From assembly GCF_018069865.1 (NCBI RefSeq), contig NZ_JAGQDG010000004.1, positions 434,001 through 498,000 of the forward strand: DNA of 64,000 nucleotides, given 5' to 3'. Positions 1 to 64,000 of the stretch are shown here, piece by piece (positions within the stretch are counted from its first letter, which is position 1; each line of letters begins with the position of its first letter). A program made the position numbers and the translations under genes. This stretch comes from Ideonella paludis (GTDB lineage: Bacteria > Pseudomonadota > Gammaproteobacteria > Burkholderiales > Burkholderiaceae_C). The notes under the pieces are model-generated. The model made no database searches, was not told the DNA's origin, and saw nothing but the letters and a program-made list of their open reading frames with translations.

Positions 1-480
1 ATAGCCGCTGGTCAAGCCGCCCAGGTAGGCGTCGGCCGCGCGCAGCTCGTCCATGGTGGTTTGGCCTTGGGCCGTCAGGGACGCGCGCAGCAGGGCCAAG
101 GCCGCTGTCTTGGCGGTGGCGTCCAGGCTGCTCAGGGGCAGGCCGCTGCGCGCCACCATGCCCACCGGCAGGTTGGACCAGCGCTGCGTGGCATTGCTGG
201 CCGAGAGCGCCACCACCACACTGCTTTGTTGGGTGGTCGAGAGGGTGGCCAAAAAGTTGTTGGCCAAGCAGGTGAGTTGCGCGGCTTGCTCGGTCTGCAC
301 GCTGCAATCGCTGGCCACTGGCGGCGTGGTGGGCGTGGTCGGCGTGGTGGGTGTGGTGCCCGAGGCGTCGGTGCCGCTGCTGGCGTCGCTGCCGCCGCCG
401 CAGGCCACCAACAAGGCCAGGGTGGCGGCGGCCACCGCGCTGAGCAGGGCGGCGCGGCGTGGGATGGATGAATGAAGCAT
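1..480 (-). CDS. DUF3500-type lipoprotein, N-terminal part (runs off the left edge)
   Basis: The first 160 codons of a gene whose 3' end lies outside the window. Residues 1-25 form a lipoprotein signal (arginine-rich n-region, Ala/Leu core, lipobox ending VAC before GGGS). A Thr/Pro low-complexity linker follows, encoded by imperfect repeats of a GGCGTGGTG-like unit. The folded part contains NNFLATLSTTQQSSVV and RWSNLPVGMVARSGL, which resemble DUF3500 (a GC-rich bacterial family of unknown function). ATG at 480 is the only start in front of the signal peptide. Function is unknown; surface or periplasmic location is inferred from the lipobox. Confidence 0.7.
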   Translation of the reverse strand, partial: MLHSSIPRRAALLSAVAAATLALLVACGGGSDASSGTDASGTTPTTPTTPTTPPVASDCSVQTEQAAQLTCLANNFLATLSTTQQSSVVVALSASNATQRWSNLPVGMVARSGLPLSSLDATAKTAALALLRASLTAQGQTTMDELRAADAYLGGLTSGY

Positions 481-572
481 GGGGTTCTCCTTCGGGCTGA
501 TCACAAGCCCTGAATGAGGGCCACAGCCGCCATGCTGGGCCCACCCCGTGAAGCCTTGCTGTCTGAATTACA

Positions 573-1580
573 TCAAGTTGGACACATGCCGCGCGGCAGC
601 GCCATGCGCACCGTCAAGCCCCCACCCTCGCGGGCATGCAGGCTGAGGTGGCCGCCATGGGCCTGGGCCACTTGGTGCGCAATCGCCAGGCCCAAGCCCC
701 AGCCGCCCTGGGCGGCATCGGGCGCCTGCACATAGGGCTGCAGCACCTGGTCAAGCAGCTCGGCAGCCAAGCCTGGCCCACGGTCGGAGACCTCAATCAA
801 GACCTGGTCGCCCTCCTCTCGCAGCCCCAGCTCGCCCCCGCCGCCGTGGCGCACCGCGTTGTCCAAGAGGTTGGACAGCGCCCGCCGCACCGCCAGCGGG
901 CGGGCCATCAGCGGCGGCACCTTGCCGTGGCAGTGCAGCGGTGCGGGCACTTGCTCATACTGCTCGTTCAAGTCGTCCACCACGCTCTCGGCCAGCGCGC
1001 ACAAGTCCAGGCGCTGGGGGGCTTCGGCCTCCACGCCGCGGCTCAGCAGCGTCAGCGATTGCTCTAGCAAGGCCGCCATGTCGCGGGCGTCTTTTTGCAG
1101 CGCGGCCAGCTCGGGCGTGGCGCGCGGCGCCATCCCATCCAGGCGCAGTTGCATGCGGGTGAGCGGGCCGCGCAGGTCGTGGGCAATGCCGGCCAGCAAG
1201 GCTTGGCGCTGGCGCACTTGCTCGGTGATGCGGGTCTGCATGGCATTGAACAGCGTGGTGGCCTGCCGCGCCTCCAGCGGGCCTTCCACGGGCAGCGGCA
1301 TCAGGGCTTGGTCGGCCTGCATCGCAGCGGCCGCCTGCGCCAAGCGCTGAAAGGGCCGGGCCAGCACACGGCTGCCCACCCACACCGCCAGCGCCGCCGC
1401 CAGCACCTGGGCCAGCATGGCCAAGCCCAGCCACTGTGGTGGCGGAGGCGGGCTGCTGGGCTGAGGGCCTAGGCTGATTTGAATGAGCATGAAGGTCAGG
1501 CCGTGGCTCAGCAGCAGCAGGCCCAGCATCAGCATCACCAAGCGGCCAAACACCGTTTGCCAGCGGGTCAAAAAGCTCAT
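573..1580 (-). CDS. Sensor histidine kinase (EnvZ/OmpR-type partner)
   Basis: A 335-residue membrane sensor kinase. TM1 is at about residues 12-36 and TM2 at about 50-72, with a very short proline-rich periplasmic loop (SSPPPPPQ) between them, so it probably senses within or near the membrane. A HAMP-like segment (70-125) leads to the H-box with phospho-acceptor His134 in AGIAHDLRGPLTRMQ. The ATPase domain has the N-box RRALSNLLDNAVRHG, G1 DRGPGL and G2 GWGLGLAIAH. The start overlaps the stop of the response-regulator gene by 4 bp (ATGA), so the two are translationally coupled and cotranscribed. The signal cannot be told from sequence. Confidence 0.93.
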   Translation of the reverse strand: MSFLTRWQTVFGRLVMLMLGLLLLSHGLTFMLIQISLGPQPSSPPPPPQWLGLAMLAQVLAAALAVWVGSRVLARPFQRLAQAAAAMQADQALMPLPVEGPLEARQATTLFNAMQTRITEQVRQRQALLAGIAHDLRGPLTRMQLRLDGMAPRATPELAALQKDARDMAALLEQSLTLLSRGVEAEAPQRLDLCALAESVVDDLNEQYEQVPAPLHCHGKVPPLMARPLAVRRALSNLLDNAVRHGGGGELGLREEGDQVLIEVSDRGPGLAAELLDQVLQPYVQAPDAAQGGWGLGLAIAHQVAQAHGGHLSLHAREGGGLTVRMALPRGMCPT

Positions 1581-2248
1581 GGCGCATCCAGTTGATAACC
1601 CAGGCCGCGCACGGTGCGAACCACCTGCCCGTCCTCGTCTTGCAGCTTGTGGCGCAGCCGGCTGACCAGCAGGTCGATGCTGCGCTCATGGCCCACCGCA
1701 CGCGGCTGGGCTTGGGCCTGCAGGTCGGCGCGGCTCAGCACCTGGCCTTTGTGCTGCAGCAGGCACATCAGCAGCCGAAACTCCGCGCCCGACAGCGGCA
1801 CCACCAGGCCGTCGGCGCGCTGCAGCTCACGCTGGCTCACCTTCAAGGTCCAGCCCGCGAACTGCCAAGCCTCTTGGCGGGCTTCGCCACTCTGGCGCCG
1901 CATCAGCACCTTGACGCGGGCCACCAGCTCGGCCGCATCAAAAGGCTTGACGACATAGTCGTCCGCCCCGCCGTACAGCCCCACCACGCGGTCCAGCGGG
2001 TCGCCCATCGCGGTCAGCATCAAGATGGGCAGGCTGAAGCGCTGGCGCACCGCGCCGCAGAGGGTGAGGCCGTCGTCGCCGGGCAGCATGCGGTCCAGGA
2101 CCAGCACGTCCACATCGCCGCGCGCCAGGCGCTTGAGCAAGCCCTCGCCGCTGAGCTGATGCTCTGCCTCTAAACCATGGCGGGCCAGGGCTGCACACAG
2201 CAGCGCACCGATCTCGGCATCGTCATCGACGATCAAGACCCGAACCAT
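1577..2248 (-). CDS. OmpR/PhoB-family response regulator
   Basis: 223 residues. The receiver domain (1-118) has the acidic pair Asp8/Asp9, phospho-acceptor Asp52 in VLDRMLPG, Thr79 and Lys101 in YVVKPFDAAEL, so all switch residues are present. The C-terminal winged-helix domain (about 125-223) ends with the usual DLLVSRLRHKL and VRTVRGLGYQL. It is the first gene of the two-component pair and begins 5 bp after the stop of the upstream methyltransferase, so it may also be read from that promoter. A DNA-binding transcription factor; targets unknown, although the neighbouring DUF3500 lipoprotein and the rRNA methyltransferase are candidates by position only. Confidence 0.95.
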   Translation of the reverse strand: MVRVLIVDDDAEIGALLCAALARHGLEAEHQLSGEGLLKRLARGDVDVLVLDRMLPGDDGLTLCGAVRQRFSLPILMLTAMGDPLDRVVGLYGGADDYVVKPFDAAELVARVKVLMRRQSGEARQEAWQFAGWTLKVSQRELQRADGLVVPLSGAEFRLLMCLLQHKGQVLSRADLQAQAQPRAVGHERSIDLLVSRLRHKLQDEDGQVVRTVRGLGYQLDAP

Positions 2249-2253
2249 GGCCG

Positions 2254-3435
2254 TCAGCGCTTGAGCAGCACCAAGCCCTTGAGGTACTCGCCCTCAGGGA
2301 AGCAGATCGTGGTGGGGTGGTCGCTGGAGGCTTCCAAGCGCTGCAGCAAATACGCGTCCACCTCGGCGTCCATGCCGGCACCCGCCACGATCTTGTGGAA
2401 GAGCTCCGCGCCAATGCCACCCGAGCAGCTGAAGGTCAGCAACAAGCCGCCCGGTTTGAGCAGCTTCAGGCCCAGGCGGTTGATGTCTTTGTAGGCGCGG
2501 CTGGCACGGTCGGCATGCGCGGCGCTGGGCGCAAACTTGGGCGGGTCCAGGATGATGGCGTCAAAGCTGCGGCCGTCTTTGAGCATCTGGCGCAGCGTGC
2601 CGTTCACATCGGCATCCAAGGCGGTGTGGTGGGCGGGGTCAAAGCCGTTGAGCGTGACATGCGCCGAGGCGCGGGCCAGGGCCGGGGCGGACGAATCCAC
2701 GCTCACCACCTCGGTGGCGCCACCGGCCAGAGCGGCCACGCTGAAGCCGCCGGTGTAGCTGTAGCAGTTGAGCACGCTCTTGCAGCCAAACTGGCGCACC
2801 ATGCGGGCGAACAAGGCGCGGTTCTCGCGCTGGTCCAGGTAGTAGCCGGTCTTGTGGCCCTCTTCCACATCTACGGTCAGTTGGATGCTGTGCTCGCGCA
2901 GGGTGATGGTGGTGTCGCCCCCACCACGCAGCCAACCCTTGGCGGGCTCCAGGCCTTCGAGCTGGCGCACGCCCGAATCACTGCGCTCATAAAGCCGGGT
3001 GCAACCGGTGGCCGCCAGCAGCGCATCGGCCAGCACGTCCTTCCAGCGCTCGGTGCCCGCAGAGAGGAACTGCGCACTGAGGATGTCGTCATAGCGGTCG
3101 ACGATCAGGCCCGGCAGGCCGTCGGCCTCGCCATGGATCAGGCGCACGCCATTGCTCTGAATCGCCAGCCGCTCCCGCATGGCCACGGCCGCTTGCACGC
3201 GGCGCTGGAAGAAGGCGACGTCAATGCGCTCGGCCTCGTCAAAGCTCCAGGCGCGCACCCGGATCTGCGAGCTGGGGCTGAACGACGCCCAGGCCAAAAA
3301 CCGGCCGTCGTGGCTCTCCACCCGCACGGTTTCACCGGCATCGGCCTTGCCCTTTTCCACACTGCCCGCAAACACCCAAGGGTGGCGGCGCAAGAGGGAA
3401 CGCTCTTTTCCTTCACGTAAACGGATCGCTTTCAT
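2254..3435 (-). CDS. rlmI: RlmI-like 23S rRNA (cytosine-C5) methyltransferase
   Basis: 393 residues, the expected size for RlmI (23S rRNA m5C1962 methyltransferase). An N-terminal PUA-type RNA-binding domain (1-75) begins MKAIRLREGKERSLLRRHPW. The Rossmann-fold methyltransferase domain has the SAM motif VLNCYSYTGGFSVAA, DPPKFAPS, and the catalytic cysteine in TFSCSGG. The frame is open another 64 codons upstream, but homologues start at MKAIRL and this ATG (3435) overlaps the stop of the lysR gene by 4 bp, so I chose it. Acts on the large ribosomal subunit in the cytoplasm. The exact target cytosine is inferred from the family. Confidence 0.85.
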   Translation of the reverse strand: MKAIRLREGKERSLLRRHPWVFAGSVEKGKADAGETVRVESHDGRFLAWASFSPSSQIRVRAWSFDEAERIDVAFFQRRVQAAVAMRERLAIQSNGVRLIHGEADGLPGLIVDRYDDILSAQFLSAGTERWKDVLADALLAATGCTRLYERSDSGVRQLEGLEPAKGWLRGGGDTTITLREHSIQLTVDVEEGHKTGYYLDQRENRALFARMVRQFGCKSVLNCYSYTGGFSVAALAGGATEVVSVDSSAPALARASAHVTLNGFDPAHHTALDADVNGTLRQMLKDGRSFDAIILDPPKFAPSAAHADRASRAYKDINRLGLKLLKPGGLLLTFSCSGGIGAELFHKIVAGAGMDAEVDAYLLQRLEASSDHPTTICFPEGEYLKGLVLLKR

Positions 3436-4400
3436 GGGGCGAGATTGTCGCTGCTGTGGCGCGGGCCGCGGCGGCGGCGCTGGGCAGTGGGCTTGAGCGG
3501 CGCATCCCACGGCATCTCGCCCGCGCCAAAGCGGCTGGCGAGATGATCCAGCAAAGCCCGCAGCAGCAGGGGCTGGTGCTGGCGGCTGAGGTAGACGGCA
3601 TGGATGGCCAAGGGCTCGGGCTCCCACTCGGGCAGCAGCCGCTGCAGGCGGCCCTCGGCCAGGTCCTCACCCACAAAGTAAGTGGGCAACAAGGCCACAC
3701 CGGCACCCGCCAGGGCCGCCGCCCGGGTGACCGCGGCTTCGTTGCTTTGCAAGGGGCCGTGGACCGGCACCTTGACGGTCTGCCCCGCGCGGTGCAGCGT
3801 GAACTCGGTGCGGCCCACAAAGGCGTGGGTCAGGCAGCGGTGATGGCGCAGGTCCAAGGGCTCGGCGGGCGCACCGTAACGCTGCAAATAAGCCGGTGCG
3901 GCCACCACCACCGAGCGGCACACGCCCAAGCGCCTTGCCAGCAGGCCTTCATCCAACTGGTTGCCGATGCGCACTGCCAAGTCGATGCGTTCCTCCACCA
4001 GGTTGACGGTGCGCTCCACACTCAGCAGTTCGATCTGGGTCTCGGGGTAGAGGCCCAGAAACTCAGCCACCACCTGGGCCAGAAAGGCTTGGGCGAAGGA
4101 AGTGCTGGCCGTCATGCGCAACTTGCCCTGCGGCGTGCTGCGGCGCTGGCTGGCCTGGGCTTGCAGCTCGTCCATCTCGGCCAGGATCTGCTTGCAGCGC
4201 GGTAGGGCCTCCGCGCCCGCGTCGCTCAAGCTGACCCGGCGGGTCGTGCGGTGCAGCAGGCGCGCGCCCAGGGTCTGCTCCAGGCTCTCTAGGTAGCGCG
4301 AGACCATGGCGCGCGACAGGCCCAGCGCTTCGGCGGCCTGGGTCAGGCTGCCACGCTCGGACACCTCGGTGAAGACTTGCAAGGCGGTGATGCGGTCCAT
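3432..4400 (-). CDS. LysR-family transcriptional regulator
   Basis: 322 residues. An N-terminal winged helix (1-60: ALQVFTEVSERGSLTQAAEALGLSRAMVSRYLESLE) is followed by a LysR substrate-binding domain (90-295). The AMVSRYL recognition helix belongs to the large CrgA-like subgroup. It is transcribed divergently from the metallo-beta-lactamase-fold gene across a 143-bp gap holding a good LysR box, so that gene and perhaps itself are its likely targets. Its 3' end overlaps rlmI by 4 bp, an odd pairing that is probably only transcriptional convenience. The C-terminal tail is Arg-rich and not conserved. The effector is unknown. Confidence 0.93.
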   Translation of the reverse strand: MDRITALQVFTEVSERGSLTQAAEALGLSRAMVSRYLESLEQTLGARLLHRTTRRVSLSDAGAEALPRCKQILAEMDELQAQASQRRSTPQGKLRMTASTSFAQAFLAQVVAEFLGLYPETQIELLSVERTVNLVEERIDLAVRIGNQLDEGLLARRLGVCRSVVVAAPAYLQRYGAPAEPLDLRHHRCLTHAFVGRTEFTLHRAGQTVKVPVHGPLQSNEAAVTRAAALAGAGVALLPTYFVGEDLAEGRLQRLLPEWEPEPLAIHAVYLSRQHQPLLLRALLDHLASRFGAGEMPWDAPLKPTAQRRRRGPRHSSDNLAP

Positions 4401-4439
4401 GTTGAGGTCGCTTTGATGAGATCGCTTGGATTAGTTCAA

Positions 4440-4452
4440 TTTGGTAGACAAA
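4440..4452. promoter_or_regulatory. LysR-type operator (T-N11-A dyad) between divergent genes
   Basis: TTTGGTAGACAAA is a 13-bp T-N11-A element with a perfect TTTG-N5-CAAA dyad. It lies 40 bp upstream of the lysR start (4400) and about 90 bp upstream of the start at 4544, the normal place for a LysR activation/autoregulation site. The surrounding sequence is unusually AT-rich for this genome. Seen in sequence; binding is inferred. Confidence 0.5.
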
Positions 4453-4543
4453 CTATCGCACAAATGGCTGTTTATCTGCAATTCAGTGATCAATACAGTC
4501 CAACCCATCGCAACACCTTGGGTTTTGAAAGGACCGCATCACC

Positions 4544-5404
4544 ATGACCCGCTCTCTCATCGCCACCGCCGCCCTCTTGGCCACCACCCTGGGCGCCAGC
4601 GCTGCGCCGCTGCAAGTCAAGGTCTATAACGCCGACGCCAACAGCTTTAACGTCAACTCCACGCTGGTCACCGGTGAGAAGGACGCCATGGTCATCGACG
4701 CCGGCTTCACCCGTGCGGACGCCTTGCGCATTGCCGCCCAAGTGCTGGACAGCGGCAAGACCCTGAAGACCATCTATGTGAGCCAGGCCGACCCCGACTA
4801 CTACTTTGGCGTGGAGACCTTGAAAGAAGTGTTCCCCAGCGCCGAGGTGGTGACCACGCCGGCCGTACTGAAGGTGATCGAGAAGAAGCTACAAGCCAAG
4901 CTGGGCTTCTGGGGACCCAAGATGGGCGCCAACGCCCCGCGCAAGCCTGTGCTGCCCACCGCGCTGGCCAGCACCACGCTGAACCTGGAAGGCCACACCA
5001 TCGAGATCAAAGGCACCGAAGGCCTGCTGGCGCATCGGCCCTATGCCTGGATTCCCTCAGCCCAAGCCATCGTCGGCAACGTGGGCGTGTTTGGCCAGAT
5101 GCATGTGTGGACCGCCGACACCCAAAGCCCCGCCGAGCGCCAAGCCTGGGTGGCCCAGCTCGACGACATGAACGCGCTCAAGCCCCGCATCGTGGTGCCC
5201 GGCCACATGAAGGCCGGCACGCCGCTAGACGCCAGCACCATCCGCTTCACCCGCGACTACCTGCAAACCTTTGACCAGGCCGCCGCCAGCAGCGCCAACA
5301 GCGCGGAGCTGATCGGACGTATGAAGGCTGCTTACCCCGAAGCGGCGGGTGGCCTCTCATTGGACATCGGGGCCAAGGTGCACACGGGGGAGATGAAGTG
5401 GTGA
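4544..5404 (+). CDS. Secreted metallo-beta-lactamase-fold protein with degenerate metal site
   Basis: 286 residues. A Sec signal peptide (1-20, cleaved after ASA) precedes a metallo-beta-lactamase fold (25-265). The fold is recognisable from NSTLVTGEKDAMVIDAGF, the segment TIYVSQADPDYYFGVE and PRIVVPGHM. The metal-binding motif HxHxDH is replaced by Gln81-x-Asp83-x-Asp85-Tyr86, so three histidines are gone while the aspartate and the downstream PGH histidine remain. This variant (QxDPDYYFG) seems to be a family-wide trait rather than decay, because the rest of the frame is intact. Divergent from the LysR gene. It is probably periplasmic; catalysis, if any, would need unusual metal ligands. 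Substrate unknown. Confidence 0.8.
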   Translation: MTRSLIATAALLATTLGASAAPLQVKVYNADANSFNVNSTLVTGEKDAMVIDAGFTRADALRIAAQVLDSGKTLKTIYVSQADPDYYFGVETLKEVFPSAEVVTTPAVLKVIEKKLQAKLGFWGPKMGANAPRKPVLPTALASTTLNLEGHTIEIKGTEGLLAHRPYAWIPSAQAIVGNVGVFGQMHVWTADTQSPAERQAWVAQLDDMNALKPRIVVPGHMKAGTPLDASTIRFTRDYLQTFDQAAASSANSAELIGRMKAAYPEAAGGLSLDIGAKVHTGEMKW

Positions 5405-5440
5405 GACAGAAGCGGGCTCACCCCGCTTACAGTCAGCCCC

Positions 5441-6037
5441 ATGCACATCGCCATCCTCACGTTCGACGGCTTCAATGAGTTGGACTCGCTCATCGCCCTG
5501 GGCGTGCTCAACCGGGTCAAGACGCCGGGCTGGCGCGTCAGCCTGGCCGGCCCCAGCCCCACAGTCACGTCCATGAACGGCGTGACGCTGCACACCCACT
5601 GCGACCTGGCCGAAGCATGCACTGCAGACGCCGTGCTGGTGGGCAGCGGCATCAAAACCCGCGAGATCGCCGCCGACCCCGCCCTGATGGCGCAACTGCA
5701 CCTGGACCCGACGCGGCAGTTGGTGGGCGCGCAATGCTCCGGCACCCTGATGCTGGCCAAGCTGGGCCTGCTGGGCACCGTGCCAGCCTGCACCGACCTG
5801 ATCACCAAACCCTGGGTGCAAGACGCCGGTATCAAAGTGCTGAACCAAGCCTTCTTTGCCCAAGGTAATGTGGCGACTGCGGGGGGCTGCTTGGCCTCGC
5901 CCTATCTCGCAGCCTGGGTGATCGCCCGGCTGCAAGGCTCGGATGCCGCCCGGGAGGCGCTGCACTATGTGGCACCGGTGGGGGAGAAGGAGAGTTATGT
6001 GGAGCGGGCGATGGGCCAGATCAGTCCGTATCTGTAG
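5441..6037 (+). CDS. DJ-1/PfpI (class I glutamine amidotransferase-like) family protein
   Basis: 198 residues covering a single DJ-1/PfpI domain. It starts MHIAILTFDGFNELDS with the family's early acidic residue, and has the nucleophile-elbow cysteine Cys99 in VGAQCSGTLMLAKLG. A later NVATAGGCLAS segment supports the fold. No signal peptide, so cytoplasmic. It lies 36 bp after the metallo-beta-lactamase-fold gene on the same strand and may share its LysR-controlled transcript. Members include deglycase-like, chaperone-like and regulatory proteins; nothing here lets me choose among them. Confidence 0.8.
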   Translation: MHIAILTFDGFNELDSLIALGVLNRVKTPGWRVSLAGPSPTVTSMNGVTLHTHCDLAEACTADAVLVGSGIKTREIAADPALMAQLHLDPTRQLVGAQCSGTLMLAKLGLLGTVPACTDLITKPWVQDAGIKVLNQAFFAQGNVATAGGCLASPYLAAWVIARLQGSDAAREALHYVAPVGEKESYVERAMGQISPYL

Positions 6038-6150
6038 CGCCCTGCTTTCAAATCCATCAGCTCATCTTCAACGCTAAAAATCTGGCCTTGAACTGAAACC
6101 GCCAACCACGGCTTGACTCCCAGGGAGGTGCTTATAGCAGTTGAATACCG

Positions 6151-6606
6151 CTACTTCGGCTGCCCCAGTTTGTCAGCCCGAAAATAGGTGGTTCCGATGT
6201 CGTACCGGTGACGACAGGTTTTGATGAGGGCATCAATGTCTGCACCTCCTCCGTTCAAGTCTCGCAGGTGAGCGATGAACTGATGGCCCGAAGGATCATC
6301 CACCAAGTAGACCCGGTACGCATGGTGAAGATCAAGGCTGCCAAGGTAGCCAAACCTGATCTTTGTCTGTTTCTCAACTGGTCCCTTGAGCACCCTTGTC
6401 ACCGTAGCCAGGTAGGTGTAGCCGCAAAGGATGTCTCCATGTCGGATCTCAGAGGTGTCAGAGACAAGCACCTCTGCGACGATGTCTGCTCGTGCGGCAG
6501 AGACCTCAGCTGATGGAGGCACGATGCTTCGGGCTGGTGAGTTCGAAAAACAGACGACCATGCACGTCGCAACAAGCAACTTAAGGGTGCGAGAAGCGGT
6601 GGTCAT
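6151..6606 (-). CDS. Small secreted protein of unknown function
   Basis: 151 residues. I do not recognise it. A signal peptide (about 1-26, hydrophobic core LLVATCMVVCF) is followed by a compact domain with ADIVAEVLVSDT, CGYTYLATVTRVLKG and YRVYLVDD. That beta-rich pattern resembles small secreted domains of the kind 'CGxxYxxxVxxVLKG', but the match is too weak to name. Three cysteines lie in the mature part. The start ATG at 6606 is the only one preceding the signal sequence. It lies at one end of an AT-richer patch. Confidence 0.6.
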   Translation of the reverse strand: MTTASRTLKLLVATCMVVCFSNSPARSIVPPSAEVSAARADIVAEVLVSDTSEIRHGDILCGYTYLATVTRVLKGPVEKQTKIRFGYLGSLDLHHAYRVYLVDDPSGHQFIAHLRDLNGGGADIDALIKTCRHRYDIGTTYFRADKLGQPK

Positions 6607-6700
6607 ATGTAGGCTACCTCTTTGATTCAGTTAACTTCGTGCGATCTCCTTGGACACCGACTTCCTTGAAATGCGACGGCTGCCGATGGTCGTCAACCAG

Positions 6701-7324
6701 CTAGCCGTCATGGTGCTTGCGAAGTGCATCAAGCAATTGTTCTCTGTCTTCCGGTAGACCGAGCACCATTGTTTCAACCGTTGGCTTTCGCTGAGGCTCT
6801 TGCTCACGGGGAAGGCGTTTGCCTACGTACTCCGCAGCCTCAGCTAGAGCATTGCGACAGTACGAGCTTGAGATGTGCTCCCAAGCGGAGACAAGGGCCA
6901 GTGTGACAAACGCCGAGAAGTCTCCCTTCGCACCTGGATTCCCGCCAGTCCATAGCACGACGCTACCTTGCTGAAAGTGCAGCAAATCTGAAGGCATACC
7001 GTCGATAACTATGCCCGGCACCGCACCAGGGCGCGTTACCGGAACCATAGAAGAGCGTAGTTGTGCGAAAGTCGCAGCAGGAATAGTGCCTTCAGCGCGA
7101 TCCGTGAGCGATGGCCTCGGTTCAAACTGGCGCCAGATCTGGAATCGGGCGCAAACCACGGAAACCTTGCCTTCGACAAAGGTAAGACACACCTCTGGAT
7201 GAAACGACGGCATCAGCAGCAGACGTATCGCTTCCGGCACATTGCAGCACGCTGGATCTGCCTCGAACGAAGGTAACCCCATGCACTTGCAGATGGCTTC
7301 CGAGGTGTACTTGTCTGTTCGCAT
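6701..7324 (-). CDS. Hypothetical protein in AT-richer patch
   Basis: 207 residues, not recognised. No signal peptide or clear membrane segment. The N-terminal third is cysteine-rich (CKCMGLPSF, DPACCNVPEA), the middle has alternating strands (VCLTFVEGKVSVVCARFQIW), and the C-terminus is Arg/Glu-rich and helical. It starts 18 bp after the stop of the next gene upstream (7343) on the same strand, so the two probably form a small operon. Codon use is less GC-biased than in dadA next door, which suggests recent acquisition. Confidence 0.5.
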   Translation of the reverse strand: MRTDKYTSEAICKCMGLPSFEADPACCNVPEAIRLLLMPSFHPEVCLTFVEGKVSVVCARFQIWRQFEPRPSLTDRAEGTIPAATFAQLRSSMVPVTRPGAVPGIVIDGMPSDLLHFQQGSVVLWTGGNPGAKGDFSAFVTLALVSAWEHISSSYCRNALAEAAEYVGKRLPREQEPQRKPTVETMVLGLPEDREQLLDALRKHHDG

Positions 7325-7342
7325 ATGACGTCAACGTCAGAA

Positions 7343-7786
7343 TTAATCGGCTGGCGCGGCTTTATTGCGCGGCGCCAGGTGTACCTCAGGTTTGGCATCT
7401 TGAGACAGTCCTGCGGCGACGAGAACGCGATGCACATCGGCTGCTACTGCCGTGCGTTCGTGAGCTGCGACTCCGAGTCCTTCAATCTCACCGGCTCGCG
7501 CGGGCAGCGCTCTCAACAGGTTCCGCAGGTCATTCATGAAGTCGCTCGCCTCGGATAGCGAGGCTCCGTACGAAATCGCTGTGCGGGCGATAGCCAGCAA
7601 TGCCAGCGTTGACTCGAGCCGATCGGGTAGCTCTTCAAGCTGAATCTCTTCCATCGTGTAGCACAGCGCCTGTTCGGGACGATAGGCTTGTAGACGAATC
7701 GCCTCAGAGAAGTATGAGCTTGCGCGAGCCAAGCAATGTTCGTAGCTCCGCCGGCAATCCATTGGGTAAATCGGCCGGTAATCCAT
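7343..7786 (-). CDS. Hypothetical helical protein in AT-richer patch
   Basis: 147 residues, not recognised. Predicted mostly alpha-helical, with repeated Leu/Ala/Glu positions (LESTLALLAIARTAISYG, DFMNDLRNLLRALPAR). ATG 7786 was chosen because AGGA lies six bases ahead of it; a GTG at 7807 and an ATG at 7762 are alternatives. The N-terminus is encoded by a short imperfect direct repeat (two copies of AATCCATTG on the plus strand, about 7755-7787), so MDYRPIYPMDCRRSY carries the same local duplication. Probably cotranscribed with the downstream 207-residue gene. Confidence 0.45.
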   Translation of the reverse strand: MDYRPIYPMDCRRSYEHCLARASSYFSEAIRLQAYRPEQALCYTMEEIQLEELPDRLESTLALLAIARTAISYGASLSEASDFMNDLRNLLRALPARAGEIEGLGVAAHERTAVAADVHRVLVAAGLSQDAKPEVHLAPRNKAAPAD

Positions 7787-7863
7787 TGCGCGTCCTGGAT
7801 GCCTCACGGCTTGAAGTTTGGATCATTCTTCCGTCTGGGTACCTCGCCCCCCTCTGACAGCCC

Positions 7864-9117
7864 TTACCGATACCGCTCCACCGTCAACCCCTCCGTCTCA
7901 ATCTCCGGCTTGCGCCCCCCCATCCAATCCGCCATCAAGCGTCCCGTGCCGGCTGCCATGGTCCAGCCCAGGGTGCCGTGGCCGGTGGCCAGCCACAGGC
8001 CTTGGATGGCGGTGGGGCCGAGGATGGGGGTGCCGTCGGGGGTCATGGGGCGCAGGCCGGTCCAGAAGCTGGCTTGGGCCACGTCGCCGCCCTTGGGGAA
8101 AAGGTCAGTCACGACAAACTCAAGCGTTTTGCGGCGGCCAGCGTCGAGCCGTAAGTCAAAGCCGGAGAGTTGGGCGGTGCCGCCCACGCGGATGCGGTCG
8201 CCCAGGCGGGTGACGGCGACTTTGTGGGTTTCGTCCATGATGGTGGACTCCGGCGCTTTGGCCGCATTGCTGATGGGCACGGTGATGGAAAAGCCCTTCA
8301 CCGGATAGACGGGGATGCGCACGCCCACGGCCTGCAACATGGCCGTGCTGTAGCTGCCCAGGGCCAGCAAGGTCACATCGGCCTTGACCAGGCCTTGGCT
8401 GGTTTGCACGCCTTGCAGTTGGCCGCCTTCCACCACCAAGCGCTCGATGGCGGTGTTGAAGCGAAACTGCGCGCCCATGCCTTGGGCCAGCTTGGCGATT
8501 TCGTTGGTGAAGATGAAGCAGTCGCCGGTTTCATCGCCCGGCAGGCGCAGGGCGCCGACGAATTTGTCTTGCACATCGGCCAGGGCCGGCTCATATTGCA
8601 GGTATCCCGCGCGGTCCAGCACTTGGTAGGGCACTTTGTATTGCTGCAAGATCTCGACGTCTTTGCCAATGCCGTCGAGCTGCTTTTGGGTGCGAAAGAG
8701 TTGCAGCGTGCCTTGGGTGCGCTCGTCATAGCGGATGCCGGTGTCGGCCCGCAGTTGCACCATGCAGTCGCGGCTGTATTCAGCCAGGCGCACCATGCGC
8801 GCTTTGTTCTCGCGGTAGCGGGCTTCGGTGCAGTTGCGCAGCATGGCCATGCCCCAGCGCCACATGGCTGGGTCCAGCATGGGCTTGATGACCAAGGGCG
8901 AGTGGTGCATCAGCATCCACTTGATGGCCTTGAGGGGCACGCCAGGCCCGGCCCAAGGGGCCGAGTAGCCGGGCGAGACCTCGCCCGCATTGGCAAAGCT
9001 GGTCTCCAGCGCCGGGCCGCTTTGACGCTCGATGACGGTGACCTCATGGCCGGCGCGGCTGAGGTAGTAGGCGGCGGTGGTGCCGATCACACCACTGCCC
9101 AGGATGGCGATCTTCAT
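7864..9117 (-). CDS. dadA: D-amino-acid dehydrogenase small subunit
   Basis: 417 residues. An FAD-dependent enzyme that oxidatively deaminates D-amino acids (classically D-alanine to pyruvate and ammonia), passing electrons to the respiratory chain at the inner membrane. The dinucleotide-binding motif GSGVIG is at 7-12. [23 protein letters not shown] is a DadA hallmark, and the C-terminal [26 protein letters not shown] closes the FAD site. Length matches E. coli DadA. No racemase gene (dadX) lies beside it. The next upstream gene on the strand ends 46 bp away, so it may have its own promoter. Confidence 0.93.
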
Positions 9118-9163
9118 GGGATGCTCCTTTGCGGAGCCCCAAGTATCGCCGTCAAGTTGGACC

Positions 9164-10513
9164 TTAGAGCGCCAGCACCTTGATCAATCTGGCCTGGTTC
9201 AAGGCTTGGCGCAGGCGCATCTGCACCGCCTCTTGCTCGGCGGCCAGGCGGGCATTGCGCACCTGCAGCCAATCCAGCTTGGCAATGCTGCCCACCTCAT
9301 AGCGCAATTGGGCCAGGCGCTCGGTGCGCTGGGCCTCGGCCAAGCGGGCGGCTTGGGCCTGGGCTTCGGCAGCCAGGGCCTGGCGCTCGGCCGCCACTTG
9401 CTCGATCTCGACCTGGGCTTTGTGCAGGGCGTCGCGCAGGCTCAGGGCAGCGGCTTCCACATCGGTGTGGGCCTGGGCTTGCTGCAGCTCCAGGCGCCGC
9501 CAGTCCACCAGCGGCACCACGAGGTTGGCGGCCAAGTTGGCCAAGGGTTTGTCAAGCCAGTCGCGCCACTCACTGCCGCCTGTAGACACACCGAGGCTGA
9601 AGCTGAGTTGGGGGTAGCGTGCGGCCTGGGCCACGCGCTGCTGGGCCAGGGCCACATCCACGCCCCAGCGGGCACGCTGCACATCGGGGCGGCGGCTCAG
9701 CACCTCGCCAGGGCTGCCCAGGGCCAGCGCCGGCAGCGTGGTGCTGGGCATCTGCAAGGTGGCAGGCAGCACCAAGCTGCTGTCGTCCAGCAGGGTCTCT
9801 AGGCTCAGTTGCTGCAGCAGGCGGTCTCGGCCCTGTTGCACCTGGCGCACTTGCAAGGCCTGCAGCGCAATCGCAGCTTTGTCGACCTCAATGGGCAAGA
9901 GCTTGCCTTCTTGTACGCGCAGGCGGGTCAACGCCAGGATCTCGGCCGCGCCTTGGCGCTGGGCTTCGATCAAAGGGGCCTCTTGCGCCAGGGCCGCCAG
10001 GGTCCAGAAAGACTCTGCCACCTGGCTGCGGATCAGGCCTTGGGCGGCCAGCACATCGGTGTGCTGCGCCTCCAACTGCGCGGCCTGGGCCTGGGTGGCG
10101 GCAGAGAGCCGGCCCCACAGGTCGGCCTCATAGCTGAGGCCCGCGCTCAAGCTCATGCTGCGGCTCAGGCGGCCTGCCTCCAGTGGGCGGCTGGCCGAGG
10201 TCTGCAGGCTCAGGCTGGGCCGGGGCTCTTGGTCTTGCTGGCTGGCTTGCCACGCGAGCTGGGCTTTTTGCACCCGCAACAGCGCTTGGCTCACATCGCG
10301 GTTACGCGCCACGGCTTGGGCCTGCAGGCTGCGCAACGCCGGGTCGGCCCACAGGGCCCAGGCGTCGGGCGCGGCGCTGGCGCCCGACGCGGCTGCGTCG
10401 GCGGGCACGGCCTTCCAAGGGGCGGGCTCTGGCGGCGCATGGGGGGGCTTGAGCGGCGCACTGCTGCAGGCCGCCAGCAGCAAGGCCAAGGTGGTCAAGG
10501 CAAAGGTCTTCAT
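9164..10513 (-). CDS. Outer-membrane efflux lipoprotein (TolC/NodT-type)
   Basis: 449 residues. A lipoprotein signal with Cys16 in [12 protein letters not shown] is followed by two TolC-type outer-membrane efflux repeats, each with long heptad-rich helices (for example [33 protein letters not shown] and [31 protein letters not shown]) and a strand pair. It would form the outer-membrane duct of a tripartite exporter. It begins 10 bp after macB, so it is the third gene of the macA-macB-OMF operon and almost certainly works with that pump. Confidence 0.9.
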
Positions 10514-10523
10514 CGCATCATCC

Positions 10524-12566
10524 TCATTCGCGGGCCAGGGCGTCCACCGGGCTCAGCGCTGCGGCACGGCGTGCCGGCAGGGTGCCAAAGATCAGGCCCA
10601 CCAGGGTGGACACCCCAAAGGCCACGGCCAAGGCGGTGCCATCCACGTGCACGGTCAGTTTGTCTTGGAAGGCGTTCAAGCCGGTGGCGGCCAGCCAGCT
10701 CAAGCCCACCCCCACCAAGCCACCCAGGCAGCACAAGACCACCGCCTCGACCATGAACTGCAGGCGCACATCGGCCTGGCGCGCGCCCACGGCCATGCGG
10801 ATGCCGATCTCACGGGTGCGCTCACTCACCGACACCAGCATGATGTTCATCACCCCCACGCCCCCCACCAGCAGCGAGATGGCGCCCACACCGGCAAACA
10901 GCAGGGCCATGGCGCCGGTGACGCTTTGGATCTTTTTGAACTCTTCGTCGGCATTCCAAGAGTCAAAGTCTTCAACACCGTGAAGCGCTTTAAGGCGGAA
11001 GTGAACTTGCTTGCGCACCTCCTCAGGCGGCACGGTGAAGTCCAACAGCACATGGATCTGGTCCGCATCTACCCGCAAGTCCAGCTTGCGGCTGAAGGTA
11101 CTGACAGGCACCAAAACCTGCCCCAGCCAGGCACCGAACTGCACCGCACCGCCCGTGTCAGGCTCCACCACACCGATGATGGTGACGGGCAAGGACACGC
11201 CCACAGGCAACTCCGCGCCCGCCCCCGACGCCAAGGCCTGCGCTTGGGCAGCCTGCGCCTCCATGCCGCCACCGGGCGCGAGCAGCAGGGTCTTGCCCAC
11301 CGGGTTCTCGCCCGGCTTGAACAGGTTTTTGCGGGCCTTGTCGTCAATCAGCGCGACCTGGGCGCTGCTGCTCAGGTCCAGCGGGCTGAGCATCCGGCCC
11401 TCCACCAGCTTGAGCTTGCGCGCCGACAAGATGTTGGCATCGGCCCCCAGCACGCTGACCATGCTGTCGCGCGAGCCATGCCGCGCGGTGAGTTGAACCT
11501 CGCGCTCCACCGTCACCCCCTTGACGCCGGGCAAGGCGCGAATGGCTTCGATCTCATTCGGCCGGAAGGGCTGGGGCTGAGTGCCCGGTGGCAGGTTGGG
11601 GTTGCCGCGCCAGACCGGAATGCGGCCTGACAAAAAGCTGCCCACGTCTTTCTCGATGCTGCTGCGGGCTGCGGTGGTCAAGGCCATGATGCTGACCACG
11701 GCCGCAATGCCGATGCTGATGCCCAGCATGGACAGCGCCGTGCGCAGGCGATTGCCCTTGAGCGACAGGGCCGCCGATTGCAGGGCCTCGCGCCATTGAC
11801 CTTGGCGCTGTTGCCACCAGCCGCCGGCTTGCAGCGCCGGGCCGTCCTCACCGGCAGCGCTGGCGGCAGGTGGGCGGTGGTCGGGCGGCGTGCCGCTGTC
11901 GCGCAGCACCTCGCCGTCGCGCAGCTCGATCACGCGCTTGGCATGGGCCGCCACATGGGCGTCGTGGGTCACCAAAATGATGGTGTGGCCCTGGGCATGC
12001 AGCTCGCCCAGCAAGGCCAGCATGTCTTTGCCTGACTGTGAGTCGAGCGCACCGGTGGGCTCGTCGGCCAAGATGATCTGCCCGCCGTTCATCAGCGAGC
12101 GCGCTATCGACACCCGCTGCTGCTGGCCGCCCGACAGCTCATTGGGCTTGTGGTGCATGCGCTCGCCCAGGCCCAGGCGCGCCAGCAGGCTCTCGGCGCG
12201 CTTGATGCGGGCAGCACCGGGCACGCCGGCATAGACGGCCGGCAGGGCCGCATTGGCCCGCGCATCCAGGTGCGGCAGCAGGTGATAGCGCTGGAAGATG
12301 AAGCCAAAGCGTTGGCGGCGCAGCGCGGCCAGCTCATCTGGCCCTAAGCCCGCAGCGTCTTCACCGTCGATCAGGAACTGGCCGCTGCTGGGGGTGTCCA
12401 GGCAGCCCAGCACGTTCATCAAGGTGCTCTTGCCCGAGCCCGACTGGCCGATGATGGCCACGTACTCGCCCGCCTCAATGCGCAGGCTGACGCCGCGCAG
12501 GGCATGGACCTCGTTGCTGCCCAGCAGATAGCGGCGCGAGACATCGCGCAGGTCGATCATGGCCAT
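10524..12566 (-). CDS. macB: MacB-type ABC transporter (ATPase fused to permease)
   Basis: 680 residues. The N-terminal ABC ATPase has Walker A at 40-48 (GQSGSGKST), signature LSGGQQQR, and Walker B IILADEPTGALD. A linker leads to TM1 (about 270-295), a large periplasmic MacB_PCD domain, and three C-terminal TMs in the FtsX-like permease (about 555-680). This is the four-TM MacB mechanotransmission architecture that drives export of periplasmic substrates such as macrolides, toxins or lipopeptides. Begins 5 bp after macA ends. Substrate cannot be inferred from sequence. Confidence 0.95.
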   Translation of the reverse strand: MAMIDLRDVSRRYLLGSNEVHALRGVSLRIEAGEYVAIIGQSGSGKSTLMNVLGCLDTPSSGQFLIDGEDAAGLGPDELAALRRQRFGFIFQRYHLLPHLDARANAALPAVYAGVPGAARIKRAESLLARLGLGERMHHKPNELSGGQQQRVSIARSLMNGGQIILADEPTGALDSQSGKDMLALLGELHAQGHTIILVTHDAHVAAHAKRVIELRDGEVLRDSGTPPDHRPPAASAAGEDGPALQAGGWWQQRQGQWREALQSAALSLKGNRLRTALSMLGISIGIAAVVSIMALTTAARSSIEKDVGSFLSGRIPVWRGNPNLPPGTQPQPFRPNEIEAIRALPGVKGVTVEREVQLTARHGSRDSMVSVLGADANILSARKLKLVEGRMLSPLDLSSSAQVALIDDKARKNLFKPGENPVGKTLLLAPGGGMEAQAAQAQALASGAGAELPVGVSLPVTIIGVVEPDTGGAVQFGAWLGQVLVPVSTFSRKLDLRVDADQIHVLLDFTVPPEEVRKQVHFRLKALHGVEDFDSWNADEEFKKIQSVTGAMALLFAGVGAISLLVGGVGVMNIMLVSVSERTREIGIRMAVGARQADVRLQFMVEAVVLCCLGGLVGVGLSWLAATGLNAFQDKLTVHVDGTALAVAFGVSTLVGLIFGTLPARRAAALSPVDALARE

Positions 12567-12571
12567 GATGT

Positions 12572-13732
12572 TCAGGATTTGGCCGAAGCCGCCGACGCCG
12601 CCGACGCCGCTTCAGAAGGCGGTGCCAGCAACACCTTCTCGCCGGCCTTCAGGCCGTCGAGCACCTGCACCCGCGCGCCATCTTGCAGGCCGGTGCGGAT
12701 CTTGCGAGATTGGTGGGCGCCCTTGGCATCCACCACCTGCACGGTGAAGCGGCCGTCATCGGCCCGCTCACCCAGGGCCACGGTCGGGATGGTCAGCACA
12801 CCCTTGGCTTCGCCGGTGGCAATGCTGACCTGCACGGTCATATCGGGCAGCAGCTTGCGAGCTTTGTTGTCCACCTCAAACAGCACGTTATAAAACACGG
12901 CATTGCCGGCGCGTTCCGGCACGGGCTGGATCACCCGCACCACGCCTTCGTAGCGCTGGGCCTCGCCCGACAGCGTGATGAAGCGCGCCTTCTGGCCCAC
13001 CTGCACCGCAGAGACATCGGCCTCGGGCACACGGGTGCGCACGGTGATCTCGTCCATATTGGCCAAGGTCACCATCACCGGGGTGATTTGCACGGCGATC
13101 ACGGTTTGCCCCTCTTGCACCGGCAGGTTGACGACCACGCCGTCAATGGGCGCGGTGATGGTGGCATAGCCCAGAGCCAGGCGGCGCTTGTCGAGCTGGG
13201 CCTGCAGGCTCTTCAGGCTGGCGTTCTGGCCGCGCAGGTCGGCTTGCAGCTTGAGCAGCTCGGCCTCGGCCCGCTCGGCCTCGGTGGCGGCCGTGGCCTC
13301 GCCGGCCAGCAGGCGGCGCTGGCGGCTCAGCTCGGCCTGGGCCAGCTTCAGGTCGGCTTGGCGGGCATCGATCAGTGCGGCTTGCTGGGCCAAAGCCGCT
13401 TCGGCTTGGGCCACTTCGCTGCGGGCGAGCTCAGGGTCCAGGCTGACCAGCACATCGCCCTTCTTGACCTGCTGGCCGAGCTGCACATGGATCTTGCGCA
13501 CCTGGCCGCTGACCTGGGCGCCCACATCCACCTTGACCCGCGGCTGCAAGACACCGGCCGCTTGGACGGCCTGCACCACGTCGGTGAGCTTGGCCTCGCC
13601 TTGCGGTGGCGGGGCCGGTGCCGGCGGTGGGTTGAGGTGTTGGTAGCCCGCCCAAGCGGCCAAGCCCAGCAGCACCACACCACCTCGAAATGCCCATTTG
13701 CGGGTGCGCGCACTGAATGGAGGAAATGCCAT
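12572..13732 (-). CDS. macA: MacA-type periplasmic adaptor subunit
   Basis: 386 residues. An N-terminal membrane anchor (about 18-33) is followed by a barrel-sandwich (lipoyl) domain starting VQAAGVLQPRVKVDVGAQVSGQV, a long helical hairpin (about 105-190, rich in Gln/Ala/Glu) and beta-barrel and membrane-proximal domains. It links MacB in the inner membrane to the outer-membrane factor encoded downstream. First gene of the three-gene export operon; about 90 bp separate it from the ABC-2 permease gene upstream, long enough for a separate promoter. Ends with an Ala/Ser tail. Confidence 0.93.
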   Translation of the reverse strand: MAFPPFSARTRKWAFRGGVVLLGLAAWAGYQHLNPPPAPAPPPQGEAKLTDVVQAVQAAGVLQPRVKVDVGAQVSGQVRKIHVQLGQQVKKGDVLVSLDPELARSEVAQAEAALAQQAALIDARQADLKLAQAELSRQRRLLAGEATAATEAERAEAELLKLQADLRGQNASLKSLQAQLDKRRLALGYATITAPIDGVVVNLPVQEGQTVIAVQITPVMVTLANMDEITVRTRVPEADVSAVQVGQKARFITLSGEAQRYEGVVRVIQPVPERAGNAVFYNVLFEVDNKARKLLPDMTVQVSIATGEAKGVLTIPTVALGERADDGRFTVQVVDAKGAHQSRKIRTGLQDGARVQVLDGLKAGEKVLLAPPSEAASAASAASAKS

Positions 13733-13824
13733 GAGTTACTTTCAAACAAACAAGGAACTGCGCCCTGCCTACAGGCCAACCGGACATTGCATCATGCGGG
13801 CAGCGGCGCAGACTCAAGGCTGGC

Positions 13825-14733
13825 TCAACGCCCTTGCTGACGGCGGTAGAGCACGCCCCAGGCACCTGCCGCGGACAAGGCCAGGGCCAGCAGCAACCAG
13901 GGGCTGGCGAGGTCGGCCACCCGCTGCTGCAAATCGGCCATCAGCCAAGGCGCTATGCCGTCGAGCTGGCCACTCAGCACCGTCTTCTCCTCCAGATGGA
14001 AGCCCGCGTCACCCGCCGCACCGGGGAAGAGTGCGGCACCGACGTTGTCAGCCAAGGCCTTGACGCTGTCCAGCAACCACGCTTGGCCGTAATACTCCTT
14101 GAGCACCATGCCGCCCACGCCCACCACAGCCACGAGCACCGGCACACCCCAGCGCTTGAGCCAGGCCGAGGCCGCCATCATCAGCAGCACAAAGGGCAAG
14201 GCCCACAGACCCGCCAGCACCAGGCCCGCAAACACTCTCAGCGTCCCGGCCGCGATCACCACCAGCAAGGCGGCCCAGGGCATGGTGGTCAAGCCCGCCA
14301 GGCCCAGGCCTTTGATGACGGTAATCGGGCCAATCAACAAGCCGCCCAGCAGCCCGATGGCCACCACCATCATGGGGAACAGCCACACATGCATCAGCAG
14401 CATGGCGCCCAAGGTCTGGGGCTGGCCGACAGGCAAAGACAGCCAGAACTCGATCGAGCGATCTTGTTGGTCGCGCCGGGCTAGGCCCGAGGCCTGGAAG
14501 GCGGTGGCGGCCACGGCCAAGACCAACAAGATCATCGCCGTGCCGAAGGACACGATCATCATCAGGCCAGCACCCGACATCTCGCCGGGATCATCGCCAT
14601 AGGCATCCACCGTGCCAAAGACCGTGGCCAGGAACATCAGCGCCACCGGGATCAAGCCCAGCGCCAGCCAGCCCTTGCGGTGCTGCAGCCACTCGCGCAG
14701 GAGCAGGGTTTGAAAGACTTTCATCGAGATCAT
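13825..14733 (-). CDS. ABC-2 type transporter permease
   Basis: 302 residues from the second of two adjacent ATGs. GGAG lies six bases before 14733 and only three before 14736, so I prefer the second. At least six hydrophobic segments (around 25-45, 65-85, 115-145, 160-180, 190-210 and at the C-terminus) make an ABC-2 membrane subunit. It follows the ATP-binding gene by 11 bp and works with it. The substrate is unknown; in this layout (GntR-YtrA regulator, ATPase, permease) such systems often respond to envelope stress or antimicrobial peptides. Confidence 0.85.
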   Translation of the reverse strand: MISMKVFQTLLLREWLQHRKGWLALGLIPVALMFLATVFGTVDAYGDDPGEMSGAGLMMIVSFGTAMILLVLAVAATAFQASGLARRDQQDRSIEFWLSLPVGQPQTLGAMLLMHVWLFPMMVVAIGLLGGLLIGPITVIKGLGLAGLTTMPWAALLVVIAAGTLRVFAGLVLAGLWALPFVLLMMAASAWLKRWGVPVLVAVVGVGGMVLKEYYGQAWLLDSVKALADNVGAALFPGAAGDAGFHLEEKTVLSGQLDGIAPWLMADLQQRVADLASPWLLLALALSAAGAWGVLYRRQQGR

Positions 14734-14744
14734 CATGTTCTCCT

Positions 14745-15623
14745 TCAGGCGCGACGGTTGAGTTCCGGGGCGCGGGTCAGCGCCACGAACAAGTCCACCA
14801 AGCTGGGGCGCACGCGCTGGCCCAGGGCCACCACCGCATCGGGCGGGGCGCCGTCAAACAGCGCGGCCGATTGGCCATGCTGGCGATAGCGCAGCAAGGG
14901 GTGGGCCGCCGCCACCGCGTCGGCGGCGGCCGCGTCGTGGCTCAGGGCCACAAAGCGCTGGTCCAACTGGTCCAGGCTGATGTTGAGGACCACTTGCCCT
15001 TCGTTGAGCATCAGCACATCCGACAGCAGCGACTCCACCTCTTCCACCTGGTGCGTGGAGATGATGACGGTGCGCTCGCCGTCGCACCACTCGTCGATCA
15101 GCATCTCGTAAAAGGATTTGCGCGAGAGCACGTCCAGCCCCAGAGTGGGCTCGTCCAGGATCATGACCTTGGCGTCAATGGCCGCCACCAAGGCCAGGTG
15201 CGCCTGCACCACCATGCCTTTGGAGAGCTTGCCCACGACATCATCCAAGCCCACGCTGGTGCGTCTGAGCAGGTCTTTGGCGCGTTCGGGCGAAAAGCCC
15301 GGGTGCAGGCCGGCCATCAAGGTGATGAGTTGCCCCACCTTGGCCCAGCGCGGCAGCACGGCCACATCGGGGATGTAGCACAGGGACTTCAGCAACTCGG
15401 TGCGTTGGGTGCTGGGGTTCAGGCCCAGCACGCTCAAGCTGCCTTCGTGGCGCTGCAGGCCGACCAGGGCCTTCATTAAGGTGGTCTTGCCTGCGCCGTT
15501 GTGGCCCAGCAAGCCCACGACCCGGCCTTTGGGAATGCTCAAAGACAGGTCGGTCAGGGCCTGCTTCTTGGCAAAGCGCACGCTCAAGCCTTGGGCGCGA
15601 ATCAGCGCGTCGGTGTCAGTCAT
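14745..15623 (-). CDS. ABC transporter ATP-binding protein
   Basis: 292 residues. Walker A GHNGAGKTT (about 39-47), a signature-like LSKGMVVQAHLALVAAID (LSKGM replaces LSGGQ, common in this subgroup) and Walker B KVMILDEPTLGLD. The C-terminal ~70 residues form the extra domain seen in YtrB/CcmA-like ATPases. The gene overlaps the upstream GntR regulator by 8 bp and is followed at once by the permease, giving a regulator-ATPase-permease operon. Confidence 0.93.
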   Translation of the reverse strand: MTDTDALIRAQGLSVRFAKKQALTDLSLSIPKGRVVGLLGHNGAGKTTLMKALVGLQRHEGSLSVLGLNPSTQRTELLKSLCYIPDVAVLPRWAKVGQLITLMAGLHPGFSPERAKDLLRRTSVGLDDVVGKLSKGMVVQAHLALVAAIDAKVMILDEPTLGLDVLSRKSFYEMLIDEWCDGERTVIISTHQVEEVESLLSDVLMLNEGQVVLNISLDQLDQRFVALSHDAAAADAVAAAHPLLRYRQHGQSAALFDGAPPDAVVALGQRVRPSLVDLFVALTRAPELNRRA

Positions 15624-15984
15624 GTGGGGTCTCCCAGTCCAATTGCGCAGGGCTCAAGCCCAGTTGTTTCAGGCGTTGGCGCAGTTGCGGCCATTCGCGC
15701 TGCATGAATCGTTCACGTTCGATCTGGCGCAGGCGCTCGCGGGCGCCCGGCCTCACAAACAAGCCCAGGCCACGCCGGTTCTCCAAGAGCCCGTCGTCAT
15801 CCAAGGCCTGCAGCGCCCGGCCCACGGTCAGCGGGTTGAGCAAGTAGTGACTGGCCAAGGTGCGCACCGAAGGCATGGCTTGGCCTTCGGGCGGGTCGCC
15901 GTCCAGCAACTGGCTGGCCAGGCGGTCGGCCAACTGCCGGTAAATCGCTTGTCGGTTGTCCCAATCATTGACAGGGTGTCGCAT
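15616..15984 (-). CDS. GntR-family regulator, YtrA subgroup
   Basis: 122 residues: a GntR winged helix (about 8-75: RQAIYRQLADRLASQLLDGD, MPSVRTLASHYLLNPLTVGRALQALDDDGLLENRRGLGLFV) with only a short C-terminal helical tail and no large effector domain. That is the YtrA type, usually autoregulating an ABC operon. The start MRHPVNDWDN (15984) sits where homologues begin; the longer open frame upstream is Pro/Cys-rich and unlike the family. It heads the ABC-2 operon and overlaps the ATPase gene by 8 bp. Confidence 0.88.
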   Translation of the reverse strand: MRHPVNDWDNRQAIYRQLADRLASQLLDGDPPEGQAMPSVRTLASHYLLNPLTVGRALQALDDDGLLENRRGLGLFVRPGARERLRQIERERFMQREWPQLRQRLKQLGLSPAQLDWETPHD

Positions 15985-16084
15985 CACATGTCCTGGGTGT
16001 GTTGGTGATGTAGCACACTGTAGAAGGGCGCTAGCCGCACCGCGAGCGACTTGCGACGAACTGCAGATCGGCGCGATAAGCGGG

Positions 16085-17449
16085 TCAATGCGCTGGGGCT
16101 GCTGCCGCAGAGGCTGCAGCCGGGCCTTGCAGCATGTGCTCGCGCCAGCGCATGGCTTGGTGGATGCGGGTGCGGGCACTCGGGTGGTCGAAGAACAGCA
16201 CTTCCTCGATCGGGCCGGGGTCGGCCTTGCGGTACTCCACCAGCTTGAGCAAGGCCTCGGACATGCCCACCGGCTCGCGGGCGGTATTGAGGCCGAAGTA
16301 GTCGGCCTCGATCTCGGCGGTGCGCACGATGGTGTTGATCAAAGGCGAGATCAAGAACATATAGCTGGAAAACACCACCACGAGCAAAGGCAGGCTGGCC
16401 ACATCACTCAGCCGTGTCACCCGCCACGCGGTGCCAAAGCGCGCCAGCAAGCGGCCCATGAGCCAGTTCGACACCGCAAAGCCGATGATCACCAGCAGCC
16501 CCATCTGCAACAGCATCTTGGGCACATGGTTGAGGGTGTAGTGGCCAATCTCGTGGGCCATGACGGCGCGGATCTCGGGCAGGCTGGCCCGCCGCAGGAG
16601 GTTGTCGTTGAGCCGAATGGCTGCCGTGCCGAGCAGGCCAGACACATTGGCGCTGACCCGCGTGGTCTGCCGCGAGGCATCAAACTCAAAAATATTGTCT
16701 GCAGGGACGCCATTGGCTTGTGCCATGGCCAAGACCTGGGTCTTCACCGGCCCGGCCTCCACGGGCTTGTAGGTGTTGAACAGCGGCTCAATGAACACCG
16801 GGCTGACGGCCACCATCACGGTCAACAAGCCACTGACCAGCAAGCCGCCCCACAGCCACCAGCGTGCCCCGCTGCGGCGCAGCACGGCGTACAGCAGGGC
16901 CACCAGCACAGCGCTCAGCACCATGCTGACGGCCAAGTTGAGAACATGCTCGCTCAGCCATTCCCCAAAGCTCTGGGTGGCCATGCCGTATTGGTGCTCA
17001 CGCACAAAGTCTTGGTAAATGCTCAAAGGCAGGCTCAGCACCCAGCCCGCCACGGCATACATCGCTCCATAGCAGGCGTCCACGAAAAAGGTCCGCTTGA
17101 GCTTGCGCTCGGCCCACGCCCTCAAGGCGGTGGACGGGCGCGTCCACAGCAGCAGTGCGGCCAGGCCCAAGCCCCACACCCAGTTCCACAAGTCCAGCCA
17201 GTAGCCGCCTTCAAAGTAGGCGTCTGATCGCGCCTTGACCTCTGCGGGGATGCGGTCCATCCAAGCCTGTGTGGCAGCGTTGGCTTCCACCGGCAGGGCC
17301 GCCACCCAGGCGGCGTCGGCGGGCTTGAGGTAGAAGGCGGAGGAGGCCGCAGCGGCCGGCGCATCAGGGGCGGCCACGGCGGCCGACAGCATCAACACGC
17401 ACAAGGCCAGCAGGGCGGTGGCCCGGTGCCAAAAGGAGAACGTCATCAT
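16085..17449 (-). CDS. M48-family integral-membrane metalloprotease (Ste24/CaaX-protease-like)
   Basis: 454 residues. Signal-like first TM (10-28), then several TMs, and the zinc motif HEIGH at 299-303 flanked by SRQTTRVSANVSGL, typical of the Ste24 branch of M48. The third zinc ligand is the glutamate in RTAEIEADYFGLN. The C-terminal FFDHPSARTRIHQAMRW is also family-typical. Prokaryotes lack CaaX prenylation, so it is probably a membrane-protein quality-control protease. The start MMTF (17449) was chosen because the signal segment follows directly; the frame upstream is low-complexity. Divergent from the retron operon. Confidence 0.9.
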   Translation of the reverse strand: MMTFSFWHRATALLALCVLMLSAAVAAPDAPAAAASSAFYLKPADAAWVAALPVEANAATQAWMDRIPAEVKARSDAYFEGGYWLDLWNWVWGLGLAALLLWTRPSTALRAWAERKLKRTFFVDACYGAMYAVAGWVLSLPLSIYQDFVREHQYGMATQSFGEWLSEHVLNLAVSMVLSAVLVALLYAVLRRSGARWWLWGGLLVSGLLTVMVAVSPVFIEPLFNTYKPVEAGPVKTQVLAMAQANGVPADNIFEFDASRQTTRVSANVSGLLGTAAIRLNDNLLRRASLPEIRAVMAHEIGHYTLNHVPKMLLQMGLLVIIGFAVSNWLMGRLLARFGTAWRVTRLSDVASLPLLVVVFSSYMFLISPLINTIVRTAEIEADYFGLNTAREPVGMSEALLKLVEYRKADPGPIEEVLFFDHPSARTRIHQAMRWREHMLQGPAAASAAAAPAH

Positions 17450-17793
17450 GGGCAGCTTTCGGGATGCGAGGACAAGCCTTGGCGAGCAAGCGCAGGGGCG
17501 CTTTGCTTGCGCCGCAGTGTGCCAGCTTGCAGGCCCGCCCAAGGCCCGGACACCCCCCCACGAATCGCAGTGACACCGACGACCATTGCGCCCTCCCAAG
17601 GCGGGCGACAACACATCGGCAGCAGCGCGAGGTCGACGTGTCTTGGCATTCCTTCATGCGATGAGCGGGTCTCGGTTTGGGCTGCACCTCAATCCATGCA
17701 AAATCGGCGCCCAACAGCACGGTGGCTTTCCATCAGCCACTCCACAGCATTCCAACCCGGCCCCCAAGCCGGGATCGTCCGAGGGAGCCCCCT
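17450..17793. promoter_or_regulatory. Divergent intergenic region upstream of the retron operon
   Basis: 344 bp between the M48 protease start and the start of the helical-repeat protein. It must hold promoters for both directions. I see no convincing consensus promoter; TTGGGC (about 17676) followed at 17 bp by AAAATC is a weak candidate toward the retron genes. GGGAG at 17783-17787 is a good ribosome-binding site for the TTG at 17794. An open frame crosses the region in phase with the downstream gene but is low-complexity and not protein-like. Confidence 0.35.
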
Positions 17794-20700
17794 TTGAGAA
17801 AAATCGGCAGCGCCATCCTGGTGCGACAACGGACGCGTGAGCCTGCCCGAACGGTCGAGGTGATCGCCTTGGACGAGGCGGGGTCTGAGGCCAATGCCGC
17901 AGCGGAGCAGTGTTTGGTGCATGTGCGCAGCGGGCCGCAAGAGTCCACGCTGACCGTGCTGCCCTGCTCCCAGGCTGAAGCCCTGCGGCGGGCGCTGAAC
18001 TACATCCAGCGGCGTCTGGCGGCTGGCGAACAACTGCTATCGCATGACGGCCTGCCGGGGCTGGAGGCACTGCAAGCGGCTGTGCCTGCGCCGGCCGCAC
18101 CCGCGCCTTCGACCGCGCCACCGGCGCTGGCGCCCGCCATCGCCGCACTGGTGGCGCGCTTTCAGCCGGATGCTTGGAAGCTGCAGTCGCCGGAGCGCCG
18201 CTCGCGCAGTGCCTGGCGGGTGGGCGAGTGCAGCGACGCCACTGCCCCAGACAGCCCCACGCAGCAAGCCTTGCGTGGCCTGGCACCGCGCTTGGTCGCT
18301 CTGTTGGGCACCGGGAACGACCTGTTGGATGGGAGCTTGGCCGTGGCCCTCGGTCGCCTGGGCGACCCGGGCGCTGCCGAGGCCCTTCAGCACTTGTCTG
18401 TGCAGGCGCGCAGCCCGGCCACGCGCCGCATCGCACGGCAAGCATGGCTGATGTTGCTGAGCCCTGAGGCCCGTGCCGCTCAAGTGGCAGACACGCTGCC
18501 CGGCTGGGCCGCCCCGCTCGCGTCCGAGCGAGGCGGCCACGAGCTGGTGGCGGAGGTCCAGGCGGCGCTGCAACAGCATGGCCGCGATTGGGCCTCGCTG
18601 CTGCAAGACTGGTACGAGCGGGCCTGGGTGCAGGCTGCGCCGCGCGCTGTGCTGCTGCGGCTGCTGCAAGCGCTACCGTTAGAGGGCGCGTGCTTCCAGG
18701 GTGTGCGCTATGTCTATAAGGCGGCAGAGCTGCGGCGCGACGCCGAAGTCCTCGGCCTGCTGCACGCGCGCTTTGAGAATGCAATGGCTGCGCCGCTGCC
18801 CGAGGCGCGTTCCGGCGCACCGCGCGCGTTCGGCCCCCGCACCCGGGATTACCTGCGCTTGCGTGGCTGGCGCAGCATTCGGCGCTTGGCCGCGCTTTCG
18901 CACCCGCATGCTGCAGACTTAGCGGTGGAGATGCTGCTGGGCCTGGTCGACGATGAGCAGCCGCCACCCCGCGAAGAACAACGTTGGGTGCTTGTGGAGC
19001 AGCGCTACCAACGCAGCGTCCGCCTGCATCATCGTGGCGCGGGGTGGATGCTGGTGCCCAAGCTCTTGCTGGCCCGTTGGCCGGCGCTGCAGACGAGTGC
19101 ACGCGCCAAGCGCTGGTGGACCTTGCAACCCTTGGACACCACGCAAGCCCTGCCAGAGCGCACCGAGGCCTTGCAAGACCTGTGGGACGCCCACCCCAAC
19201 GCCTTGCTGCGCCTGGCCATGGAGAGCCGCAGCGCCCTGGTGCAGGCCGTGGTGGCGCGCGCCCTGCAAGACCATGTTGACGTGCTGGAGGCACAAGCCC
19301 CGGCGGTGCTGAAACGGCTGTTGCAAAGCCCTTACGCGCCCACGGCCGCCCTCGGTTTTGCAACAGCCCGCGCCAAGGTGGAGGGCAGCACGGACATCGC
19401 CCAGCAGATCCCGTGGCTCAAGCTGCTTTCAGGCAGCGCCCATGCGCCGGCCCAAGACTTTGCATTGCTGCACCTGGCGGGCAACCCTGCGGCTTTTGCG
19501 CAGCACGCCGACCTCGTGCTCGCGCTGCTGTTCTCGGCGCAAGAGCGGGCGCGCCGCCAAGGGCACGGCCTGGCCTTGCTGGCCACGCCCGACGCGCTGC
19601 TGGCAGAGCTGCAAGACACCCTGCTGGCCCTGGACCCCGCAGACCCGGGCCTCGCCGAAGGTGCCGCACTGGCTGAACAACTGCTGCAAGGCCCGCTGAA
19701 GGCTGCCGCAGCGGCGTGGCCCGGCCTGGCCTCGGTCTTCACCTTGCTGGACCACCCGGCCGTGCCGGTGCTGAACCTGGCCGTGACGTGGGTGCTCTTG
19801 CATCCCAACGGCCTGGCCTTGATGCCGCCGCTGCTGCTGACCCGCCTGATGCGGGCCGAGAGCGCTGAACGCCGCGCCTGTGGGGCTCGGCTGCTGGCCG
19901 CCCTGCCCGATGCCCTGCTCAGCCAGCAGGTCGAGCTGCTGACGGCCCTGGCCTTGAGTGAACACGCGGCCATACGCGCCGCCATCGCGCCAGCGCTGCT
20001 GCGCCTGGCCCGCAAGGACGACACGCTGGGCCGGGCTCTGGCGGCGCGCCTGCATGACAGCCTGTTCCAGACGGAGCGTGGCGACGACTTGCATGAGGAC
20101 GTGCTGCGCTGGCTCACGGGCGAACTTGCGGCCTTCGCGCCCGCGCGCGAGGCCTCGGGCACCTGGCGCGCCTTGCAGGCCCGCAGCCGAGGCGCACAAC
20201 GCTATGGCGCCTGGGCCTTGGCCGCTCTGGCGCCGGCCGACTTCAGCCTGCGCCAGATGGCCACGCTGGCGCGGCATGCAGACGCCGAGGTGAGGCAATG
20301 GTCTCTTCGCGCCATCGACCACACGCTGGTGGCCCCCATCAGCCCACAGCAAGCGGCCGACCTGCTGCCACTGGCCGACACCGGCTTCGACGACAGCCGC
20401 CACTATGCCCAGCAGCTCTTCGGCGAGAGACTGCCCGATGATGCGCTGGAGGTGGACTTGCTGATCGCCTGGGTGGACCACCCTCAAGCCTGGGTGCAGG
20501 CCTTGGGCCGCAGCCAGTTGGTGCGCCGCATGAGCGCTGCAGACGCCAGCCTGTGCCTGACCCGCCTGAGCCAGCACCCAAGCACCGAGGTGCAGCTCTT
20601 CGTGACGCAATGGCTGCTGGACCTGCCGAGCAGCGATGCGCCAGCCCTCGCGCGACAGTTGCGCACGTTGACGCCGTACCTGCTCACGGTGCTGAGCCAA

Positions 20701-20931
20701 GTGCATCGCGGCCGGGTGGCCAAGGCGCGCATCACCCGCTTTCTGCGGGCGCACATTGAGGCCCCTGAAACCGCCGTGGTGGTGGCTGAAATTTTTGCGC
20801 GTCAGGTGGTCAGCGCCAGCCTCACCGACAAGCCGCAATACATCGCCGGCTTGCGTGACATCGCGGCTCGGCACCCGAGCATCGAGCTGCCCTTCTTGAG
20901 CTGGAAGACCCCGGCCCTGCACCGCCCCTGA
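17794..20931 (+). CDS. Retron-associated ARM/HEAT helical-repeat protein
   Basis: 1045 residues from TTG 17794 (RBS GGGAG six bases ahead). The first ~75 residues form a small alpha/beta domain (MRKIGSAILVRQ, then CLVHVRSGPQESTLTVLPCS). From about 140 to the end it is a long array of degenerate ~35-45 residue helical pairs, rich in Leu/Ala with ALARLGDPGAAEALQ-like ARM/HEAT signatures (for example LAVALGRLGDPGAAEALQHLS and HADAEVRQWSLRAI). No catalytic motif, membrane segment or signal. First gene of an operon with the SWIM protein (6-bp gap), a structured RNA and a retron reverse transcriptase. From memory, ARM + WHSWIM + RT is the gene set of retron type XIII. Probably the effector scaffold or target-sensing partner; role inferred. 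Confidence 0.8.
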   Translation: MRKIGSAILVRQRTREPARTVEVIALDEAGSEANAAAEQCLVHVRSGPQESTLTVLPCSQAEALRRALNYIQRRLAAGEQLLSHDGLPGLEALQAAVPAPAAPAPSTAPPALAPAIAALVARFQPDAWKLQSPERRSRSAWRVGECSDATAPDSPTQQALRGLAPRLVALLGTGNDLLDGSLAVALGRLGDPGAAEALQHLSVQARSPATRRIARQAWLMLLSPEARAAQVADTLPGWAAPLASERGGHELVAEVQAALQQHGRDWASLLQDWYERAWVQAAPRAVLLRLLQALPLEGACFQGVRYVYKAAELRRDAEVLGLLHARFENAMAAPLPEARSGAPRAFGPRTRDYLRLRGWRSIRRLAALSHPHAADLAVEMLLGLVDDEQPPPREEQRWVLVEQRYQRSVRLHHRGAGWMLVPKLLLARWPALQTSARAKRWWTLQPLDTTQALPERTEALQDLWDAHPNALLRLAMESRSALVQAVVARALQDHVDVLEAQAPAVLKRLLQSPYAPTAALGFATARAKVEGSTDIAQQIPWLKLLSGSAHAPAQDFALLHLAGNPAAFAQHADLVLALLFSAQERARRQGHGLALLATPDALLAELQDTLLALDPADPGLAEGAALAEQLLQGPLKAAAAAWPGLASVFTLLDHPAVPVLNLAVTWVLLHPNGLALMPPLLLTRLMRAESAERRACGARLLAALPDALLSQQVELLTALALSEHAAIRAAIAPALLRLARKDDTLGRALAARLHDSLFQTERGDDLHEDVLRWLTGELAAFAPAREASGTWRALQARSRGAQRYGAWALAALAPADFSLRQMATLARHADAEVRQWSLRAIDHTLVAPISPQQAADLLPLADTGFDDSRHYAQQLFGERLPDDALEVDLLIAWVDHPQAWVQALGRSQLVRRMSAADASLCLTRLSQHPSTEVQLFVTQWLLDLPSSDAPALARQLRTLTPYLLTVLSQVHRGRVAKARITRFLRAHIEAPETAVVVAEIFARQVVSASLTDKPQYIAGLRDIAARHPSIELPFLSWKTPALHRP

Positions 20932-20937
20932 ACCGCC

Positions 20938-22623
20938 ATGCAATTCCGCTACAAGTATTACGGCAGCACCACGGTGGACGACTCGTCCACCGCCCAGGCC
21001 TTCAGCTTTGCGCCCGACACGCTACGCCCCCCGACCTTTTTTGAGGGCATGCTGCGGCGCGATGCGTCTTGCAGCCTGGCCCTGCGAGAAGCGCTGTCAG
21101 CCCTGCACGCCGTGGTGGTCAGCGACCAACGCTATCGGGGACGCGACCCCCAGGCTTACCAGCAATGGCTGCAGGCCAATGAAAGCAGCTTGCTGGCGCA
21201 GTTCATGGCGCAGGCGGCGTCGCTGAAGGCCCGCGCCGAAACCCTCGGTGCCGAGCTGAAAAAAGTGCGTGAGGAGAAGTCAGCGCTGCTCGCCCCCTTT
21301 GATGCCGCGCGGCAAAAGTACTTCAACTGGCTGTATGAATCGAACCGCGATGCCTGGTTTGTGCTCGACCCGGTCATCACGGTGCATCCAGAGCGCCTCC
21401 TGTTCGAGGCCTTCAGCCAAGATGAGTCCAGCTATTGCGCCGTCAGCGTGAAGCACGATGTGTTTGACCGCGTGGGCGAGATGGCCTGCGGGACCACCAA
21501 TATCGACTACTCGGCCAGCTTGTTCGACGAGTTCCAAAAGATCCGCGACTACAAGGACACCCGTTTCCGAATCGACCCAACAGGGTTCAATGTCACCACC
21601 GGCACGGACCCGAGTTTTCAAGAATCCAAGATCGACCTGCCCGACAGTTGGGTGCGGGGCTTTTTGCAGGTCTCCAGCGCCATGACCTTGCCGGCCACGG
21701 TGCTGGAGCTGCACCCCATGGATTTGCACAATGTGTGCAGCCTGCTGCGCCAACGCAAAGAGCGCGCCGGGCCGCGCTCGCTGCGCTTTGAGCTGCAACC
21801 GGGCCAGCCCGCCAAGATGGTGCTGGAGCCTTGGCAGATTGAGCTGGTGGCGCGGCGCAGCGCGGTGGTGGGCGCCCCGCTGACCGAGGCCCGCAGCATT
21901 CGGCTCTGGGGCCGCCGCCGCTTGCTGACGCTGGAGCGCTTGATCGCCTTGGCCACTCGCGTGCGTGTGCACCTGCTGGGCAGCGGCCTGCCCAGCTTCT
22001 GGGTGGTGGAGATGGGGGACATCACGGTCACGCTGGGCCTGTCGGGCTGGACCGCCAACGATTGGTCTCAGGCAGGCCGCTTCGATTTGCTGCAGACCCG
22101 GCACGAGGTCAGCGACTTGGCCAAACAGCGGGTGGCGCAAGCGCTGCAGTCAGCGTGGCTGGCCACCCCCGCCGAGCTGGCGGAGCGCACCGGCCTGGCG
22201 CAGGCCGACGTGCAGGCCGCGTTGACGCTTTGGGTGCAGGCAGGCCGGGCCGTCTTTGACCTGCCTAGCGGGCGCTTTGCCTGGCGCGAGCTGTCGCGCG
22301 AGCCGCTGCCTTTGGACAGCTTGCGCTTTGCCAGCCCCGAAGAAGAACAGGCCCTCGCCCACGTTCACGCCCGCCGCGCGCGCTTGACCGAGGTCACCGA
22401 GCACGGCGAGCGCATTCGCCTGCGTGGCAGCGTCAAAGACGGCCGCCACAGCCATGAACCCACGCTCCTGCTGAACACGGATAGACAGATTCAAGAGGGC
22501 ACTTGCCAGTGCAACTTCTTCACCCAGAACCGGCTGCGGCGTGGCCCCTGCAGCCACATGCTCAGCGTGTTGTTGCTGGCACAAGCCAAGCTCACGGCCG
22601 CACCGGCCAAGGAGGTCGCATGA
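20938..22623 (+). CDS. Retron-associated winged-helix/SWIM zinc-finger protein (WHSWIM)
   Basis: 561 residues. The C-terminal SWIM zinc finger has CxC-n-CxH: Cys523, Cys525, Cys538 and His540 (TCQCNFF, GPCSHML). A winged-helix-like segment lies at about 391-454 (RVAQALQSAWLATPAELAERTGL, DVQAALTLWVQAG). The N-terminal ~380 residues are not recognised; residues about 80-110 are a coiled coil (LKARAETLGAELKKVREEKSALL). SWIM fingers bind DNA or protein, so this is the probable nucleic-acid-contacting partner of the msDNA or the helical-repeat protein. It begins 6 bp after the ARM gene with no obvious RBS, which suggests coupling. The retron RNA starts 25 bp after its stop. Confidence 0.8.
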   Translation: MQFRYKYYGSTTVDDSSTAQAFSFAPDTLRPPTFFEGMLRRDASCSLALREALSALHAVVVSDQRYRGRDPQAYQQWLQANESSLLAQFMAQAASLKARAETLGAELKKVREEKSALLAPFDAARQKYFNWLYESNRDAWFVLDPVITVHPERLLFEAFSQDESSYCAVSVKHDVFDRVGEMACGTTNIDYSASLFDEFQKIRDYKDTRFRIDPTGFNVTTGTDPSFQESKIDLPDSWVRGFLQVSSAMTLPATVLELHPMDLHNVCSLLRQRKERAGPRSLRFELQPGQPAKMVLEPWQIELVARRSAVVGAPLTEARSIRLWGRRRLLTLERLIALATRVRVHLLGSGLPSFWVVEMGDITVTLGLSGWTANDWSQAGRFDLLQTRHEVSDLAKQRVAQALQSAWLATPAELAERTGLAQADVQAALTLWVQAGRAVFDLPSGRFAWRELSREPLPLDSLRFASPEEEQALAHVHARRARLTEVTEHGERIRLRGSVKDGRHSHEPTLLLNTDRQIQEGTCQCNFFTQNRLRRGPCSHMLSVLLLAQAKLTAAPAKEVA

Positions 22624-22636
22624 GCGGTGGCTCGCA

Positions 22637-22642
22637 TATACT
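22637..22642 (+). promoter_or_regulatory. Candidate -10 box for the retron RNA
   Basis: TATACT matches the sigma-70 -10 consensus at five of six positions. A start seven bases downstream would fall at 22649, exactly the first base of the a1 repeat. No good -35 is visible at 16-18 bp upstream, so this may be weak, and the RNA may also come from the operon transcript. Confidence 0.35.
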
Positions 22643-22648
22643 GAAACC

Positions 22649-22877
22649 GAGTGCAGTGCGCTGGCTCTTGCAACCCGGGCGGTGTTTCGCCGCCCTTGTT
22701 CACCGCCGTTCTATGCGCCACGGGTGCCGTCTTCACTGTGCCGGGCTGCCACCCATCGCGCAATGCCAATCGGGCTCGCTTCGAGCACATTGGCGCGATG
22801 GGTGGCGCCCGGCGTCGAGTGGACAGCCCCCGTCCCTCAAGCCTTTCAGGCTCTTCGACGAGAAGCGCACTGCACTC
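22649..22877 (+). ncRNA. Retron msr-msd RNA
   Basis: Bounded by a perfect 14-bp inverted repeat: a1 GAGTGCAGTGCGCT (22649-22662) and a2 AGCGCACTGCACTC (22864-22877), the diagnostic a1/a2 pair that primes msDNA synthesis. The msr part has an 8-bp hairpin with a UUU loop (22677-22695) and a possible short ACGG/CCGT hairpin (22720-22730). The msd part has a long hairpin (22740-22813: a 7-bp GC base, then a 12-bp stem around CCACCCATCGCG, then an inner GCTCG/CGAGC stem). A second stem CGTCGA/TCGACG (22813-22818 with 22855-22860) encloses two small hairpins, GGAC/GTCC and AGCCT/AGGCT. The branching G is probably 22663 or 22664, just after a1. It lies directly upstream of the RT gene, as in known retrons. 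Boundaries of msr and msd are inferred. Confidence 0.85.
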
Positions 22878-22924
22878 ACCTTTTCCCACGCGCCAAGGCG
22901 CCCTGCCAATGCCAGATCAAGGCT

Positions 22925-22947
22925 CAGCACAGCCTGCGGAGGTGCTG
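22925..22947 (+). promoter_or_regulatory. Hairpin presenting the RT ribosome-binding site
   Basis: CAGCAC (22925-22930) pairs perfectly with GTGCTG (22942-22947). The loop carries most of GGAGG (22938-22942), and ATG follows at 22949. The Shine-Dalgarno sequence is strong and correctly spaced (six bases), so this hairpin may tune rather than block RT translation. Confidence 0.4.
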
Positions 22948-22948
22948 C

Positions 22949-24850
22949 ATGACGGAGCGCACCCCCACCCGTGCGGAGTTGCTGGCCCGCATCGCCCTCA
23001 GCAGCAAAGACGCCGTCGTCTTGGCCGAGATGCAACGCCTGGGTTTTTGGCCCAAGGATGCCGCGCAACCCACACTGGAATCAGCCCTGATCCAGCGCGA
23101 GGCAGAGCTGCAGCAAGCGCTCAACGAGCTACAGGATGAATTGAGGGTCAAGGGCGACCCCCAAGCGGCCTTGCAAGCCATGCGGCAAGCGCGCATGGCG
23201 CGCGCACGCGAGCAGCGCGAAGCCCACGCCCAAGTCCGCGAGAAAGCGCGTTACGAGCGCGCCCTGCGCTGGCACCAGGCCCGCGACACCGAGGTGGGCT
23301 TTCTGGGCCTGGGAGTCTCGGGCGGGCTGCAGGCGGACGCCGACCCGGCCGGCACCACAGCACGCTTGGTGCGCAGCGGTTTGCCGGCCTTGAGCACACC
23401 GCTGGAACTGGCCCAAGCCATGGGCCTGGGTTTGCCGGAGCTGAAGTTTCTGTGCTTTCACCGCGAGGTGGCCCGCACCACGCATTACCGCCGCTTCGAT
23501 CTGCCCAAGAAGACCGGCGGCGTTCGGACCATCTCGGCGCCCATGCCACGGCTCAAGCGCGCGCAGTACTGGGTGTTGGATCAGATCCTGGTCAAAGTGC
23601 CGTGCCACGATGCCGCACACGGCTTCATGCCGGGCCGCAGCATCGTCAGCAATGCGGCGCCGCATTGTGCGCAAGCAGTGGTCATCAACCTCGACCTGAA
23701 GGACTTCTTCCCCAGCATTCACTTCCCGCGCATCAAGGGCGTCTTTCAAGGCTTGGGCTATGGCGAGGCCGTGGCCAGCCTGCTGGCCCTGCTGTGCAGC
23801 GAGAACGTCTGCGACGAGTTGGAGGTGGATGGCGAGCGCTTTTTTGTGGGCGGCAAGGGCCGTGAGCGCGTGCTGCCACAGGGCGCGCCCACCAGCCCCA
23901 TGTTGACCAATATCTTGTGCCGCAAGCTGGACCGGCGGCTCCAGGGCTTGGCCGACAAATTGGGCTTCACCTACACCCGCTATGCCGACGACCTGACCTT
24001 CTCGGCGTCTGAGGAGGGCGCCACGCGGGTCGGCAGCCTGCTGCGTCAGGTGCACCATGTGCTGCGCAGCGAGGGCTTCACGCCGCACCCCGACAAGCAG
24101 CGCGTGATGCGCCAAGGGGCTCGGCAAGAAGTCACGGGGGTGGTGGTCAATGCCAAGCCCTCGGTGTCGCGCACCGAACGCCGCAAGCTGCGCGCGGCCT
24201 TGCACCGCGCGAAGACGCAAGGGCTGGCGGCCGCCACCTGGCAGGGGCAAGCCGCCAGCCGGGACGTGCTGGTGGGCTATGCCCGCTTTGTGCGCATGGT
24301 CAGCGCCCCCCAAGGCCAAGCCCTGCTGCAACAAGCCCTGGCTTTGCCTGGCACGGCGCCCTCAGCGGCGGCTGCCCGTGCTGACGCCTTCCGCGTGATG
24401 GCCGCCAAGGGCCAGGCACCGCAGCGCCGGCAAGGGGCGTGGTGGCAGCCCACGCCGCCGCCGCTGCCGCAGCTCGCCTTGACGGCACAGCAGGTCAAGA
24501 CGGCTCGCCAAGAGCGGCTGAATGCCGAGCGCGCAGCGCGCCAAGCGGCCAAACGGCCGGCAGCACCCGCACAAGGCCGCGACGCGAACACCCAGGCGCC
24601 AGGGATGTCTCACACCCAAGGCCACACCCCAGACGCCCCCACCACCAGCGCCCCACCCGTGTCGTGGTGGCGTTTCTTCCTGCAGTTGTTCATCCTGATC
24701 CGCGTCGCCGTGGGCCTCAAGAGTGCGCTGTTCTTGATGTTGGGGGCGCTGTGCTTGGGCCATGCGTTGATGACGCGTCGCCAGGGCTGGATCCGGTTCG
24801 CCCTGACCTTGGTGATCCTGGCCGTGTTGAGCAGCTTTACCAAGCTCTAA
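22949..24850 (+). CDS. Retron reverse transcriptase with C-terminal membrane tail
   Basis: 633 residues. The RT core (about 165-450) has KKTGGVRTISAP, motif A NLDLKDFFPS with Asp249/Asp252, LPQGAPTSPMLTN, and catalytic YADD at 345-348. Two retron-specific markers are present: NAxxH (NAAPH, 235-239) and VTG (395-397). A ~120-residue N-terminal extension is a charged coiled coil ending in GFLGLGVSGGL, which I recall from myxobacterial retron RTs. After the thumb, a Pro/Ala-rich linker (about 485-570) leads to two predicted membrane segments (about 573-605 and 613-631), unusual for retron RTs. It makes msDNA from the RNA encoded just upstream. ATG 22949 was chosen because GGAGG lies six bases before it and the longer frame runs through the RNA. 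Confidence 0.93.
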   Translation: MTERTPTRAELLARIALSSKDAVVLAEMQRLGFWPKDAAQPTLESALIQREAELQQALNELQDELRVKGDPQAALQAMRQARMARAREQREAHAQVREKARYERALRWHQARDTEVGFLGLGVSGGLQADADPAGTTARLVRSGLPALSTPLELAQAMGLGLPELKFLCFHREVARTTHYRRFDLPKKTGGVRTISAPMPRLKRAQYWVLDQILVKVPCHDAAHGFMPGRSIVSNAAPHCAQAVVINLDLKDFFPSIHFPRIKGVFQGLGYGEAVASLLALLCSENVCDELEVDGERFFVGGKGRERVLPQGAPTSPMLTNILCRKLDRRLQGLADKLGFTYTRYADDLTFSASEEGATRVGSLLRQVHHVLRSEGFTPHPDKQRVMRQGARQEVTGVVVNAKPSVSRTERRKLRAALHRAKTQGLAAATWQGQAASRDVLVGYARFVRMVSAPQGQALLQQALALPGTAPSAAAARADAFRVMAAKGQAPQRRQGAWWQPTPPPLPQLALTAQQVKTARQERLNAERAARQAAKRPAAPAQGRDANTQAPGMSHTQGHTPDAPTTSAPPVSWWRFFLQLFILIRVAVGLKSALFLMLGALCLGHALMTRRQGWIRFALTLVILAVLSSFTKL

Positions 24851-24908
24851 CGAACACGATCAGCAGGGCCGCACAGGGCTGTAGGCGGGTGCCGTCAGCA
24901 GCGGTGGC

Positions 24909-25880
24909 TCATTTGCGCTTGGCGCGCGGATGGGCCGCGTCGTAAACCTTGGCCAGGTGCTGAAAGTCCAGCCGGGTGTAGACCTGGGTGGTGCTGATGT
25001 TGGCGTGGCCCAGCAGCTCTTGCACGGCGCGCAAATCGCCACTGGATTGCAGCACATGCGAGGCAAAGCTGTGGCGGAGCATGTGCGGGTGCACCGAGGT
25101 GGGCAGGCCGGCATCCAAGGCCAGCGCTTTGAGGCGCAGGCGGATGGCCGCGTCGCTGAGGCGCTGGCCGCGGCGCCCCACAAACAAGGCGGGCTCTTGG
25201 GCACCCGCCAGCGTGTCGCGCACGGCGAGCCAGGCTTGCAGGGCCTTCAAGGCGGGGCCGCCCACCGGCACGCTGCGGCGTTTGCTGCCCTTGCCCAGCA
25301 CATGGGCGGTGGCGTCGGGCACATCGACCCAGCCTTTGGCGCCGGGGCTGGCGTGGGCATCCAATCCGACCAGCTCGCTGATGCGCAGGCCGCTGCTGTA
25401 GAGCAGCTCGACGATGGCATGGTCGCGCAGCGCCAGGCGCTCATCGCCATCTTCGCGTTCATGGCTGGCCAAGGCCACGGCCTGATCGACTGACAAGGCC
25501 TTGGGTAAAGGCTTGGCCGCTTTGGGGCCGCGCACGCCCTCGACGGGGTTGAGGCTGACGCCGCCCTCTTGGCCCCACCAGCGGTAGAAGCTGCGCCAGG
25601 CCGACAGCTCCAGCGCCAAGCTGCGCGGGCCCAGACCCTGGCCATGCAGCAGGGCGCTGAAACGCCGGACATGCGCCGGCTTGAGATTGGCGATCTCCAG
25701 CCCGTGCTGCTGCGTCAAGCCCAAGAGGCGTTGCAGTGCAGTTTGGTAGAGCACCAGCGTGCGCGGCGCCAAGCGGCGGCTGACTTGCACGTGCTCCAGG
25801 TAGCGGGCCATGGGCGCTGGCCAGGGCAGCAGCGGTGCACCGGCCGGGGCCGAGATCAGCGCGTCAGGCGGGGCTGTCAC
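24909..25880 (-). CDS. xerC: Tyrosine recombinase XerC
   Basis: 323 residues from GTG 25880. An N-terminal SAM-like core-binding domain (20-115) and a catalytic domain with Arg166 (SGLRISELVG), Lys197 (LGKGSKRR), His266/Arg269 (HPHMLRHSFA), His292 (LGHANISTTQ) and nucleophile Tyr301. Works with XerD at dif to resolve chromosome dimers. It follows DUF484 and dapF in the conserved dapF-DUF484-xerC order, which marks it as housekeeping XerC rather than an integrase. The frame is open upstream into DUF484, but homologues start near this GTG. Convergent with the retron RT gene. Confidence 0.93.
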   Translation of the reverse strand: MTAPPDALISAPAGAPLLPWPAPMARYLEHVQVSRRLAPRTLVLYQTALQRLLGLTQQHGLEIANLKPAHVRRFSALLHGQGLGPRSLALELSAWRSFYRWWGQEGGVSLNPVEGVRGPKAAKPLPKALSVDQAVALASHEREDGDERLALRDHAIVELLYSSGLRISELVGLDAHASPGAKGWVDVPDATAHVLGKGSKRRSVPVGGPALKALQAWLAVRDTLAGAQEPALFVGRRGQRLSDAAIRLRLKALALDAGLPTSVHPHMLRHSFASHVLQSSGDLRAVQELLGHANISTTQVYTRLDFQHLAKVYDAAHPRAKRK

Positions 25881-25897
25881 GCTGCTGTGCTCTGCGC

Positions 25898-26587
25898 TCA
25901 GGGCAGCAAGCGCGCCAGGGCAGCGCTGGCGATGTCGCCAATCTGCTCCAGCAGCTCGACACCCATGTCGGACTGATAACGCAGGGCATCGGGCGAGCCC
26001 AGCGCCAGCAGGCCAAAGCACTGCGCGGCGGTCTTGCCCAGGCGCAGCGGCACCAACGCCATGGACTGCACCGGCACCTCGGGCTCAAACCAAGACGCCG
26101 CTTCAAAGCCGGAGTTCAGGCCGCAATAGGGCATGGTCAAGCTGGCGGCCAAGGCCTTGGCATCATCGCTGACGGTTTGGCTCAAGTTCAGGGCAGCATG
26201 CTCAGGCGCCAAGCCCCAGACGCGCAAGGCCACTTGGGGCACCATGAACTCGTGCTTCAAGCCGTCGATCAAGGCGGCCTCAATGGCTTGGGCTTCGCGG
26301 GCCAGCAGCATGGTGCAGGTCCAGCGATGCAGCCGGCCGCTCAAGGCTTCGTTATCCTGACCGGCCCGGATCACGTCCATGAACTTGCGCTCCAGGCCCT
26401 TGATGCGGTCACGCAGCAGCTCAATCTGCCGCTCTTGCAGCGACACCGCGCGTGCGCCGTGGGGGCTGACCAACTGCACGGTGGAGAGCAGTTGGGCGTG
26501 GCGCTCAAAAAACGCGGGGTTGTTGGCCAGATAGCCCGCGATGTCGTCTTCAGTGATGCCGGACACGCCGGTGGGGGAGGTGCTCAC
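25898..26587 (-). CDS. DUF484 family protein (GAF-like)
   Basis: 229 residues. It starts with the helix [29 protein letters not shown] and [21 protein letters not shown], both hallmarks of DUF484, followed by a GAF-like domain (about 80-225). Function unknown, though the gene sits between dapF and xerC in many proteobacteria. Overlaps dapF by 4 bp (ATGA) and ends 17 bp before the xerC start. Confidence 0.9.
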
Positions 26588-27441
26588 AGCTCAATCTCTC
26601 CTTGGTAAACGGTTTGGGCTGGGCCCGTCATCATGACGGGCTGGCCAGGGCCGGCCCATTCAATGCGCAACTGGCCGCCACGGGTTTGGACTTCGACGGC
26701 CGCATCGAGCCAGCCTAAGCGGATGCCCGCCACCACCGCAGCGCAAGCACCCGTGCCGCAGGCCAGGGTTTCGCCAGCGTCGCGCTCGTAGACGCGCAGC
26801 GCGATCTGGTCGCGTGCCACCACCTGCATAAAGCCCACGTTGACGCGGCGCGGGAACTGAGCATGCGACTCGACGATGGGGCCGATCTCGGCCACCGGTG
26901 CGCGCAGCACATCATCCACCCGCATCACCGCATGGGGGTTGCCCATGGAGACCAACGCAATCTCGACTTCACGGCCATCGGGCAGCGGCAGAGACCAGAC
27001 ATCCACGCCATGCTTGGCGCGCGGGCTCAAGGCCTTGGGGTCGAAAGGCAGATCCGCCGGCGCAAAGGCGGGCTCGCCCATATTGACGGTGACACGGCCA
27101 TCGGGCGCTTGGCGCAACTCCAGCAAGCGGTTCACCGTTTCCACACGGATCACGTCTTTGTCGGTCAGGCCTTGTTCGCGCACATAGCGCACAAAGCAGC
27201 GTGCGCCATTGCCGCAGTGCTCGACCTCTTCGCCGGTGGCACCGTTGTAGATGCGGTAGCGGAAGTCGACCTCGGGTTTGGTGGAGGGCTCCACCACCAG
27301 GATCTGGTCGGCTCCGACGCCAAAGCGGCGGTCGCCCAGGCGTTGGAGTTGTTCGCGCTGCAGCGTGAGCGGCTGACGGGTGGCGTCCAACACCACGAAG
27401 TCATTGCCCGCCCCCTGCATTTTGGTGAATCGAATGTGCAT
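26584..27441 (-). CDS. dapF: Diaminopimelate epimerase
   Basis: 285 residues. Interconverts LL- and meso-diaminopimelate for lysine and peptidoglycan synthesis in the cytoplasm. Begins [20 protein letters not shown]. The two catalytic cysteines are Cys76 (EHCGNGARC) and Cys228 (LACGTGACA). Length matches the family. First gene of the dapF-DUF484-xerC unit; 23 bp after the lpxL-like gene upstream on the same strand, so read-through is possible. Confidence 0.96.
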
Positions 27442-27464
27442 GGGCTGATTATCGACGCAGGGCC

Positions 27465-28364
27465 TCAGTACAAGCGGGGCTCTCCCGGCGGGCGGGTTTT
27501 GAAGCGCCGATGCACCCAGAGGTATTGAGCAGGCATTTGGCGGACTTCGTCCTCGATCCAGGCATTGATGTGGCGGGTATCGGCCAGCTCATCGCCGCTG
27601 GGGTAAGCCCTCCACGGGGGCAAGAAGCGCACGCGGTAACCCTGGCCGCCTGGCAAGAACTCCGCCACCACCGGCTGCACCGTCATCTTCAAGCTCTTGG
27701 CCATGCGGGCTGGCGCCAGCAAGGTGGCGGCGTCGACGCCAAAGAAGGGCACAAAGGCCGCGTCGCGCAGGCCGAAGTCCATGTCGGGCAGGTTGAAGAA
27801 CACCGCCCCGCGCTTGATGGAGCGCACCAGGGGCAAGGCGCCTTCGCCATGGCGGGAGAAGACCTCGCCGCCGCCAAAGCGCAAGCGGCCGTGGCGCATG
27901 GCAGCGTCCAAGGTGGGGTTGCTTTGGCGCTGGTAGATCGAGGCGACCCAGCGCTTCTGAAACAACTGCGACGCCACGCCCGCCACATCCAGGGCCAGAA
28001 AGTGCGGCACCAGCCACATCACGGCGCCAGCATGGTCTTGGGCAAAACTCACTTCGCCCTCGACGTGGATCAGGCGCCTCAAACGTTCGGGTGAAGCCCA
28101 CCACAGCACACCGCGCTCCAGCAGGCTGCGGCCCAAGAGCGCAAAGTGTTCACGCAGCAGCGCTTCGCGCTCGGCGGGCGGCATGTCGGGCATGCACAGT
28201 TGCAAGTTGCGCCGCCCGATGCGCCGCCGCGAGCCCCCCAGGCGGTAGAGCAGCGTGCCGAGGCCCCGCCCCACCGAGGCCAACACCGGCAGCGGCAGCC
28301 AATGCAAGCACCACAACACGGCCAGCAAGGCCTTGGCCCCCCATCGGGAGAAAGTCGCCTTCAT
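27465..28364 (-). CDS. Lipid A biosynthesis acyltransferase (LpxL/HtrB family), copy 1
   Basis: 299 residues. An inner-membrane acyltransferase adding a secondary acyl chain to lipid A. N-terminal membrane anchor (about 12-30). The catalytic HX4D motif is His-Phe-Leu-Ala-Leu-Asp in [13 protein letters not shown], and the family ends around [16 protein letters not shown]. It overlaps the upstream paralogue by 4 bp. Which of the pair acts first (LpxL- or LpxM-like) cannot be told from sequence. Confidence 0.9.
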
Positions 28365-29242
28365 GGGCTTTCACTCCCCGCCACGTCTTGGCCGCGGGGT
28401 TGTTTGTAGCGGTGGTAACCCCATAAGTACTGCTCGGGTTTTTGCATGATGACGCGCTCCATGGCGCGGTTGATGGCGGTGGCCGCCGTGACTTGGGCTG
28501 CGGCATCATCAGCCGCTGGCAGGGTCTCACCCAGCGGCTCAAAGTGCATCACAAAGCCTTGGCCTTTCGGCAGGCGTTCGCACCACACAACCACAGCCAG
28601 TGCATCGGTCTGAGTGACCAAGCGGGCAGCCAAGGTCACGGTGTAGGCGTCCTGTCCAAAAAATGGGGCCCACACGCCTTGCCCCTGGGGGGGGACTTGG
28701 TCTGGCAAGAGCCCCACCATCTCGCCCTTGCGCAGCGCACGCAGCATGTGGCGCACGCCGCTCAACGCCGCCGGCACCGTGGCCAGGCCAGGGCGGGCAC
28801 GCGCACCCTCTTCAAGCTCACGCAGCAGGGCCGAGCGGGCTGGGCGGTACATCACCGTGAGAGGCCGCAAGTGGCCCCAGCGCTCCACCACAGCGCGGGC
28901 CGACACTTCAAAACTGCCCAAATGGGGTGTCAAGAACACCAAGCCTTGCCGAGCCCCCAGCGCTTGATCTACCCACTCAGCCCCTTGCCAGCGCACCCGC
29001 GAGCCCAGACGCTGCTCAGCGGGCATCAGCCACAACCACAGCGCCTCGGCGGCCATGCGCCCGGCCTCGGCCACCGAGGCCCGCCGCTGTGCCGGGCTCA
29101 AGCCCGCAAGCACAGCGTTTTGGCCCAAGCGGCGGCGGTAGCTGGGCGACAGCGCCCAGGTCAGCCAGCCCAGGCCCGCGCCTAAAGCCTGCAATCGCGG
29201 CAGGGGCCATCGGGCCAGCCAGCGCAGGAGTGACATCATCAT
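28361..29242 (-). CDS. Lipid A biosynthesis acyltransferase (LpxL/HtrB family), copy 2
   Basis: 293 residues. Same family as its downstream partner but diverged. The catalytic motif is HX4E (His-Leu-Gly-Ser-Phe-Glu in LTPHLGSFEVSA). It ends QYLWGYHRYKQPRG. Three consecutive ATG codons open the frame (29242, 29239, 29236); any could be used. Divergent from metK, with a 192-bp gap. Two overlapping LpxL-type genes beside metK is a common Burkholderiales layout, from memory. Confidence 0.9.
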   Translation of the reverse strand: MMMSLLRWLARWPLPRLQALGAGLGWLTWALSPSYRRRLGQNAVLAGLSPAQRRASVAEAGRMAAEALWLWLMPAEQRLGSRVRWQGAEWVDQALGARQGLVFLTPHLGSFEVSARAVVERWGHLRPLTVMYRPARSALLRELEEGARARPGLATVPAALSGVRHMLRALRKGEMVGLLPDQVPPQGQGVWAPFFGQDAYTVTLAARLVTQTDALAVVVWCERLPKGQGFVMHFEPLGETLPAADDAAAQVTAATAINRAMERVIMQKPEQYLWGYHRYKQPRGQDVAGSESP

Positions 29243-29434
29243 CTCTATAATTCTTTAATTAATCGCCGAGTTAACAGGACAACTTGCGGGGCGATGCAGG
29301 TGGTTTTCAACCGATCCTGCCTGGGTTTTTTCTTGAAAATCCCGGTCCAAATGCCGCTAAAGCGTTCGCCGCTCAATCAGGTTGCAGAGCAGGACGACGC
29401 CCTACAGTGACCCGCAACCAGATTGAAAACACAT
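29243..29434 (+). promoter_or_regulatory. Structured metK leader and divergent promoter region
   Basis: 192 bp. It has a TATAAT at 29246-29251 without a clear -35. A GCAGG/CCTGC hairpin (about 29298-29322) is followed by a T-run that itself pairs with AAAA in a second weak hairpin ending in TCCCGG. A long stem, TCAATCAGGTTGC (29373-29385) with GCAACCAGATTGA (29414-29426), has 12 of 13 bases paired and encloses a 28-base loop. That stem ends eight bases before the metK ATG, and no Shine-Dalgarno sequence is visible. It does not match the SAM or SAH riboswitch classes I know. Confidence 0.45.
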
Positions 29435-30616
29435 ATGGCGAACGATTATCTCTTTACCTCAGAGTCTGTCTCTGAAGGCCACCCCGACAAAGTTGCGGAC
29501 CAGATCTCCGATGCGATCCTGGACGCCATCTTCCAGCAAGACCCGCGCAGCCGCGTGGCCGCCGAAACCCTGACCAACACCGGCTTGGTCGTGCTGGCCG
29601 GTGAGATCACCACCAACGCGCACGTCGACTACATCCAGGTCGCCCGCGACACCATCAAGCGCATCGGCTACGACAACACCGAGTACGGCATCGACTACAA
29701 GGGCTGCGCGGTGATGGTCTGCTACGACAAGCAGTCCAACGATATCGCCCAGGGCGTGGACCATGCCTCCGACGACCACCTCAACATCGGCGCCGGTGAC
29801 CAAGGCCTGATGTTTGGTTACGCCTGCGACGAAACGCCGGAGCTGATGCCCGCGCCCATCTACTACGCCCACCGCTTGGTGGAGCGCCAGGCGCAACTGC
29901 GCAAAGACGGCCGCCTGCCCTTCCTGCGCCCCGACGCCAAGAGCCAGGTGACCATGCGCTATGTCGATGGCAAGCCCCACAGCATTGACACCGTGGTGCT
30001 GTCCACCCAGCACAGCCCGGACCAAAGCGAGACGGCCACCAAGATGAAGGCCAGCTTCACCGAAGCCATCATCGAAGAGATCATTAAGCCGGTGCTGCCC
30101 AAGGAGTGGCTGCAGGACACCAAGTACCTGATCAACCCCACTGGCCGCTTTGTGATTGGCGGCCCGCAGGGCGACTGCGGCCTGACTGGACGCAAGATCA
30201 TCGTCGACACCTACGGCGGTGCCTGCCCCCACGGTGGCGGCGCATTCAGCGGCAAAGACCCCAGCAAGGTGGACCGCTCGGCCGCCTATGCCGCCCGCTA
30301 TGTGGCCAAGAACATCGTCGCCGCGGGCCTCGCCAAGCAATGCCAGATCCAGGTCGCCTACGCCATCGGCGTGGCCCGCCCCATGAACGTGACGGTCTAC
30401 ACCGAAGGCACCGGCGTCATCCCCGACGACAAGATCGCTGCATTGGTGCAAGCCCACTTCGACCTGCGCCCCAAGGGCATCATCCAGATGCTGGACCTGC
30501 TGCGCCCCATCTACAGCAAGACGGCCGCTTACGGGCACTTTGGGCGCGAAGAGCCTGAATTCACTTGGGAGAGAACTGACAAAGCTCAGGCGCTGCGTGC
30601 AGCGGCTGGGCTGTAA
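29435..30616 (+). CDS. metK: S-adenosylmethionine synthetase
   Basis: 393 residues. Makes SAM from ATP and methionine in the cytoplasm. Signature motifs are [12 protein letters not shown] and [22 protein letters not shown]; the N-terminal [25 protein letters not shown] holds the catalytic His and Asp. The frame opens with a TTG at 29423, but the ATG at 29435 ([11 protein letters not shown]) matches the family start. A strong terminator follows 28 bp after the stop. Confidence 0.97.
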
Positions 30617-30644
30617 AGCACGGCGTTCGCGCCCTCTCTCAATC

Positions 30645-30671
30645 AAAGGCCTGCTCAGCGCAGGCCTTTTT
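30645..30671 (+). terminator. Rho-independent terminator after metK
   Basis: AAAGGCCTGC pairs perfectly with GCAGGCCTTT (10 bp) around a TCAGC loop, and the right arm runs into TTTTT. Placed 28 bp after the metK stop. Confidence 0.92.
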
Positions 30672-30772
30672 CATGGTGTTGCGCCCTCGCCCCACTGGCC
30701 AAAACCAGCCCCTTACACTTGCGGGTCGCCCTTCAGGGCCCGAATTCGCATCACTTTGGATCTTTTAACGAC

Positions 30773-31372
30773 ATGAAAGCAGCAACTCGCTTCCTCGCTC
30801 CCGGCCTGATTCTCGCCGTCGCCACCATCGTGGGCGGCTGCGCCACCGAACCCACCGCACCGCCCAAGCCCATGCCCGCCCCCGCGCCTGCACCGGCGCC
30901 GGTCGCTCCGCCCGTCGCCAAAGCGCCACCGCCCCCCACCGCGCTGCAACTGTTCGAGTCGGCCATCAGCAAGGCTGCGGCCGAAGACAACGTCTCTCTG
31001 AACAAGACCGACAGCGGTGGCTTGGTGCTGCGCGCCGGCGGTGACGGCACGTTTGCCCTGGCCAGCAGCCGCCTGAACCCCAAGTTCGCCGAGTTCTTGG
31101 ACGAGTTGGCCAAGACCCTGCAAGCCCACCCCAAAGTGACCGTGCTGGTCACCGGCCACACCGACAACGTGGGCAACGCCAAGAACAACGAAACTCTGTC
31201 CGCCGCCCGCGCCAAAGCCGTGATGGCTCAGCTCGTCAAGCTGGGCGTGGCGCCTGAGCGCGTTTCAGCCATGGGCAAGGGCGCCAGCGAGCCCATCGCC
31301 AGCAATGACAGCGCCCAAGGGCGGGCCGTCAACCGCCGCGTGGATATCTTGGTGAGTGAGGGTGGGCGCTGA
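30773..31372 (+). CDS. OmpA-family peptidoglycan-associated lipoprotein
   Basis: 199 residues. A lipoprotein signal (lipobox IVGGC, Cys about 24), a Pro/Ala linker (PPKPMPAPAPAPAPVAPP) that spans the periplasm, then an OmpA C-terminal domain (about 80-195) with VLVTGHTDNVGNAKNNETLS and the SAARAKAVMAQL helix that binds diaminopimelate in peptidoglycan. The frame extends 18 codons further up, but MKAATRFLAPG begins the signal peptide. Monocistronic after the metK terminator. Tethers the outer membrane to the cell wall. Confidence 0.88.
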   Translation: MKAATRFLAPGLILAVATIVGGCATEPTAPPKPMPAPAPAPAPVAPPVAKAPPPPTALQLFESAISKAAAEDNVSLNKTDSGGLVLRAGGDGTFALASSRLNPKFAEFLDELAKTLQAHPKVTVLVTGHTDNVGNAKNNETLSAARAKAVMAQLVKLGVAPERVSAMGKGASEPIASNDSAQGRAVNRRVDILVSEGGR

Positions 31373-31425
31373 GATCGCCATAGCAGCGCCCTGAGCCCTG
31401 GCCTGCAAAGCAGCCCAGACTCGAC

Positions 31426-31860
31426 TCAGGGCTGTGACGCCCGCCCGCCTGCTTGCGCTGAAGACACCATGCGTTGAATGTTTTCAGCCGCTTGCTCACC
31501 ATGCCCGGTGAGCAGGCTGGCGCGCATCCGACGAACCACTTCCACGAACGCCGCAATGGACTCAGGGCTGTCCAAGTCACGGTAGGTGGATAAGAAATCT
31601 GCAGCGGGCACCAGCACAGAAGACTCACCATAAAGAGCAAGTCGCGCCGTGATGCTCTGCGAATGACGTTCAGCGCTTGGCCCAGCGACAAAGTAGGTCA
31701 CAAAGTCTTCATACGCTTTGGCGCGCATCTCTGTTTTCGGGGCTTTCTTTTCAGCGCGGCGCCCCCACCAGTTGTTGAGCAGTGAAGCGACCAACGCACC
31801 GCCGGCAGAACTCGCCGCCACGGTGGTCAGCGCCGCCAAGGACAACTCCGAAAAGCTCAT
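31426..31860 (-). CDS. Small membrane-anchored protein of unknown function
   Basis: 144 residues. One N-terminal membrane segment (about 8-30, [21 protein letters not shown]) followed by a basic stretch ([13 protein letters not shown]) and a helical cytoplasmic domain containing [12 protein letters not shown] and [13 protein letters not shown]. Resembles the small anchored helical proteins that occur sporadically in proteobacteria; I do not recognise the family. Its start overlaps the crotonase stop by 4 bp, so it is cotranscribed with that gene, but no functional link is evident. Confidence 0.6.
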
Positions 31861-32777
31861 TTGAAACTCTCCAAGGGAAGGCTGCCGCCAGCTTCCATCG
31901 CCGCAATGGCCGCCCTGGCCTCATCGCCTTGCGGAATGGGCCGACCACTGTCGCGCCACTCCACCGCAGCTTTGAAGCCCTCGGCTTGGGCCAGGCGGCG
32001 GAACCACAGGCCTTCGGGGTTGTGGCGGGTGATGCCGTCGAACACGGTGGACAGGGTTTGGGCTTGGTCCAGGCCTTGCAGTTGCATCACTTGGTTGAGC
32101 ACCAGCTTGTGCATGGCCAGCATGCCGGTGGGCACGCCGGCGATGCGCAAGGCCAGGCGCAGGACCTCGGCTTCCAACGCTTCGGCCGGGTGGGCACTGT
32201 TGGCCAGGCCCCAGTCGGCAGCGGTGCGGCCGCTGATGACGTCGCCGGTGAACATCATCTGCCGTGCGCGCACCGGACCCAGCCGGTAGGCCCACATGGC
32301 AGTGGTGGGGCAGCCCCAGACCCGAGTGGGCATGTAGCCAATGCGGGCGTCGTCGGCCATCACCAGCAGGTCGCAGCACAGGGCGATGTCGCTGCCCCCG
32401 GCCACGGCCGCGCCATGCACTTTGGCAATGGTGGGCTTGCGGCTGTGCCACAGGGTCATGAAGTCCTCGGTGAAGCCGCGCATGACGGGGTAGTCTTGCA
32501 TCGGGTCCCAGGGCTCTGCTTCTTGCTGGCAGGGGTGATCGACCCGACCTTGGCCAAAGGCCTGCAAGTCGTAGCCGCCGCAAAAGCCTTTGCCCGCGCC
32601 ATCGACAATGATGACGTGGATGCTGTCTTGGCCTTCCGCCCAGCGCACGGCCTGGCGGATCTCGCCGGGCATCTCGCCGTTGATGGCGTTGAGCCGCTCG
32701 GGGCGGTTGAGCCGCAGGCGGGCGATGCGCGGGTGCTGGAGGTCGGGCTCGATGGAAAGCGTGCTGTAGGCGGGCAT
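31857..32777 (-). CDS. Enoyl-CoA hydratase/isomerase (crotonase) family protein
   Basis: 306 residues. The crotonase core has the CoA/oxyanion-hole strand [36 protein letters not shown]. Where many hydratases have two catalytic glutamates, this protein has Ala/Met-like positions ([25 protein letters not shown]), so it may be an isomerase, hydrolase or other crotonase subtype. Cytoplasmic, in fatty acid or acyl-CoA metabolism. The next gene upstream on this strand is an AMP-dependent acyl-CoA ligase, separated by a 269-bp repeat, so the two once may have formed one operon. Confidence 0.85.
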
Positions 32778-32800
32778 ACGTCAGACTTTAGCGGCTGATT

Positions 32801-33069
32801 TAGGGCCTGTTAACACTACGGCAAGAGACGCGAAGCGGTGAATTGGAGCACCCATCTAGGCGCAATGCGCCGCCCGCACTGATGTGCGGGCAAGCGTTGC
32901 AACGACGAGGGGTGCCCCAATCCGCCGCTTCCCTTCGGCTTGTGGCCAAAAAGGGCGCATGCGGCGTTGCAAATCCTCGCCGGGCGGGCAGCCCGGCTGC
33001 GGCTTGCGCCTTGCCTGCGCCCTTTTTGACTCACAACGCGTTCCCTCGCCGTAGTGCTAACAGGCCCTA
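32801..33069. repeat. 269-bp non-coding repeat with terminal inverted repeats (MITE-like)
   Basis: Left end TAGGGCCTGTTAACACTACG pairs with the right end: the outer 23 bp match at 22 positions, and similarity continues inward into GAGACGCG/GAGGGAACGCG. Inside are further nested palindromes: GAAGCGG...GCACCC with its near-complement about 55-80 bp later, CCCGCAC/GTGCGGG, a perfect AAAAAGGGCGCA/TGCGCCCTTTTT pair (about 32949-33028), and CCGGGC/GCCCGG. No protein-coding frame. The outer TA could be a target-site duplication. Its right end lies inside the neighbouring ligase gene. Confidence 0.75.
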
Positions 33070-34763
33070 GGCTCTTTCTCTTGCAGCAGGCGCCACATCA
33101 CCTTGCCCGCGCCGGACTTGGGCAAGGCTTGCACAAACTGCACGAGGCGCGGGGCTTTATAAGCGGCCATGTGCTCATGGGCCCAGGTGATGATGTCTTG
33201 CTCGGTGGTCTTGCCCACAGCCTCGGCGCGCAGCACCACCACGGCTTTGACCGTCTCGCCCCGGTATTCGTCGTGGGCGGCAATGATGCAGGCCTCGGCC
33301 ACCGCCGGGTGTTTGTAGAGCAGCAACTCCACCTCCGACGGCCAGACCTTGAAGCCGCTGGCATTGATCATGCGCTTCAAGCGGTCGGTGATGAAGAAGT
33401 AGCCGTCTTCGTCCATGCGGCCCAGGTCGCCGGTGCGGAAGAAGGCCTTGCCGTCGATCTGCACAAAGGCCGCTTGGGTGGCGGCGGGCTGCTGCCAATA
33501 GCCCTTGAAGACCATGGGGCCGTGGGTGACGATCTCGCCCACCTCGCCCACCGGCATTTCTTGCAGCGTGTCGGGGTCGACCACGCGCGCATCAACGCCA
33601 AAGATAGGCATGCCCAAGCACTGCAGCTTGGCCCGCTCGGGCGGGTTGGCGTGGCTGGGGGCCGCCGTCTCTGTCAGGCCATAGCCTTCGGCAAAGGTCA
33701 GGCCAAATTGATCGCGCAGGCGCTCGGCAATGGCTTGAGGCATGGCCGCGCCGCCGCCGCTCAGGTAGGTCAGCGAAGACAGATCGAACTCGGCCAGCTT
33801 GGGGCTGGCCAGCAGGTCGATGATCATGGTGGGGATGCAGGTCCAGTGCGTCACGCCGTAAGTGGCAATCAGGCGGGCGGCCAGCTCGCGGTCCCAGCGC
33901 GGCAGGATGACCACGGTGGAGGCTGTCAGCACCGGGCTGAGCACGCCATAGAGCATGCCGGTGATGTGAAACATGGGGACCACGCCCAGGCTCACGGTCT
34001 CGGCGCTGGCATGGCTCCAGAGCGCGCCGCCGATGGCGTTGGGCATCAGCGTGCGGTGGGTGTGCATGCAGCCCTTGGGCAGGCCGGTGGTGCCCGAGGT
34101 GTAGGGCAGCAAAGCCAGGTCGTCCGCCTGGGCCTGTGGCGGGCCGGCGGGGGCCAGGCCTTGGGCCAGGGCGTCGGGCCAGCGGGTCACCGGCACACCA
34201 CCGGTCAAGGCGGGCGCATCGGCCCGCAGCCAGGCTTCCAAGGTGGGGCCGGGCGACAACTCAGGCGGCGTGACCTCGGGCATGGCGTCGGCATAGCGGG
34301 TCACCAGCAAGGCCTTGAGTTGGCGCTCGGGCGGCAGCGCGGCATTGGCGCCATGCACCACGGCCGCGCCATCGGCGCCGCAGATCACCACCTTGGTGGC
34401 CGGGTCGGTGATGTAGTGGCCAAACTCATCGACCTTGTTCATCGGGTTGACGGGCACCACCACGGCGTCGCAGCGCATCACCGCATAAAAGGCCACCACG
34501 TACTGCGGGCAGTTCTGCAAGAACAGCGCCACCCGGTCGCCCTGGCCCACGCCCTGGGCTTGCAGCCAGCCGGCCAGGCTTTCAGCCTGCGCCTTGAGCT
34601 GGCCAAAGCTGAGCGGCTGGCCAAAGAACACATAGGCCGCCTTGGCGGGGTAGCGCGCCGCCGAGACCTCCAGGTTGAACCACAGCGTGGTCTCGGGCAG
34701 CACCAGTTGGCGCGGCAGGCGGCGTGGCCAATGGGCCAGATGGGGGCGATCAGCAGGCACCAT
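33057..34763 (-). CDS. AMP-dependent acyl-CoA synthetase/ligase; stop codon supplied by the repeat
   Basis: 568 residues. Activates a carboxylic acid to acyl-AMP and then acyl-CoA. Motifs: P-loop YTSGTTGLPKG, GYGLTETAAP, FRTGDLGRMDEDGYFFITDR with the hinge Asp-Arg, and the C-terminal catalytic lysine in LPKSGAGKVMWR. Typical of medium/long-chain fatty-acid ligases. The last codons (Arg-Ala-Cys-stop) are read from the terminal inverted repeat at 33057-33069, so the native C-terminus ends at about LLQEKEP and the insertion replaced its last bases; since the catalytic lysine is kept, the enzyme is probably functional. Confidence 0.9.
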   Translation of the reverse strand: MVPADRPHLAHWPRRLPRQLVLPETTLWFNLEVSAARYPAKAAYVFFGQPLSFGQLKAQAESLAGWLQAQGVGQGDRVALFLQNCPQYVVAFYAVMRCDAVVVPVNPMNKVDEFGHYITDPATKVVICGADGAAVVHGANAALPPERQLKALLVTRYADAMPEVTPPELSPGPTLEAWLRADAPALTGGVPVTRWPDALAQGLAPAGPPQAQADDLALLPYTSGTTGLPKGCMHTHRTLMPNAIGGALWSHASAETVSLGVVPMFHITGMLYGVLSPVLTASTVVILPRWDRELAARLIATYGVTHWTCIPTMIIDLLASPKLAEFDLSSLTYLSGGGAAMPQAIAERLRDQFGLTFAEGYGLTETAAPSHANPPERAKLQCLGMPIFGVDARVVDPDTLQEMPVGEVGEIVTHGPMVFKGYWQQPAATQAAFVQIDGKAFFRTGDLGRMDEDGYFFITDRLKRMINASGFKVWPSEVELLLYKHPAVAEACIIAAHDEYRGETVKAVVVLRAEAVGKTTEQDIITWAHEHMAAYKAPRLVQFVQALPKSGAGKVMWRLLQEKEPRAC

Positions 34764-34923
34764 GAGGTCTCCCGGTCAGTAGTGGCCCTAGGCTACCCGC
34801 TGCAGCACCTGCCAGCCACCGGGGCCAGCCCGGGGGTGGGCTGTCGCCAGAGTGACGCCCACGCCGCCTTGTGTGGGTCGCTGGCCTAGAATGAAATCTT
34901 CCTCGCCATAGAGCTGTCTTGCC

Positions 34924-35427
34924 ATGGGCTTCCCCACTCGTCGCGCCGCTTTGCTTGCCTTGTGCATGGGTCTGGCCGGGCCCGCGTCGGCGCTGGACAA
35001 ACCCACCGGGCCGGTCGTGCTGAGTGTTGGCGGTGACATCGTCTACCGCAATGCAGGGGATAGGGCCGACTTCGACATGGAGATGCTGGCGGCTCTTCCG
35101 CAGCACACCTTGATCACAACCAGCCCCTGGCACCGCCAGCCCACCCGTTTCACCGGGCCGCTGCTGCGGGATGTCTTGGCCAGTGTGGGCGCGACGGGGC
35201 GCAAGGTGCAAGCCACCGCACTCAATAACTATCAAATTGAGATTCCCACTGAGGATTTCGAGAAGCACAGCGTGGTGCTGGCGCGTTGGGTCAATGGCCA
35301 ACCTGTGCGTATCCGTGACAAAGGCCCCTTGCTGATCATGTACCCCTTTGATCAGACCCCCGCCTTGCGCACCCAGGTTCATTACGGCCGCGCCATCTGG
35401 CAACTGCGCCGCTTGGACGTGCTGTGA
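34924..35427 (+). CDS. Periplasmic molybdopterin-fold (SUOX-like) protein
   Basis: 167 residues. Sec signal (about 1-24, ending GPASA). The domain (about 30-165) matches the oxidoreductase molybdopterin-binding fold as a small stand-alone version: [49 protein letters not shown] and LLIMYPFDQ. No cysteine is visible where sulfite oxidase binds Mo, so it probably does not carry the cofactor. Overlaps the downstream hybrid kinase by 4 bp (GTGA), so I infer it is a periplasmic ligand sensor for that kinase. Confidence 0.75.
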
Positions 35428-37781
35428 AACCCGCCAAGCCAGGCCGTTGGCGCTGGAGTCCGACGCCCTCGGGGCGGTTCACGCTGCTGATCGGCGTGGT
35501 GCTGATCGGCGCCTTTGCGGCAGTGGCCTGGGTACAGTCGCGCCAGTTTTCGCTCTTGCATGGCACGCAGCAACTGACCGACGACAACGTGGTCTGGGCC
35601 TTTCAGCAGCTGGAAACTGAGTCGCTGCTGCTGAACGAAGCCTTGCGAGATGCCACGGAAGCGCCCCCTCAGCTGAGCCAGACAGCGCTGCTGGAGCGCT
35701 ACGAGATTTTCGTCAGCCGGGTCAAGATGATCGCGCCGGCCACCTCCCAGCACATCATTGCGCCAACGACGCAACACACCGCCACCTACGCGCAGCTGGA
35801 AGACTTCATCGCCACCTGGGACCCGGTGCTGGGCGAAGACACCGTGGGCATGGTGCCGGTGGCCTCTTTGAAGGCCATGAGGCGTGCGCTGCACGAGCTG
35901 CGCGAACCCCTGCATCGGCTCACGCAACTGGCCACGCGCTTGAACTCCGAACGCCACGCCCTGCGCAACGGGGCCATTCGCGAGCAGATCCATCTGGGCA
36001 TTGGCCTGACCATTTTTCTGAGCTTGGCCATGCTGGCCTTTGCCATCATCGTGGTGCGCCAGTTGCGTGCTGCGGAGCAACGCGGGCGCGAGCTGGAGGC
36101 CTTGGCCCAAGGCCTGCGTGAGGCCAGCGAGGCCGCCGATGGCGCCAACCGGGCCAAGTCCGCGTTCTTGGCCAATATGAGCCACGAGCTACGCACGCCT
36201 TTCAACGGCCTGCTGGGCATGTTGGCCCTGTTGGACGACACGCCGCTGAACGGCGAGCAAAGCCGCTTTGTGCACACGGCCCGAGAGGCCGCCGAACACC
36301 TGTTGGCGGTGCTGAACGACATCCTGGACATCTCGCGCTTAGAGGCTGGGCGCATGACCTTGCAGTCCGAGGTGATGGACTTGCATCGGCTCTTGAGCGA
36401 TGTAGAGACGGTGATGGCCCCTTCTGCGCAAAGCAAGGGGCTGATGCTGAACTTGAGCCTGGACCCCAAGCTGCCCAAGTGGGTGCGAGGTGATCCGACC
36501 CGCATCAAGCAGATCCTCTTCAACTTGCTCAGCAATGCCATCAAGTTCACCGACCAAGGGCAAGTCTCTCTGGAGGCCCTGCAAGAAGCCCCCGGGGACG
36601 AGCACAGCCCCGCGCGCATCAGCCTGACTGTCAAGGACTCCGGCATTGGCATGGACGAGGTGACCCAGCAGCGGCTGTTTCAGCGCTTCAGCCAAGGCGA
36701 CCACAGCATCTCGCGCAAGTATGGCGGCACGGGGCTGGGGCTGGAGATCTCCCGCAGCCTGGCCCGCCTGATGCATGGCGACATCACCGTCACCAGCAGC
36801 CCCCAGGCGGGCAGCGCCTTCAGGCTGGTCCTCCCGCTGAGCCTGAGCGAGAGCAGTGCAGCCAGTGCGCCGGTCATGCCGCTGGCTTGGTCCACCTTGC
36901 CAGCGCTCGATATCTTGGTGGCCGAAGACCATGAAACCAACCGCATGTATGTCGGCACCTTGCTGACGCGCTTGGGCCACAGCGTGCGCTTTGCCTTGAA
37001 TGGTGAACAGGCCTTGCGCGAGGCCGAGCGCCGCTTGCCAGACCTGATCTTGATGGACATTCACATGCCCGGCATGGATGGCCTGCAAGCCACACGGGCG
37101 CTGCGTGCAAGGCCGCAGCCGCTGGGGCGCGTGCCCATCATTGCGCTGACGGCTGACACCCACCCCGACACGCGCGAACAAGTGCGCTTGGTGGGCATGA
37201 ACGACTTTTTGAGCAAACCCTTTCGCTGGCCTGAGCTGGAGGCGGCCCTACGCCGCCTGCCGGGCTTGCGCCCGCTGAGCCCGCCTGGCCAGCAGCCCTT
37301 GGCGACAACACTGCCGCCCCCTGCGCTGGCCCCTCGGCCCGACGCCGTGCCGCCGGCCCCAGCCGCGCCGTCAACGCCCGCGCCAAGCCAGCCGGCCGAG
37401 CGCCCCGCCCCGCCCCGCAGTGCTCGCCTGCCCCCCGGCGCCATGCGCCAGCATCTTCAAGCCGACACCTTGTTGGAGTTGTGCGCCTTGCTGAAGGTCG
37501 AGGGCTTGCGGCCCTTGCTGAAGTCCTTTTTTGAGGACGATAACGCCAGCTACGCCCGGCTGTGCGAGGCCGTTCGCCAGGGCCGGGTGAGCGAGGTACC
37601 CGGCCTGGCACATCAAATCAAGGGCGCGGCTCAACTGCTGGGCTTGGCCCTGGTGGCTCAGCACGCCAAAGCGCTCGAGCTGGCCGCCAAAGCCGGTGAG
37701 CCCCTGCCCGACACCCAAGCGCTGGAAGAGGCCTGGGCCACCAGCGAGCAGCTCTGCCGAGCCATGGGTTTCTTGCCATAG
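35424..37781 (+). CDS. Hybrid histidine kinase with receiver and HPt domains
   Basis: 785 residues from GTG. TM1 about 19-38, periplasmic sensor to about 190, TM2 about 191-212. HisKA with His254 ([13 protein letters not shown]), HATPase with [18 protein letters not shown] and [10 protein letters not shown], a receiver with Asp545 ([13 protein letters not shown]), a Pro/Ala linker (615-670), and a C-terminal HPt domain with His730 ([13 protein letters not shown]). This is the BarA/ArcB-style phosphorelay in one chain; the output response regulator is encoded elsewhere. Overlaps the molybdopterin-fold gene, which likely feeds it a periplasmic signal. Confidence 0.92.
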
Positions 37782-37915
37782 GGATAGCGGGGATGGGCCT
37801 GCAGCGCGGATTGGCAGACACTGCGCAGCACCTCACCACGGCCCTACCAAGGCCTTGCTGCGGCGCACAGCGCGCTGCAGCCCCCGGCAACCATCCCTGC
37901 TGAGAAAGACCTGCC

Positions 37916-39004
37916 ATGCGCTTTACGCTCCGTCATGCCACACGCTGTGTCCTCCCTGCCCTGCTCTTGCTGGGCCTGGGCGCCGAGGTGGCGGCCAGCA
38001 CCTTGAACCAGAACGTGTCCTGGACGATCAACCGTGCGGGCACCAGCACCAAGTACCGTGTCGTGGCCTACGGGGATTCCATTTATGCGGGCTACAACGG
38101 CTCCACCATCAGCGTGGCCAAGTATTCAGCGCCCACGGTGGATGCCGAGTATCTGTCCGCCACCTGGAATGCCGACATCGAAAGCGTGCGGCGCACCAAG
38201 TCGGGCGCGGTGGCCCAAGATGTCTACAAAAACAAGATCGTGGCCGAGCGCTCCTACATGCAGCACAGCAGCACTCGGGTCGTGACCTTTGAGATGTGCG
38301 GCAACGACGGCCTGCAGGCCCGTACCGCCTTCAAGAACCAAAACGGCACCTGCAACTACAAGGTGCTGACGGATGCCGAAGCCACCTGCAAGACCTATGT
38401 CGGCCAGGCCATGGACTACATCAATGCCAATGCCTACCCCGGTACCAAGCTGAAGATCATTGGCAACCTCTACTACCCCGGCTACGACGCCGACAACACG
38501 CAAAGCACCTGCAAAGACGCCAGCACCGGCGCCACAGTGAAGATGCAAGACCGCTTCTTGCCCTCCCTCGCCCGCATGAACTACTGGATGTGCGAGTTGG
38601 CCCGCACCAAGGGCTTCCAATGTGCCGATAACTTTGCCGAGTTCATGGGTGCTGACATCGACACCAATGGCGACGGCTTGGCCGATGTAGATGGCCTGCG
38701 CTACATCCCTGGCGAGACCGAGCAGAACTATGTGCTGCGCATCACCTCCACGCTACGCAGCACCATCCGTGATGCCAGCCAGCACTTCACCTCGGCCAGC
38801 AGCAGCTTTGACTACATCCAGTCGGATGACGTCCATCCCACCTACACCGGCACCACGGTGACCTCCGGCTTGCTGGGCGACACCAAGGGCTCGGGTGCTC
38901 CGCGCGCCACCAGCTTCCCGAACGGCAAAAGCCCCCTGTGGAACCAGTACGGCCACGAGCGCATGGGCTGGCGCCTGTCCACGTCCAATCCCCCTGCGCC
39001 TTGA
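37916..39004 (+). CDS. Secreted SGNH/GDSL-family hydrolase
   Basis: 362 residues. Signal peptide about 1-27 (cleaved after VAA). The SGNH blocks are in order: YGDSIYAGY (Ser nucleophile), FEMCGNDGL, and SDDVHPTYTG with the catalytic Asp-x-x-His. Six or more cysteines in the mature part suggest disulfides. DIDTNGDGLADVDG is an EF-hand/dockerin-type calcium loop inside the domain. Secreted to periplasm or outside; likely an esterase or carbohydrate acetyl-hydrolase, substrate unknown. Confidence 0.85.
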   Translation: MRFTLRHATRCVLPALLLLGLGAEVAASTLNQNVSWTINRAGTSTKYRVVAYGDSIYAGYNGSTISVAKYSAPTVDAEYLSATWNADIESVRRTKSGAVAQDVYKNKIVAERSYMQHSSTRVVTFEMCGNDGLQARTAFKNQNGTCNYKVLTDAEATCKTYVGQAMDYINANAYPGTKLKIIGNLYYPGYDADNTQSTCKDASTGATVKMQDRFLPSLARMNYWMCELARTKGFQCADNFAEFMGADIDTNGDGLADVDGLRYIPGETEQNYVLRITSTLRSTIRDASQHFTSASSSFDYIQSDDVHPTYTGTTVTSGLLGDTKGSGAPRATSFPNGKSPLWNQYGHERMGWRLSTSNPPAP

Positions 39005-39026
39005 CGGGTGGTGACGCAGGTCCACT

Positions 39027-39671
39027 ATGCCCCCGAATGAGGCTGTACAGCGGGGCTCAGGGCTGAGCCGCTTGGGGACCATGGTGGCTGTCGCTGCCGC
39101 AGGCTTGGCCGTCGCCGTGGGGTGGCAGGCTGCTGAGGACCAAGCACCGGAAGCGCAAGACCCCACCCCGTCAATCGCGGAAGCGGCCAGCGGCACTGCA
39201 GCCTCAGGCGTCCCGGCCTCTGGGCCCACCACGGGCCGGGCGGCAGTGCCGGCCTCATCCCCGCCATCGGGCAAAGGCCAGGGCCAGGGTCAGGGCGCTG
39301 CTCCAGCCGCGCAAGACCTGGCCGCCCATGTGCCCCCCGGTCAAGCGCCGGCCATGGCCGAGGTGATCCAGCGCCTGAATCAAGCCGGCGTGCACAGTGG
39401 CCTGGGCGCCTTCAACCCGCCCGGCACCCGGCCGCCCTTGATCGGCCTGGCCGTGCCCGAAGACTTTGAACTGCCCGCGGGCTTTATGCGCCACCACCAA
39501 GCCACGGACGACGGCCAACGCATTGAGGCCGTGCTGATGTTCACGCCCGACCACCCTTATGTGCTGGCCCACCCCGACCTGCGCCACCGGGTGGTGCCGC
39601 CCGAGATGGCACCCGAGGGCCTGCCCCTGCGCACCATCACGCTGCCGCCACCCCGGAGCCGCCAGCCTTGA
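39027..39671 (+). CDS. Membrane-anchored protein of unknown function preceding the Lnt-like gene
   Basis: 214 residues, not recognised. N-terminal membrane segment about 17-33 (TMVAVAAAGLAVAVGW). A long Ala/Pro/Ser/Gly low-complexity stretch (40-95) is followed by a small domain (about 100-210) with LAAHVPPGQAPAMAEVIQRL, ALFTPDHPYVLA-like strands and DLRHRVVPPEM. The last bases overlap the start of the Lnt-like gene, so the two are cotranscribed. Secreted or membrane-tethered facing the periplasm. Confidence 0.55.
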   Translation: MPPNEAVQRGSGLSRLGTMVAVAAAGLAVAVGWQAAEDQAPEAQDPTPSIAEAASGTAASGVPASGPTTGRAAVPASSPPSGKGQGQGQGAAPAAQDLAAHVPPGQAPAMAEVIQRLNQAGVHSGLGAFNPPGTRPPLIGLAVPEDFELPAGFMRHHQATDDGQRIEAVLMFTPDHPYVLAHPDLRHRVVPPEMAPEGLPLRTITLPPPRSRQP

Positions 39672-41860
39672 AGCCAGCGCTGGCGTTTTGTCTGCGCAGC
39701 GGGCTCGGGCCGGTGGTGCTCAGTGGCTTGCTTTTGGCACTCTACGCCCAAGGGCCTGGCCTGTGGGCGCTGGGCTTCTTCGCGCTGCTGCCTTGGCTCA
39801 TTCACTTGAACCGCAGCCGCAGCCTGCGCGGTGCGCTGCTGCAAGGCTGGCTGTTCAGCGTGCTGCTGTGTGGCGCCTGCCTGAGTTGGTTCGGTGTGGC
39901 CATCGGCCACTACACGCAATGGGGCAGCGCAGGGGGCTTGTGTGCGCTGCTGCTGGCTGCGCCACTGTTGCAGCCGCAGGTGATGGTGTTTGCGCTGGTG
40001 CGCCACAGCGTGCGCCTGCGCTATGGGGCCACGCTGGGCGCCTGGGCGGGGGCGGCCGCCTGGGTGGGCACCGAATGGGTCTGGCCCAAGCTTCTGGGCG
40101 ACACCTTGGGCCACGGCCTGGCCCCCGCCCTGCTGCTGCGGCAAGCGGCCGACTTGGGCGGCGCGGCGGGGCTGACCTTGATGCTGCTGCTCTGCAATGA
40201 GGCCCTGGCTGCCGCCTGGGCTCAGCGCAAAGCCGGCGCAGCGCAGTGGCTCAAGCCCTTGGGCTGGGCAGCGCTGGGGCCAGTGGTGCTCTCAGCCTAT
40301 GGTGCCGTGGTGGTGATGACCTGGGCCCCGGCCCCTGGCGCGCCGCTGCGCATGGCGCTGGTACAGACCAATATCACGGACTACGAAGCGCTGCGAGAAC
40401 AGCAAGGCAGCTATGCCGTGGTGCGCCAAGTGCTGGAGACCCACTTTGCGATGAGCTATGACGCCGTCGAGCGCCAAGGCGCCCAAGCGGTGATGTGGAC
40501 CGAGACCGCCTACCCCACCACCCTGGGCCAGGCCAAGAGCGAGCTGGGCGCAGAGCTGGACCAGGAAATCTTGGCCACCATTGCGGCGGCGGGCGTGCCC
40601 TTTGTGTTCGGCACGTATGAGCGCGACGAAGGCGGTGAGTACAACGCGGCTGCCTTTGTGAACCCGGGCACCGGCTTGCTGGGTTTTTATCGCAAGACAC
40701 GGCTGTTCTTCTTAACGGAAACTGTGCCGGCGTGGGCCGACGGCCCGCTGCTGCAACGCTGGCTGCCCTGGGTGGGGCGTTGGCAGGCCGGCAACGGTGC
40801 GCGGGTGTTTCCGCTGCGGCTCCAAGGCGGCCGAGAGGTGCCGGTGCTGCCGATGATCTGCCTGGACGATGTGGACACGAGCTTGGCCTTGCAGGGCGCA
40901 CGCCAAGGGGCGCAAGCCTTGCTGACCTTGTCCAACGACAGTTGGTTCAGGCACGCGCCGCAAGGCGCCCGGCTGCACCAGGCCGTCGCCCTCTTCCGCA
41001 GCATCGAGACACGACTGCCGCAGTTTCGTGTCACGCCCAGCGGCTACAGCGCGGTGTTCGACCCGCTGGGCCGCGTGGTGGCCAGCGCTGGCCTCGGCGA
41101 GCGCGCCTTGGTGGTGGGCGAGGTGCCTGTTGGCCCCGCACCGCCCACCTTGATGCTGGCCTGGGGCGATTGGGTGGGCGGGGTGTGCTGGGCCTTTTTG
41201 GCGCTGCTGGGGCTGAAGACTTGGGGCCGCTGGGCCTGGCCTGCGGCCAGCGCGCAGCCCCAAGCGGAGTCCATGCCCGCCCCCACCATGGCCGCGGCGC
41301 CACGGACCGTGCGCGGCTTGCAGGCACTGGCCGGCCTCAGCGCCCTGGTGCTTGCGCTGGCCTGGCTGTTGTGGCCCGCGTGGCGGCCGCAGGCCGGCTT
41401 GCAGCTCAAGCTCTTTGCGGCCCTGGTGCTGCTGCCTCAGTTGTGCGCTTGGGCCTGGGCCGCCCGGCGCAGGCTGCGGGCCGCATCCTCAGACCTGCCA
41501 CCTCAGGCTCGGCCCACGCTGTGGGCCCACCCCGCCTGCAAATTCGGCCTGCTGCCTTTGGCGTTGGCGGTGGTGGCCTTCCGCCTGCATCAGCACATTG
41601 TGTTTGGCGGCACCTGGGGCGAGTGGCAGAGCCTGGGGGCCGGGGCGTTTCTCAGTGGCTTTGCACTGTGGTGGGCCATGTGGCTGATGGGCGTGGTGCT
41701 GTGTGCTGCGGTGCTGCGCGCTGCCCTTGAAGGCGTGTGCTGGCTGGTGCAGCGCGCACGGCCCGACACGGCCGCGGCGCTGCGCCCGCTGCTTGAGCGG
41801 CTGAGTTTGGCCCTGCTGTATGCAGGCCTGCCGCTGTGGCTGTGGTTCAGGACCTGGTGA
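39668..41860 (+). CDS. Apolipoprotein N-acyltransferase-like protein with extra C-terminal membrane domain
   Basis: 730 residues from TTG, about 200 more than E. coli Lnt. N-terminal multi-TM region (about 15-220), then a nitrilase domain with a complete Glu-Lys-Cys triad: Glu279 (MWTETAYPTT), Lys343 (GFYRKTRLFF) and Cys398 (LPMICLDDVDTS). TM at about 490-515 as in Lnt. The extra C-terminus (about 540-730) has four or five more hydrophobic segments. Lnt adds the third acyl chain to lipoproteins; this is more probably a second Lnt paralogue or relative, as the gene is not in the usual miaB-ybeZ-ybeX-lnt context. Overlaps the upstream gene. Confidence 0.8.
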   Translation: MKPALAFCLRSGLGPVVLSGLLLALYAQGPGLWALGFFALLPWLIHLNRSRSLRGALLQGWLFSVLLCGACLSWFGVAIGHYTQWGSAGGLCALLLAAPLLQPQVMVFALVRHSVRLRYGATLGAWAGAAAWVGTEWVWPKLLGDTLGHGLAPALLLRQAADLGGAAGLTLMLLLCNEALAAAWAQRKAGAAQWLKPLGWAALGPVVLSAYGAVVVMTWAPAPGAPLRMALVQTNITDYEALREQQGSYAVVRQVLETHFAMSYDAVERQGAQAVMWTETAYPTTLGQAKSELGAELDQEILATIAAAGVPFVFGTYERDEGGEYNAAAFVNPGTGLLGFYRKTRLFFLTETVPAWADGPLLQRWLPWVGRWQAGNGARVFPLRLQGGREVPVLPMICLDDVDTSLALQGARQGAQALLTLSNDSWFRHAPQGARLHQAVALFRSIETRLPQFRVTPSGYSAVFDPLGRVVASAGLGERALVVGEVPVGPAPPTLMLAWGDWVGGVCWAFLALLGLKTWGRWAWPAASAQPQAESMPAPTMAAAPRTVRGLQALAGLSALVLALAWLLWPAWRPQAGLQLKLFAALVLLPQLCAWAWAARRRLRAASSDLPPQARPTLWAHPACKFGLLPLALAVVAFRLHQHIVFGGTWGEWQSLGAGAFLSGFALWWAMWLMGVVLCAAVLRAALEGVCWLVQRARPDTAAALRPLLERLSLALLYAGLPLWLWFRTW

Positions 41861-41868
41861 TCAGACGA

Positions 41869-42885
41869 TCACACGATCACCGGTTCAGGCTCCAGCCGAA
41901 TGCCAAAGCGGCCGTACACGCTTTCTTGAATGGCGCGGGCCAAGGTTTGGACCTCCGAGCCCACGGCATCGCCGCGATTGACCAGCACCAAGGCTTGCTT
42001 CTCGTAGACACCGGCATGGCCGATGGTTTTGCCCTTCCAGCCACAGGCGTCGATCATCCAGCCCGCTGCCAGCTTGAAGCTGCCGTCAGGCATGGGGTAG
42101 TGCACGATGTGAGGGTCGCGCGCGATGATGTCTTTGCACTGCTCGGGGCTGACCACCGGGTTCTTGAAGAAGCTGCCCACATTGCCAATGACGGCCGGGT
42201 CCGGCAGCTTGGCGCGGCGGATCTCGCAAACCCAATTGAAGATGGTGCGGGCATCCGGGCTGGCGTTGCCGGTCTCGGCCATCTTGCGCTCTAGGTCGAG
42301 GTAGCTGAGCATGGGCTGCCAGGGCTTGGGCAAGGTCAAGCGCACGCGGGTGATGACGCTCTTTCCTGCCAGGCCTTGCTTAAAGACGCTGTCACGGTAG
42401 CCAAAGTGGCATTGGTCCGGATAGAGCGTGACGGTGCGGCCGGTGGTCAGGTCCACCGTGTCCAGCGAGTGAAAGCGGTCTTTGAGCTCCAGGCCGTAAG
42501 CGCCAATGTTTTGCACGGGCGCTGCGCCCACGGTGCCCGGGATCAAGGCCATGTTTTCCAGGCCGCCCAAGCCTTGGTCCAGGCTCCAGGCCACCAGGTC
42601 GTGCCAGCGCTCGCCGGCACCGGCCTCTATCACCACCGCCTCGGGGCCGTCTTCCAGCACCTTCAGGCCCGGAACTTCGATCTTCAGCACCAATTCGGGC
42701 ATGTCCCGGGTGAGAATCACGTTGCTGCCGCCGCCCAGAATGAATTTGGGCGCGCGGCCCATGTCCGGTGAATCGACGACGCGGCGGACATCGGCCTCTG
42801 AGGTGATGCGCACCAGGCGGCCTGCCAAGGCAGGCAGGCCAAAGGTGTTGTAGGGCTTGAGGCTGACGCCGGTTTCGATCTGCAT
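41869..42885 (-). CDS. murB: UDP-N-acetylenolpyruvoylglucosamine reductase
   Basis: 338 residues. Second committed step of peptidoglycan synthesis (UDP-GlcNAc-enolpyruvate to UDP-MurNAc, NADPH/FAD). FAD-binding segment [30 protein letters not shown], and the MurB C-terminal domain with [11 protein letters not shown] and [16 protein letters not shown]. The start [17 protein letters not shown] (42885) is typical. Divergent from yajQ (59 bp). The convergent lnt-like gene ends eight bases away. Confidence 0.96.
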
Positions 42886-42944
42886 GGCAGAATTTTCCGC
42901 TTTTTTCCCGCGCCGGCCCCGGCCCCTCCAGCAAGAGAGACATC

Positions 42945-43439
42945 ATGCCCAGTTTTGACGTAGTGCTTGAACCCGATATGGTCGCCATCAAGAACTCGGT
43001 GGCCAACGCCGAGAAGGAAATCGGCACCCGCTTTGACTTCAAAGGCACCAGCGCCAGCGTCGAGCTCAAAGAGAAAGAAAAAGAGCTGGTGCTGATTGGC
43101 GACAGCGACTTCCAGATCGAGCAGGTCAGCACCGTGTTGATCGGCAAGCTCACCAAGCAGAACGTGACGGTGAACTACCTGGACATGAGCGCCAAGATCG
43201 AGAAGATCGGTGGCGACAAGGTCAAGCAGGTCTACAAGATCAAGGCGGGCATCGAGGCGGAGCTGGCCAAGAAGATCACCGGCGCCATCAAGAACAGCAA
43301 GCTCAAGGTGCAGGCCAGCATCCAAGGCGATGAAGTGCGCATCACCGGCAAGAATCGCGACGACCTGCAACTGGCCATTGCCCTGCTGCGCAAAGACTTT
43401 GCCGACCAGCCCCTGAAGCAGCAAAACTTCCGCGACTGA
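42945..43439 (+). CDS. yajQ: YajQ-family cyclic-di-GMP-binding protein
   Basis: 164 residues. Starts [19 protein letters not shown], the family signature, with two ferredoxin-like halves and [21 protein letters not shown] and [23 protein letters not shown]. Some homologues bind c-di-GMP and act with transcription factors. The next gene's ATG overlaps its TGA by one base. Confidence 0.93.
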
Positions 43440-44056
43440 TGCAAGTCACGCCCCTGCCGCTGGTGGCCCTCAGCGCCGCGCAGCCCGTGCTGCAGACGGC
43501 ACGCCTGCGGCTGGTGGGCGATGACCCGCACCTGGGGCCTGCGGTGGCCGACTATGTGGTGCGCAACCGCGCCCACTTTGCGCCCTGGGACCCACCCGCG
43601 CCGCCTGAGTTTTTCAGCGCCGACGGCCAAGCCGAGCGCGTGTTGCAAGGCGTGGCCGCTTTCGCCCGCGGTGAAGCCTTTCGCTATTGGTTGCTGCCTG
43701 CCGACGCGCCCGAGCGGGTCATCGGCTCCCTCCACTTCAGCCAAATGGCACGCGGCGCTTTTCAGAATGCCATGCTGGGCTATGCGCTGGACCAGGCTGC
43801 CCAGGGCCAGGGCTTGATGCACGAGGCCCTGCAAGCTGGCTTGGCGGAGATGTTCTCGCCTCGCGTCAACCTGCACCGCATCCAAGCGGCTTGGCAGCCC
43901 AGCAACCTGCGCAGCGGCGCGGTGCTGCAGCGCCTGGGCTTTGTGCAAGAAGGCCTGTGCCGCGACTACCTCTTCATCAACGGCGCGTGGCGCGACCACT
44001 GCATCAGCGCGCTGCTGAACCCCGCCTTCCAAAAACCACCCGGCTGGTCAGCTTGA
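43439..44056 (+). CDS. GNAT N-acetyltransferase (RimJ-like)
   Basis: 205 residues. Single GNAT domain: TARLRLVGDDPHLGPAVADYVV, then HFAPWDPPAP, the central FRYWLLPADAPERVIGSLHF and the acetyl-CoA segment QGQGLMHEALQAGLAEMF, ending with the RLGFVQEGLCRDYLFINGAWRDHCISALL that is close to RimJ/RimL alanine N-acetyltransferases. Acts in the cytoplasm on a protein N-terminus or small amine. TGATG overlap with yajQ; convergent with the antiporter gene, ends overlap by 9 bp. Confidence 0.88.
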   Translation: MQVTPLPLVALSAAQPVLQTARLRLVGDDPHLGPAVADYVVRNRAHFAPWDPPAPPEFFSADGQAERVLQGVAAFARGEAFRYWLLPADAPERVIGSLHFSQMARGAFQNAMLGYALDQAAQGQGLMHEALQAGLAEMFSPRVNLHRIQAAWQPSNLRSGAVLQRLGFVQEGLCRDYLFINGAWRDHCISALLNPAFQKPPGWSA

Positions 44057-45859
44057 AGAGGCCGAAGAGGGGCTGTGCCAGCCCGCCTTGCCATCATGGC
44101 GGGCTTGGCGCTCTTGATCGGCTTGCATCTCGCGCTCGAACTGCTCGCGGGCCTGGCGCACGCGCACGATGAGGTCTTCTTCGTTGTGGCGCTCGGCCTG
44201 GGCTTTGCGCAAGAAGTCGAGGGAGTAGCGCCTGAAGTTGTCGGCCATTTGCTTGGCTTGGGCGCGGTCCATGCCCAAGGCTTCGAGGGTGGAGCGGCCG
44301 CTGCGCAGCGAGGACTCAAACACCTCGCGCTCCACATGGGGCACGTTCAGTTCAGCCAGCTCCATGGCGTGCAGCGCGTCCCGCGCGCGGGCCACGATCT
44401 GCACATGGGCAAACTCATGCTGCAGCACCTCTACCAAGCGGTTGCACTGGGCCGAGTCATCGACCGCGACGACCATGGCTTTGGCGTGGTGGATGCCCGC
44501 CGCATGCAGCAAGTCGGGCTGCGTGGCGTCACCAAAGTAGACCTTGAAGCCAAAGCGCCGAGCGCTGTCCACGGTATCGGCGTCGTGGTCGATCACCGTG
44601 GGCTTCACGCCTGCGGCCAGCAGCAAGCGGCACACGGTTTGCCCATAGCGGCCAAAGCCCGCCACGATGACGGGCGGGTGCTCGTCTTCGATGGCATCGG
44701 CCTCGCGCTCTTGGGTGCTTTGTCGGCACCAGCGGTCAAACACCATCAGCAGCAAGGGCGTGCTGACCATGGAGAGCGCGGCGATCAAGGTCAGCAAATT
44801 GGCTTGGGCCTCGGGCAGCGCGCCAGAGACCTTGGCGGCCGACAAGACCACGAAGGCGAACTCGCCCACTTGCGAGAGCAAGACGGCCAGCAAGGCTTTG
44901 TCCCGACCGCGCAAGCCCACCCAGGGCGCCAAGCCCCACAGGGCTACCAGCTTCAAGCCGACCACGGCCACGAGGCCCAGCACCACCTGCACGGGGCTGC
45001 TGGCCAGCAGGCCTAAGTCCATGCTCATGCCCACCGCGATGAAGAACAGGCCCAGCAGCAGGCCCTTGAAAGGCAGGATGTCGGTTTCCAAGGCGTGGCG
45101 GTATTCCGAGCTGGCCAAGAGCACGCCGGCCAAGAACGCCCCCAGGCCCATGGACAAGCCCACGTGCTCCATCAAGGCGGCGACGCCCAAGACCAGCAGC
45201 AAGGCAAAACCGGTGAACAGCTCTCGCACCTGCATGCGGGCCACAAAGCGCATCACCGGGTAGGCCACATAGCGGCCCAGCACCACCACCGCGGCCACCG
45301 CCGCCACTTGCCAGAGCGGCCCCTGGTGCGCGTGGCCTGCAGTCTCGGCAGCCGGTGCAGCGGTGCCCAACACGGCCGCCAAGGCCAAGAGCGGAATGGC
45401 CGCAATGTCTTGGTAGAGCAGCATGGAAAAGCCGCTGCGGCCCACGGGTGCCGCCATCAGGTTGCGCTCTTGCATCAGGGCCACCACGATGGCGGTGGAC
45501 GACAAGGCCAAGGCCAATGCGCCGATCAAGCTGGCCTGCCAGGTCCAACCCACCAGCAAGCCCACTGGGAACAGTGCGGCCGCACAGGCCAGCATCTGCA
45601 GCGTGCCACCGCCAAACACGGCACCGCGCATCTCCCAAAGCCGCTTGGGCTCCAACTCCAGGCCGATGACAAACAGCATCAGCACCACGCCCAGCTCCGA
45701 GACATGCAGCAAGGCTTGCGGGTCATTGACCAGCCCTAAGCCGACCGGCCCAATCGCCACGCCGGCCACCAGATAGCCCAGCACCGAACCCAGCCCCAGG
45801 CGCACGGCCAGGGGCACAAAGATCAAGGCCGCGGCCAAGAACAAGATCGCTTGCATCAT
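44048..45859 (-). CDS. KefC-like K+/H+ antiporter with RCK (TrkA-N) domain
   Basis: 603 residues. CPA2-type membrane domain with about 12 TMs (1-380), including GLELEP, LALSSTAIVVALMQERNL and MLLYQDIAAIPLLAL. A TrkA-N Rossmann domain follows (about 395-515: VIVAGFGRYGQTVCRLL with GxGxxG). A charged helical tail (510-603) ends the protein. A glutathione-gated potassium efflux system in the inner membrane. Overlaps the KefF-type gene by 4 bp. Confidence 0.9.
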   Translation of the reverse strand: MMQAILFLAAALIFVPLAVRLGLGSVLGYLVAGVAIGPVGLGLVNDPQALLHVSELGVVLMLFVIGLELEPKRLWEMRGAVFGGGTLQMLACAAALFPVGLLVGWTWQASLIGALALALSSTAIVVALMQERNLMAAPVGRSGFSMLLYQDIAAIPLLALAAVLGTAAPAAETAGHAHQGPLWQVAAVAAVVVLGRYVAYPVMRFVARMQVRELFTGFALLLVLGVAALMEHVGLSMGLGAFLAGVLLASSEYRHALETDILPFKGLLLGLFFIAVGMSMDLGLLASSPVQVVLGLVAVVGLKLVALWGLAPWVGLRGRDKALLAVLLSQVGEFAFVVLSAAKVSGALPEAQANLLTLIAALSMVSTPLLLMVFDRWCRQSTQEREADAIEDEHPPVIVAGFGRYGQTVCRLLLAAGVKPTVIDHDADTVDSARRFGFKVYFGDATQPDLLHAAGIHHAKAMVVAVDDSAQCNRLVEVLQHEFAHVQIVARARDALHAMELAELNVPHVEREVFESSLRSGRSTLEALGMDRAQAKQMADNFRRYSLDFLRKAQAERHNEEDLIVRVRQAREQFEREMQADQERQARHDGKAGWHSPSSASSS

Positions 45860-46404
45860 GGGGCAGTCCCTCCTTGCACACCCACGCTCTCGAAGGCCTC
45901 ACATTGCGATTTGAGCGACGCACACCAACGGCTCAGCTCCTCCGGTGCGGTGGAGTGGCCGCCATGCACCACAAAGGGCGCAAACCACTGCATGCCGCAA
46001 AAGCGGGCCGTGTGTTCAACCGGGGCCACATAGTCGGCAAAGGGCCGCTTGTGCATGCCGTCTGGCGTATAGGCCTCTTGCGAGCCGCCTGCGCTGGCCA
46101 CCCACCAGCAGGCCTTGCCCTTCAGCGCCTCACCGCCGTGGCCATAGGCCCAGCCGTGGGACAGCACTTGGTCGATCCAGTGCTTCATCAAGGCGGGCAC
46201 GCTGTACCAGTACACCGGCGCCAGCCAGACAATGTGCTGGGCACGCAGCAAGGCTTGCTGCTCGGCTTCCACATCTATGTCGAAATCAGGATAGAGCTGG
46301 TAGAGCGAACGCACTTCAGCGCCGGGCCGCGATTGCAGCACCGACAAAAGGTCTTTGACCACGCGGGACTGCGAGGGCCGGGGGTGTGCATGAATAATCA
46401 GCAT
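45856..46404 (-). CDS. KefF/KefG-type NAD(P)H:quinone oxidoreductase, antiporter activator
   Basis: 182 residues. Flavodoxin-like quinone reductase: MLIIHAHPRPSQSR, AQHIVWLAPVYWYSVPALMKHWIDQVL, and the family's C-terminal YVAPVEHTARFCGMQW. The overlap with the KefC-like gene (ATGA) matches the kefG-kefB and kefF-kefC pairs, where this subunit binds and activates the antiporter. ATG 46404 (MLIIHAHP) was chosen over a TTG three codons earlier. Confidence 0.9.
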   Translation of the reverse strand: MLIIHAHPRPSQSRVVKDLLSVLQSRPGAEVRSLYQLYPDFDIDVEAEQQALLRAQHIVWLAPVYWYSVPALMKHWIDQVLSHGWAYGHGGEALKGKACWWVASAGGSQEAYTPDGMHKRPFADYVAPVEHTARFCGMQWFAPFVVHGGHSTAPEELSRWCASLKSQCEAFESVGVQGGTAP

Positions 46405-46494
46405 GGGTCTCAAAGCATCAAGAGCTGGCGTGATCAGCCATCATAGACAGGCCCACCTCGCACCCTGATCCTCGTTCACTCTTATTCACGGTTC

Positions 46495-48069
46495 ATGTCA
46501 ATTTCTCGTCGTCACTGGTGGCAAATGGCACTGGCGCCCTGTTTGGGCTGGGCACTGCCGCAAGGCTTATGGGCGCAAGCGCCCCTCGAAGCCAACCCCT
46601 TCACCCTGGGCGTGGCCAGCGGCGCCCCCAGTGAGAGCAGCGTGGTGCTGTGGACGCGGCTGATGCCCCCCAACCCCTATCGCAACCCCTGGGCCGATCT
46701 GCCGCTGGAGGTGCGCTGGGAGTTGGCCCTGGACGAAGGCTTCAAGCAGTTGGTTCAAAGCGGCTCCCATACCGCGCTGCCCGCCTTGGCCCACAGCGTG
46801 CATGTGGAGGTGACAGGCCTGGCTGCCGCGCAGCGCCTGTTCTACCGCTTCAGCGTGGCGGGCTTCACCAGCCCCACGGGGCAGACCCGCACGCTGCCGC
46901 GGCCGCAGGATGAGCTCACCAGCCTGCGCCTGGCGTTTGCCTCCTGCCAGCGCTATCACGCCGGGCACTTTGGGGCCTACCGCGCCATGCTGGCCGACCA
47001 GCCCGATCTGGTGCTGTTCTTGGGCGACTACATCTATGAATCCGGCGGTCGGCTGGGCGAGTTCCGTGGCCCGGTGTCTGCGGCCGCCACCGCGCTGAAT
47101 GATTACCGCGAGCTCTACGCCTTGGCCCACAGCGACCCTGCCCTGCAAGCCATGCACGCGGCCTGCCCGTGGCTGGTGACCTGGGACGACCATGAGGTCT
47201 TCAACGACTACGCCGGCGGCCCGCTCCAGGGCGAAGGCCGCTTTGGCAGCACGGGCCGCAGGCGCTCAGCTTACCAAGCTTGGTATGAACACATGCCCGT
47301 CTCACCCCGCACCTTGATCGGTGGCTTGCAAGGCCTGCTGAGTGGCCCGGCTGCGCTGCAGGTTTATCAGCGGGTGGCCGTGGGGCGATTGGCGATGATC
47401 CACCTGCTCGACACGCGGCAATACCGCGACGACGCCGTGCGCTGCGGCATCGGCGGCCTCTTCAAGCCCGAGGACTGCGAGGAGGCCAACAACCCCGGCC
47501 GTAGCTTGCTGGGCTCGGCCCAAGAAGCCTGGCTGCAGCAAGGCCTGCAGCAGCAAAGCCCAGCGCATGCCGCCACCCGGCAGCGTTGGAACCTGATCGC
47601 CCAGCCCACCACCGTGTCACGCCGCCTGCTGCCAGCCCTGGGCGAGCGCAGCTTCAGCGACGGCTGGGACGGCTATGTCGCCACGCGCGACCGCCTGATC
47701 AAGAGCTTGCAAGACCAGCAAGTCAGCGGCCCGGTCATCCTGGGCGGCGACATCCACGAGCACTGGGCCGCCCACCTGCACGCCGGCCCCGGCGCCACGC
47801 AAGGCCCCATCGTCGCGCCGGAGTTCTGCTGCACCAGCATCACCTCCCGCGCCTTCGGCGGCCTGACCAGTGCCGAGATCATGGCCCTGAACCCCCATGT
47901 GCAGTTCAGCGCCCGCCAACAGCGCGGCTATGGCCTGGCCACCCTCAGCCCTGAGCGCCTGCAGGTGCAGATGAGGGTGATTGACGATGTGTTCAAAGAA
48001 TGGCCCAGCGTGAGTACGGCAGCGCAGTTTGAGGTGGCAGCCAGCAGCCCGCGCATGAAGAGGCTTTAG
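46495..48069 (+). CDS. phoD: PhoD-family alkaline phosphatase
   Basis: 524 residues. A twin-arginine signal (SRRHWWQMALAPCLGWAL, about 1-27) fits export folded with metal. PhoD N-terminal Ig-like domain (33-150: GVASGAPSESSVVLWTRL), then the metallophosphatase domain with RLAFASCQRYHAG, FLGDYIYE, TWDDHEVFNDYAGG (metal ligands) and ILGGDIHEHW. Hydrolyses phosphomonoesters and diesters in the periplasm or outside. Stand-alone gene with no pho box seen. Confidence 0.92.
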   Translation: MSISRRHWWQMALAPCLGWALPQGLWAQAPLEANPFTLGVASGAPSESSVVLWTRLMPPNPYRNPWADLPLEVRWELALDEGFKQLVQSGSHTALPALAHSVHVEVTGLAAAQRLFYRFSVAGFTSPTGQTRTLPRPQDELTSLRLAFASCQRYHAGHFGAYRAMLADQPDLVLFLGDYIYESGGRLGEFRGPVSAAATALNDYRELYALAHSDPALQAMHAACPWLVTWDDHEVFNDYAGGPLQGEGRFGSTGRRRSAYQAWYEHMPVSPRTLIGGLQGLLSGPAALQVYQRVAVGRLAMIHLLDTRQYRDDAVRCGIGGLFKPEDCEEANNPGRSLLGSAQEAWLQQGLQQQSPAHAATRQRWNLIAQPTTVSRRLLPALGERSFSDGWDGYVATRDRLIKSLQDQQVSGPVILGGDIHEHWAAHLHAGPGATQGPIVAPEFCCTSITSRAFGGLTSAEIMALNPHVQFSARQQRGYGLATLSPERLQVQMRVIDDVFKEWPSVSTAAQFEVAASSPRMKRL

Positions 48070-48103
48070 CGCCCCTTAGCCCGACACCACTGCCCGGCCC
48101 CCT

Positions 48104-50146
48104 TCAAGGCAGAGGCCACTGCAACACCAGTTCTTCGCCCAGCATGTCGATGATCTTCAGGGCCACGGTGCTGCCCGCCGGCGGGGCGGGCAGCTCGTAG
48201 CGGCCTTGCACCAGGTCTTGCTTGCGCTCGGGCACGTCGGCCAAGGCGACGTTGAAAACTTGGCCGTCGTGCTGCGGGTCGATCAACACCGTGTCCACCA
48301 CCGCGCGCCAGTCGCTGATCTGAGCGCGGAACACGCCTTGCTCCAGATTCAGGCGCTGCAAAATGGTGGGCGACACCACGTCTTGAATCTCCACCACCAG
48401 CCGCTCGCCCTGGCGCTGCACGGTGGCTGCGGCCCACAGCGGCTCGTGGCGGATGAAGCCACCAAATTTGCGGTCGGTGCGCAGCTCTATCAGGTGCAGC
48501 TTGTTGATGGGGCGGTTGCGGTTATAGGCCTCCACCCAGGCGCGGGCGTCGTGCTGTAGGCCTAAGCTCACCACCAATACATCGCGCTCTTCGCTGGGGC
48601 GGGCGGCCAGCTCGGTGCGCACGGCCTCCAGGTCCAGCGGCGTGAGCGGGTGGTTAAAGGGCACGATCTTGACCAAGCGCCCGCCCTGCGTGCCATCAAA
48701 AAAGCTGTCGGTGCGGGTGCGCGCCACGCCCAGGTGCTGGCAGGCCAGCTCTACCGCTTCGTTGTGCTGAATCTGCAGGTCATAGTCGTTGACCCGGTAG
48801 GTGGCAAAGCTGAGTTGCGCCGGGCCGGGCGCGGCCTCTGGCCCGCCATCATCAGCCGCCAACAAGCTGCTTTGGGTTTGTGCGGCCAGCGCGGCGGCTT
48901 GCTCGCGCATCAGCGCTTGCACGCGCTTGGCGGTGGTTTGCAGCGCGCCCTTGTTGATGTCGCAGCCAATCCAGCGGCGGCCCAGACGCTGGGCGACGGT
49001 GGCGGTGGTGCCCGAGCCGATGAAGCAGTCGAGGACGATGTCGCCGGGGTTGCTGGAAGAAGCGATGACGCGTTCAAGCAATGCTTCCGGCTTTTGAGTT
49101 GGGTAGCCCAATAATTCCTGCGACTGATTGTGAATTGGACGAATGTCCGTCCAGATATCCTGCGCCACGCCGCCCTGCTGTACGGCGTCCTCAAGATACC
49201 GCTTTAGGCGCGGAACGCCGTTCGACTTTGGCCAGTGAATGCGCCCTTCTTTGTCCCATTGATCGAGCGTTGAGACACCGACCTTCCAATGGTTCCCGCG
49301 CTCAGCCGGGTTGATCCCGCGCCATGGCTTGCCTGTCTCACCGTTTCGCAGCCCGGATGCCATCAAGTCGCCACGCGCATAGCGCTTACCAGTTCCGGGC
49401 TCGACTTGGTCAAAGAACTGCTCAAGGTACTTCTCCCCAAGCTCGATCTTCTGCGAGTTCCACACTCTCTCCGCTGGGCCGTAGTAGTAGATCGTGTCGT
49501 GGATGGTTCCAAATCGCGCGGAGTCGTTATGTGCGCTGACTCGCTGCCATACCAACTCATTCACAAATTGGTCGGGGCCAAAGACCTCGTCCATAAGAAG
49601 CCGGAGGTAGGAGTTTCTCGATGGGTCGCAATGCAAGTAAATCGCCCCATCCTCCGCCAACAACTCCCGCAGCATCAGCAGCCGCTCATACATGAACTGC
49701 AGGTAGTTGTCGTTGGCCCAGATGTCGCTGTACTGGATCTGCTCGCCCAGGGTGTAGTCCTCGCCGTCGATCTTGACGGTGCCCTTAGCGCCGCGCAGTT
49801 GCACCTTGCGCACATAGTCGGCGCCACTGTCAAAGGGCGGGTCGATGTAGATCAGCTTGACCTGGCCTCTAAAGCCCGTGGCCAGCAGGTGGGCCAGCAC
49901 GTCTTTGTTGTCGCCGTGGTAGAGCAGCCCGGCCTGGGGCAGCCCGGCCGGCCAGCCGGCCCAGCGGGCGCTGCTGGAGCCAGGGCCAACGCCCGCTGGC
50001 GTGGGCGCGTCAAAGCGCTCGATGGCCTGGGCCGGGTAGGCCGTCAGGCGGGCCAGGGGCTTTTTGCCCACCCAGGTCAGCATGGGCCGGCCTTTGGCCT
50101 TGGCCACGGTGACGGTGCGGGGTTTGGTGGGGGTCTTGTCGCTCAT
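48104..50146 (-). CDS. Type III restriction-modification methyltransferase (Mod)
   Basis: 680 residues. An N6-adenine methyltransferase. The order catalytic motif first (LIYIDPPFDSGADY, Asp102), target-recognition region in the middle, then SAM motif LDCFIGSGTTATVAQRLG (about residue 375) is the beta class used by type III Mod. Start MSDKTPTKPR (50146) was chosen; the frame upstream overlaps the res gene. Ends 31 bp from the res stop. The middle (about 49080-49620) is visibly AT-richer (lines of 47-55% GC against about 65% around it), consistent with exchange of the target-recognition region. Confidence 0.92.
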   Translation of the reverse strand: MSDKTPTKPRTVTVAKAKGRPMLTWVGKKPLARLTAYPAQAIERFDAPTPAGVGPGSSSARWAGWPAGLPQAGLLYHGDNKDVLAHLLATGFRGQVKLIYIDPPFDSGADYVRKVQLRGAKGTVKIDGEDYTLGEQIQYSDIWANDNYLQFMYERLLMLRELLAEDGAIYLHCDPSRNSYLRLLMDEVFGPDQFVNELVWQRVSAHNDSARFGTIHDTIYYYGPAERVWNSQKIELGEKYLEQFFDQVEPGTGKRYARGDLMASGLRNGETGKPWRGINPAERGNHWKVGVSTLDQWDKEGRIHWPKSNGVPRLKRYLEDAVQQGGVAQDIWTDIRPIHNQSQELLGYPTQKPEALLERVIASSSNPGDIVLDCFIGSGTTATVAQRLGRRWIGCDINKGALQTTAKRVQALMREQAAALAAQTQSSLLAADDGGPEAAPGPAQLSFATYRVNDYDLQIQHNEAVELACQHLGVARTRTDSFFDGTQGGRLVKIVPFNHPLTPLDLEAVRTELAARPSEERDVLVVSLGLQHDARAWVEAYNRNRPINKLHLIELRTDRKFGGFIRHEPLWAAATVQRQGERLVVEIQDVVSPTILQRLNLEQGVFRAQISDWRAVVDTVLIDPQHDGQVFNVALADVPERKQDLVQGRYELPAPPAGSTVALKIIDMLGEELVLQWPLP

Positions 50147-50177
50147 GGTGGGCTGTAGTTGGGTATCCGGGCGGGGC

Positions 50178-52913
50178 TCAGCGGCCTTGGATGAAGTGGC
50201 GCACAGCGGCCTTGCCTTCGTCGGCCAGCTCATGGCTGGCAAACAGCACTTGGTAGCGCAGCAACTCCGGGTTCAGGGCCTCCCAGCGCTTCAGGGCCAC
50301 GGCTTTGCGGCCTTCGGCGGTTTGCGGGGCTTGGCCTTGCTCAAATCGGGCGAAGTCGGCCTTGATGTCGGGGCTGAAGATGTCTTTTTTGATCTCGACC
50401 ACCAAGTGCTTGCCATCGGCGCGGCGCAGCACAAAGTCGGGGGTATAGCGGTGCCAGCGGCCATCGTCGCCCAGGTACTCGGCCGAGAGGTCGGTTTTGC
50501 TGGGGTCGGTCAGGCCGCCGGTGAACCACAGGCCTTCGATCTGGTGCGGCTGGGCCTGCAACTGGGCCAACACCCAATCCAAAAACTCAATCTCCGCGCC
50601 GGAGTCGAAGTTATAGCCTTCGTAGTGGAAGCTGTGCGCCAGGGCGTGGGCGCTGTCGGCCGTGTCGGCCGCCGTTTTGTAGAGCTTTTCGCGCTCTTTG
50701 GCAAAGCTGATGCGGGCGGTGTAGACGGTGGGGCTCTGTGGGTCTTGCGGGTTGGCGGGGCGGGCGTCAAAGCCTTCGGGCTTGACCAGGGCCACGGCCA
50801 CGTCGATCTCTTCGGTGTGGGCCTCGTAGTGGGCGCGTTGGGCTTCGATTTGCGCGCCCAGGGCGGGCAGGTGGTAGGCGGGCACGTCGCCCTCGGGGCC
50901 ATAGGCGGTGCGCAGCGCGGCCAGCAGCTCGGGCGTGGGCAGGTGGTAGTGGGCGGCCAGCTCGGCGGCGGCGGCATAGGTGTTCAGCTCGGGCGGGGCG
51001 CTGGGCAGGGCATCGTCGCCCGCGTCCACGCGCTGCAGCAGCGTGTTGCCGCCGCCGGTGTGCACAATGTCCAAGGTCTGCATCAGCACGGCACGTGGTG
51101 GCTCCACCTGCGGCACGCTGAAGGCCAAGGGCTGTTCGCCCTGCGGGGCCGCCGCGCGGCGGTAGCGCAGCACACGCTTTTTGATGAGCAAGGGCGGCAG
51201 TTGCGGCTGGCGCAGCACGATCTCTTTTTCCACCCGCTCGACCTGCTGTTGGTTCAGGTCTTTGAGGCTGGTGCCGTAGGTTTCGGCCAGTTGCGCTTCC
51301 AGTGTCTTCTTGTTGGCGCTCGTCAAATAAACCCGCGCCGGGTGGGTGTTGCCGGGCACTTGGCGCAGGCAGCGGGTGGCGGCTTGCAGCACAAAGTTAT
51401 TGCTGTTTTTGAGCTTGCGCACCAGGCCGCAGGCAAACAGGCTGGGGCAGTTCCAGCCCTCGGTGCCCATGTTCACCAAGAGCAGCACGCGGTGGGGCGC
51501 TTGGGGTTGGTGGGCCAGAGCTTCAAACTGGCGGCGCACGGCGTCGCTAGAGCCGCCGTCCACGGCCAGCACTACATGAGGCCCAATGCCGTGCAGTGCC
51601 AGCGCAGATTCGACCGCGCCGCGCAGCTCATCACGCGCTTCAATGTTCGGGAAGTACAGCGCCAAGCGGGCTGGCGCACCAGGCTGGCTGCCCTGCGGGG
51701 GCAGGCTCACGGCCCAGTAGTCGCGCACAAAGTCGTCGATGATGGCGGCGACCAGCGCATCGCCCTGGGTGTCGTCCAGCTCCAGCACTTTGATGTTGCG
51801 GGCCAGGGGTTTGAGCACGCCGTCGTTGATGCCTTCACCCAGGCCGTACCACACCACCACGTCGCGCAGGGGTTGGCGCTCAAAGTAGGGCGTGCCGGTG
51901 GCGTTGATGACGACGATGAGGTTAGTCTCTTGCGCCAAGTAGTCGATGGTGCGACGCACTTTTTTAATGCCATCGTCTTTGAACACCAGCTCACCGCTGT
52001 CTTTGTCCTTTTCCCACTTGCCCAGCAGCTTTTGGCCGTAGGTGTGGTGAGCCTCGTCGGAGAACACCGCCAAGTGCGGCAGCGAGGCGATGGCCTGCAA
52101 GCGCAGGTTGGCCAGCTCGGTGGCTTCTTCCAGCTTGTGGTGGGTGATCAGCGAGATTTGGTTGGCCGGGCCGCGCTGGCTGGGCTTTTGGATGCGGATT
52201 TTCTCGGTGTTGGTGACGATGACGTTGAAGGCGCTGCCCCAGGTGATGGGGATTTGTTTGTCGCCGTCTCGGGTGAAGGTGAGCTTGAAGCTGGCCGCAA
52301 AGGGCTTGTGCAGGCGGGCGGGCAGCAGGCGCTCGTAGGGCACGTCGGCCAGCTCGCGCAGCGCGCTCAAAATGGTTTTGCCCGGCGCAAAGATCAGCGC
52401 GTTCTGCACAAAGGGGCCGTCGGGGTGCTCCAGCGCCATGGCGAACTCGGTGGCCACGATGGAACCCATCAAGATGGTTTTGCCCGCGCCCATGGCCAGG
52501 GCCAAGATGTAGCTGGCGTAGTCCAGCGTCAAGGACTCGCGCAGGCTTTCCAACTGGTGTTGGCGCACAAAGGCGTCGTCGCTGCGCACCCGCGCAATCA
52601 GCGCGGCGTAGTCATAGCCCGCTTCTTCAAACAGCTTGGCGTTGACGCCCATTGCGCCCAGGCGCTCGGGCAGCTTGGGAAACAGGGCTTCATACAGCTC
52701 GGGTGTGGTGGGCGTGCCCAGCACCAAGCGCAGGTACCAATAGGTTTCTAGGGCGCGCAGTTGGGCACGGCGCAGGTAACGGAGCTGGCCCGTCGCCGCG
52801 TCTTCCGTGGCAAAGGCCAGGATCTCGCGAATGGTGGGGTAGGCGTCACAGGCGTAGTGACTGGCCCGCCAGGCGTCCACCCGGCTGGCCAAGGCTTGGT
52901 AGAGATAGCTCAT
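50178..52913 (-). CDS. Type III restriction enzyme Res subunit (helicase-endonuclease)
   Basis: 911 residues from ATG 52913 (an ATG ten codons earlier is possible). DEAD/SF2 translocase: motif I ALAMGAGKTILMG, DEAH box FSDEAHHTYG, motif III INATGTPYF, and motif VI region LQAATRCLRQ. The C-terminal nuclease domain has a PD...ExK core: YTPDFVLRR followed by LVVEIKKDIFS (about 820-845). Works with Mod to cut unmethylated DNA. Upstream gene of the operon res-mod. Confidence 0.9.
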   Translation of the reverse strand: MSYLYQALASRVDAWRASHYACDAYPTIREILAFATEDAATGQLRYLRRAQLRALETYWYLRLVLGTPTTPELYEALFPKLPERLGAMGVNAKLFEEAGYDYAALIARVRSDDAFVRQHQLESLRESLTLDYASYILALAMGAGKTILMGSIVATEFAMALEHPDGPFVQNALIFAPGKTILSALRELADVPYERLLPARLHKPFAASFKLTFTRDGDKQIPITWGSAFNVIVTNTEKIRIQKPSQRGPANQISLITHHKLEEATELANLRLQAIASLPHLAVFSDEAHHTYGQKLLGKWEKDKDSGELVFKDDGIKKVRRTIDYLAQETNLIVVINATGTPYFERQPLRDVVVWYGLGEGINDGVLKPLARNIKVLELDDTQGDALVAAIIDDFVRDYWAVSLPPQGSQPGAPARLALYFPNIEARDELRGAVESALALHGIGPHVVLAVDGGSSDAVRRQFEALAHQPQAPHRVLLLVNMGTEGWNCPSLFACGLVRKLKNSNNFVLQAATRCLRQVPGNTHPARVYLTSANKKTLEAQLAETYGTSLKDLNQQQVERVEKEIVLRQPQLPPLLIKKRVLRYRRAAAPQGEQPLAFSVPQVEPPRAVLMQTLDIVHTGGGNTLLQRVDAGDDALPSAPPELNTYAAAAELAAHYHLPTPELLAALRTAYGPEGDVPAYHLPALGAQIEAQRAHYEAHTEEIDVAVALVKPEGFDARPANPQDPQSPTVYTARISFAKEREKLYKTAADTADSAHALAHSFHYEGYNFDSGAEIEFLDWVLAQLQAQPHQIEGLWFTGGLTDPSKTDLSAEYLGDDGRWHRYTPDFVLRRADGKHLVVEIKKDIFSPDIKADFARFEQGQAPQTAEGRKAVALKRWEALNPELLRYQVLFASHELADEGKAAVRHFIQGR

Positions 52914-53012
52914 GGGTGCGCAACTGTCGCATGAAATGGGCATGGTTCTGCGCTTTGGTGCGCGTCCACAAACAAACCGGTTTCGCGTCTATCTGCTCCT
53001 CAAAAGTCCATG

Positions 53013-53627
53013 TCACGGCGCCACTACGATCCCTTGGGTATGTCTAGGCTGACTCTTCACCAATGCCTCGGCTCGAGCAATTCGGACGCCTGCTCTGAGC
53101 GCCAAAAAGCCCAACGGAAAGAAGACCAAAGCAGTGAAGGCAAACGTGATGATTGCCTGGGTGGGCGATAGCGACTTGAAGACCGGAAACGCTACGGGGG
53201 CAGAGGCCGCAAGGCAGCAAATTAGATACAACACGAAAAAAAACACCTTTCGAACACGTCTTGGCCAGGGTGATTCATACCTCTGTTTGAACACGATTTG
53301 TCTGCTGGTAGCAGTTGTCAGATGCTCCAAATATGGTTTGCCCAGTACGTAATCCTTTAAGGCTCGGGCCGAATCGTGCAAAGAGAGGATGTATTCAATT
53401 TCTCCAGCTGAAAGACTTGTGTCACCTGCAATGGCTTGGTAGCCCTTCTGCTTGAGGAAAGGGTGCATCTTGGGGTTGTCATCGACTTCCTTGAGGAAAT
53501 CTCGGGCGAACTTGTACTCTTCTCGAAGGTGACTGCGCCTGCCGCGCAGAAGCTCCTCCATAACCTTCCAGGTTGCTACTGGGCCACCGAACAGGGTAAC
53601 GAGCTTTATCAGATCATCGAAATTCAT
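53013..53627 (-). CDS. Two-TM membrane protein next to type III RM (unknown)
   Basis: 204 residues from ATG 53627 (MNFDDLIKL); a GTG at 53690 would add 21 residues. A cytoplasmic helical domain (1-115: EELLRGRRSHLREEYKFARDFLKEV, GEIEYILSLHDSARALKDYVLGKPYLE) precedes two membrane segments (about 128-150 and 160-182). Base composition is AT-richer than its neighbours. It sits upstream of res on the same strand with a 99-bp gap, so it may be an accessory or neighbour of the restriction system. Not recognised. Confidence 0.55.
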   Translation of the reverse strand: MNFDDLIKLVTLFGGPVATWKVMEELLRGRRSHLREEYKFARDFLKEVDDNPKMHPFLKQKGYQAIAGDTSLSAGEIEYILSLHDSARALKDYVLGKPYLEHLTTATSRQIVFKQRYESPWPRRVRKVFFFVLYLICCLAASAPVAFPVFKSLSPTQAIITFAFTALVFFPLGFLALRAGVRIARAEALVKSQPRHTQGIVVAP

Positions 53628-53751
53628 ACTTCTAGATGCTAGTGATACGTTAACGTGATGAGGATCCTTCGTGTCGGCATGATCGGCCACGACGCAACCA
53701 TCTCAGCCCAACGGGTTGATGCAGCACAACCGTGCTTACCCTTTTCAGCAC

Positions 53752-56068
<2,317 letters not shown>

Positions 56069-56105
56069 GAAGTCTCCTCAAGAGGGGGGTGGGTTGCGGC
56101 AGCCA

Positions 56106-57026
56106 TTATCCGCCGGGTGTGAAAGGCTTGCCCAAAGAAGCGGGCATGTTCATCTTGATCCAAGTGGGGTTGCGCGAGATCAGCACCAGCACCACGATGG
56201 TGGCCACATAAGGCAGCATGGTCAGGAACTGGCTGGGGATGTCCACGCCCTCGCTTTGCAGGTGGAACTGCAGCATGGTGACACCGCCAAACAGATAGGC
56301 CCCCAACAGCACGCGCGCCGGGCGCCAAGTGGCAAAAGTGGTCAAGGCCAGTGCGATCCAGCCGCGGCCAGACACCATGCCCTCGACCCACAGCGGCGTG
56401 TAGATGACCGACAAATAGGCACCCGCCAAGCCGCAGAGCGCACCGCCCACCACCACGGCCAACAAGCGGATGCGGCGCACCGGATAACCCAGCGCATGGG
56501 CCGACTCGGGCGACTCGCCCACCGCCCGCAGCACCAAGCCTGCCCGCGTGCGGTAGAGGAACCACGCCAGCGCGACGGCCAGCAGCATGGCCCCGTACAC
56601 CATGGGATGCTGCTTGAACAAGGCGGGGCCCAGCAGCGGAATGTCCACCAGGCCTGGGATTTCGAACTTGAAGCGGTCGCCCAATTTCTCTTGGGTGAAG
56701 GGGGCCCCCACAAAGGCCGAGAAGCCGGTGCCAAACAAGCTCAAGGCCAAACCCGTGGCGTATTGATTGGTGTTGAGCCAGATCACCAGCCAGCCAAACA
56801 CCAGCGCCAGCACGGCGCCGGCCCCCATGCCGGCCATGAAGGCCAAGCCGTCAGAGCCCGTGCGGACCGCCACAGCAAACCCGGCGATGGCAGCCACCAG
56901 CATCATGCCCTCGGCCCCGAGGTTGACGATGCCCGCGCGCTCATTGATCAGCAGCCCCAAGCCCGCGATGGCCAAGACCGTGCCCGCACTCAGCGTGGCG
57001 GCGATCAGCAATGCAATTTCATTCAT
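56106..57026 (-). CDS. ABC transporter permease (BMP/nucleoside type), second subunit
   Basis: 306 residues, about eight or nine TMs. BPD_transp_2 family, with GLGLLINERAGIVNLGAEGMMLVAAIAGF and the EAA-like loop VGESPESAHALGYPVRRIR. Forms the channel with the partner permease. Its start overlaps the partner's stop by 4 bp (ATGA). Confidence 0.92.
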   Translation of the reverse strand: MNEIALLIAATLSAGTVLAIAGLGLLINERAGIVNLGAEGMMLVAAIAGFAVAVRTGSDGLAFMAGMGAGAVLALVFGWLVIWLNTNQYATGLALSLFGTGFSAFVGAPFTQEKLGDRFKFEIPGLVDIPLLGPALFKQHPMVYGAMLLAVALAWFLYRTRAGLVLRAVGESPESAHALGYPVRRIRLLAVVVGGALCGLAGAYLSVIYTPLWVEGMVSGRGWIALALTTFATWRPARVLLGAYLFGGVTMLQFHLQSEGVDIPSQFLTMLPYVATIVVLVLISRNPTWIKMNMPASLGKPFTPGG

Positions 57027-58096
57027 GCGCTCTGCTCCCGGCCCCAGCGAATGCGGTAGTGGATCAAGGTGTCACAGGCCAGCAGCGAGAACAGCAGCAG
57101 CCCCTGGAACACACCGGTCAAGGCTTTGGGCAGGCCTAAGCGCGATTGCGCCAACTCGCCGCCGATGTAGAACATGCTCATCAACAGCGCCGAGAACACC
57201 ATGCCCACCGGATGCAAGCGCCCCACAAAGGCCACGATGATGGCGGCGAAGCCATAGCCTGCCGGCACATAGGGCGTCAACTGCCCCAGTGGCCCGGCGG
57301 CTTCTAGGCCGCCGGCCAAACCGGCCAAAGCGCCAGAGATCAACAAAGCTGTCCACAGCGCCGTGCGCGAAGAGAACCCGGCATAGCGCGCCGCCGCCGG
57401 GGCCAAGCCGCCCACCTGCATCGCAAAGCCGCGATAGGTGCGGAACATGAACACCCACAACAAGCCCACCGCCGCCAGCGCGATCAAGCTGCCTGCATTC
57501 GCCCGCAGGCCGTCAAACAGGCGCGGGATCTTGGTGACCGCATCGAAGGTGATGGTCTGTGGGAAGTTGTAGCCGTTCGGGTCTTTCCAAGGCCCATAGA
57601 CCAGCCAAGACAAAAGCATGTCGGCCACATAGACCAACATCAGGCTGACCAAAATCTCGTTGGCGTTGAAGCGGTCGCGCAGCAGCGCCACGATGCCGCT
57701 CCAGACCATGCCGCCCAGCATGCCGGCCACGAGCACCGCCACCACAATCCAGCGGCCCGTGCCAGGCCCGGCCTGCATGGCCACCCAACCGGCCGCCAGC
57801 GCGCCCACCACAAACTGGCCCTCGGCGCCGATGTTCCAAACATTGGACCGGAAGCACACCGCCAAGCCCAGGGCGATCAAGATCAGCGGCGTGGCCTTGA
57901 CGCTCAGCTCCGACCAGGCATAGGCGTTCTTGATGGGCTCATAGAAGAACACCTGCAAGCCCTTGACCGGGTCTTTGCCCAGGAGCGCAAACATGATGAT
58001 GCCGATCACCACGGTGATGACCAAGGCAATGAGCGGTGAGGCCAGCGCAAAGGCCCGCGAGGGCTGGGGCCTCACCTCCAACTTAATGAACGACAT
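57023..58096 (-). CDS. ABC transporter permease (BMP/nucleoside type), first subunit
   Basis: 357 residues, about nine or ten TMs, same family as the second permease but with a longer N-terminus. Hallmarks are CFRSNVWNIGAEGQFVVGALAAGWV and the coupling loop VGGLAPAAARYAGFSSRTALW. Overlaps the ATPase gene by 14 bp and the second permease by 4 bp. Confidence 0.92.
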   Translation of the reverse strand: MSFIKLEVRPQPSRAFALASPLIALVITVVIGIIMFALLGKDPVKGLQVFFYEPIKNAYAWSELSVKATPLILIALGLAVCFRSNVWNIGAEGQFVVGALAAGWVAMQAGPGTGRWIVVAVLVAGMLGGMVWSGIVALLRDRFNANEILVSLMLVYVADMLLSWLVYGPWKDPNGYNFPQTITFDAVTKIPRLFDGLRANAGSLIALAAVGLLWVFMFRTYRGFAMQVGGLAPAAARYAGFSSRTALWTALLISGALAGLAGGLEAAGPLGQLTPYVPAGYGFAAIIVAFVGRLHPVGMVFSALLMSMFYIGGELAQSRLGLPKALTGVFQGLLLFSLLACDTLIHYRIRWGREQSA

Positions 58097-59660
58097 GCTG
58101 GCCCTCCTTATTCGCTGCGGCTGCGGCAGCCGTAGCTGAGGGCGCGTCCCACAAGCCGGACATCCAAGCGCCGATGCGCTCGATCGTGGCCTCGGCGGTG
58201 GGCAGTGAGGGGCTGAGGCGCCCTTGAGCCATCACGACCATGCGGTCGGAGATTTCAAACAACTCGTCCAACTCCTCACTCACGACCAGCAAGGCGCAAC
58301 CTGCATCTCGCAGGGCGAGCAACGCGCCCCGGATCTGCGCGGCCGCGCCCACATCCACCCCCCAGGTGGGTTGGGAGACGATGAGCAACTTCGGCTTGGC
58401 GTCGATCTCTCGGCCCACCAAAAATTTCTGCAGATTGCCGCCCGACAGCGAGCGCGCCGCTGCATCTGGCCCACCGGCCTTCACGTTGTAGCGGGCGATG
58501 AGATCCGCCGCCAACTGCCGCGTCTGGGCCAGGTTCAGCCAGCCCCCGGCCTTCACGGCCCCGGTGCGGGTCAACAAGGTGTTTTGCGCCAACGACAGCG
58601 TGGGCACCGCACCGCGGCCCAGGCGCTCTTCAGGCACAAAGTGCAGGCCCAGGGCGCGGCGCTTGCGCGGCGAGGCGCGGGCAATGTCGCTGCCAAACAG
58701 CTGCACGCTGCCCGGGAGCGCACGCGGGTCTTCACCCGAGAGGGCGGCCATCAGCTCTTGCTGGCCGTTGCCCGACACCCCGGCCACGCCCACGATCTCA
58801 CCCGCCCGAACTTGCAAGCTGATGCCTTTGAGGGTGACCCCAAACGGATCTTGCTGGGCCAGCGACAGGTTTTGGACCTCCAGCACCGGCGCACCCGCCG
58901 CACTGCTTTGGCGGTGCAAGGTGGGCGGCTCGGCGCCAATCATCAGGCGCGAGAGGCTGGCATTGCTTTCTTGCGTGGGGTCGACCTCGCCCGTGACCTT
59001 ACCGCCGCGCAGCACGGTGCAGTGGTGACACAGGGCGCGGATCTCATCCAGCTTGTGGCTGATGTAGAGGATGGAGCAGCCCTCGGCGCTGAGCTGGCGC
59101 AGGGTGATGAAGAGCTTCTCGACCGCCTGGGGTGTCAGCACCGAGGTGGGCTCGTCCAGGATCAGCAATTGCGGCTTGGTCAGCAGCGAGCGCACGATCT
59201 CCACGCGCTGGCGCTCGCCCACGCTCAGGGTGTGCACCGGGCGCAGCGGGTCCACCGGCAGGCCATAGCCTTCAGAGACCTCGCGGATGCGGGCCACCAC
59301 CTCGGGCAAGGGCATGGCTTTATCCAGGCCCAGCCACACGTTCTCAGCCGCGGTCAGGGTGTCGAACAGCGAGAAATGCTGGTAGACCATGCTGATGCCC
59401 AAGGCCCGCGCCGCCGCCGGGCTGGCCACTTGCACGGCCTGGCCGTTCCAGAGGATCTGGCCTTGGTCGGGCTTGACCGCGCCGTAGATGATTTTCATCA
59501 TCGTGGACTTGCCGGCCCCGTTCTCGCCCAGCACCGCGTGGATCTGGCCGGGCGCCACGCGCAGGCTGACCGCGTCATTGGCCCGCACCGCCGGGTATTG
59601 CTTGGTGATGCCGCGCAGCTCCAGCCTCAGCGGCGCGGTGGAATTCGGGGGAGCGGTCAT
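58083..59660 (-). CDS. ABC transporter ATPase (two nucleotide-binding domains), purine/nucleoside type
   Basis: 525 residues with two ABC domains, as in sugar and nucleoside importers. Domain 1 has Walker A LGENGAGKST and LSVGERQRVEIVRSL with LLILDEPTSVLTP. Domain 2 has a modified Walker A (VSGNGQQE) and LSGGNLQKFLVGREI with LLIVSQPTWGVD, where the usual DEPT is replaced by SQPT, common in this family. Energises import with the downstream permeases. Starts 30 bp after the guanine deaminase stop. Confidence 0.94.
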   Translation of the reverse strand: MTAPPNSTAPLRLELRGITKQYPAVRANDAVSLRVAPGQIHAVLGENGAGKSTMMKIIYGAVKPDQGQILWNGQAVQVASPAAARALGISMVYQHFSLFDTLTAAENVWLGLDKAMPLPEVVARIREVSEGYGLPVDPLRPVHTLSVGERQRVEIVRSLLTKPQLLILDEPTSVLTPQAVEKLFITLRQLSAEGCSILYISHKLDEIRALCHHCTVLRGGKVTGEVDPTQESNASLSRLMIGAEPPTLHRQSSAAGAPVLEVQNLSLAQQDPFGVTLKGISLQVRAGEIVGVAGVSGNGQQELMAALSGEDPRALPGSVQLFGSDIARASPRKRRALGLHFVPEERLGRGAVPTLSLAQNTLLTRTGAVKAGGWLNLAQTRQLAADLIARYNVKAGGPDAAARSLSGGNLQKFLVGREIDAKPKLLIVSQPTWGVDVGAAAQIRGALLALRDAGCALLVVSEELDELFEISDRMVVMAQGRLSPSLPTAEATIERIGAWMSGLWDAPSATAAAAAANKEGQHVVH

Positions 59661-59690
59661 GCAAGCATCCTCAACGTTGTTCTTGGCGGG

Positions 59691-61022
59691 TCAAGCCTCT
59701 GATTGTCGCCCGGGCGAAGGCGCACGCCGATAGCGCAATCCCCCAGCCACCCAGGTCGCCACCACATGGCGGTCGTCGCCCTGGGTGATCCAGGCAAATA
59801 CAGCGTCATGCACATCCTGTGCCACGGCCTGGCGGCGGGCCTCCAGCGGGGTGCAGGCCTTGTCCCACACCACCACATCGGCCATCAGGCCAGGCTCCAG
59901 CGCACCGATCTCCTGCGCCAGGCCCAAGGCCTGGGCCGCGCCGCGCGTGGCGGCATGCAACAAGGCCCAAGCCGAGACATGCCGCCCTGCCATGGCCTGC
60001 ACCTTGTAGCCATCGGCCAGCGTGCGCAGCATCGAGAGGCTCGTGCCCCCACCCACGTCCGAGGCCATGCTCACGGCGGTGCCCGTCGCCTCAGCCGCCG
60101 CCCAGTCGAACAAGCCGCTGCCCAAAAACAGATTGGACGAGGGGCAGAACGCCAAGGCCGCCCCACTGTGGCGCAGCAGGGCCCGGTCTTCATCGTCCAG
60201 CCAAATGCCATGGGCCAGCATGGCCCTGGGGCCCAGCAGGCCAAAGCGTTCGTAGACATCGAGGTAGCTGCGCGCCTCGGGGAACAACTCGGCCACCCAG
60301 CGCACCTCGTCGCGGTTCTCGGCCACATGGGTTTGCATATAGAGGCCGGGGTGGGCTTTCATCAAGCCGCCGGCCATGGCCAACTGCGCGGGGGTGGAGG
60401 TGGGCGCGAAGCGCGGCGTCACCGCATAGGCCAGGCGGTCTTGGCCATGCCAGCGCTCGATCAGCGCGGTGCAGTCGCGTTCGGCCTGCGCCACATCGTC
60501 GCGCAAAAAATCAGGCGCATGGCGATCCATCAGCACCTTGCCGGTGATCAGCCGCATCTGCCGCGCCTGGGCCGCTGCAAACAGCGCATCGACCGAGTGC
60601 TTGTGCACCGTGGGAAAGACCATGGCGCTGGTGGTGCCCTGGGCCAGCAGGCTGTCGAGGAACAGGGCCGACAGGGCTTGCGCATGGGCCTCGTCGGCCA
60701 TGCGGGCTTCTGCGGGGAAGGTGTGGGTGTTGAGCCAATCCAGCAATTGCGTGCCCCAGGCGCCGATCACGTCGATCTGCGCGCTGTGCACATGAGTGTC
60801 GATGAAGCCCGGCAAGATCCAGCGGCCCCGATGGTCTTCTTGGGGCCAGTCCGGCCCCGGGGCTTCGGCCTGAACAGCGACGATGCGCTGTCCGTCGATC
60901 AGCAACCAATGGTCGGGCCGCACCCGCACGCCGGTGGACTGCGGGTCCTCCAAAGCGGGTTGGGCGCTGAAGTCGATCAGGTCGCCGCGCAAGGCGACAC
61001 GAGAGAAAGGCTTTGAATTCAT
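59691..61022 (-). CDS. guaD: Guanine deaminase
   Basis: 443 residues. Converts guanine to xanthine. Zn site DTHVHSAQIDVIG, substrate segment VTPRFAPTSTP, HVAENRDEVRW, LAHGIWLDDED and SDVGGGTSLSML, all typical of GuaD. Overlaps the LysR gene by 4 bp and leads into the BMP-type importer operon, so uptake and deamination are coupled. Confidence 0.94.
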   Translation of the reverse strand: MNSKPFSRVALRGDLIDFSAQPALEDPQSTGVRVRPDHWLLIDGQRIVAVQAEAPGPDWPQEDHRGRWILPGFIDTHVHSAQIDVIGAWGTQLLDWLNTHTFPAEARMADEAHAQALSALFLDSLLAQGTTSAMVFPTVHKHSVDALFAAAQARQMRLITGKVLMDRHAPDFLRDDVAQAERDCTALIERWHGQDRLAYAVTPRFAPTSTPAQLAMAGGLMKAHPGLYMQTHVAENRDEVRWVAELFPEARSYLDVYERFGLLGPRAMLAHGIWLDDEDRALLRHSGAALAFCPSSNLFLGSGLFDWAAAEATGTAVSMASDVGGGTSLSMLRTLADGYKVQAMAGRHVSAWALLHAATRGAAQALGLAQEIGALEPGLMADVVVWDKACTPLEARRQAVAQDVHDAVFAWITQGDDRHVVATWVAGGLRYRRAPSPGRQSEA

Positions 61023-61990
61023 GACACTACCCGGGTCGCACCACCCAGGGCCTGCAGTTCACGTGTGACCTCGCGCACCTGCTCGCGCAGCCAGCGCTGG
61101 GCGGGCGCGCTGTGGTTGCGCTCATGCCAAAGTTGGTAATAGGCCAGCGGCGGGCAAGCCACTGGGCAGCGCACCACCCGCACCGGCAAGGTGTGGATGT
61201 GACGCTGGCAAAACAGGCGCCCGGTGGTGAGCACCAAATGGCTGCGCGCCACCATCATGGGTGCCAAGCTGAAGTGCGCCGTGCGCACCGTGATGCGGCG
61301 GCTCATGCCTTGCTCGGCCAAGAATTCATCAATCACGCCCAGTGCACCAGGGTGCAGGGGCGTGGGGGCGATGTGGTCGCTGGCGAGATAGCGCTCGGGC
61401 CCCCAGGCGCGGGGGTTCTTCACCGCCGGGTGGTCGGCCGCCACCAGGCACACCACCTCGTCGCTCAGCAGCTTGCCCAGGTGCAGCTCTCCGGGCGGCG
61501 AGAGCCAGTTGCCGATGACCAGATCGACCTCGCCCAGCGCCAGCTTGCGTTGGTAGTTGGAGTCGGCCGACAGCGGGTGCATCTCCAGCGTCACACCCGG
61601 CGCTTCGCGCTGCAGGCGCGCCACCACGCCGGGCAAGAACCAGGGGTCCAGGTAGTCGGCCGCCGCCACCTTGAAGGTGAGCTGGGCACGGGCCGGCTCA
61701 AACGCCGCCGTCTTGCGCTGGGCACCAAAAAGCTGGGCCGCTTCTTGCAAGAGGCGCTCAGCCGGGGCCAGCAGGTCCAGCGCAGCATCGGTGGGCACCA
61801 AGCCTGTGCCTGAGCGCACCAAGAGCGCATCACCCGTCAGCCCCCGCAAGCGCTTGAGCTGCGCGCTGACCTGCGGCTGGGTGCTGCCCAGGCGCAACGC
61901 GGCACGCGACACACTGCGTTCACTGATCACGGTATGCAAGACCCTCACAAGATGAAGGTCGATGTTCGCCAAATCCGGCTGTTGCGTCAT
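61019..61990 (-). CDS. LysR-family regulator of the purine locus
   Basis: 323 residues from ATG 61990 (a TTG ten codons upstream is possible). Winged helix VLHTVISERSVSRAALRLGSTQPQVSAQLKRL, then a substrate-binding domain. It heads the guaD-importer operon and is divergent from xdhA, so it probably controls both directions in response to a purine; the ligand is inferred from context. Confidence 0.88.
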   Translation of the reverse strand: MTQQPDLANIDLHLVRVLHTVISERSVSRAALRLGSTQPQVSAQLKRLRGLTGDALLVRSGTGLVPTDAALDLLAPAERLLQEAAQLFGAQRKTAAFEPARAQLTFKVAAADYLDPWFLPGVVARLQREAPGVTLEMHPLSADSNYQRKLALGEVDLVIGNWLSPPGELHLGKLLSDEVVCLVAADHPAVKNPRAWGPERYLASDHIAPTPLHPGALGVIDEFLAEQGMSRRITVRTAHFSLAPMMVARSHLVLTTGRLFCQRHIHTLPVRVVRCPVACPPLAYYQLWHERNHSAPAQRWLREQVREVTRELQALGGATRVVS

Positions 61991-62112
61991 ATCGTTGATC
62001 GTATTCCAATCATGCTTCAAACCCTATACACAATCACCCCGACTGGGTTTACCGTCTGGGTTCTGCACCACGCTGCTCACCCCTTCCCTTCAGCCTTTTC
62101 CCCTCGACCACC
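61991..62112. promoter_or_regulatory. Divergent lysR/xdhA intergenic region
   Basis: 122 bp, AT-richer than its surroundings, that must hold both promoters. It contains a small ATT-CC-AAT dyad (about 62003-62010) and TATACA at about 62025; neither is a strong match to a defined LysR box. Confidence 0.35.
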
Positions 62113-63699
62113 ATGGCCCCACACGACACCCCGCGCCCTTTGCGATTCGTCTTCCGAGGCCAGGTGGTGGAGATCCCCCGAGGAAACCCGCAGCAAACCG
62201 TGTTGCAGTGGTTGCGCGAAGACCAGCACGCCTGTGGCACCAAAGAAGGCTGCGCCGAGGGCGACTGTGGCGCTTGCACCGTGATCGTGGCGGAATTGGC
62301 CGACGATGCAGAAGGCTCTGCGGCCGTGCACGCCGATGGCCTGGCCCTGCGCACCGTGAACGCCTGCATCCGCTTTTTGCCCACCTTGGACGGCAAAGCC
62401 TTGCTGACCGTGGAAGACCTTTCCCCGCCCGATGGGCCGCTGCACCCCGCACAAGAGGCTCTGGTGCGCTGCCACGGCAGCCAATGCGGCTTTTGTACCC
62501 CCGGCTTCACCATGACCCTAGCGGCCTTGCACGAGCATCATGCCCGCGCGGGCACCCAGCCCAGCCGTGCTGCAGTGAGTGAGGCGCTCTCTGGCAACCT
62601 CTGCCGCTGCACCGGCTACAGGCCCATCGTCGACGCCGGCCTGCAGATGTTGCCGGCGGGCGGCAGCGCCCCGGCCTTGCCCTTGCAGGGCGTGCGCGAA
62701 CAATTGCAGAGCCTGCACAAGCTGCACAGTGGCCACACCCTGCACTGGCCGCACAGCGACACCCCGTTTTGGGCCCCGCGCAGCGAAGACGACTTGGCCG
62801 CACTGCGCCTGGCCCACCCCGACGCCCGCCTGGTGGCCGGCGCCACCGATGTGGGCCTGTGGGTGACCAAACAGATGCGCACCCTGCCCGGCATGATCTG
62901 GCTGGGCGATGTGGCCAGCCTGCGCCAGATGCAGGAGCGCGAAGGCAGCTTGCTGATCGGCGCTGGCGTGCCCTTGGAAGACGCTTGGCAAGCCCTGGCC
63001 CGCCATTGGCCCACGCTGGCAGAGATGGGCCAGCGTTTTGCCGGGCCGCCTGTGCGGCATGCCGGCACCCTGGTGGGTAACCTGGCCAATGGCTCGCCCA
63101 TTGGGGACGCTGCGCCGGTCTTGATCGCCCTGGGCGCTCGCCTGCATTTGCGGCGCGGCGAAGAGCAGCGCAGCCTGCTGCTGCAAGACTTCTACCTCGA
63201 CTACATGAAGAACCAGTTGCAGCGCGGCGAGTTCATCACCGGCGTCAGCGTGCCGCTGGACACCCGCGCCAGCGCCCCGCCCGGACAGCCAGGCTGGCAG
63301 GTGCAGGCACACAAGCTCTCCAAGCGCTGGGACTGCGACATCAGCGCGGTGAGCGCGAGCTTTGCACTGCGGCTGGACGGCAGCGGCGACGAGGCCCGCA
63401 TTGCCGACGTGCGCTTGGCTTTTGGCGGCATGGCCGGCGTCGTCAAGCGCGCGGCGCACACCGAGGCCGCGCTGCGCGGCCAAGCCTGGACCGAGGCCAC
63501 GCTGAAGGCCGCCCAAGCCGCCCTGACCCAAGACTTCAGCCCCCTGACCGACCTGCGCGCCAGCCGCGACTACCGCCAGCAAGGCTGCGCCGCGCTGCTG
63601 CAACGCCTGTGGCTGGCAACCCGGCCGACGAACCCGCTGCCTGCGTCCGCGTGGCGCATCAACGCCGTGACAGCCCATCGCACCGAGGAGGCCCTGTGA
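62113..63699 (+). CDS. xdhA: Xanthine dehydrogenase small (Fe-S/FAD) subunit
   Basis: 528 residues. First 2Fe-2S cluster: Cys47, Cys52, Cys55 and Cys85 (TKEGCAEGDCGACTV, NACIRF). Second cluster: Cys125, Cys128, Cys164 and Cys166 (GSQCGFCTPGF, LCRCTGYRP). FAD domain (about 200-400) with VAGATDVGLWVTKQ and GTLVGNLANGSPIGD, then the CO-dehydrogenase flavoprotein C-terminal domain. Carries electrons from hypoxanthine/xanthine oxidation to NAD+. Divergent from the LysR gene; its TGA overlaps the next ATG by one base. Confidence 0.95.
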   Translation: MAPHDTPRPLRFVFRGQVVEIPRGNPQQTVLQWLREDQHACGTKEGCAEGDCGACTVIVAELADDAEGSAAVHADGLALRTVNACIRFLPTLDGKALLTVEDLSPPDGPLHPAQEALVRCHGSQCGFCTPGFTMTLAALHEHHARAGTQPSRAAVSEALSGNLCRCTGYRPIVDAGLQMLPAGGSAPALPLQGVREQLQSLHKLHSGHTLHWPHSDTPFWAPRSEDDLAALRLAHPDARLVAGATDVGLWVTKQMRTLPGMIWLGDVASLRQMQEREGSLLIGAGVPLEDAWQALARHWPTLAEMGQRFAGPPVRHAGTLVGNLANGSPIGDAAPVLIALGARLHLRRGEEQRSLLLQDFYLDYMKNQLQRGEFITGVSVPLDTRASAPPGQPGWQVQAHKLSKRWDCDISAVSASFALRLDGSGDEARIADVRLAFGGMAGVVKRAAHTEAALRGQAWTEATLKAAQAALTQDFSPLTDLRASRDYRQQGCAALLQRLWLATRPTNPLPASAWRINAVTAHRTEEAL

Positions 63700-64000
63700 T
63701 GGGCGCGGTTCACACCACAGGCCCGGTGGGCCAGTCCCTGCCGCACGAATCGGCCCTGGGCCATGTCACCGGGCGCTCGGCCTATGTCGATGACTTGCCC
63801 GAGCTGCAAGGCACGCTGCATGCCGCCTTAGGCCTCTCGCCCGTGGCGCATGGCCGCTTGCTGGGCATTGATGTGGCCGCGCTCAAAGCCCAGCCGGGCG
63901 TGGTGGCGGTGTTCACCGCTGAGGACATCCCCGGCCCCAACGACTGTGGCCCCATCGTGCATGACGACCCCATCTTGGCCCAGGGCGAGCTGCGCTACCT
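63699..64000 (+). CDS. xdhB: Xanthine dehydrogenase molybdopterin subunit, N-terminal part (runs off the right edge)
   Basis: The first 100 codons. It has the large-subunit N-terminal signature SLPHESALGHVTGRSAYVDDLPE, LGIDVAALKAQPGVVAVFTAEDIPGPNDCGPI and DPILAQGELRY. This is the aldehyde-oxidase/xanthine-dehydrogenase hammerhead domain. The Mo-cofactor part lies beyond the window. Confidence 0.93.
   Translation, partial: MGAVHTTGPVGQSLPHESALGHVTGRSAYVDDLPELQGTLHAALGLSPVAHGRLLGIDVAALKAQPGVVAVFTAEDIPGPNDCGPIVHDDPILAQGELRY

Follow-up and report, generated by a model that had tools for sequence, protein, structure and literature searches.

The retrons studied so far outside type XIII act in phage defence. 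In multi-gene retrons the effector is often a separate gene, and in types I-C, XI and XII it is a part fused to the reverse transcriptase (RT), an enzyme marked in retrons by the motifs NAxxH, YxDD and VTG. Type XIII, which reportedly goes back to the typing of Mestre et al. in 2020, is defined by a clade XIII RT with adjoining partner genes for an ARM/HEAT (WGR) protein and a WHSWIM protein. Two other systems offer useful comparisons, retron Eco6 (synonym Ec48) and a retron of type IX. The accessory protein of Eco6 has two predicted transmembrane helices according to an excerpt of its description (PMC8989520), and in the type IX retron a winged-helix pocket is described, likewise in an excerpt, as cradling the msDNA stem loop (PMC13405049). 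Among the open-licence matches listed, type XIII is itself mentioned once in passing, as a PADLOC call in Variovorax (PMC11953036), and no experiment on it was found; further mentions may exist. The open-licence literature searched gave no description of a membrane-like RT tail, a SWIM clamp fold or partners lacking a clear enzyme.

A complete type XIII retron in Ideonella paludis

The window, a stretch of 64,000 nucleotides from Ideonella paludis, contains a complete retron of this known but little-studied type. Its four parts lie in one run on the + strand between 17794 and 24850, exactly to the base where the preliminary description had placed them:

17794..20931, + strand: HEAT/ARM-repeat protein, 1045 aa (PADLOC WGR_XIII, E = 1.3e-243)
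20938..22623, + strand: WHSWIM protein, 561 aa, ATG start (PADLOC SWIM_XIII, E = 2e-214)
22649..22877, + strand: msr-msd non-coding RNA, 229 nt (folding, a1/a2 arms, covariation)
22949..24850, + strand: retron reverse transcriptase, 633 aa, ATG start (PADLOC RT_XIII, E = 8.4e-173; Pfam RVT_1, 9.4e-23)

The earlier assignment to type XIII is borne out by the PADLOC matches of all three proteins to type XIII models. The ARM and SWIM matches run nearly full length, and the RT, matched over residues 2–508, falls into clade XIII by profile score (573.7 bits, with the second-best model at 340.6). An RT with NAxxH, YxDD and VTG stands beside a structured RNA with an a1/a2 inverted repeat, the ARM/HEAT (WGR) and WHSWIM genes adjoin the RT, and the order is kept in relatives. 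The gene content is that of type XIII, with the msr-msd ahead of the RT, and a membrane-like RT tail lies outside the RT_XIII match, which stops at residue 508.

The large protein begins with TTG at 17794 and ends with the stop at 20931; further in-frame start codons lie upstream at 17677 and 17722, and in close relatives the start codon (TTG, GTG or ATG) is at the position corresponding to 17794. In an AlphaFold2 model (pLDDT 88) its N-terminal ~85 residues form a beta-rich domain and the remainder an alpha solenoid, whose fold matches were generic HEAT/ARM only (best Z 11.4). Pfam HEAT_2 was matched in 6 of 24 family members and WGR weakly in one (E = 0.0075), with neither match in the window copy, despite the PADLOC label WGR_XIII. 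A single relative of the 24 gave an isolated weak DNA_alkylation match (0.017). Searches with Pfam, NCBIfam and PADLOC revealed nothing clearly catalytic in either the ARM or the SWIM protein of the window.

Co-conservation and insertion site

Co-occurrence of the ARM, SWIM and RT genes, which the preliminary description had put forward as a check, was seen in 18/18 genomes with a strong SWIM_XIII match, each of which also holds the ncRNA. The parts are contiguous in 17; in the remaining genome they are split, and the reading frame of its RT is interrupted. Methylobacterium bullatum (L079) also holds all four. SWIM_XIII itself is patchily distributed (7/399, 4/398 and 13/299 genomes, the last figure including two weak matches).

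The retron is inserted between an M48 protease gene and xerC. The nearest relative, L002, has it at the same site, which places the insertion before the two diverged. The insertion is not genus-wide: in one same-genus genome, G935, about 105 bases separate the match to xerC from that to the M48 protease, and this gap holds no retron (G836 and G1011 were uninformative). The preliminary description had suggested that the locus may be a long-standing resident because it lies between housekeeping genes and has host-like GC (measured at 0.65–0.71); given the empty site in G935, such composition is no proof of long residence, and that reading is not supported.

A covarying msr-msd RNA

The RNA is made up of the following elements:

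22649..22662, + strand: a1 arm, GAGTGCAGTGCGCT, perfect 14-bp inverted repeat with a2
22663..22673, + strand: conserved GGCTCTTGCAA immediately 3' of a1 (G15, G16 and C19–A24 invariant, 24/24)
22677..22695, + strand: msr hairpin (helix 4, cells paired 100%)
22723..22830, + strand: long msd hairpin (helices 5–7; pairing kept, sequence variable)
22849..22863, + strand: conserved GGCTCTTCGACGAGA immediately 5' of a2 (nearly invariant in 22/24 rows)
22864..22877, + strand: a2 arm, AGCGCACTGCACTC, perfect 14-bp inverted repeat with a1

The region 22640–22890 folds at −133 kcal/mol against a shuffle mean of −95.6 (z −7.55; 0/200 shuffles as good). The same element, 211–235 bases long, was present in 25/25 loci searched, the window included, and also at L077 and L079; L006, whose contig starts partway through the RNA, was left out. 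In an alignment of 24 rows, 96.9% of cells pair, compared with 37.5–48.8% in slid controls, and 47 of 68 pairs have changed on both sides, with none of 500 shuffles reaching any of five measures. Covariation extends to all 13 modelled pairs of the a1/a2 arms among the 24 sequences, and in msd helix 6 both sides have changed in 19/20 pairs. The RNA linked to the RT that the preliminary description had named as a check is therefore present. No Rfam 15 family was matched in the window at the gathering score.

The priming G is probably G15 or G16 of the RNA, within GGCTCTTGCAA, and GGCTCTTCGACGAGA, which differs in L045 and L046, would be the expected start of copying.

A hydrophobic tail on the reverse transcriptase

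Two regions of the RT lie outside its motif-bearing part:

22949..23368, + strand: conserved N-terminal extension, residues about 1–140, with many invariant residues
24662..24847, + strand: C-terminal hydrophobic tail, residues about 572–633 (hydropathy; maximum KD19 2.19)

The NAxxH, YADD and VTG motifs are invariant in 25/25 aligned RTs (N235, A236, H239, Y345–D348 and V395–G397 in alignment A2). In a profile search of the PDB, retron RTs ranked first (Ec86, E = 3e-61), and among the matches listed the best-scoring stretches of PDB retron RTs start at RT residue 176 at the earliest.

In the tail, two or three membrane segments are predicted, together with a basic loop. A KD19 of at least 1.7 was reached within the last 85 residues in 26/26 type XIII RTs, whereas 526 of 10400 shuffles reached 1.6. 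By hydropathy alone, all 26 carry at least one membrane-length hydrophobic segment; L041 has one clear segment only, and some segments are marginal. In most type XIII RTs the last two segments are separated by a basic stretch, and those with two-segment tails (L045, L046 and L079) end in basic residues, a placement that fits the positive-inside rule for a cytoplasmic RT. Among a small set of six non-XIII control RTs, five of which were assessed (L063 was left out), L013, L059, L064 and L065 had no hydrophobic window after YxDD+100 and the tail of L066 was too short for one; in the control search, four of five non-XIII matches had stop codons inside the matched stretch, so some controls may be decayed. 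The type XIII RT thus appears, from its predicted segments, to be a membrane protein by way of its C-terminal tail.

In having a conserved extra part after the RT domain on one chain, the protein resembles the retrons with RT-fused effectors, types I-C (Toprim), XI (protease) and XII (TIR). It differs in that the extra part is a hydrophobic tail rather than an enzyme, and in that two further proteins are present. No Toprim, trypsin-like protease or TIR domain was found on the RT chain with Pfam and NCBIfam at the limits used, and the best stretches of the fused 'single gene' PADLOC models RT-Toprim, RT-Protease and RT-TIR fell in residues 147–471, the RT part. Eco6, as its description is excerpted (PMC8989520), also has a membrane component, there encoded by a separate gene and here part of the RT.

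A predicted sliding-clamp fold in the SWIM protein

Along the SWIM protein lie a predicted PCNA/9-1-1-like clamp fold, a predicted winged helix and, last, a CxC..CxH finger:

21037..22056, + strand: predicted PCNA/9-1-1-like sliding-clamp fold, residues 34–373 (AlphaFold2 model, Foldseek, VIA-align)
22114..22287, + strand: winged-helix region, residues about 393–450 (AlphaFold2 model: helix-helix-helix-strand-strand)
22504..22557, + strand: SWIM zinc finger, residues C523–H540 (CxC..CxH motif)

CxC..CxH is intact in 25/25 members; Pfam SWIM was matched at E ≤ 0.1 in 21 of them, with the window copy under the gathering score. Some relatives gave weak Pfam winged-helix matches (DprA_WH, 4/25) and one an isolated weak GCV_T match (1.4e-4). 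The clamp assignment comes from a single, moderately confident AlphaFold2 model (mean pLDDT 72.7, the five models spanning 64–73, and ten-residue blocks between 140 and 240 ranging from 47 to 81), in which the fold of two similar domains is interrupted by a helical insert at residues about 66–140. In a Foldseek search of the PDB, all of the best 50 matches listed were sliding clamps (best E = 5e-9). VIA-align gave Z 18.8–19.7 in the best 50 rows, the top being chain G of 8fs5, a Rad24-RFC/9-1-1 complex (Z 19.7, rmsd 2.9, 248 residues, 9% identity), and in a BFVD search viral clamps came top, with viral and some phage clamps among the close matches. The likeness to PCNA and 9-1-1 lies in the predicted fold of residues 34–373; identity is about 10%, the helical insert is large and DNA-binding domains are fused to it. 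No clamp family was among the Pfam matches of the 25 members, and a PDB sequence search with the SWIM protein gave no clamp chain. Of four putative inner helices two are basic, aA2 and aB2, in contrast to aA1 and aB1, so encirclement of DNA has no support from charge.

The type IX retron Kva2 (HEPN + winged helix) likewise pairs a winged-helix partner with a stem-loop msDNA, which in the present case is deduced; as far as the excerpted description goes (PMC13405049), the type XIII locus differs in that no HEPN RNase was recognised and the winged helix shares its chain with a predicted clamp-like domain and a SWIM finger.

Related SWIM proteins also adjoin large, partly HEAT-like proteins of the DUF6493/DUF7824/DUF7825 kinds. 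No RT or msr-msd was noticed beside these loci in the parts examined, and their large proteins gave no hhalign match to the type XIII ARM protein. One SWIM homologue, L057, aligned by hhalign over residues 143–550 (probability 99.7%, E = 1.5e-26). These loci of 'SWIM zinc finger family protein' resemble type XIII in setting a SWIM protein beside large proteins.

Proposed mechanism and alternatives

The locus is an accessory and probably anti-phage element. In the reading that we favour, which we hold at about an even chance as a whole, it is a membrane-tethered and probably anti-phage type XIII retron whose clamp-winged-helix protein senses the msDNA stem. The RT would prime at a G just after a1 and copy the RNA from just before a2, giving a branched msDNA that carries a long duplex hairpin. 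This hairpin would be bound by the clamp/winged-helix/SWIM protein, the WGR/HEAT protein would hold the complex together, and the complex would sit on the inner membrane because the RT has its tail. Phage attack on the msDNA or its bound proteins would release the brake, and the freed membrane-embedded part would damage or seal off the membrane, so that the infection ends with the cell. By analogy with types I-C, XI and XII, the RT's own tail would be the most likely effector, at somewhat less than an even chance; it may also be a plain anchor. A bolder version, in which the RT itself acts as effector by way of a C-terminal membrane hairpin, a PCNA/9-1-1-like SWIM clamp with fused DNA-binding domains grips the msDNA stem and restrains the system until phage replication proteins displace it, and the SWIM protein was recruited from an older RT-free module, is speculative and on balance unlikely. 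We know of no other retron with a sliding-clamp-like sensor, and this would be the first.

The preliminary description had instead looked to the ARM or SWIM protein as the probable effector or sensor. In the corresponding alternative one of the two is the effector, for example as a nucleic-acid binder blocking replication, and the tail only anchors the complex where phage DNA enters. This reading is somewhat less likely than not. Many multi-gene retrons do have a separate effector gene, an alignment of 25 SWIM proteins contains upwards of 100 invariant columns, more than a mere adaptor would suggest, and in L002 the ARM gene is broken with SWIM, ncRNA and RT open, as if ARM were costly. However, neither window protein holds a clearly recognisable enzyme, their relatives' matches are isolated and weak, and the tail is at least as good a candidate. 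In addition, in G1015, where the RT lies on another contig with its frame broken near residues 41–70, ARM and SWIM are open; unless the break is a sequencing error they are seemingly not lethal without the RT, and this counts against a simple 'toxin held by RT' model for them.

Rather unlikely is a role of the clamp-like SWIM protein in helping the RT as a processivity or recruitment factor, or as a mimic that hooks replisome proteins of host or phage and so lets the retron monitor replication. The predicted clamp fold, its viral and phage structural neighbours and an msd hairpin in which a long duplex is preserved despite variation in sequence all fit such a role; against it, known msDNAs are to our knowledge short and need no such factor, ring formation is not supported, and related SWIM proteins occur with no RT noticed beside them. 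A retron-derived element serving gene regulation or stress is improbable. In its favour, no type XIII defence assay was found among the open-licence matches listed; against it, patchy distribution, differing flanks and an empty same-genus site form the pattern of a defence gene, in keeping with other studied retrons.

The predicted membrane tail of the RT and the predicted SWIM clamp fold turn labels without a known role into specific hypotheses about the site at which a retron acts and the signal to which it responds. A family model of the element would find support in the covarying RNA alignment. The wider SWIM family, which also occurs with no RT noticed nearby, may represent a distinct conflict system from which retrons have borrowed.

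The locus and its type

The retron reads along the plus strand of the window between two minus-strand genes, which on the basis of sequence and general knowledge are taken to encode an M48 protease and XerC. The features are as follows:

16085–17614, minus strand, flanking gene, presumably M48 protease
17794–20931, plus strand, ARM (HEAT/ARM-repeat protein), 1045 aa, TTG start, PADLOC WGR_XIII 1.3e-243
20938–22623, plus strand, SWIM (WHSWIM protein), 561 aa, ATG start, PADLOC SWIM_XIII 2e-214
22649–22877, plus strand, msr-msd element (ncRNA), 229 bases, perfect 14-bp inverted repeats a1/a2, inside the SWIM-RT gap
22949–24850, plus strand, reverse transcriptase (RT), 633 aa, ATG start, PADLOC RT_XIII 8.4e-173
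24909–26021, minus strand, other flanking gene, presumably xerC

ARM and SWIM are separated by 6 bases and SWIM and RT by 325 bases. The open reading frames, strand, 229-base RNA and 14-bp arms were all as the preliminary description had claimed, and the type XIII membership that it had proposed was borne out by the very strong scores of all three PADLOC models. For the window RT, the RT_XIII score lay 233 bits above that of the next-best RT model, and this was the only RT_XIII match in the I. paludis genome. Judged by these profile matches, the locus is a member of retron type XIII, a type already known. A lone or broken retron was ruled out, given that the three reading frames are open and their motifs intact. 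Pfam identified RVT_1 in the RT and a sub-threshold SWIM finger in the SWIM protein, with no domain in the window ARM protein. Scanning the locus for sigma-70 promoters and terminators gave nothing above chance.

Co-occurrence of the four parts

SWIM_XIII searches at E ≤ 1e-20 gave matches in 7/399 genomes at the order level, 4/398 at the phylum level and 13/299 at the family level; these sets overlap, and each count includes the I. paludis genome. G975 and G1045, both among the 13 family-level genomes, gave weak matches only (E about 1e-30), the SWIM gene of G975 being of an RT-free kind. Strong matches were present in 18 distinct genomes, I. paludis included, and in 17 of these ARM, SWIM, ncRNA and RT follow in this order in one stretch (the ncRNAs of G279 and G853 were read from the same records, L012 and L003). 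The co-conservation on which the preliminary description depended was found in contiguous form in all of these 18 genomes except G1015, where the parts are split over two contigs.

A scan by RT sequence through 84,980 species, each represented by a single genome, returned 12 loci. Ten have ARM, SWIM, ncRNA and RT, one of them (L002) with a broken ARM gene; the remaining two are L006, whose contig starts within the RNA and which was omitted from the RNA alignment (A1), and L013, another retron, left out of the counts as not type XIII. All four parts are also present in the alphaproteobacterium Methylobacterium bullatum. Two loci, L042 and L047, were excluded as presumed duplicates of L012 and L003, because their RT matches open with an identical 600 bases and the contigs are equally long. 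The near-copy of L039 (L040) was omitted from all four alignments (A1–A4) and is counted among the 26 RTs, L002 was omitted from the ARM alignment on account of its broken gene, and the ARM-SWIM locus of G1015 (L048) was included in A3 and A4 with no RT in place.

Homologous SWIM proteins also occur in another setting. One adjoins DUF6493/DUF7825 proteins (L056:7082-11127, minus strand) and a second adjoins DUF6493/DUF7825 and DUF6493/DUF7824/HEAT proteins (L057:9298-15631, plus strand), with no RT noticed among the ORFs scanned in these two loci. It is possible that they represent a separate conflict system. Homology of ARM to the DUF6493 proteins was not supported, with hhalign probabilities of 0.6% and 0.3% in a comparison of single sequences with a profile, which may miss a distant link. 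Similar proteins are annotated 'SWIM zinc finger family' in Streptomyces and Asticcacaulis.

The msr-msd RNA

The RT-linked RNA of the preliminary description was confirmed as a 229-base element that folds, with its surroundings, at z -7.55 relative to shuffles and covaries in 24 sequences, ruling out a chance hairpin. RNAalifold on the 24 aligned RNAs gave 68 pairs, 47 of which have both sides changed with the pair kept in some sequence. The proportion of cells pairing was 96.9% in the alignment vs 77.6% in shuffles, which related rows may exceed without structure, and vs 37.5–48.8% in slid versions, over which a structure taken from these very sequences is apt to have an advantage. The covariation score was 0.520 vs 0.171 in shuffles, and none of 500 shuffles attained any of the five measures. 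The size of this gap, together with both-side changes in 13/13 a1/a2 pairs and 19/20 pairs of the long msd helix, is the stronger evidence for the predicted RNA structure.

Two stretches of the RNA are near-invariant, GGCTCTTGCAA directly after a1 and GGCTCTTCGAYGAGA directly before a2, as would be expected if priming and the start of reverse transcription occur there; the second stretch is different in L045 and L046. The branch G would lie in the RNA after a1. These two near-invariant parts, at window positions 22663–22673 and 22849–22863, have the word GGCTCTT in common as a direct repeat. No Rfam family attained its gathering score for the RNA in the window.

A predicted membrane tail on the RT

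All 25 aligned RTs keep the catalytic and retron motifs unchanged. The best stretches matched by solved retron RTs begin at window RT residue 176 at the least, and they leave uncovered a conserved N-terminal region (about 140 residues) as well as the C-terminal tail. All 26 type XIII RTs possess, inside the last 85 residues, a 19-residue window with a Kyte-Doolittle mean of at least 1.7; in the shuffle control, 526 of 10,400 shuffled sequences had one at 1.6. From the start to 150 residues past the catalytic YADD, the maximum for such a window in these RTs was at most 1.46. The control search gave eight matches, three of them type XIII themselves (L060–L062). Four of six non-XIII control RTs showed no such hydrophobic window after YxDD+100; of the others, one had a tail too short for a window and L063 was unusable, its longest motif-bearing frame stopping near YxDD.

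The sequence of the tail varies with its hydrophobic character kept. Most type XIII RTs have a basic stretch separating the last two hydrophobic segments, and in those of L045, L046 and the Methylobacterium locus L079 the second segment is the last and is followed by a terminal basic run. Either arrangement agrees with the positive-inside rule for an RT located in the cytoplasm. A single clear segment was seen by hydropathy in L041. Taken together, the type XIII RT is predicted to carry a C-terminal membrane tail.

A predicted clamp fold in the SWIM protein

The CxC..CxH motif is kept in 25/25 SWIM members. An AlphaFold2 model built with 25 sequences (mean pLDDT 72.7, pTM 0.73) contains two alpha/beta domains whose elements follow the sliding-clamp order. 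A Foldseek search of the PDB returned only clamps among the best 50 matches listed (best E 5e-9), with TM-scores by target of up to 0.68 among the matches listed. VIA-align placed model residues 33–373 on 8fs5 chain G (Z 19.7, rmsd 2.9, 248 residues), which belongs to the Rad24-RFC/9-1-1 complex and is read from the alignment as a clamp subunit; many PCNAs scored Z of about 19. Viral clamps headed the BFVD list and phage clamps were present in it. A clamp fold is therefore well supported as a prediction from the model. Helix 325–338 has a charge of +3 to +4 in every member, with an invariant WGRRR (324–328) at its start. Encirclement of DNA by the clamp domain is not supported, because two further helices that should line the inner face lack basic character. 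A weak Pfam match to GCV_T (1.4e-4) occurred in 1/25 members.

The ARM model (pLDDT 88) consists of a small beta domain (1–85) and an extended solenoid of helices. The idea that this solenoid has a special fold was rejected, as only generic HEAT/ARM proteins were among the matches listed. In 24 ARM members Pfam found WGR in 1/24, HEAT_2 in 6/24 and, weakly, DNA_alkylation (0.017) in 1/24. No clear enzyme was visible in ARM, with isolated weak hits in single relatives only.

Split and broken copies

In G1015, ARM and SWIM lie on one contig (L048) beside a gene which we take to be acpS. The suspicion that they form a stand-alone system was ruled out by an RT_XIII on another contig (L077) with its own a1/a2 element of 218 bases and 12-bp arms. 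The reading frame of this RT is interrupted at approximately residues 41–70. In a quick SWIM tree L048 falls within the retron clade on a terminal branch flagged as long, its six-row group having a support of 94, under the starred limit. If the G1015 RT is functional, the two retron halves would act in trans. The same genome holds a second, weaker RT match (C1:384834-385913, L076 and L078; E 7.3e-79 to RT_XIII), with a TGA interrupting the matched stretch.

The nearest relative, L002 from Ideonella MAG2, shares the insertion site of the window. Its ARM match (L002:4264-5989) lacks residues 1–299 and 506–683 and is in two pieces in different frames, and its SWIM, ncRNA and RT are open despite this. 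The open ARM and SWIM beside a broken RT in G1015, and the broken ARM with the rest open in L002, argue against a simple held-toxin model. Either frame break could be an assembly error.

Mobility and proposed mechanism

The retron of L002 lies between the same two genes, xerC and the M48 protease. In G935, a genome of the same genus, the matches to these genes are about 105 bases apart (L071:2257-2362), representing an empty site. Two further genomes gave no M48 match within the 8 kb taken (G1011) and no xerC match at E ≤ 1e-60 (G836). A search for the seven flank genes in the flanking DNA covered at the other retron loci found none of them. The GC content of the locus (0.65–0.71) is similar to that of its surroundings. 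No SWIM match was found in phage records or in IMG/VR contigs holding one of two conserved peptides. Plasmid records gave one full-length relative, on a 2.8-Mb M. bullatum replicon labelled plasmid, and four distant SWIM proteins besides.

In the mechanism proposed here, the retron RNA would yield msDNA, the SWIM protein may read the msDNA stem, and the RT tail may serve as effector, with a putative site of action at the membrane. Precedents are the winged-helix pocket of type IX that cradles the msDNA stem loop, as given in an excerpt of PMC13405049, and the Eco6 accessory protein with two predicted transmembrane helices, as given in an excerpt of PMC8989520. No description of the RT tail or of the clamp-like SWIM protein was found among the matches listed in open-licence literature. 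The interest of the window retron lies in these two predicted features, the tail of the RT and the clamp-like SWIM protein.

Follow-up and report, generated by a model that had tools for sequence, protein, structure and literature searches.

Positions 22649-22877 of the 64,000-nucleotide stretch of Ideonella paludis DNA analysed here (the window) almost certainly encode the msr-msd RNA of a type XIII retron, as judged by comparing sequences. The a1/a2, msr and msd helices of this RNA covary, and a complete type XIII gene set adjoins it, in agreement with the sequence-only reading of the region as a retron msr-msd RNA. We found the marks of a retron together at this locus (the motifs of a retron reverse transcriptase (RT), an adjacent ncRNA closed by a1/a2 and a conserved G at the inner end of a1), as well as those of type XIII (an RT of the matching clade, SWIM and WGR/HEAT partners and a type-specific RNA). 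The retron type is a known one. What is corrected here is the structure of its RNA; the analysis brings no new mechanism, and its novelty is modest.

The genes of the retron follow one another in the order WGR/HEAT gene, SWIM gene, ncRNA and RT gene, placing the RNA between the SWIM and RT genes (Table 1). The WGR/HEAT and SWIM proteins match the PADLOC profiles WGR_XIII (E 1.8e-242) and SWIM_XIII (E 2e-214) over nearly the full profile length, and the RT matches RT_XIII with an E-value of 8.4e-173 and 573.7 bits, as against 340.6 for the next profile. The names WGR and SWIM rest on these type XIII profiles, because a Pfam search of the WGR/HEAT protein gave no WGR domain match and Pfam SWIM scored 17.1 bits on the SWIM protein, below its cut-off of 19.6. 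In the SWIM protein, the CxC...CxH motif reads CQC...CSH. The AlphaFold model of the WGR/HEAT protein (mean pLDDT 86) displays a small beta domain followed by an alpha solenoid, for which the best fold matches are HEAT-repeat proteins; these matches are generic, with TM below 0.3, and we assigned no function from them. The RT carries NAAPH at 235, YADD at 345 and VTG at 395, all conserved in complete homologues; the hallmarks of retron RTs are NAxxH in region X, the YADD core and, where region Y begins, VTG (PMC6868368). Sequence (E 5e-40) and fold agree in giving the RT of retron Ec86 (7v9x) as its best solved match.

Two congeners (G182 and G1091, loci L076 and L078) retain the empty site, with the M48 peptidase gene following xerC after about 100 bp. 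Only the retron, about 7.2 kb in length, separates the same two genes in the window (17614-24909). The three-gene retron and its RNA are therefore a clean insertion here. In other genera, the neighbours of the retron differ. At a related locus, L089 (1353-6307), we observed a WGR-SWIM pair of the type XIII family, and the next 6.7 kb or so downstream of it contain neither an RT nor an msr-msd RNA; this is either a remnant or a pair used independently.

Table 1. Positions, in window coordinates, of the retron genes and of the elements of the msr-msd RNA
Feature	Position	Strand	Basis or remark
WGR/HEAT-solenoid protein	17824-20931	+	WGR_XIII match; start codon uncertain, frame open from 17665
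SWIM zinc-finger protein	20938-22623	+	SWIM_XIII match; CxC...CxH motif
-10-like promoter element TATACT	22637-22642	+	just upstream of a1
msr-msd RNA, 229 nt	22649-22877		covarying fold
a1 arm	22649-22662	+	perfect complement of a2
Candidate branching G residues	22663-22664	+	start of GGCUCUUGCA; invariant in 29/29
CUC	22665-22667	+	possible pairing to GAG 22860-22862, inward of a1/a2
msr hairpin, 8 bp, UUU loop	22677-22695	+	covariation
Complete msd hairpin, 114 nt	22720-22833	+	includes basal stem 22720-22731 / 22822-22833
Distal msd stem	22740-22813	+	1-nt 5' bulge about 7 bp in; apical hairpin 22774-22786, bulge 22766-22773
Small hairpin AGCCU-UUC-AGGCU	22840-22852	+	5' part of predicted msDNA
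a2 arm	22864-22877	+	perfect complement of a1
Retron reverse transcriptase, 633 aa	22949-24850	+	RT_XIII match
C-terminal hydrophobic module of RT	24665-24847 (residues about 573-633)		hydropathy, AlphaFold model

Searches with the RT and the SWIM protein yielded 29 distinct SWIM-to-RT spacers, and the RNA is present in every one of them. The sources are mainly Burkholderiales, joined by other Betaproteobacteria (Uliginosibacterium, Parachitinimonas and their relatives) and by Methylobacterium or close kin. The 229 nt of the window RNA fold 8.0 standard deviations below 200 dinucleotide shuffles, none of which reached as low an energy. RNAalifold, applied to a MAFFT alignment of the 29 RNAs, gave 53 consensus pairs, 38 of them with compensatory change, and 95.3% of cells pair in this consensus, compared with 73.9% for shuffled partners and 35-52% for slid ones. 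Because related sequences inflate raw counts, we placed the compensatory changes on the branches of a tree built from the neighbouring proteins, where we counted 132 branch changes, as against 5-15 in slid controls. These fall in a1/a2 (19), the msr hairpin (8), the msd base (6), the msd stem (93) and the apex (6). We also counted on a hand-anchored alignment, since MAFFT sets a few 3' bases wrongly in the group of shorter RNAs. The sequence-only reading had named the lack of compensatory changes in the a1/a2 or msd stems as the finding that would speak against it; both sets of stems show them. Rfam returned no family at gathering scores for the RNA, and two weak microRNA hits proved to be chance matches to the long hairpin.

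The closing repeat is the sole perfect 14-mer inverted repeat with a loop of 100-300 nt in the 64 kb. Its two arms had been described as a perfect 14-bp repeat, which they are, and in the hand-anchored alignment (25 sequences) 12 of 13 pairs show compensatory change, with none of 500 shuffles reaching the same pairing; the innermost position is mostly unpaired in homologues, being A-A in 16 of 25. Immediately inside a1 stand the two G residues already proposed as branching candidates, correctly placed and identical in all 29 RNAs. Across homologues they lie in the context NGG[C/A], which takes the form CTGG here and CAGG in most homologues. This context is unlike those published for verified retrons, namely TAGC, CAGC, CAGA, GAGC and ACGC (PMC6868368). 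The A that precedes the first G in most homologues resembles the published NAG contexts and so would favour G22663. Next to these residues, a CUC may extend the stem by pairing with GAG, for which a single U-A to C-G change, one event in the Methylobacterium clade, is suggestive only. Outside the Methylobacterium group, all 25 loci have a -10-like TANACT upstream of a1, nearly always within about 10 nt.

Every cell of the 8-bp msr hairpin with its UUU loop is paired (100%), and three of its eight pairs show compensatory change, so that this stem, too, stands as it was first read. Helix 3 of the consensus, a short UGC/GCR pairing in the msr, showed no compensatory change and was dropped from the model. 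Within the msr hairpin, GGUGNNUCGCC (22681-22692) is almost unchanged in all 29 RNAs.

The msd is where our model departs from the first one. The 74-nt hairpin described there is real: it is recovered as the distal msd structure in individual folds of all 29 RNAs, and its main stem shows compensatory change in 19 of 20 pairs. It forms, however, the upper part of what is probably one longer hairpin, 22720-22833, closed by a basal stem in which 7 of 12 pairs show compensatory change (G-C to U-A, G-C to C-G and C-G to U-A) and which none of 500 shuffles matched in pairing (hand-anchored alignment). At the msd base, CACU/AGUG varies only by an A-C in 8 sequences, and this near-invariance provides little evidence either way. 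The sequence-only reading had instead drawn a stem, CGUCGA/UCGACG (22813-22818 / 22855-22860), around two small hairpins, which would leave the msDNA branched near its 5' end, in contrast to the best-known retrons, whose msd is a single long hairpin. We rebuilt this stem from its description, with GGAC/GUCC and AGCCU/AGGCU as the enclosed hairpins. The window does contain this pairing, which 94% of cells across the 29 sequences can form, yet that share comes almost wholly from invariant letters: 21 of 500 shuffles pair as well, and 2 compensatory cells compare with 1.4 by shuffle. Its sole freely varying pair (GC 17, GU 4, UU 4, UA 2, AA 2) is broken in 6 of 29 RNAs and another pair in 4, and the enclosed GGAC/GUCC hairpin has one pair broken in 11 of 29. 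The basal msd stem, which competes with both the enclosing stem and this hairpin and uses the same 3' bases, covaries by contrast and is the one chosen when the predicted msDNA is folded as DNA, giving one long hairpin and, in the 5' tail, a small one. The missing covariation of the enclosing stem, the covariation of the basal stem and the DNA fold together make a branch of this kind improbable.

With the single longer hairpin, the msDNA would probably carry a 5' tail of about 30 nt bearing one small hairpin. The long Burkholderiales RNAs, 20 in number, all have this small hairpin, one pair of which shows compensatory change; 9-10 nt of its region are deleted in lineages other than Burkholderiales. 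The distal hairpin segment measures 83-85 nt in all RNAs, its stem sequence being almost wholly different between clades; CTTGCA and TTCACTG lie 65 nt apart in 28 of 29 and 66 nt in the remaining one, and in nearly all RNAs the msd stem is interrupted 7-8 bp in by a one-base bulge or a single mismatch. UUCACUG (22732-22738) and UCGAG (22815-22819) are almost unchanged in the 29 RNAs, with the adjoining stems varying freely. The constancy of these two elements and of the msr-hairpin element beside variable stems suggests sequence-specific recognition, and together with the msd-stem bulge they are candidates for contact by a protein. At the apex, a GGCUYG-NNN-CRAGC hairpin after a 7-8 nt bulge (22766-22786) is retained in most lineages and resembles the invariant GGCUCUUCGAYGAG near the RNA 3' end.

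PADLOC already draws on a collection of covariance models for msr-msd RNAs (PMC9252829). With a covariance model of our own (R1), 6 of 201 family genomes scored above 230 bits, exactly those with a type XIII RT, and the next scored at most 21 bits; at the other RT loci fetched nothing exceeded 10 bits. Viral contigs contained neither a relative of the SWIM protein nor an exact RNA motif, and plasmids one full-length relative, in Methylobacterium. The result of the R1 scan bears on whether the RNA might be a structured element with another role, one that is not copied into DNA but serves the RT gene, for example, as a leader or an attenuator. Its position directly upstream of the RT gene, with a -10-like element, would suit such a role. 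An RNA that occurs only with a type XIII RT, and that joins closing repeat, inner G residues, msr hairpin and long msd in the full retron layout beside an RT with retron motifs, makes it very unlikely. We regard as equally unlikely that the retron has decayed and no longer makes msDNA: the locus L089 shows that the WGR and SWIM genes can be retained without RT or RNA, but in the window the a1/a2 repeat has no mismatch, none of the three genes is interrupted, and the catalytic and retron motifs have been kept. A type XIII msr-msd RNA is the reading we retain.

The RT extends about 125 residues past its profile match, through a Pro/Ala-rich linker into hydrophobic helices. The AlphaFold model places three helices at 573-632 (block pLDDT mostly 81-89) after an unordered linker. 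Hydropathy plots of the homologues (L005-L008, L028-L038 and L049) display one or two hydrophobic tail segments in all complete type XIII RTs examined, Methylobacterium included, indicating that the tail belongs to type XIII as sampled here. From hydropathy alone, it is predicted to insert in the membrane. We know of no description of a hydrophobic tail on a type XIII RT. It is possible, though somewhat short of probable, that type XIII is a membrane-tethered retron, in which this conserved membrane module of two to three helices anchors the RT-msDNA complex or kills, and the SWIM and HEAT/WGR proteins act as sensing or gating arms.

Retron biochemistry suggests how these parts may work together. 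The RNA would be transcribed from its own promoter and its msr bound by the RT, and the 2'-OH of G22663 (G22664 being less likely) would prime copying. Copying would start opposite about 22863, just inside a2, and run back to about 22720. The predicted product is an msDNA of roughly 145 nt, made up of the 5' tail of about 30 nt and the 114-nt hairpin. The RT-msDNA complex, possibly held at the inner membrane through the C-terminal helices of the RT, would keep both partner proteins, WGR/HEAT and SWIM, inactive. Disturbance of the msDNA by a phage product would then release a toxic activity, and the infected cell would stop, as in abortive infection. We infer from other retrons a role in phage defence, with the RT tail or the SWIM/WGR pair as candidate effectors. 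The literature we searched contained no retron paper naming type XIII, and the covariation-tested consensus describes the template RNA of a retron type for which we found no mechanistic study. The consensus makes type XIII directly testable, since it comes with a named priming G, msDNA ends, conserved elements and a covariance model, and the hydrophobic tail conserved in the RT points to a definite hypothesis on where such a retron acts.

The closest known system is type XIII as modelled in PADLOC (RT_XIII, SWIM_XIII and WGR_XIII), reportedly after Mestre et al. 2020. All three proteins are alike and the gene order is the same, with the RNA between SWIM and RT, whereas the match to the RT_XIII profile stops about 125 residues before the end of the RT described here. 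Type IV retrons (Ec48) have a two-transmembrane effector that is a separate protein; the hydrophobic tail here is fused to the RT and might play a like part. The RT of retron Ec86 (Eco1), at 320 aa, is without the N-terminal 140 residues and the C-terminal hydrophobic module of the RT here, and that retron has a different effector. Retron-Mxa1 (Mx162) of Myxococcus xanthus has an RT with an extended N-terminus, as here, a likeness drawn from its description rather than from sequence comparison (PMC6868368). Both precursors are long, 241 nt in Retron-Mxa1 and 229 nt here, with an msd of 162 nt as against about 145 nt predicted for the window, and the branching G lies in the context CAGC there (PMC6868368) and the candidate one in CTGG here.
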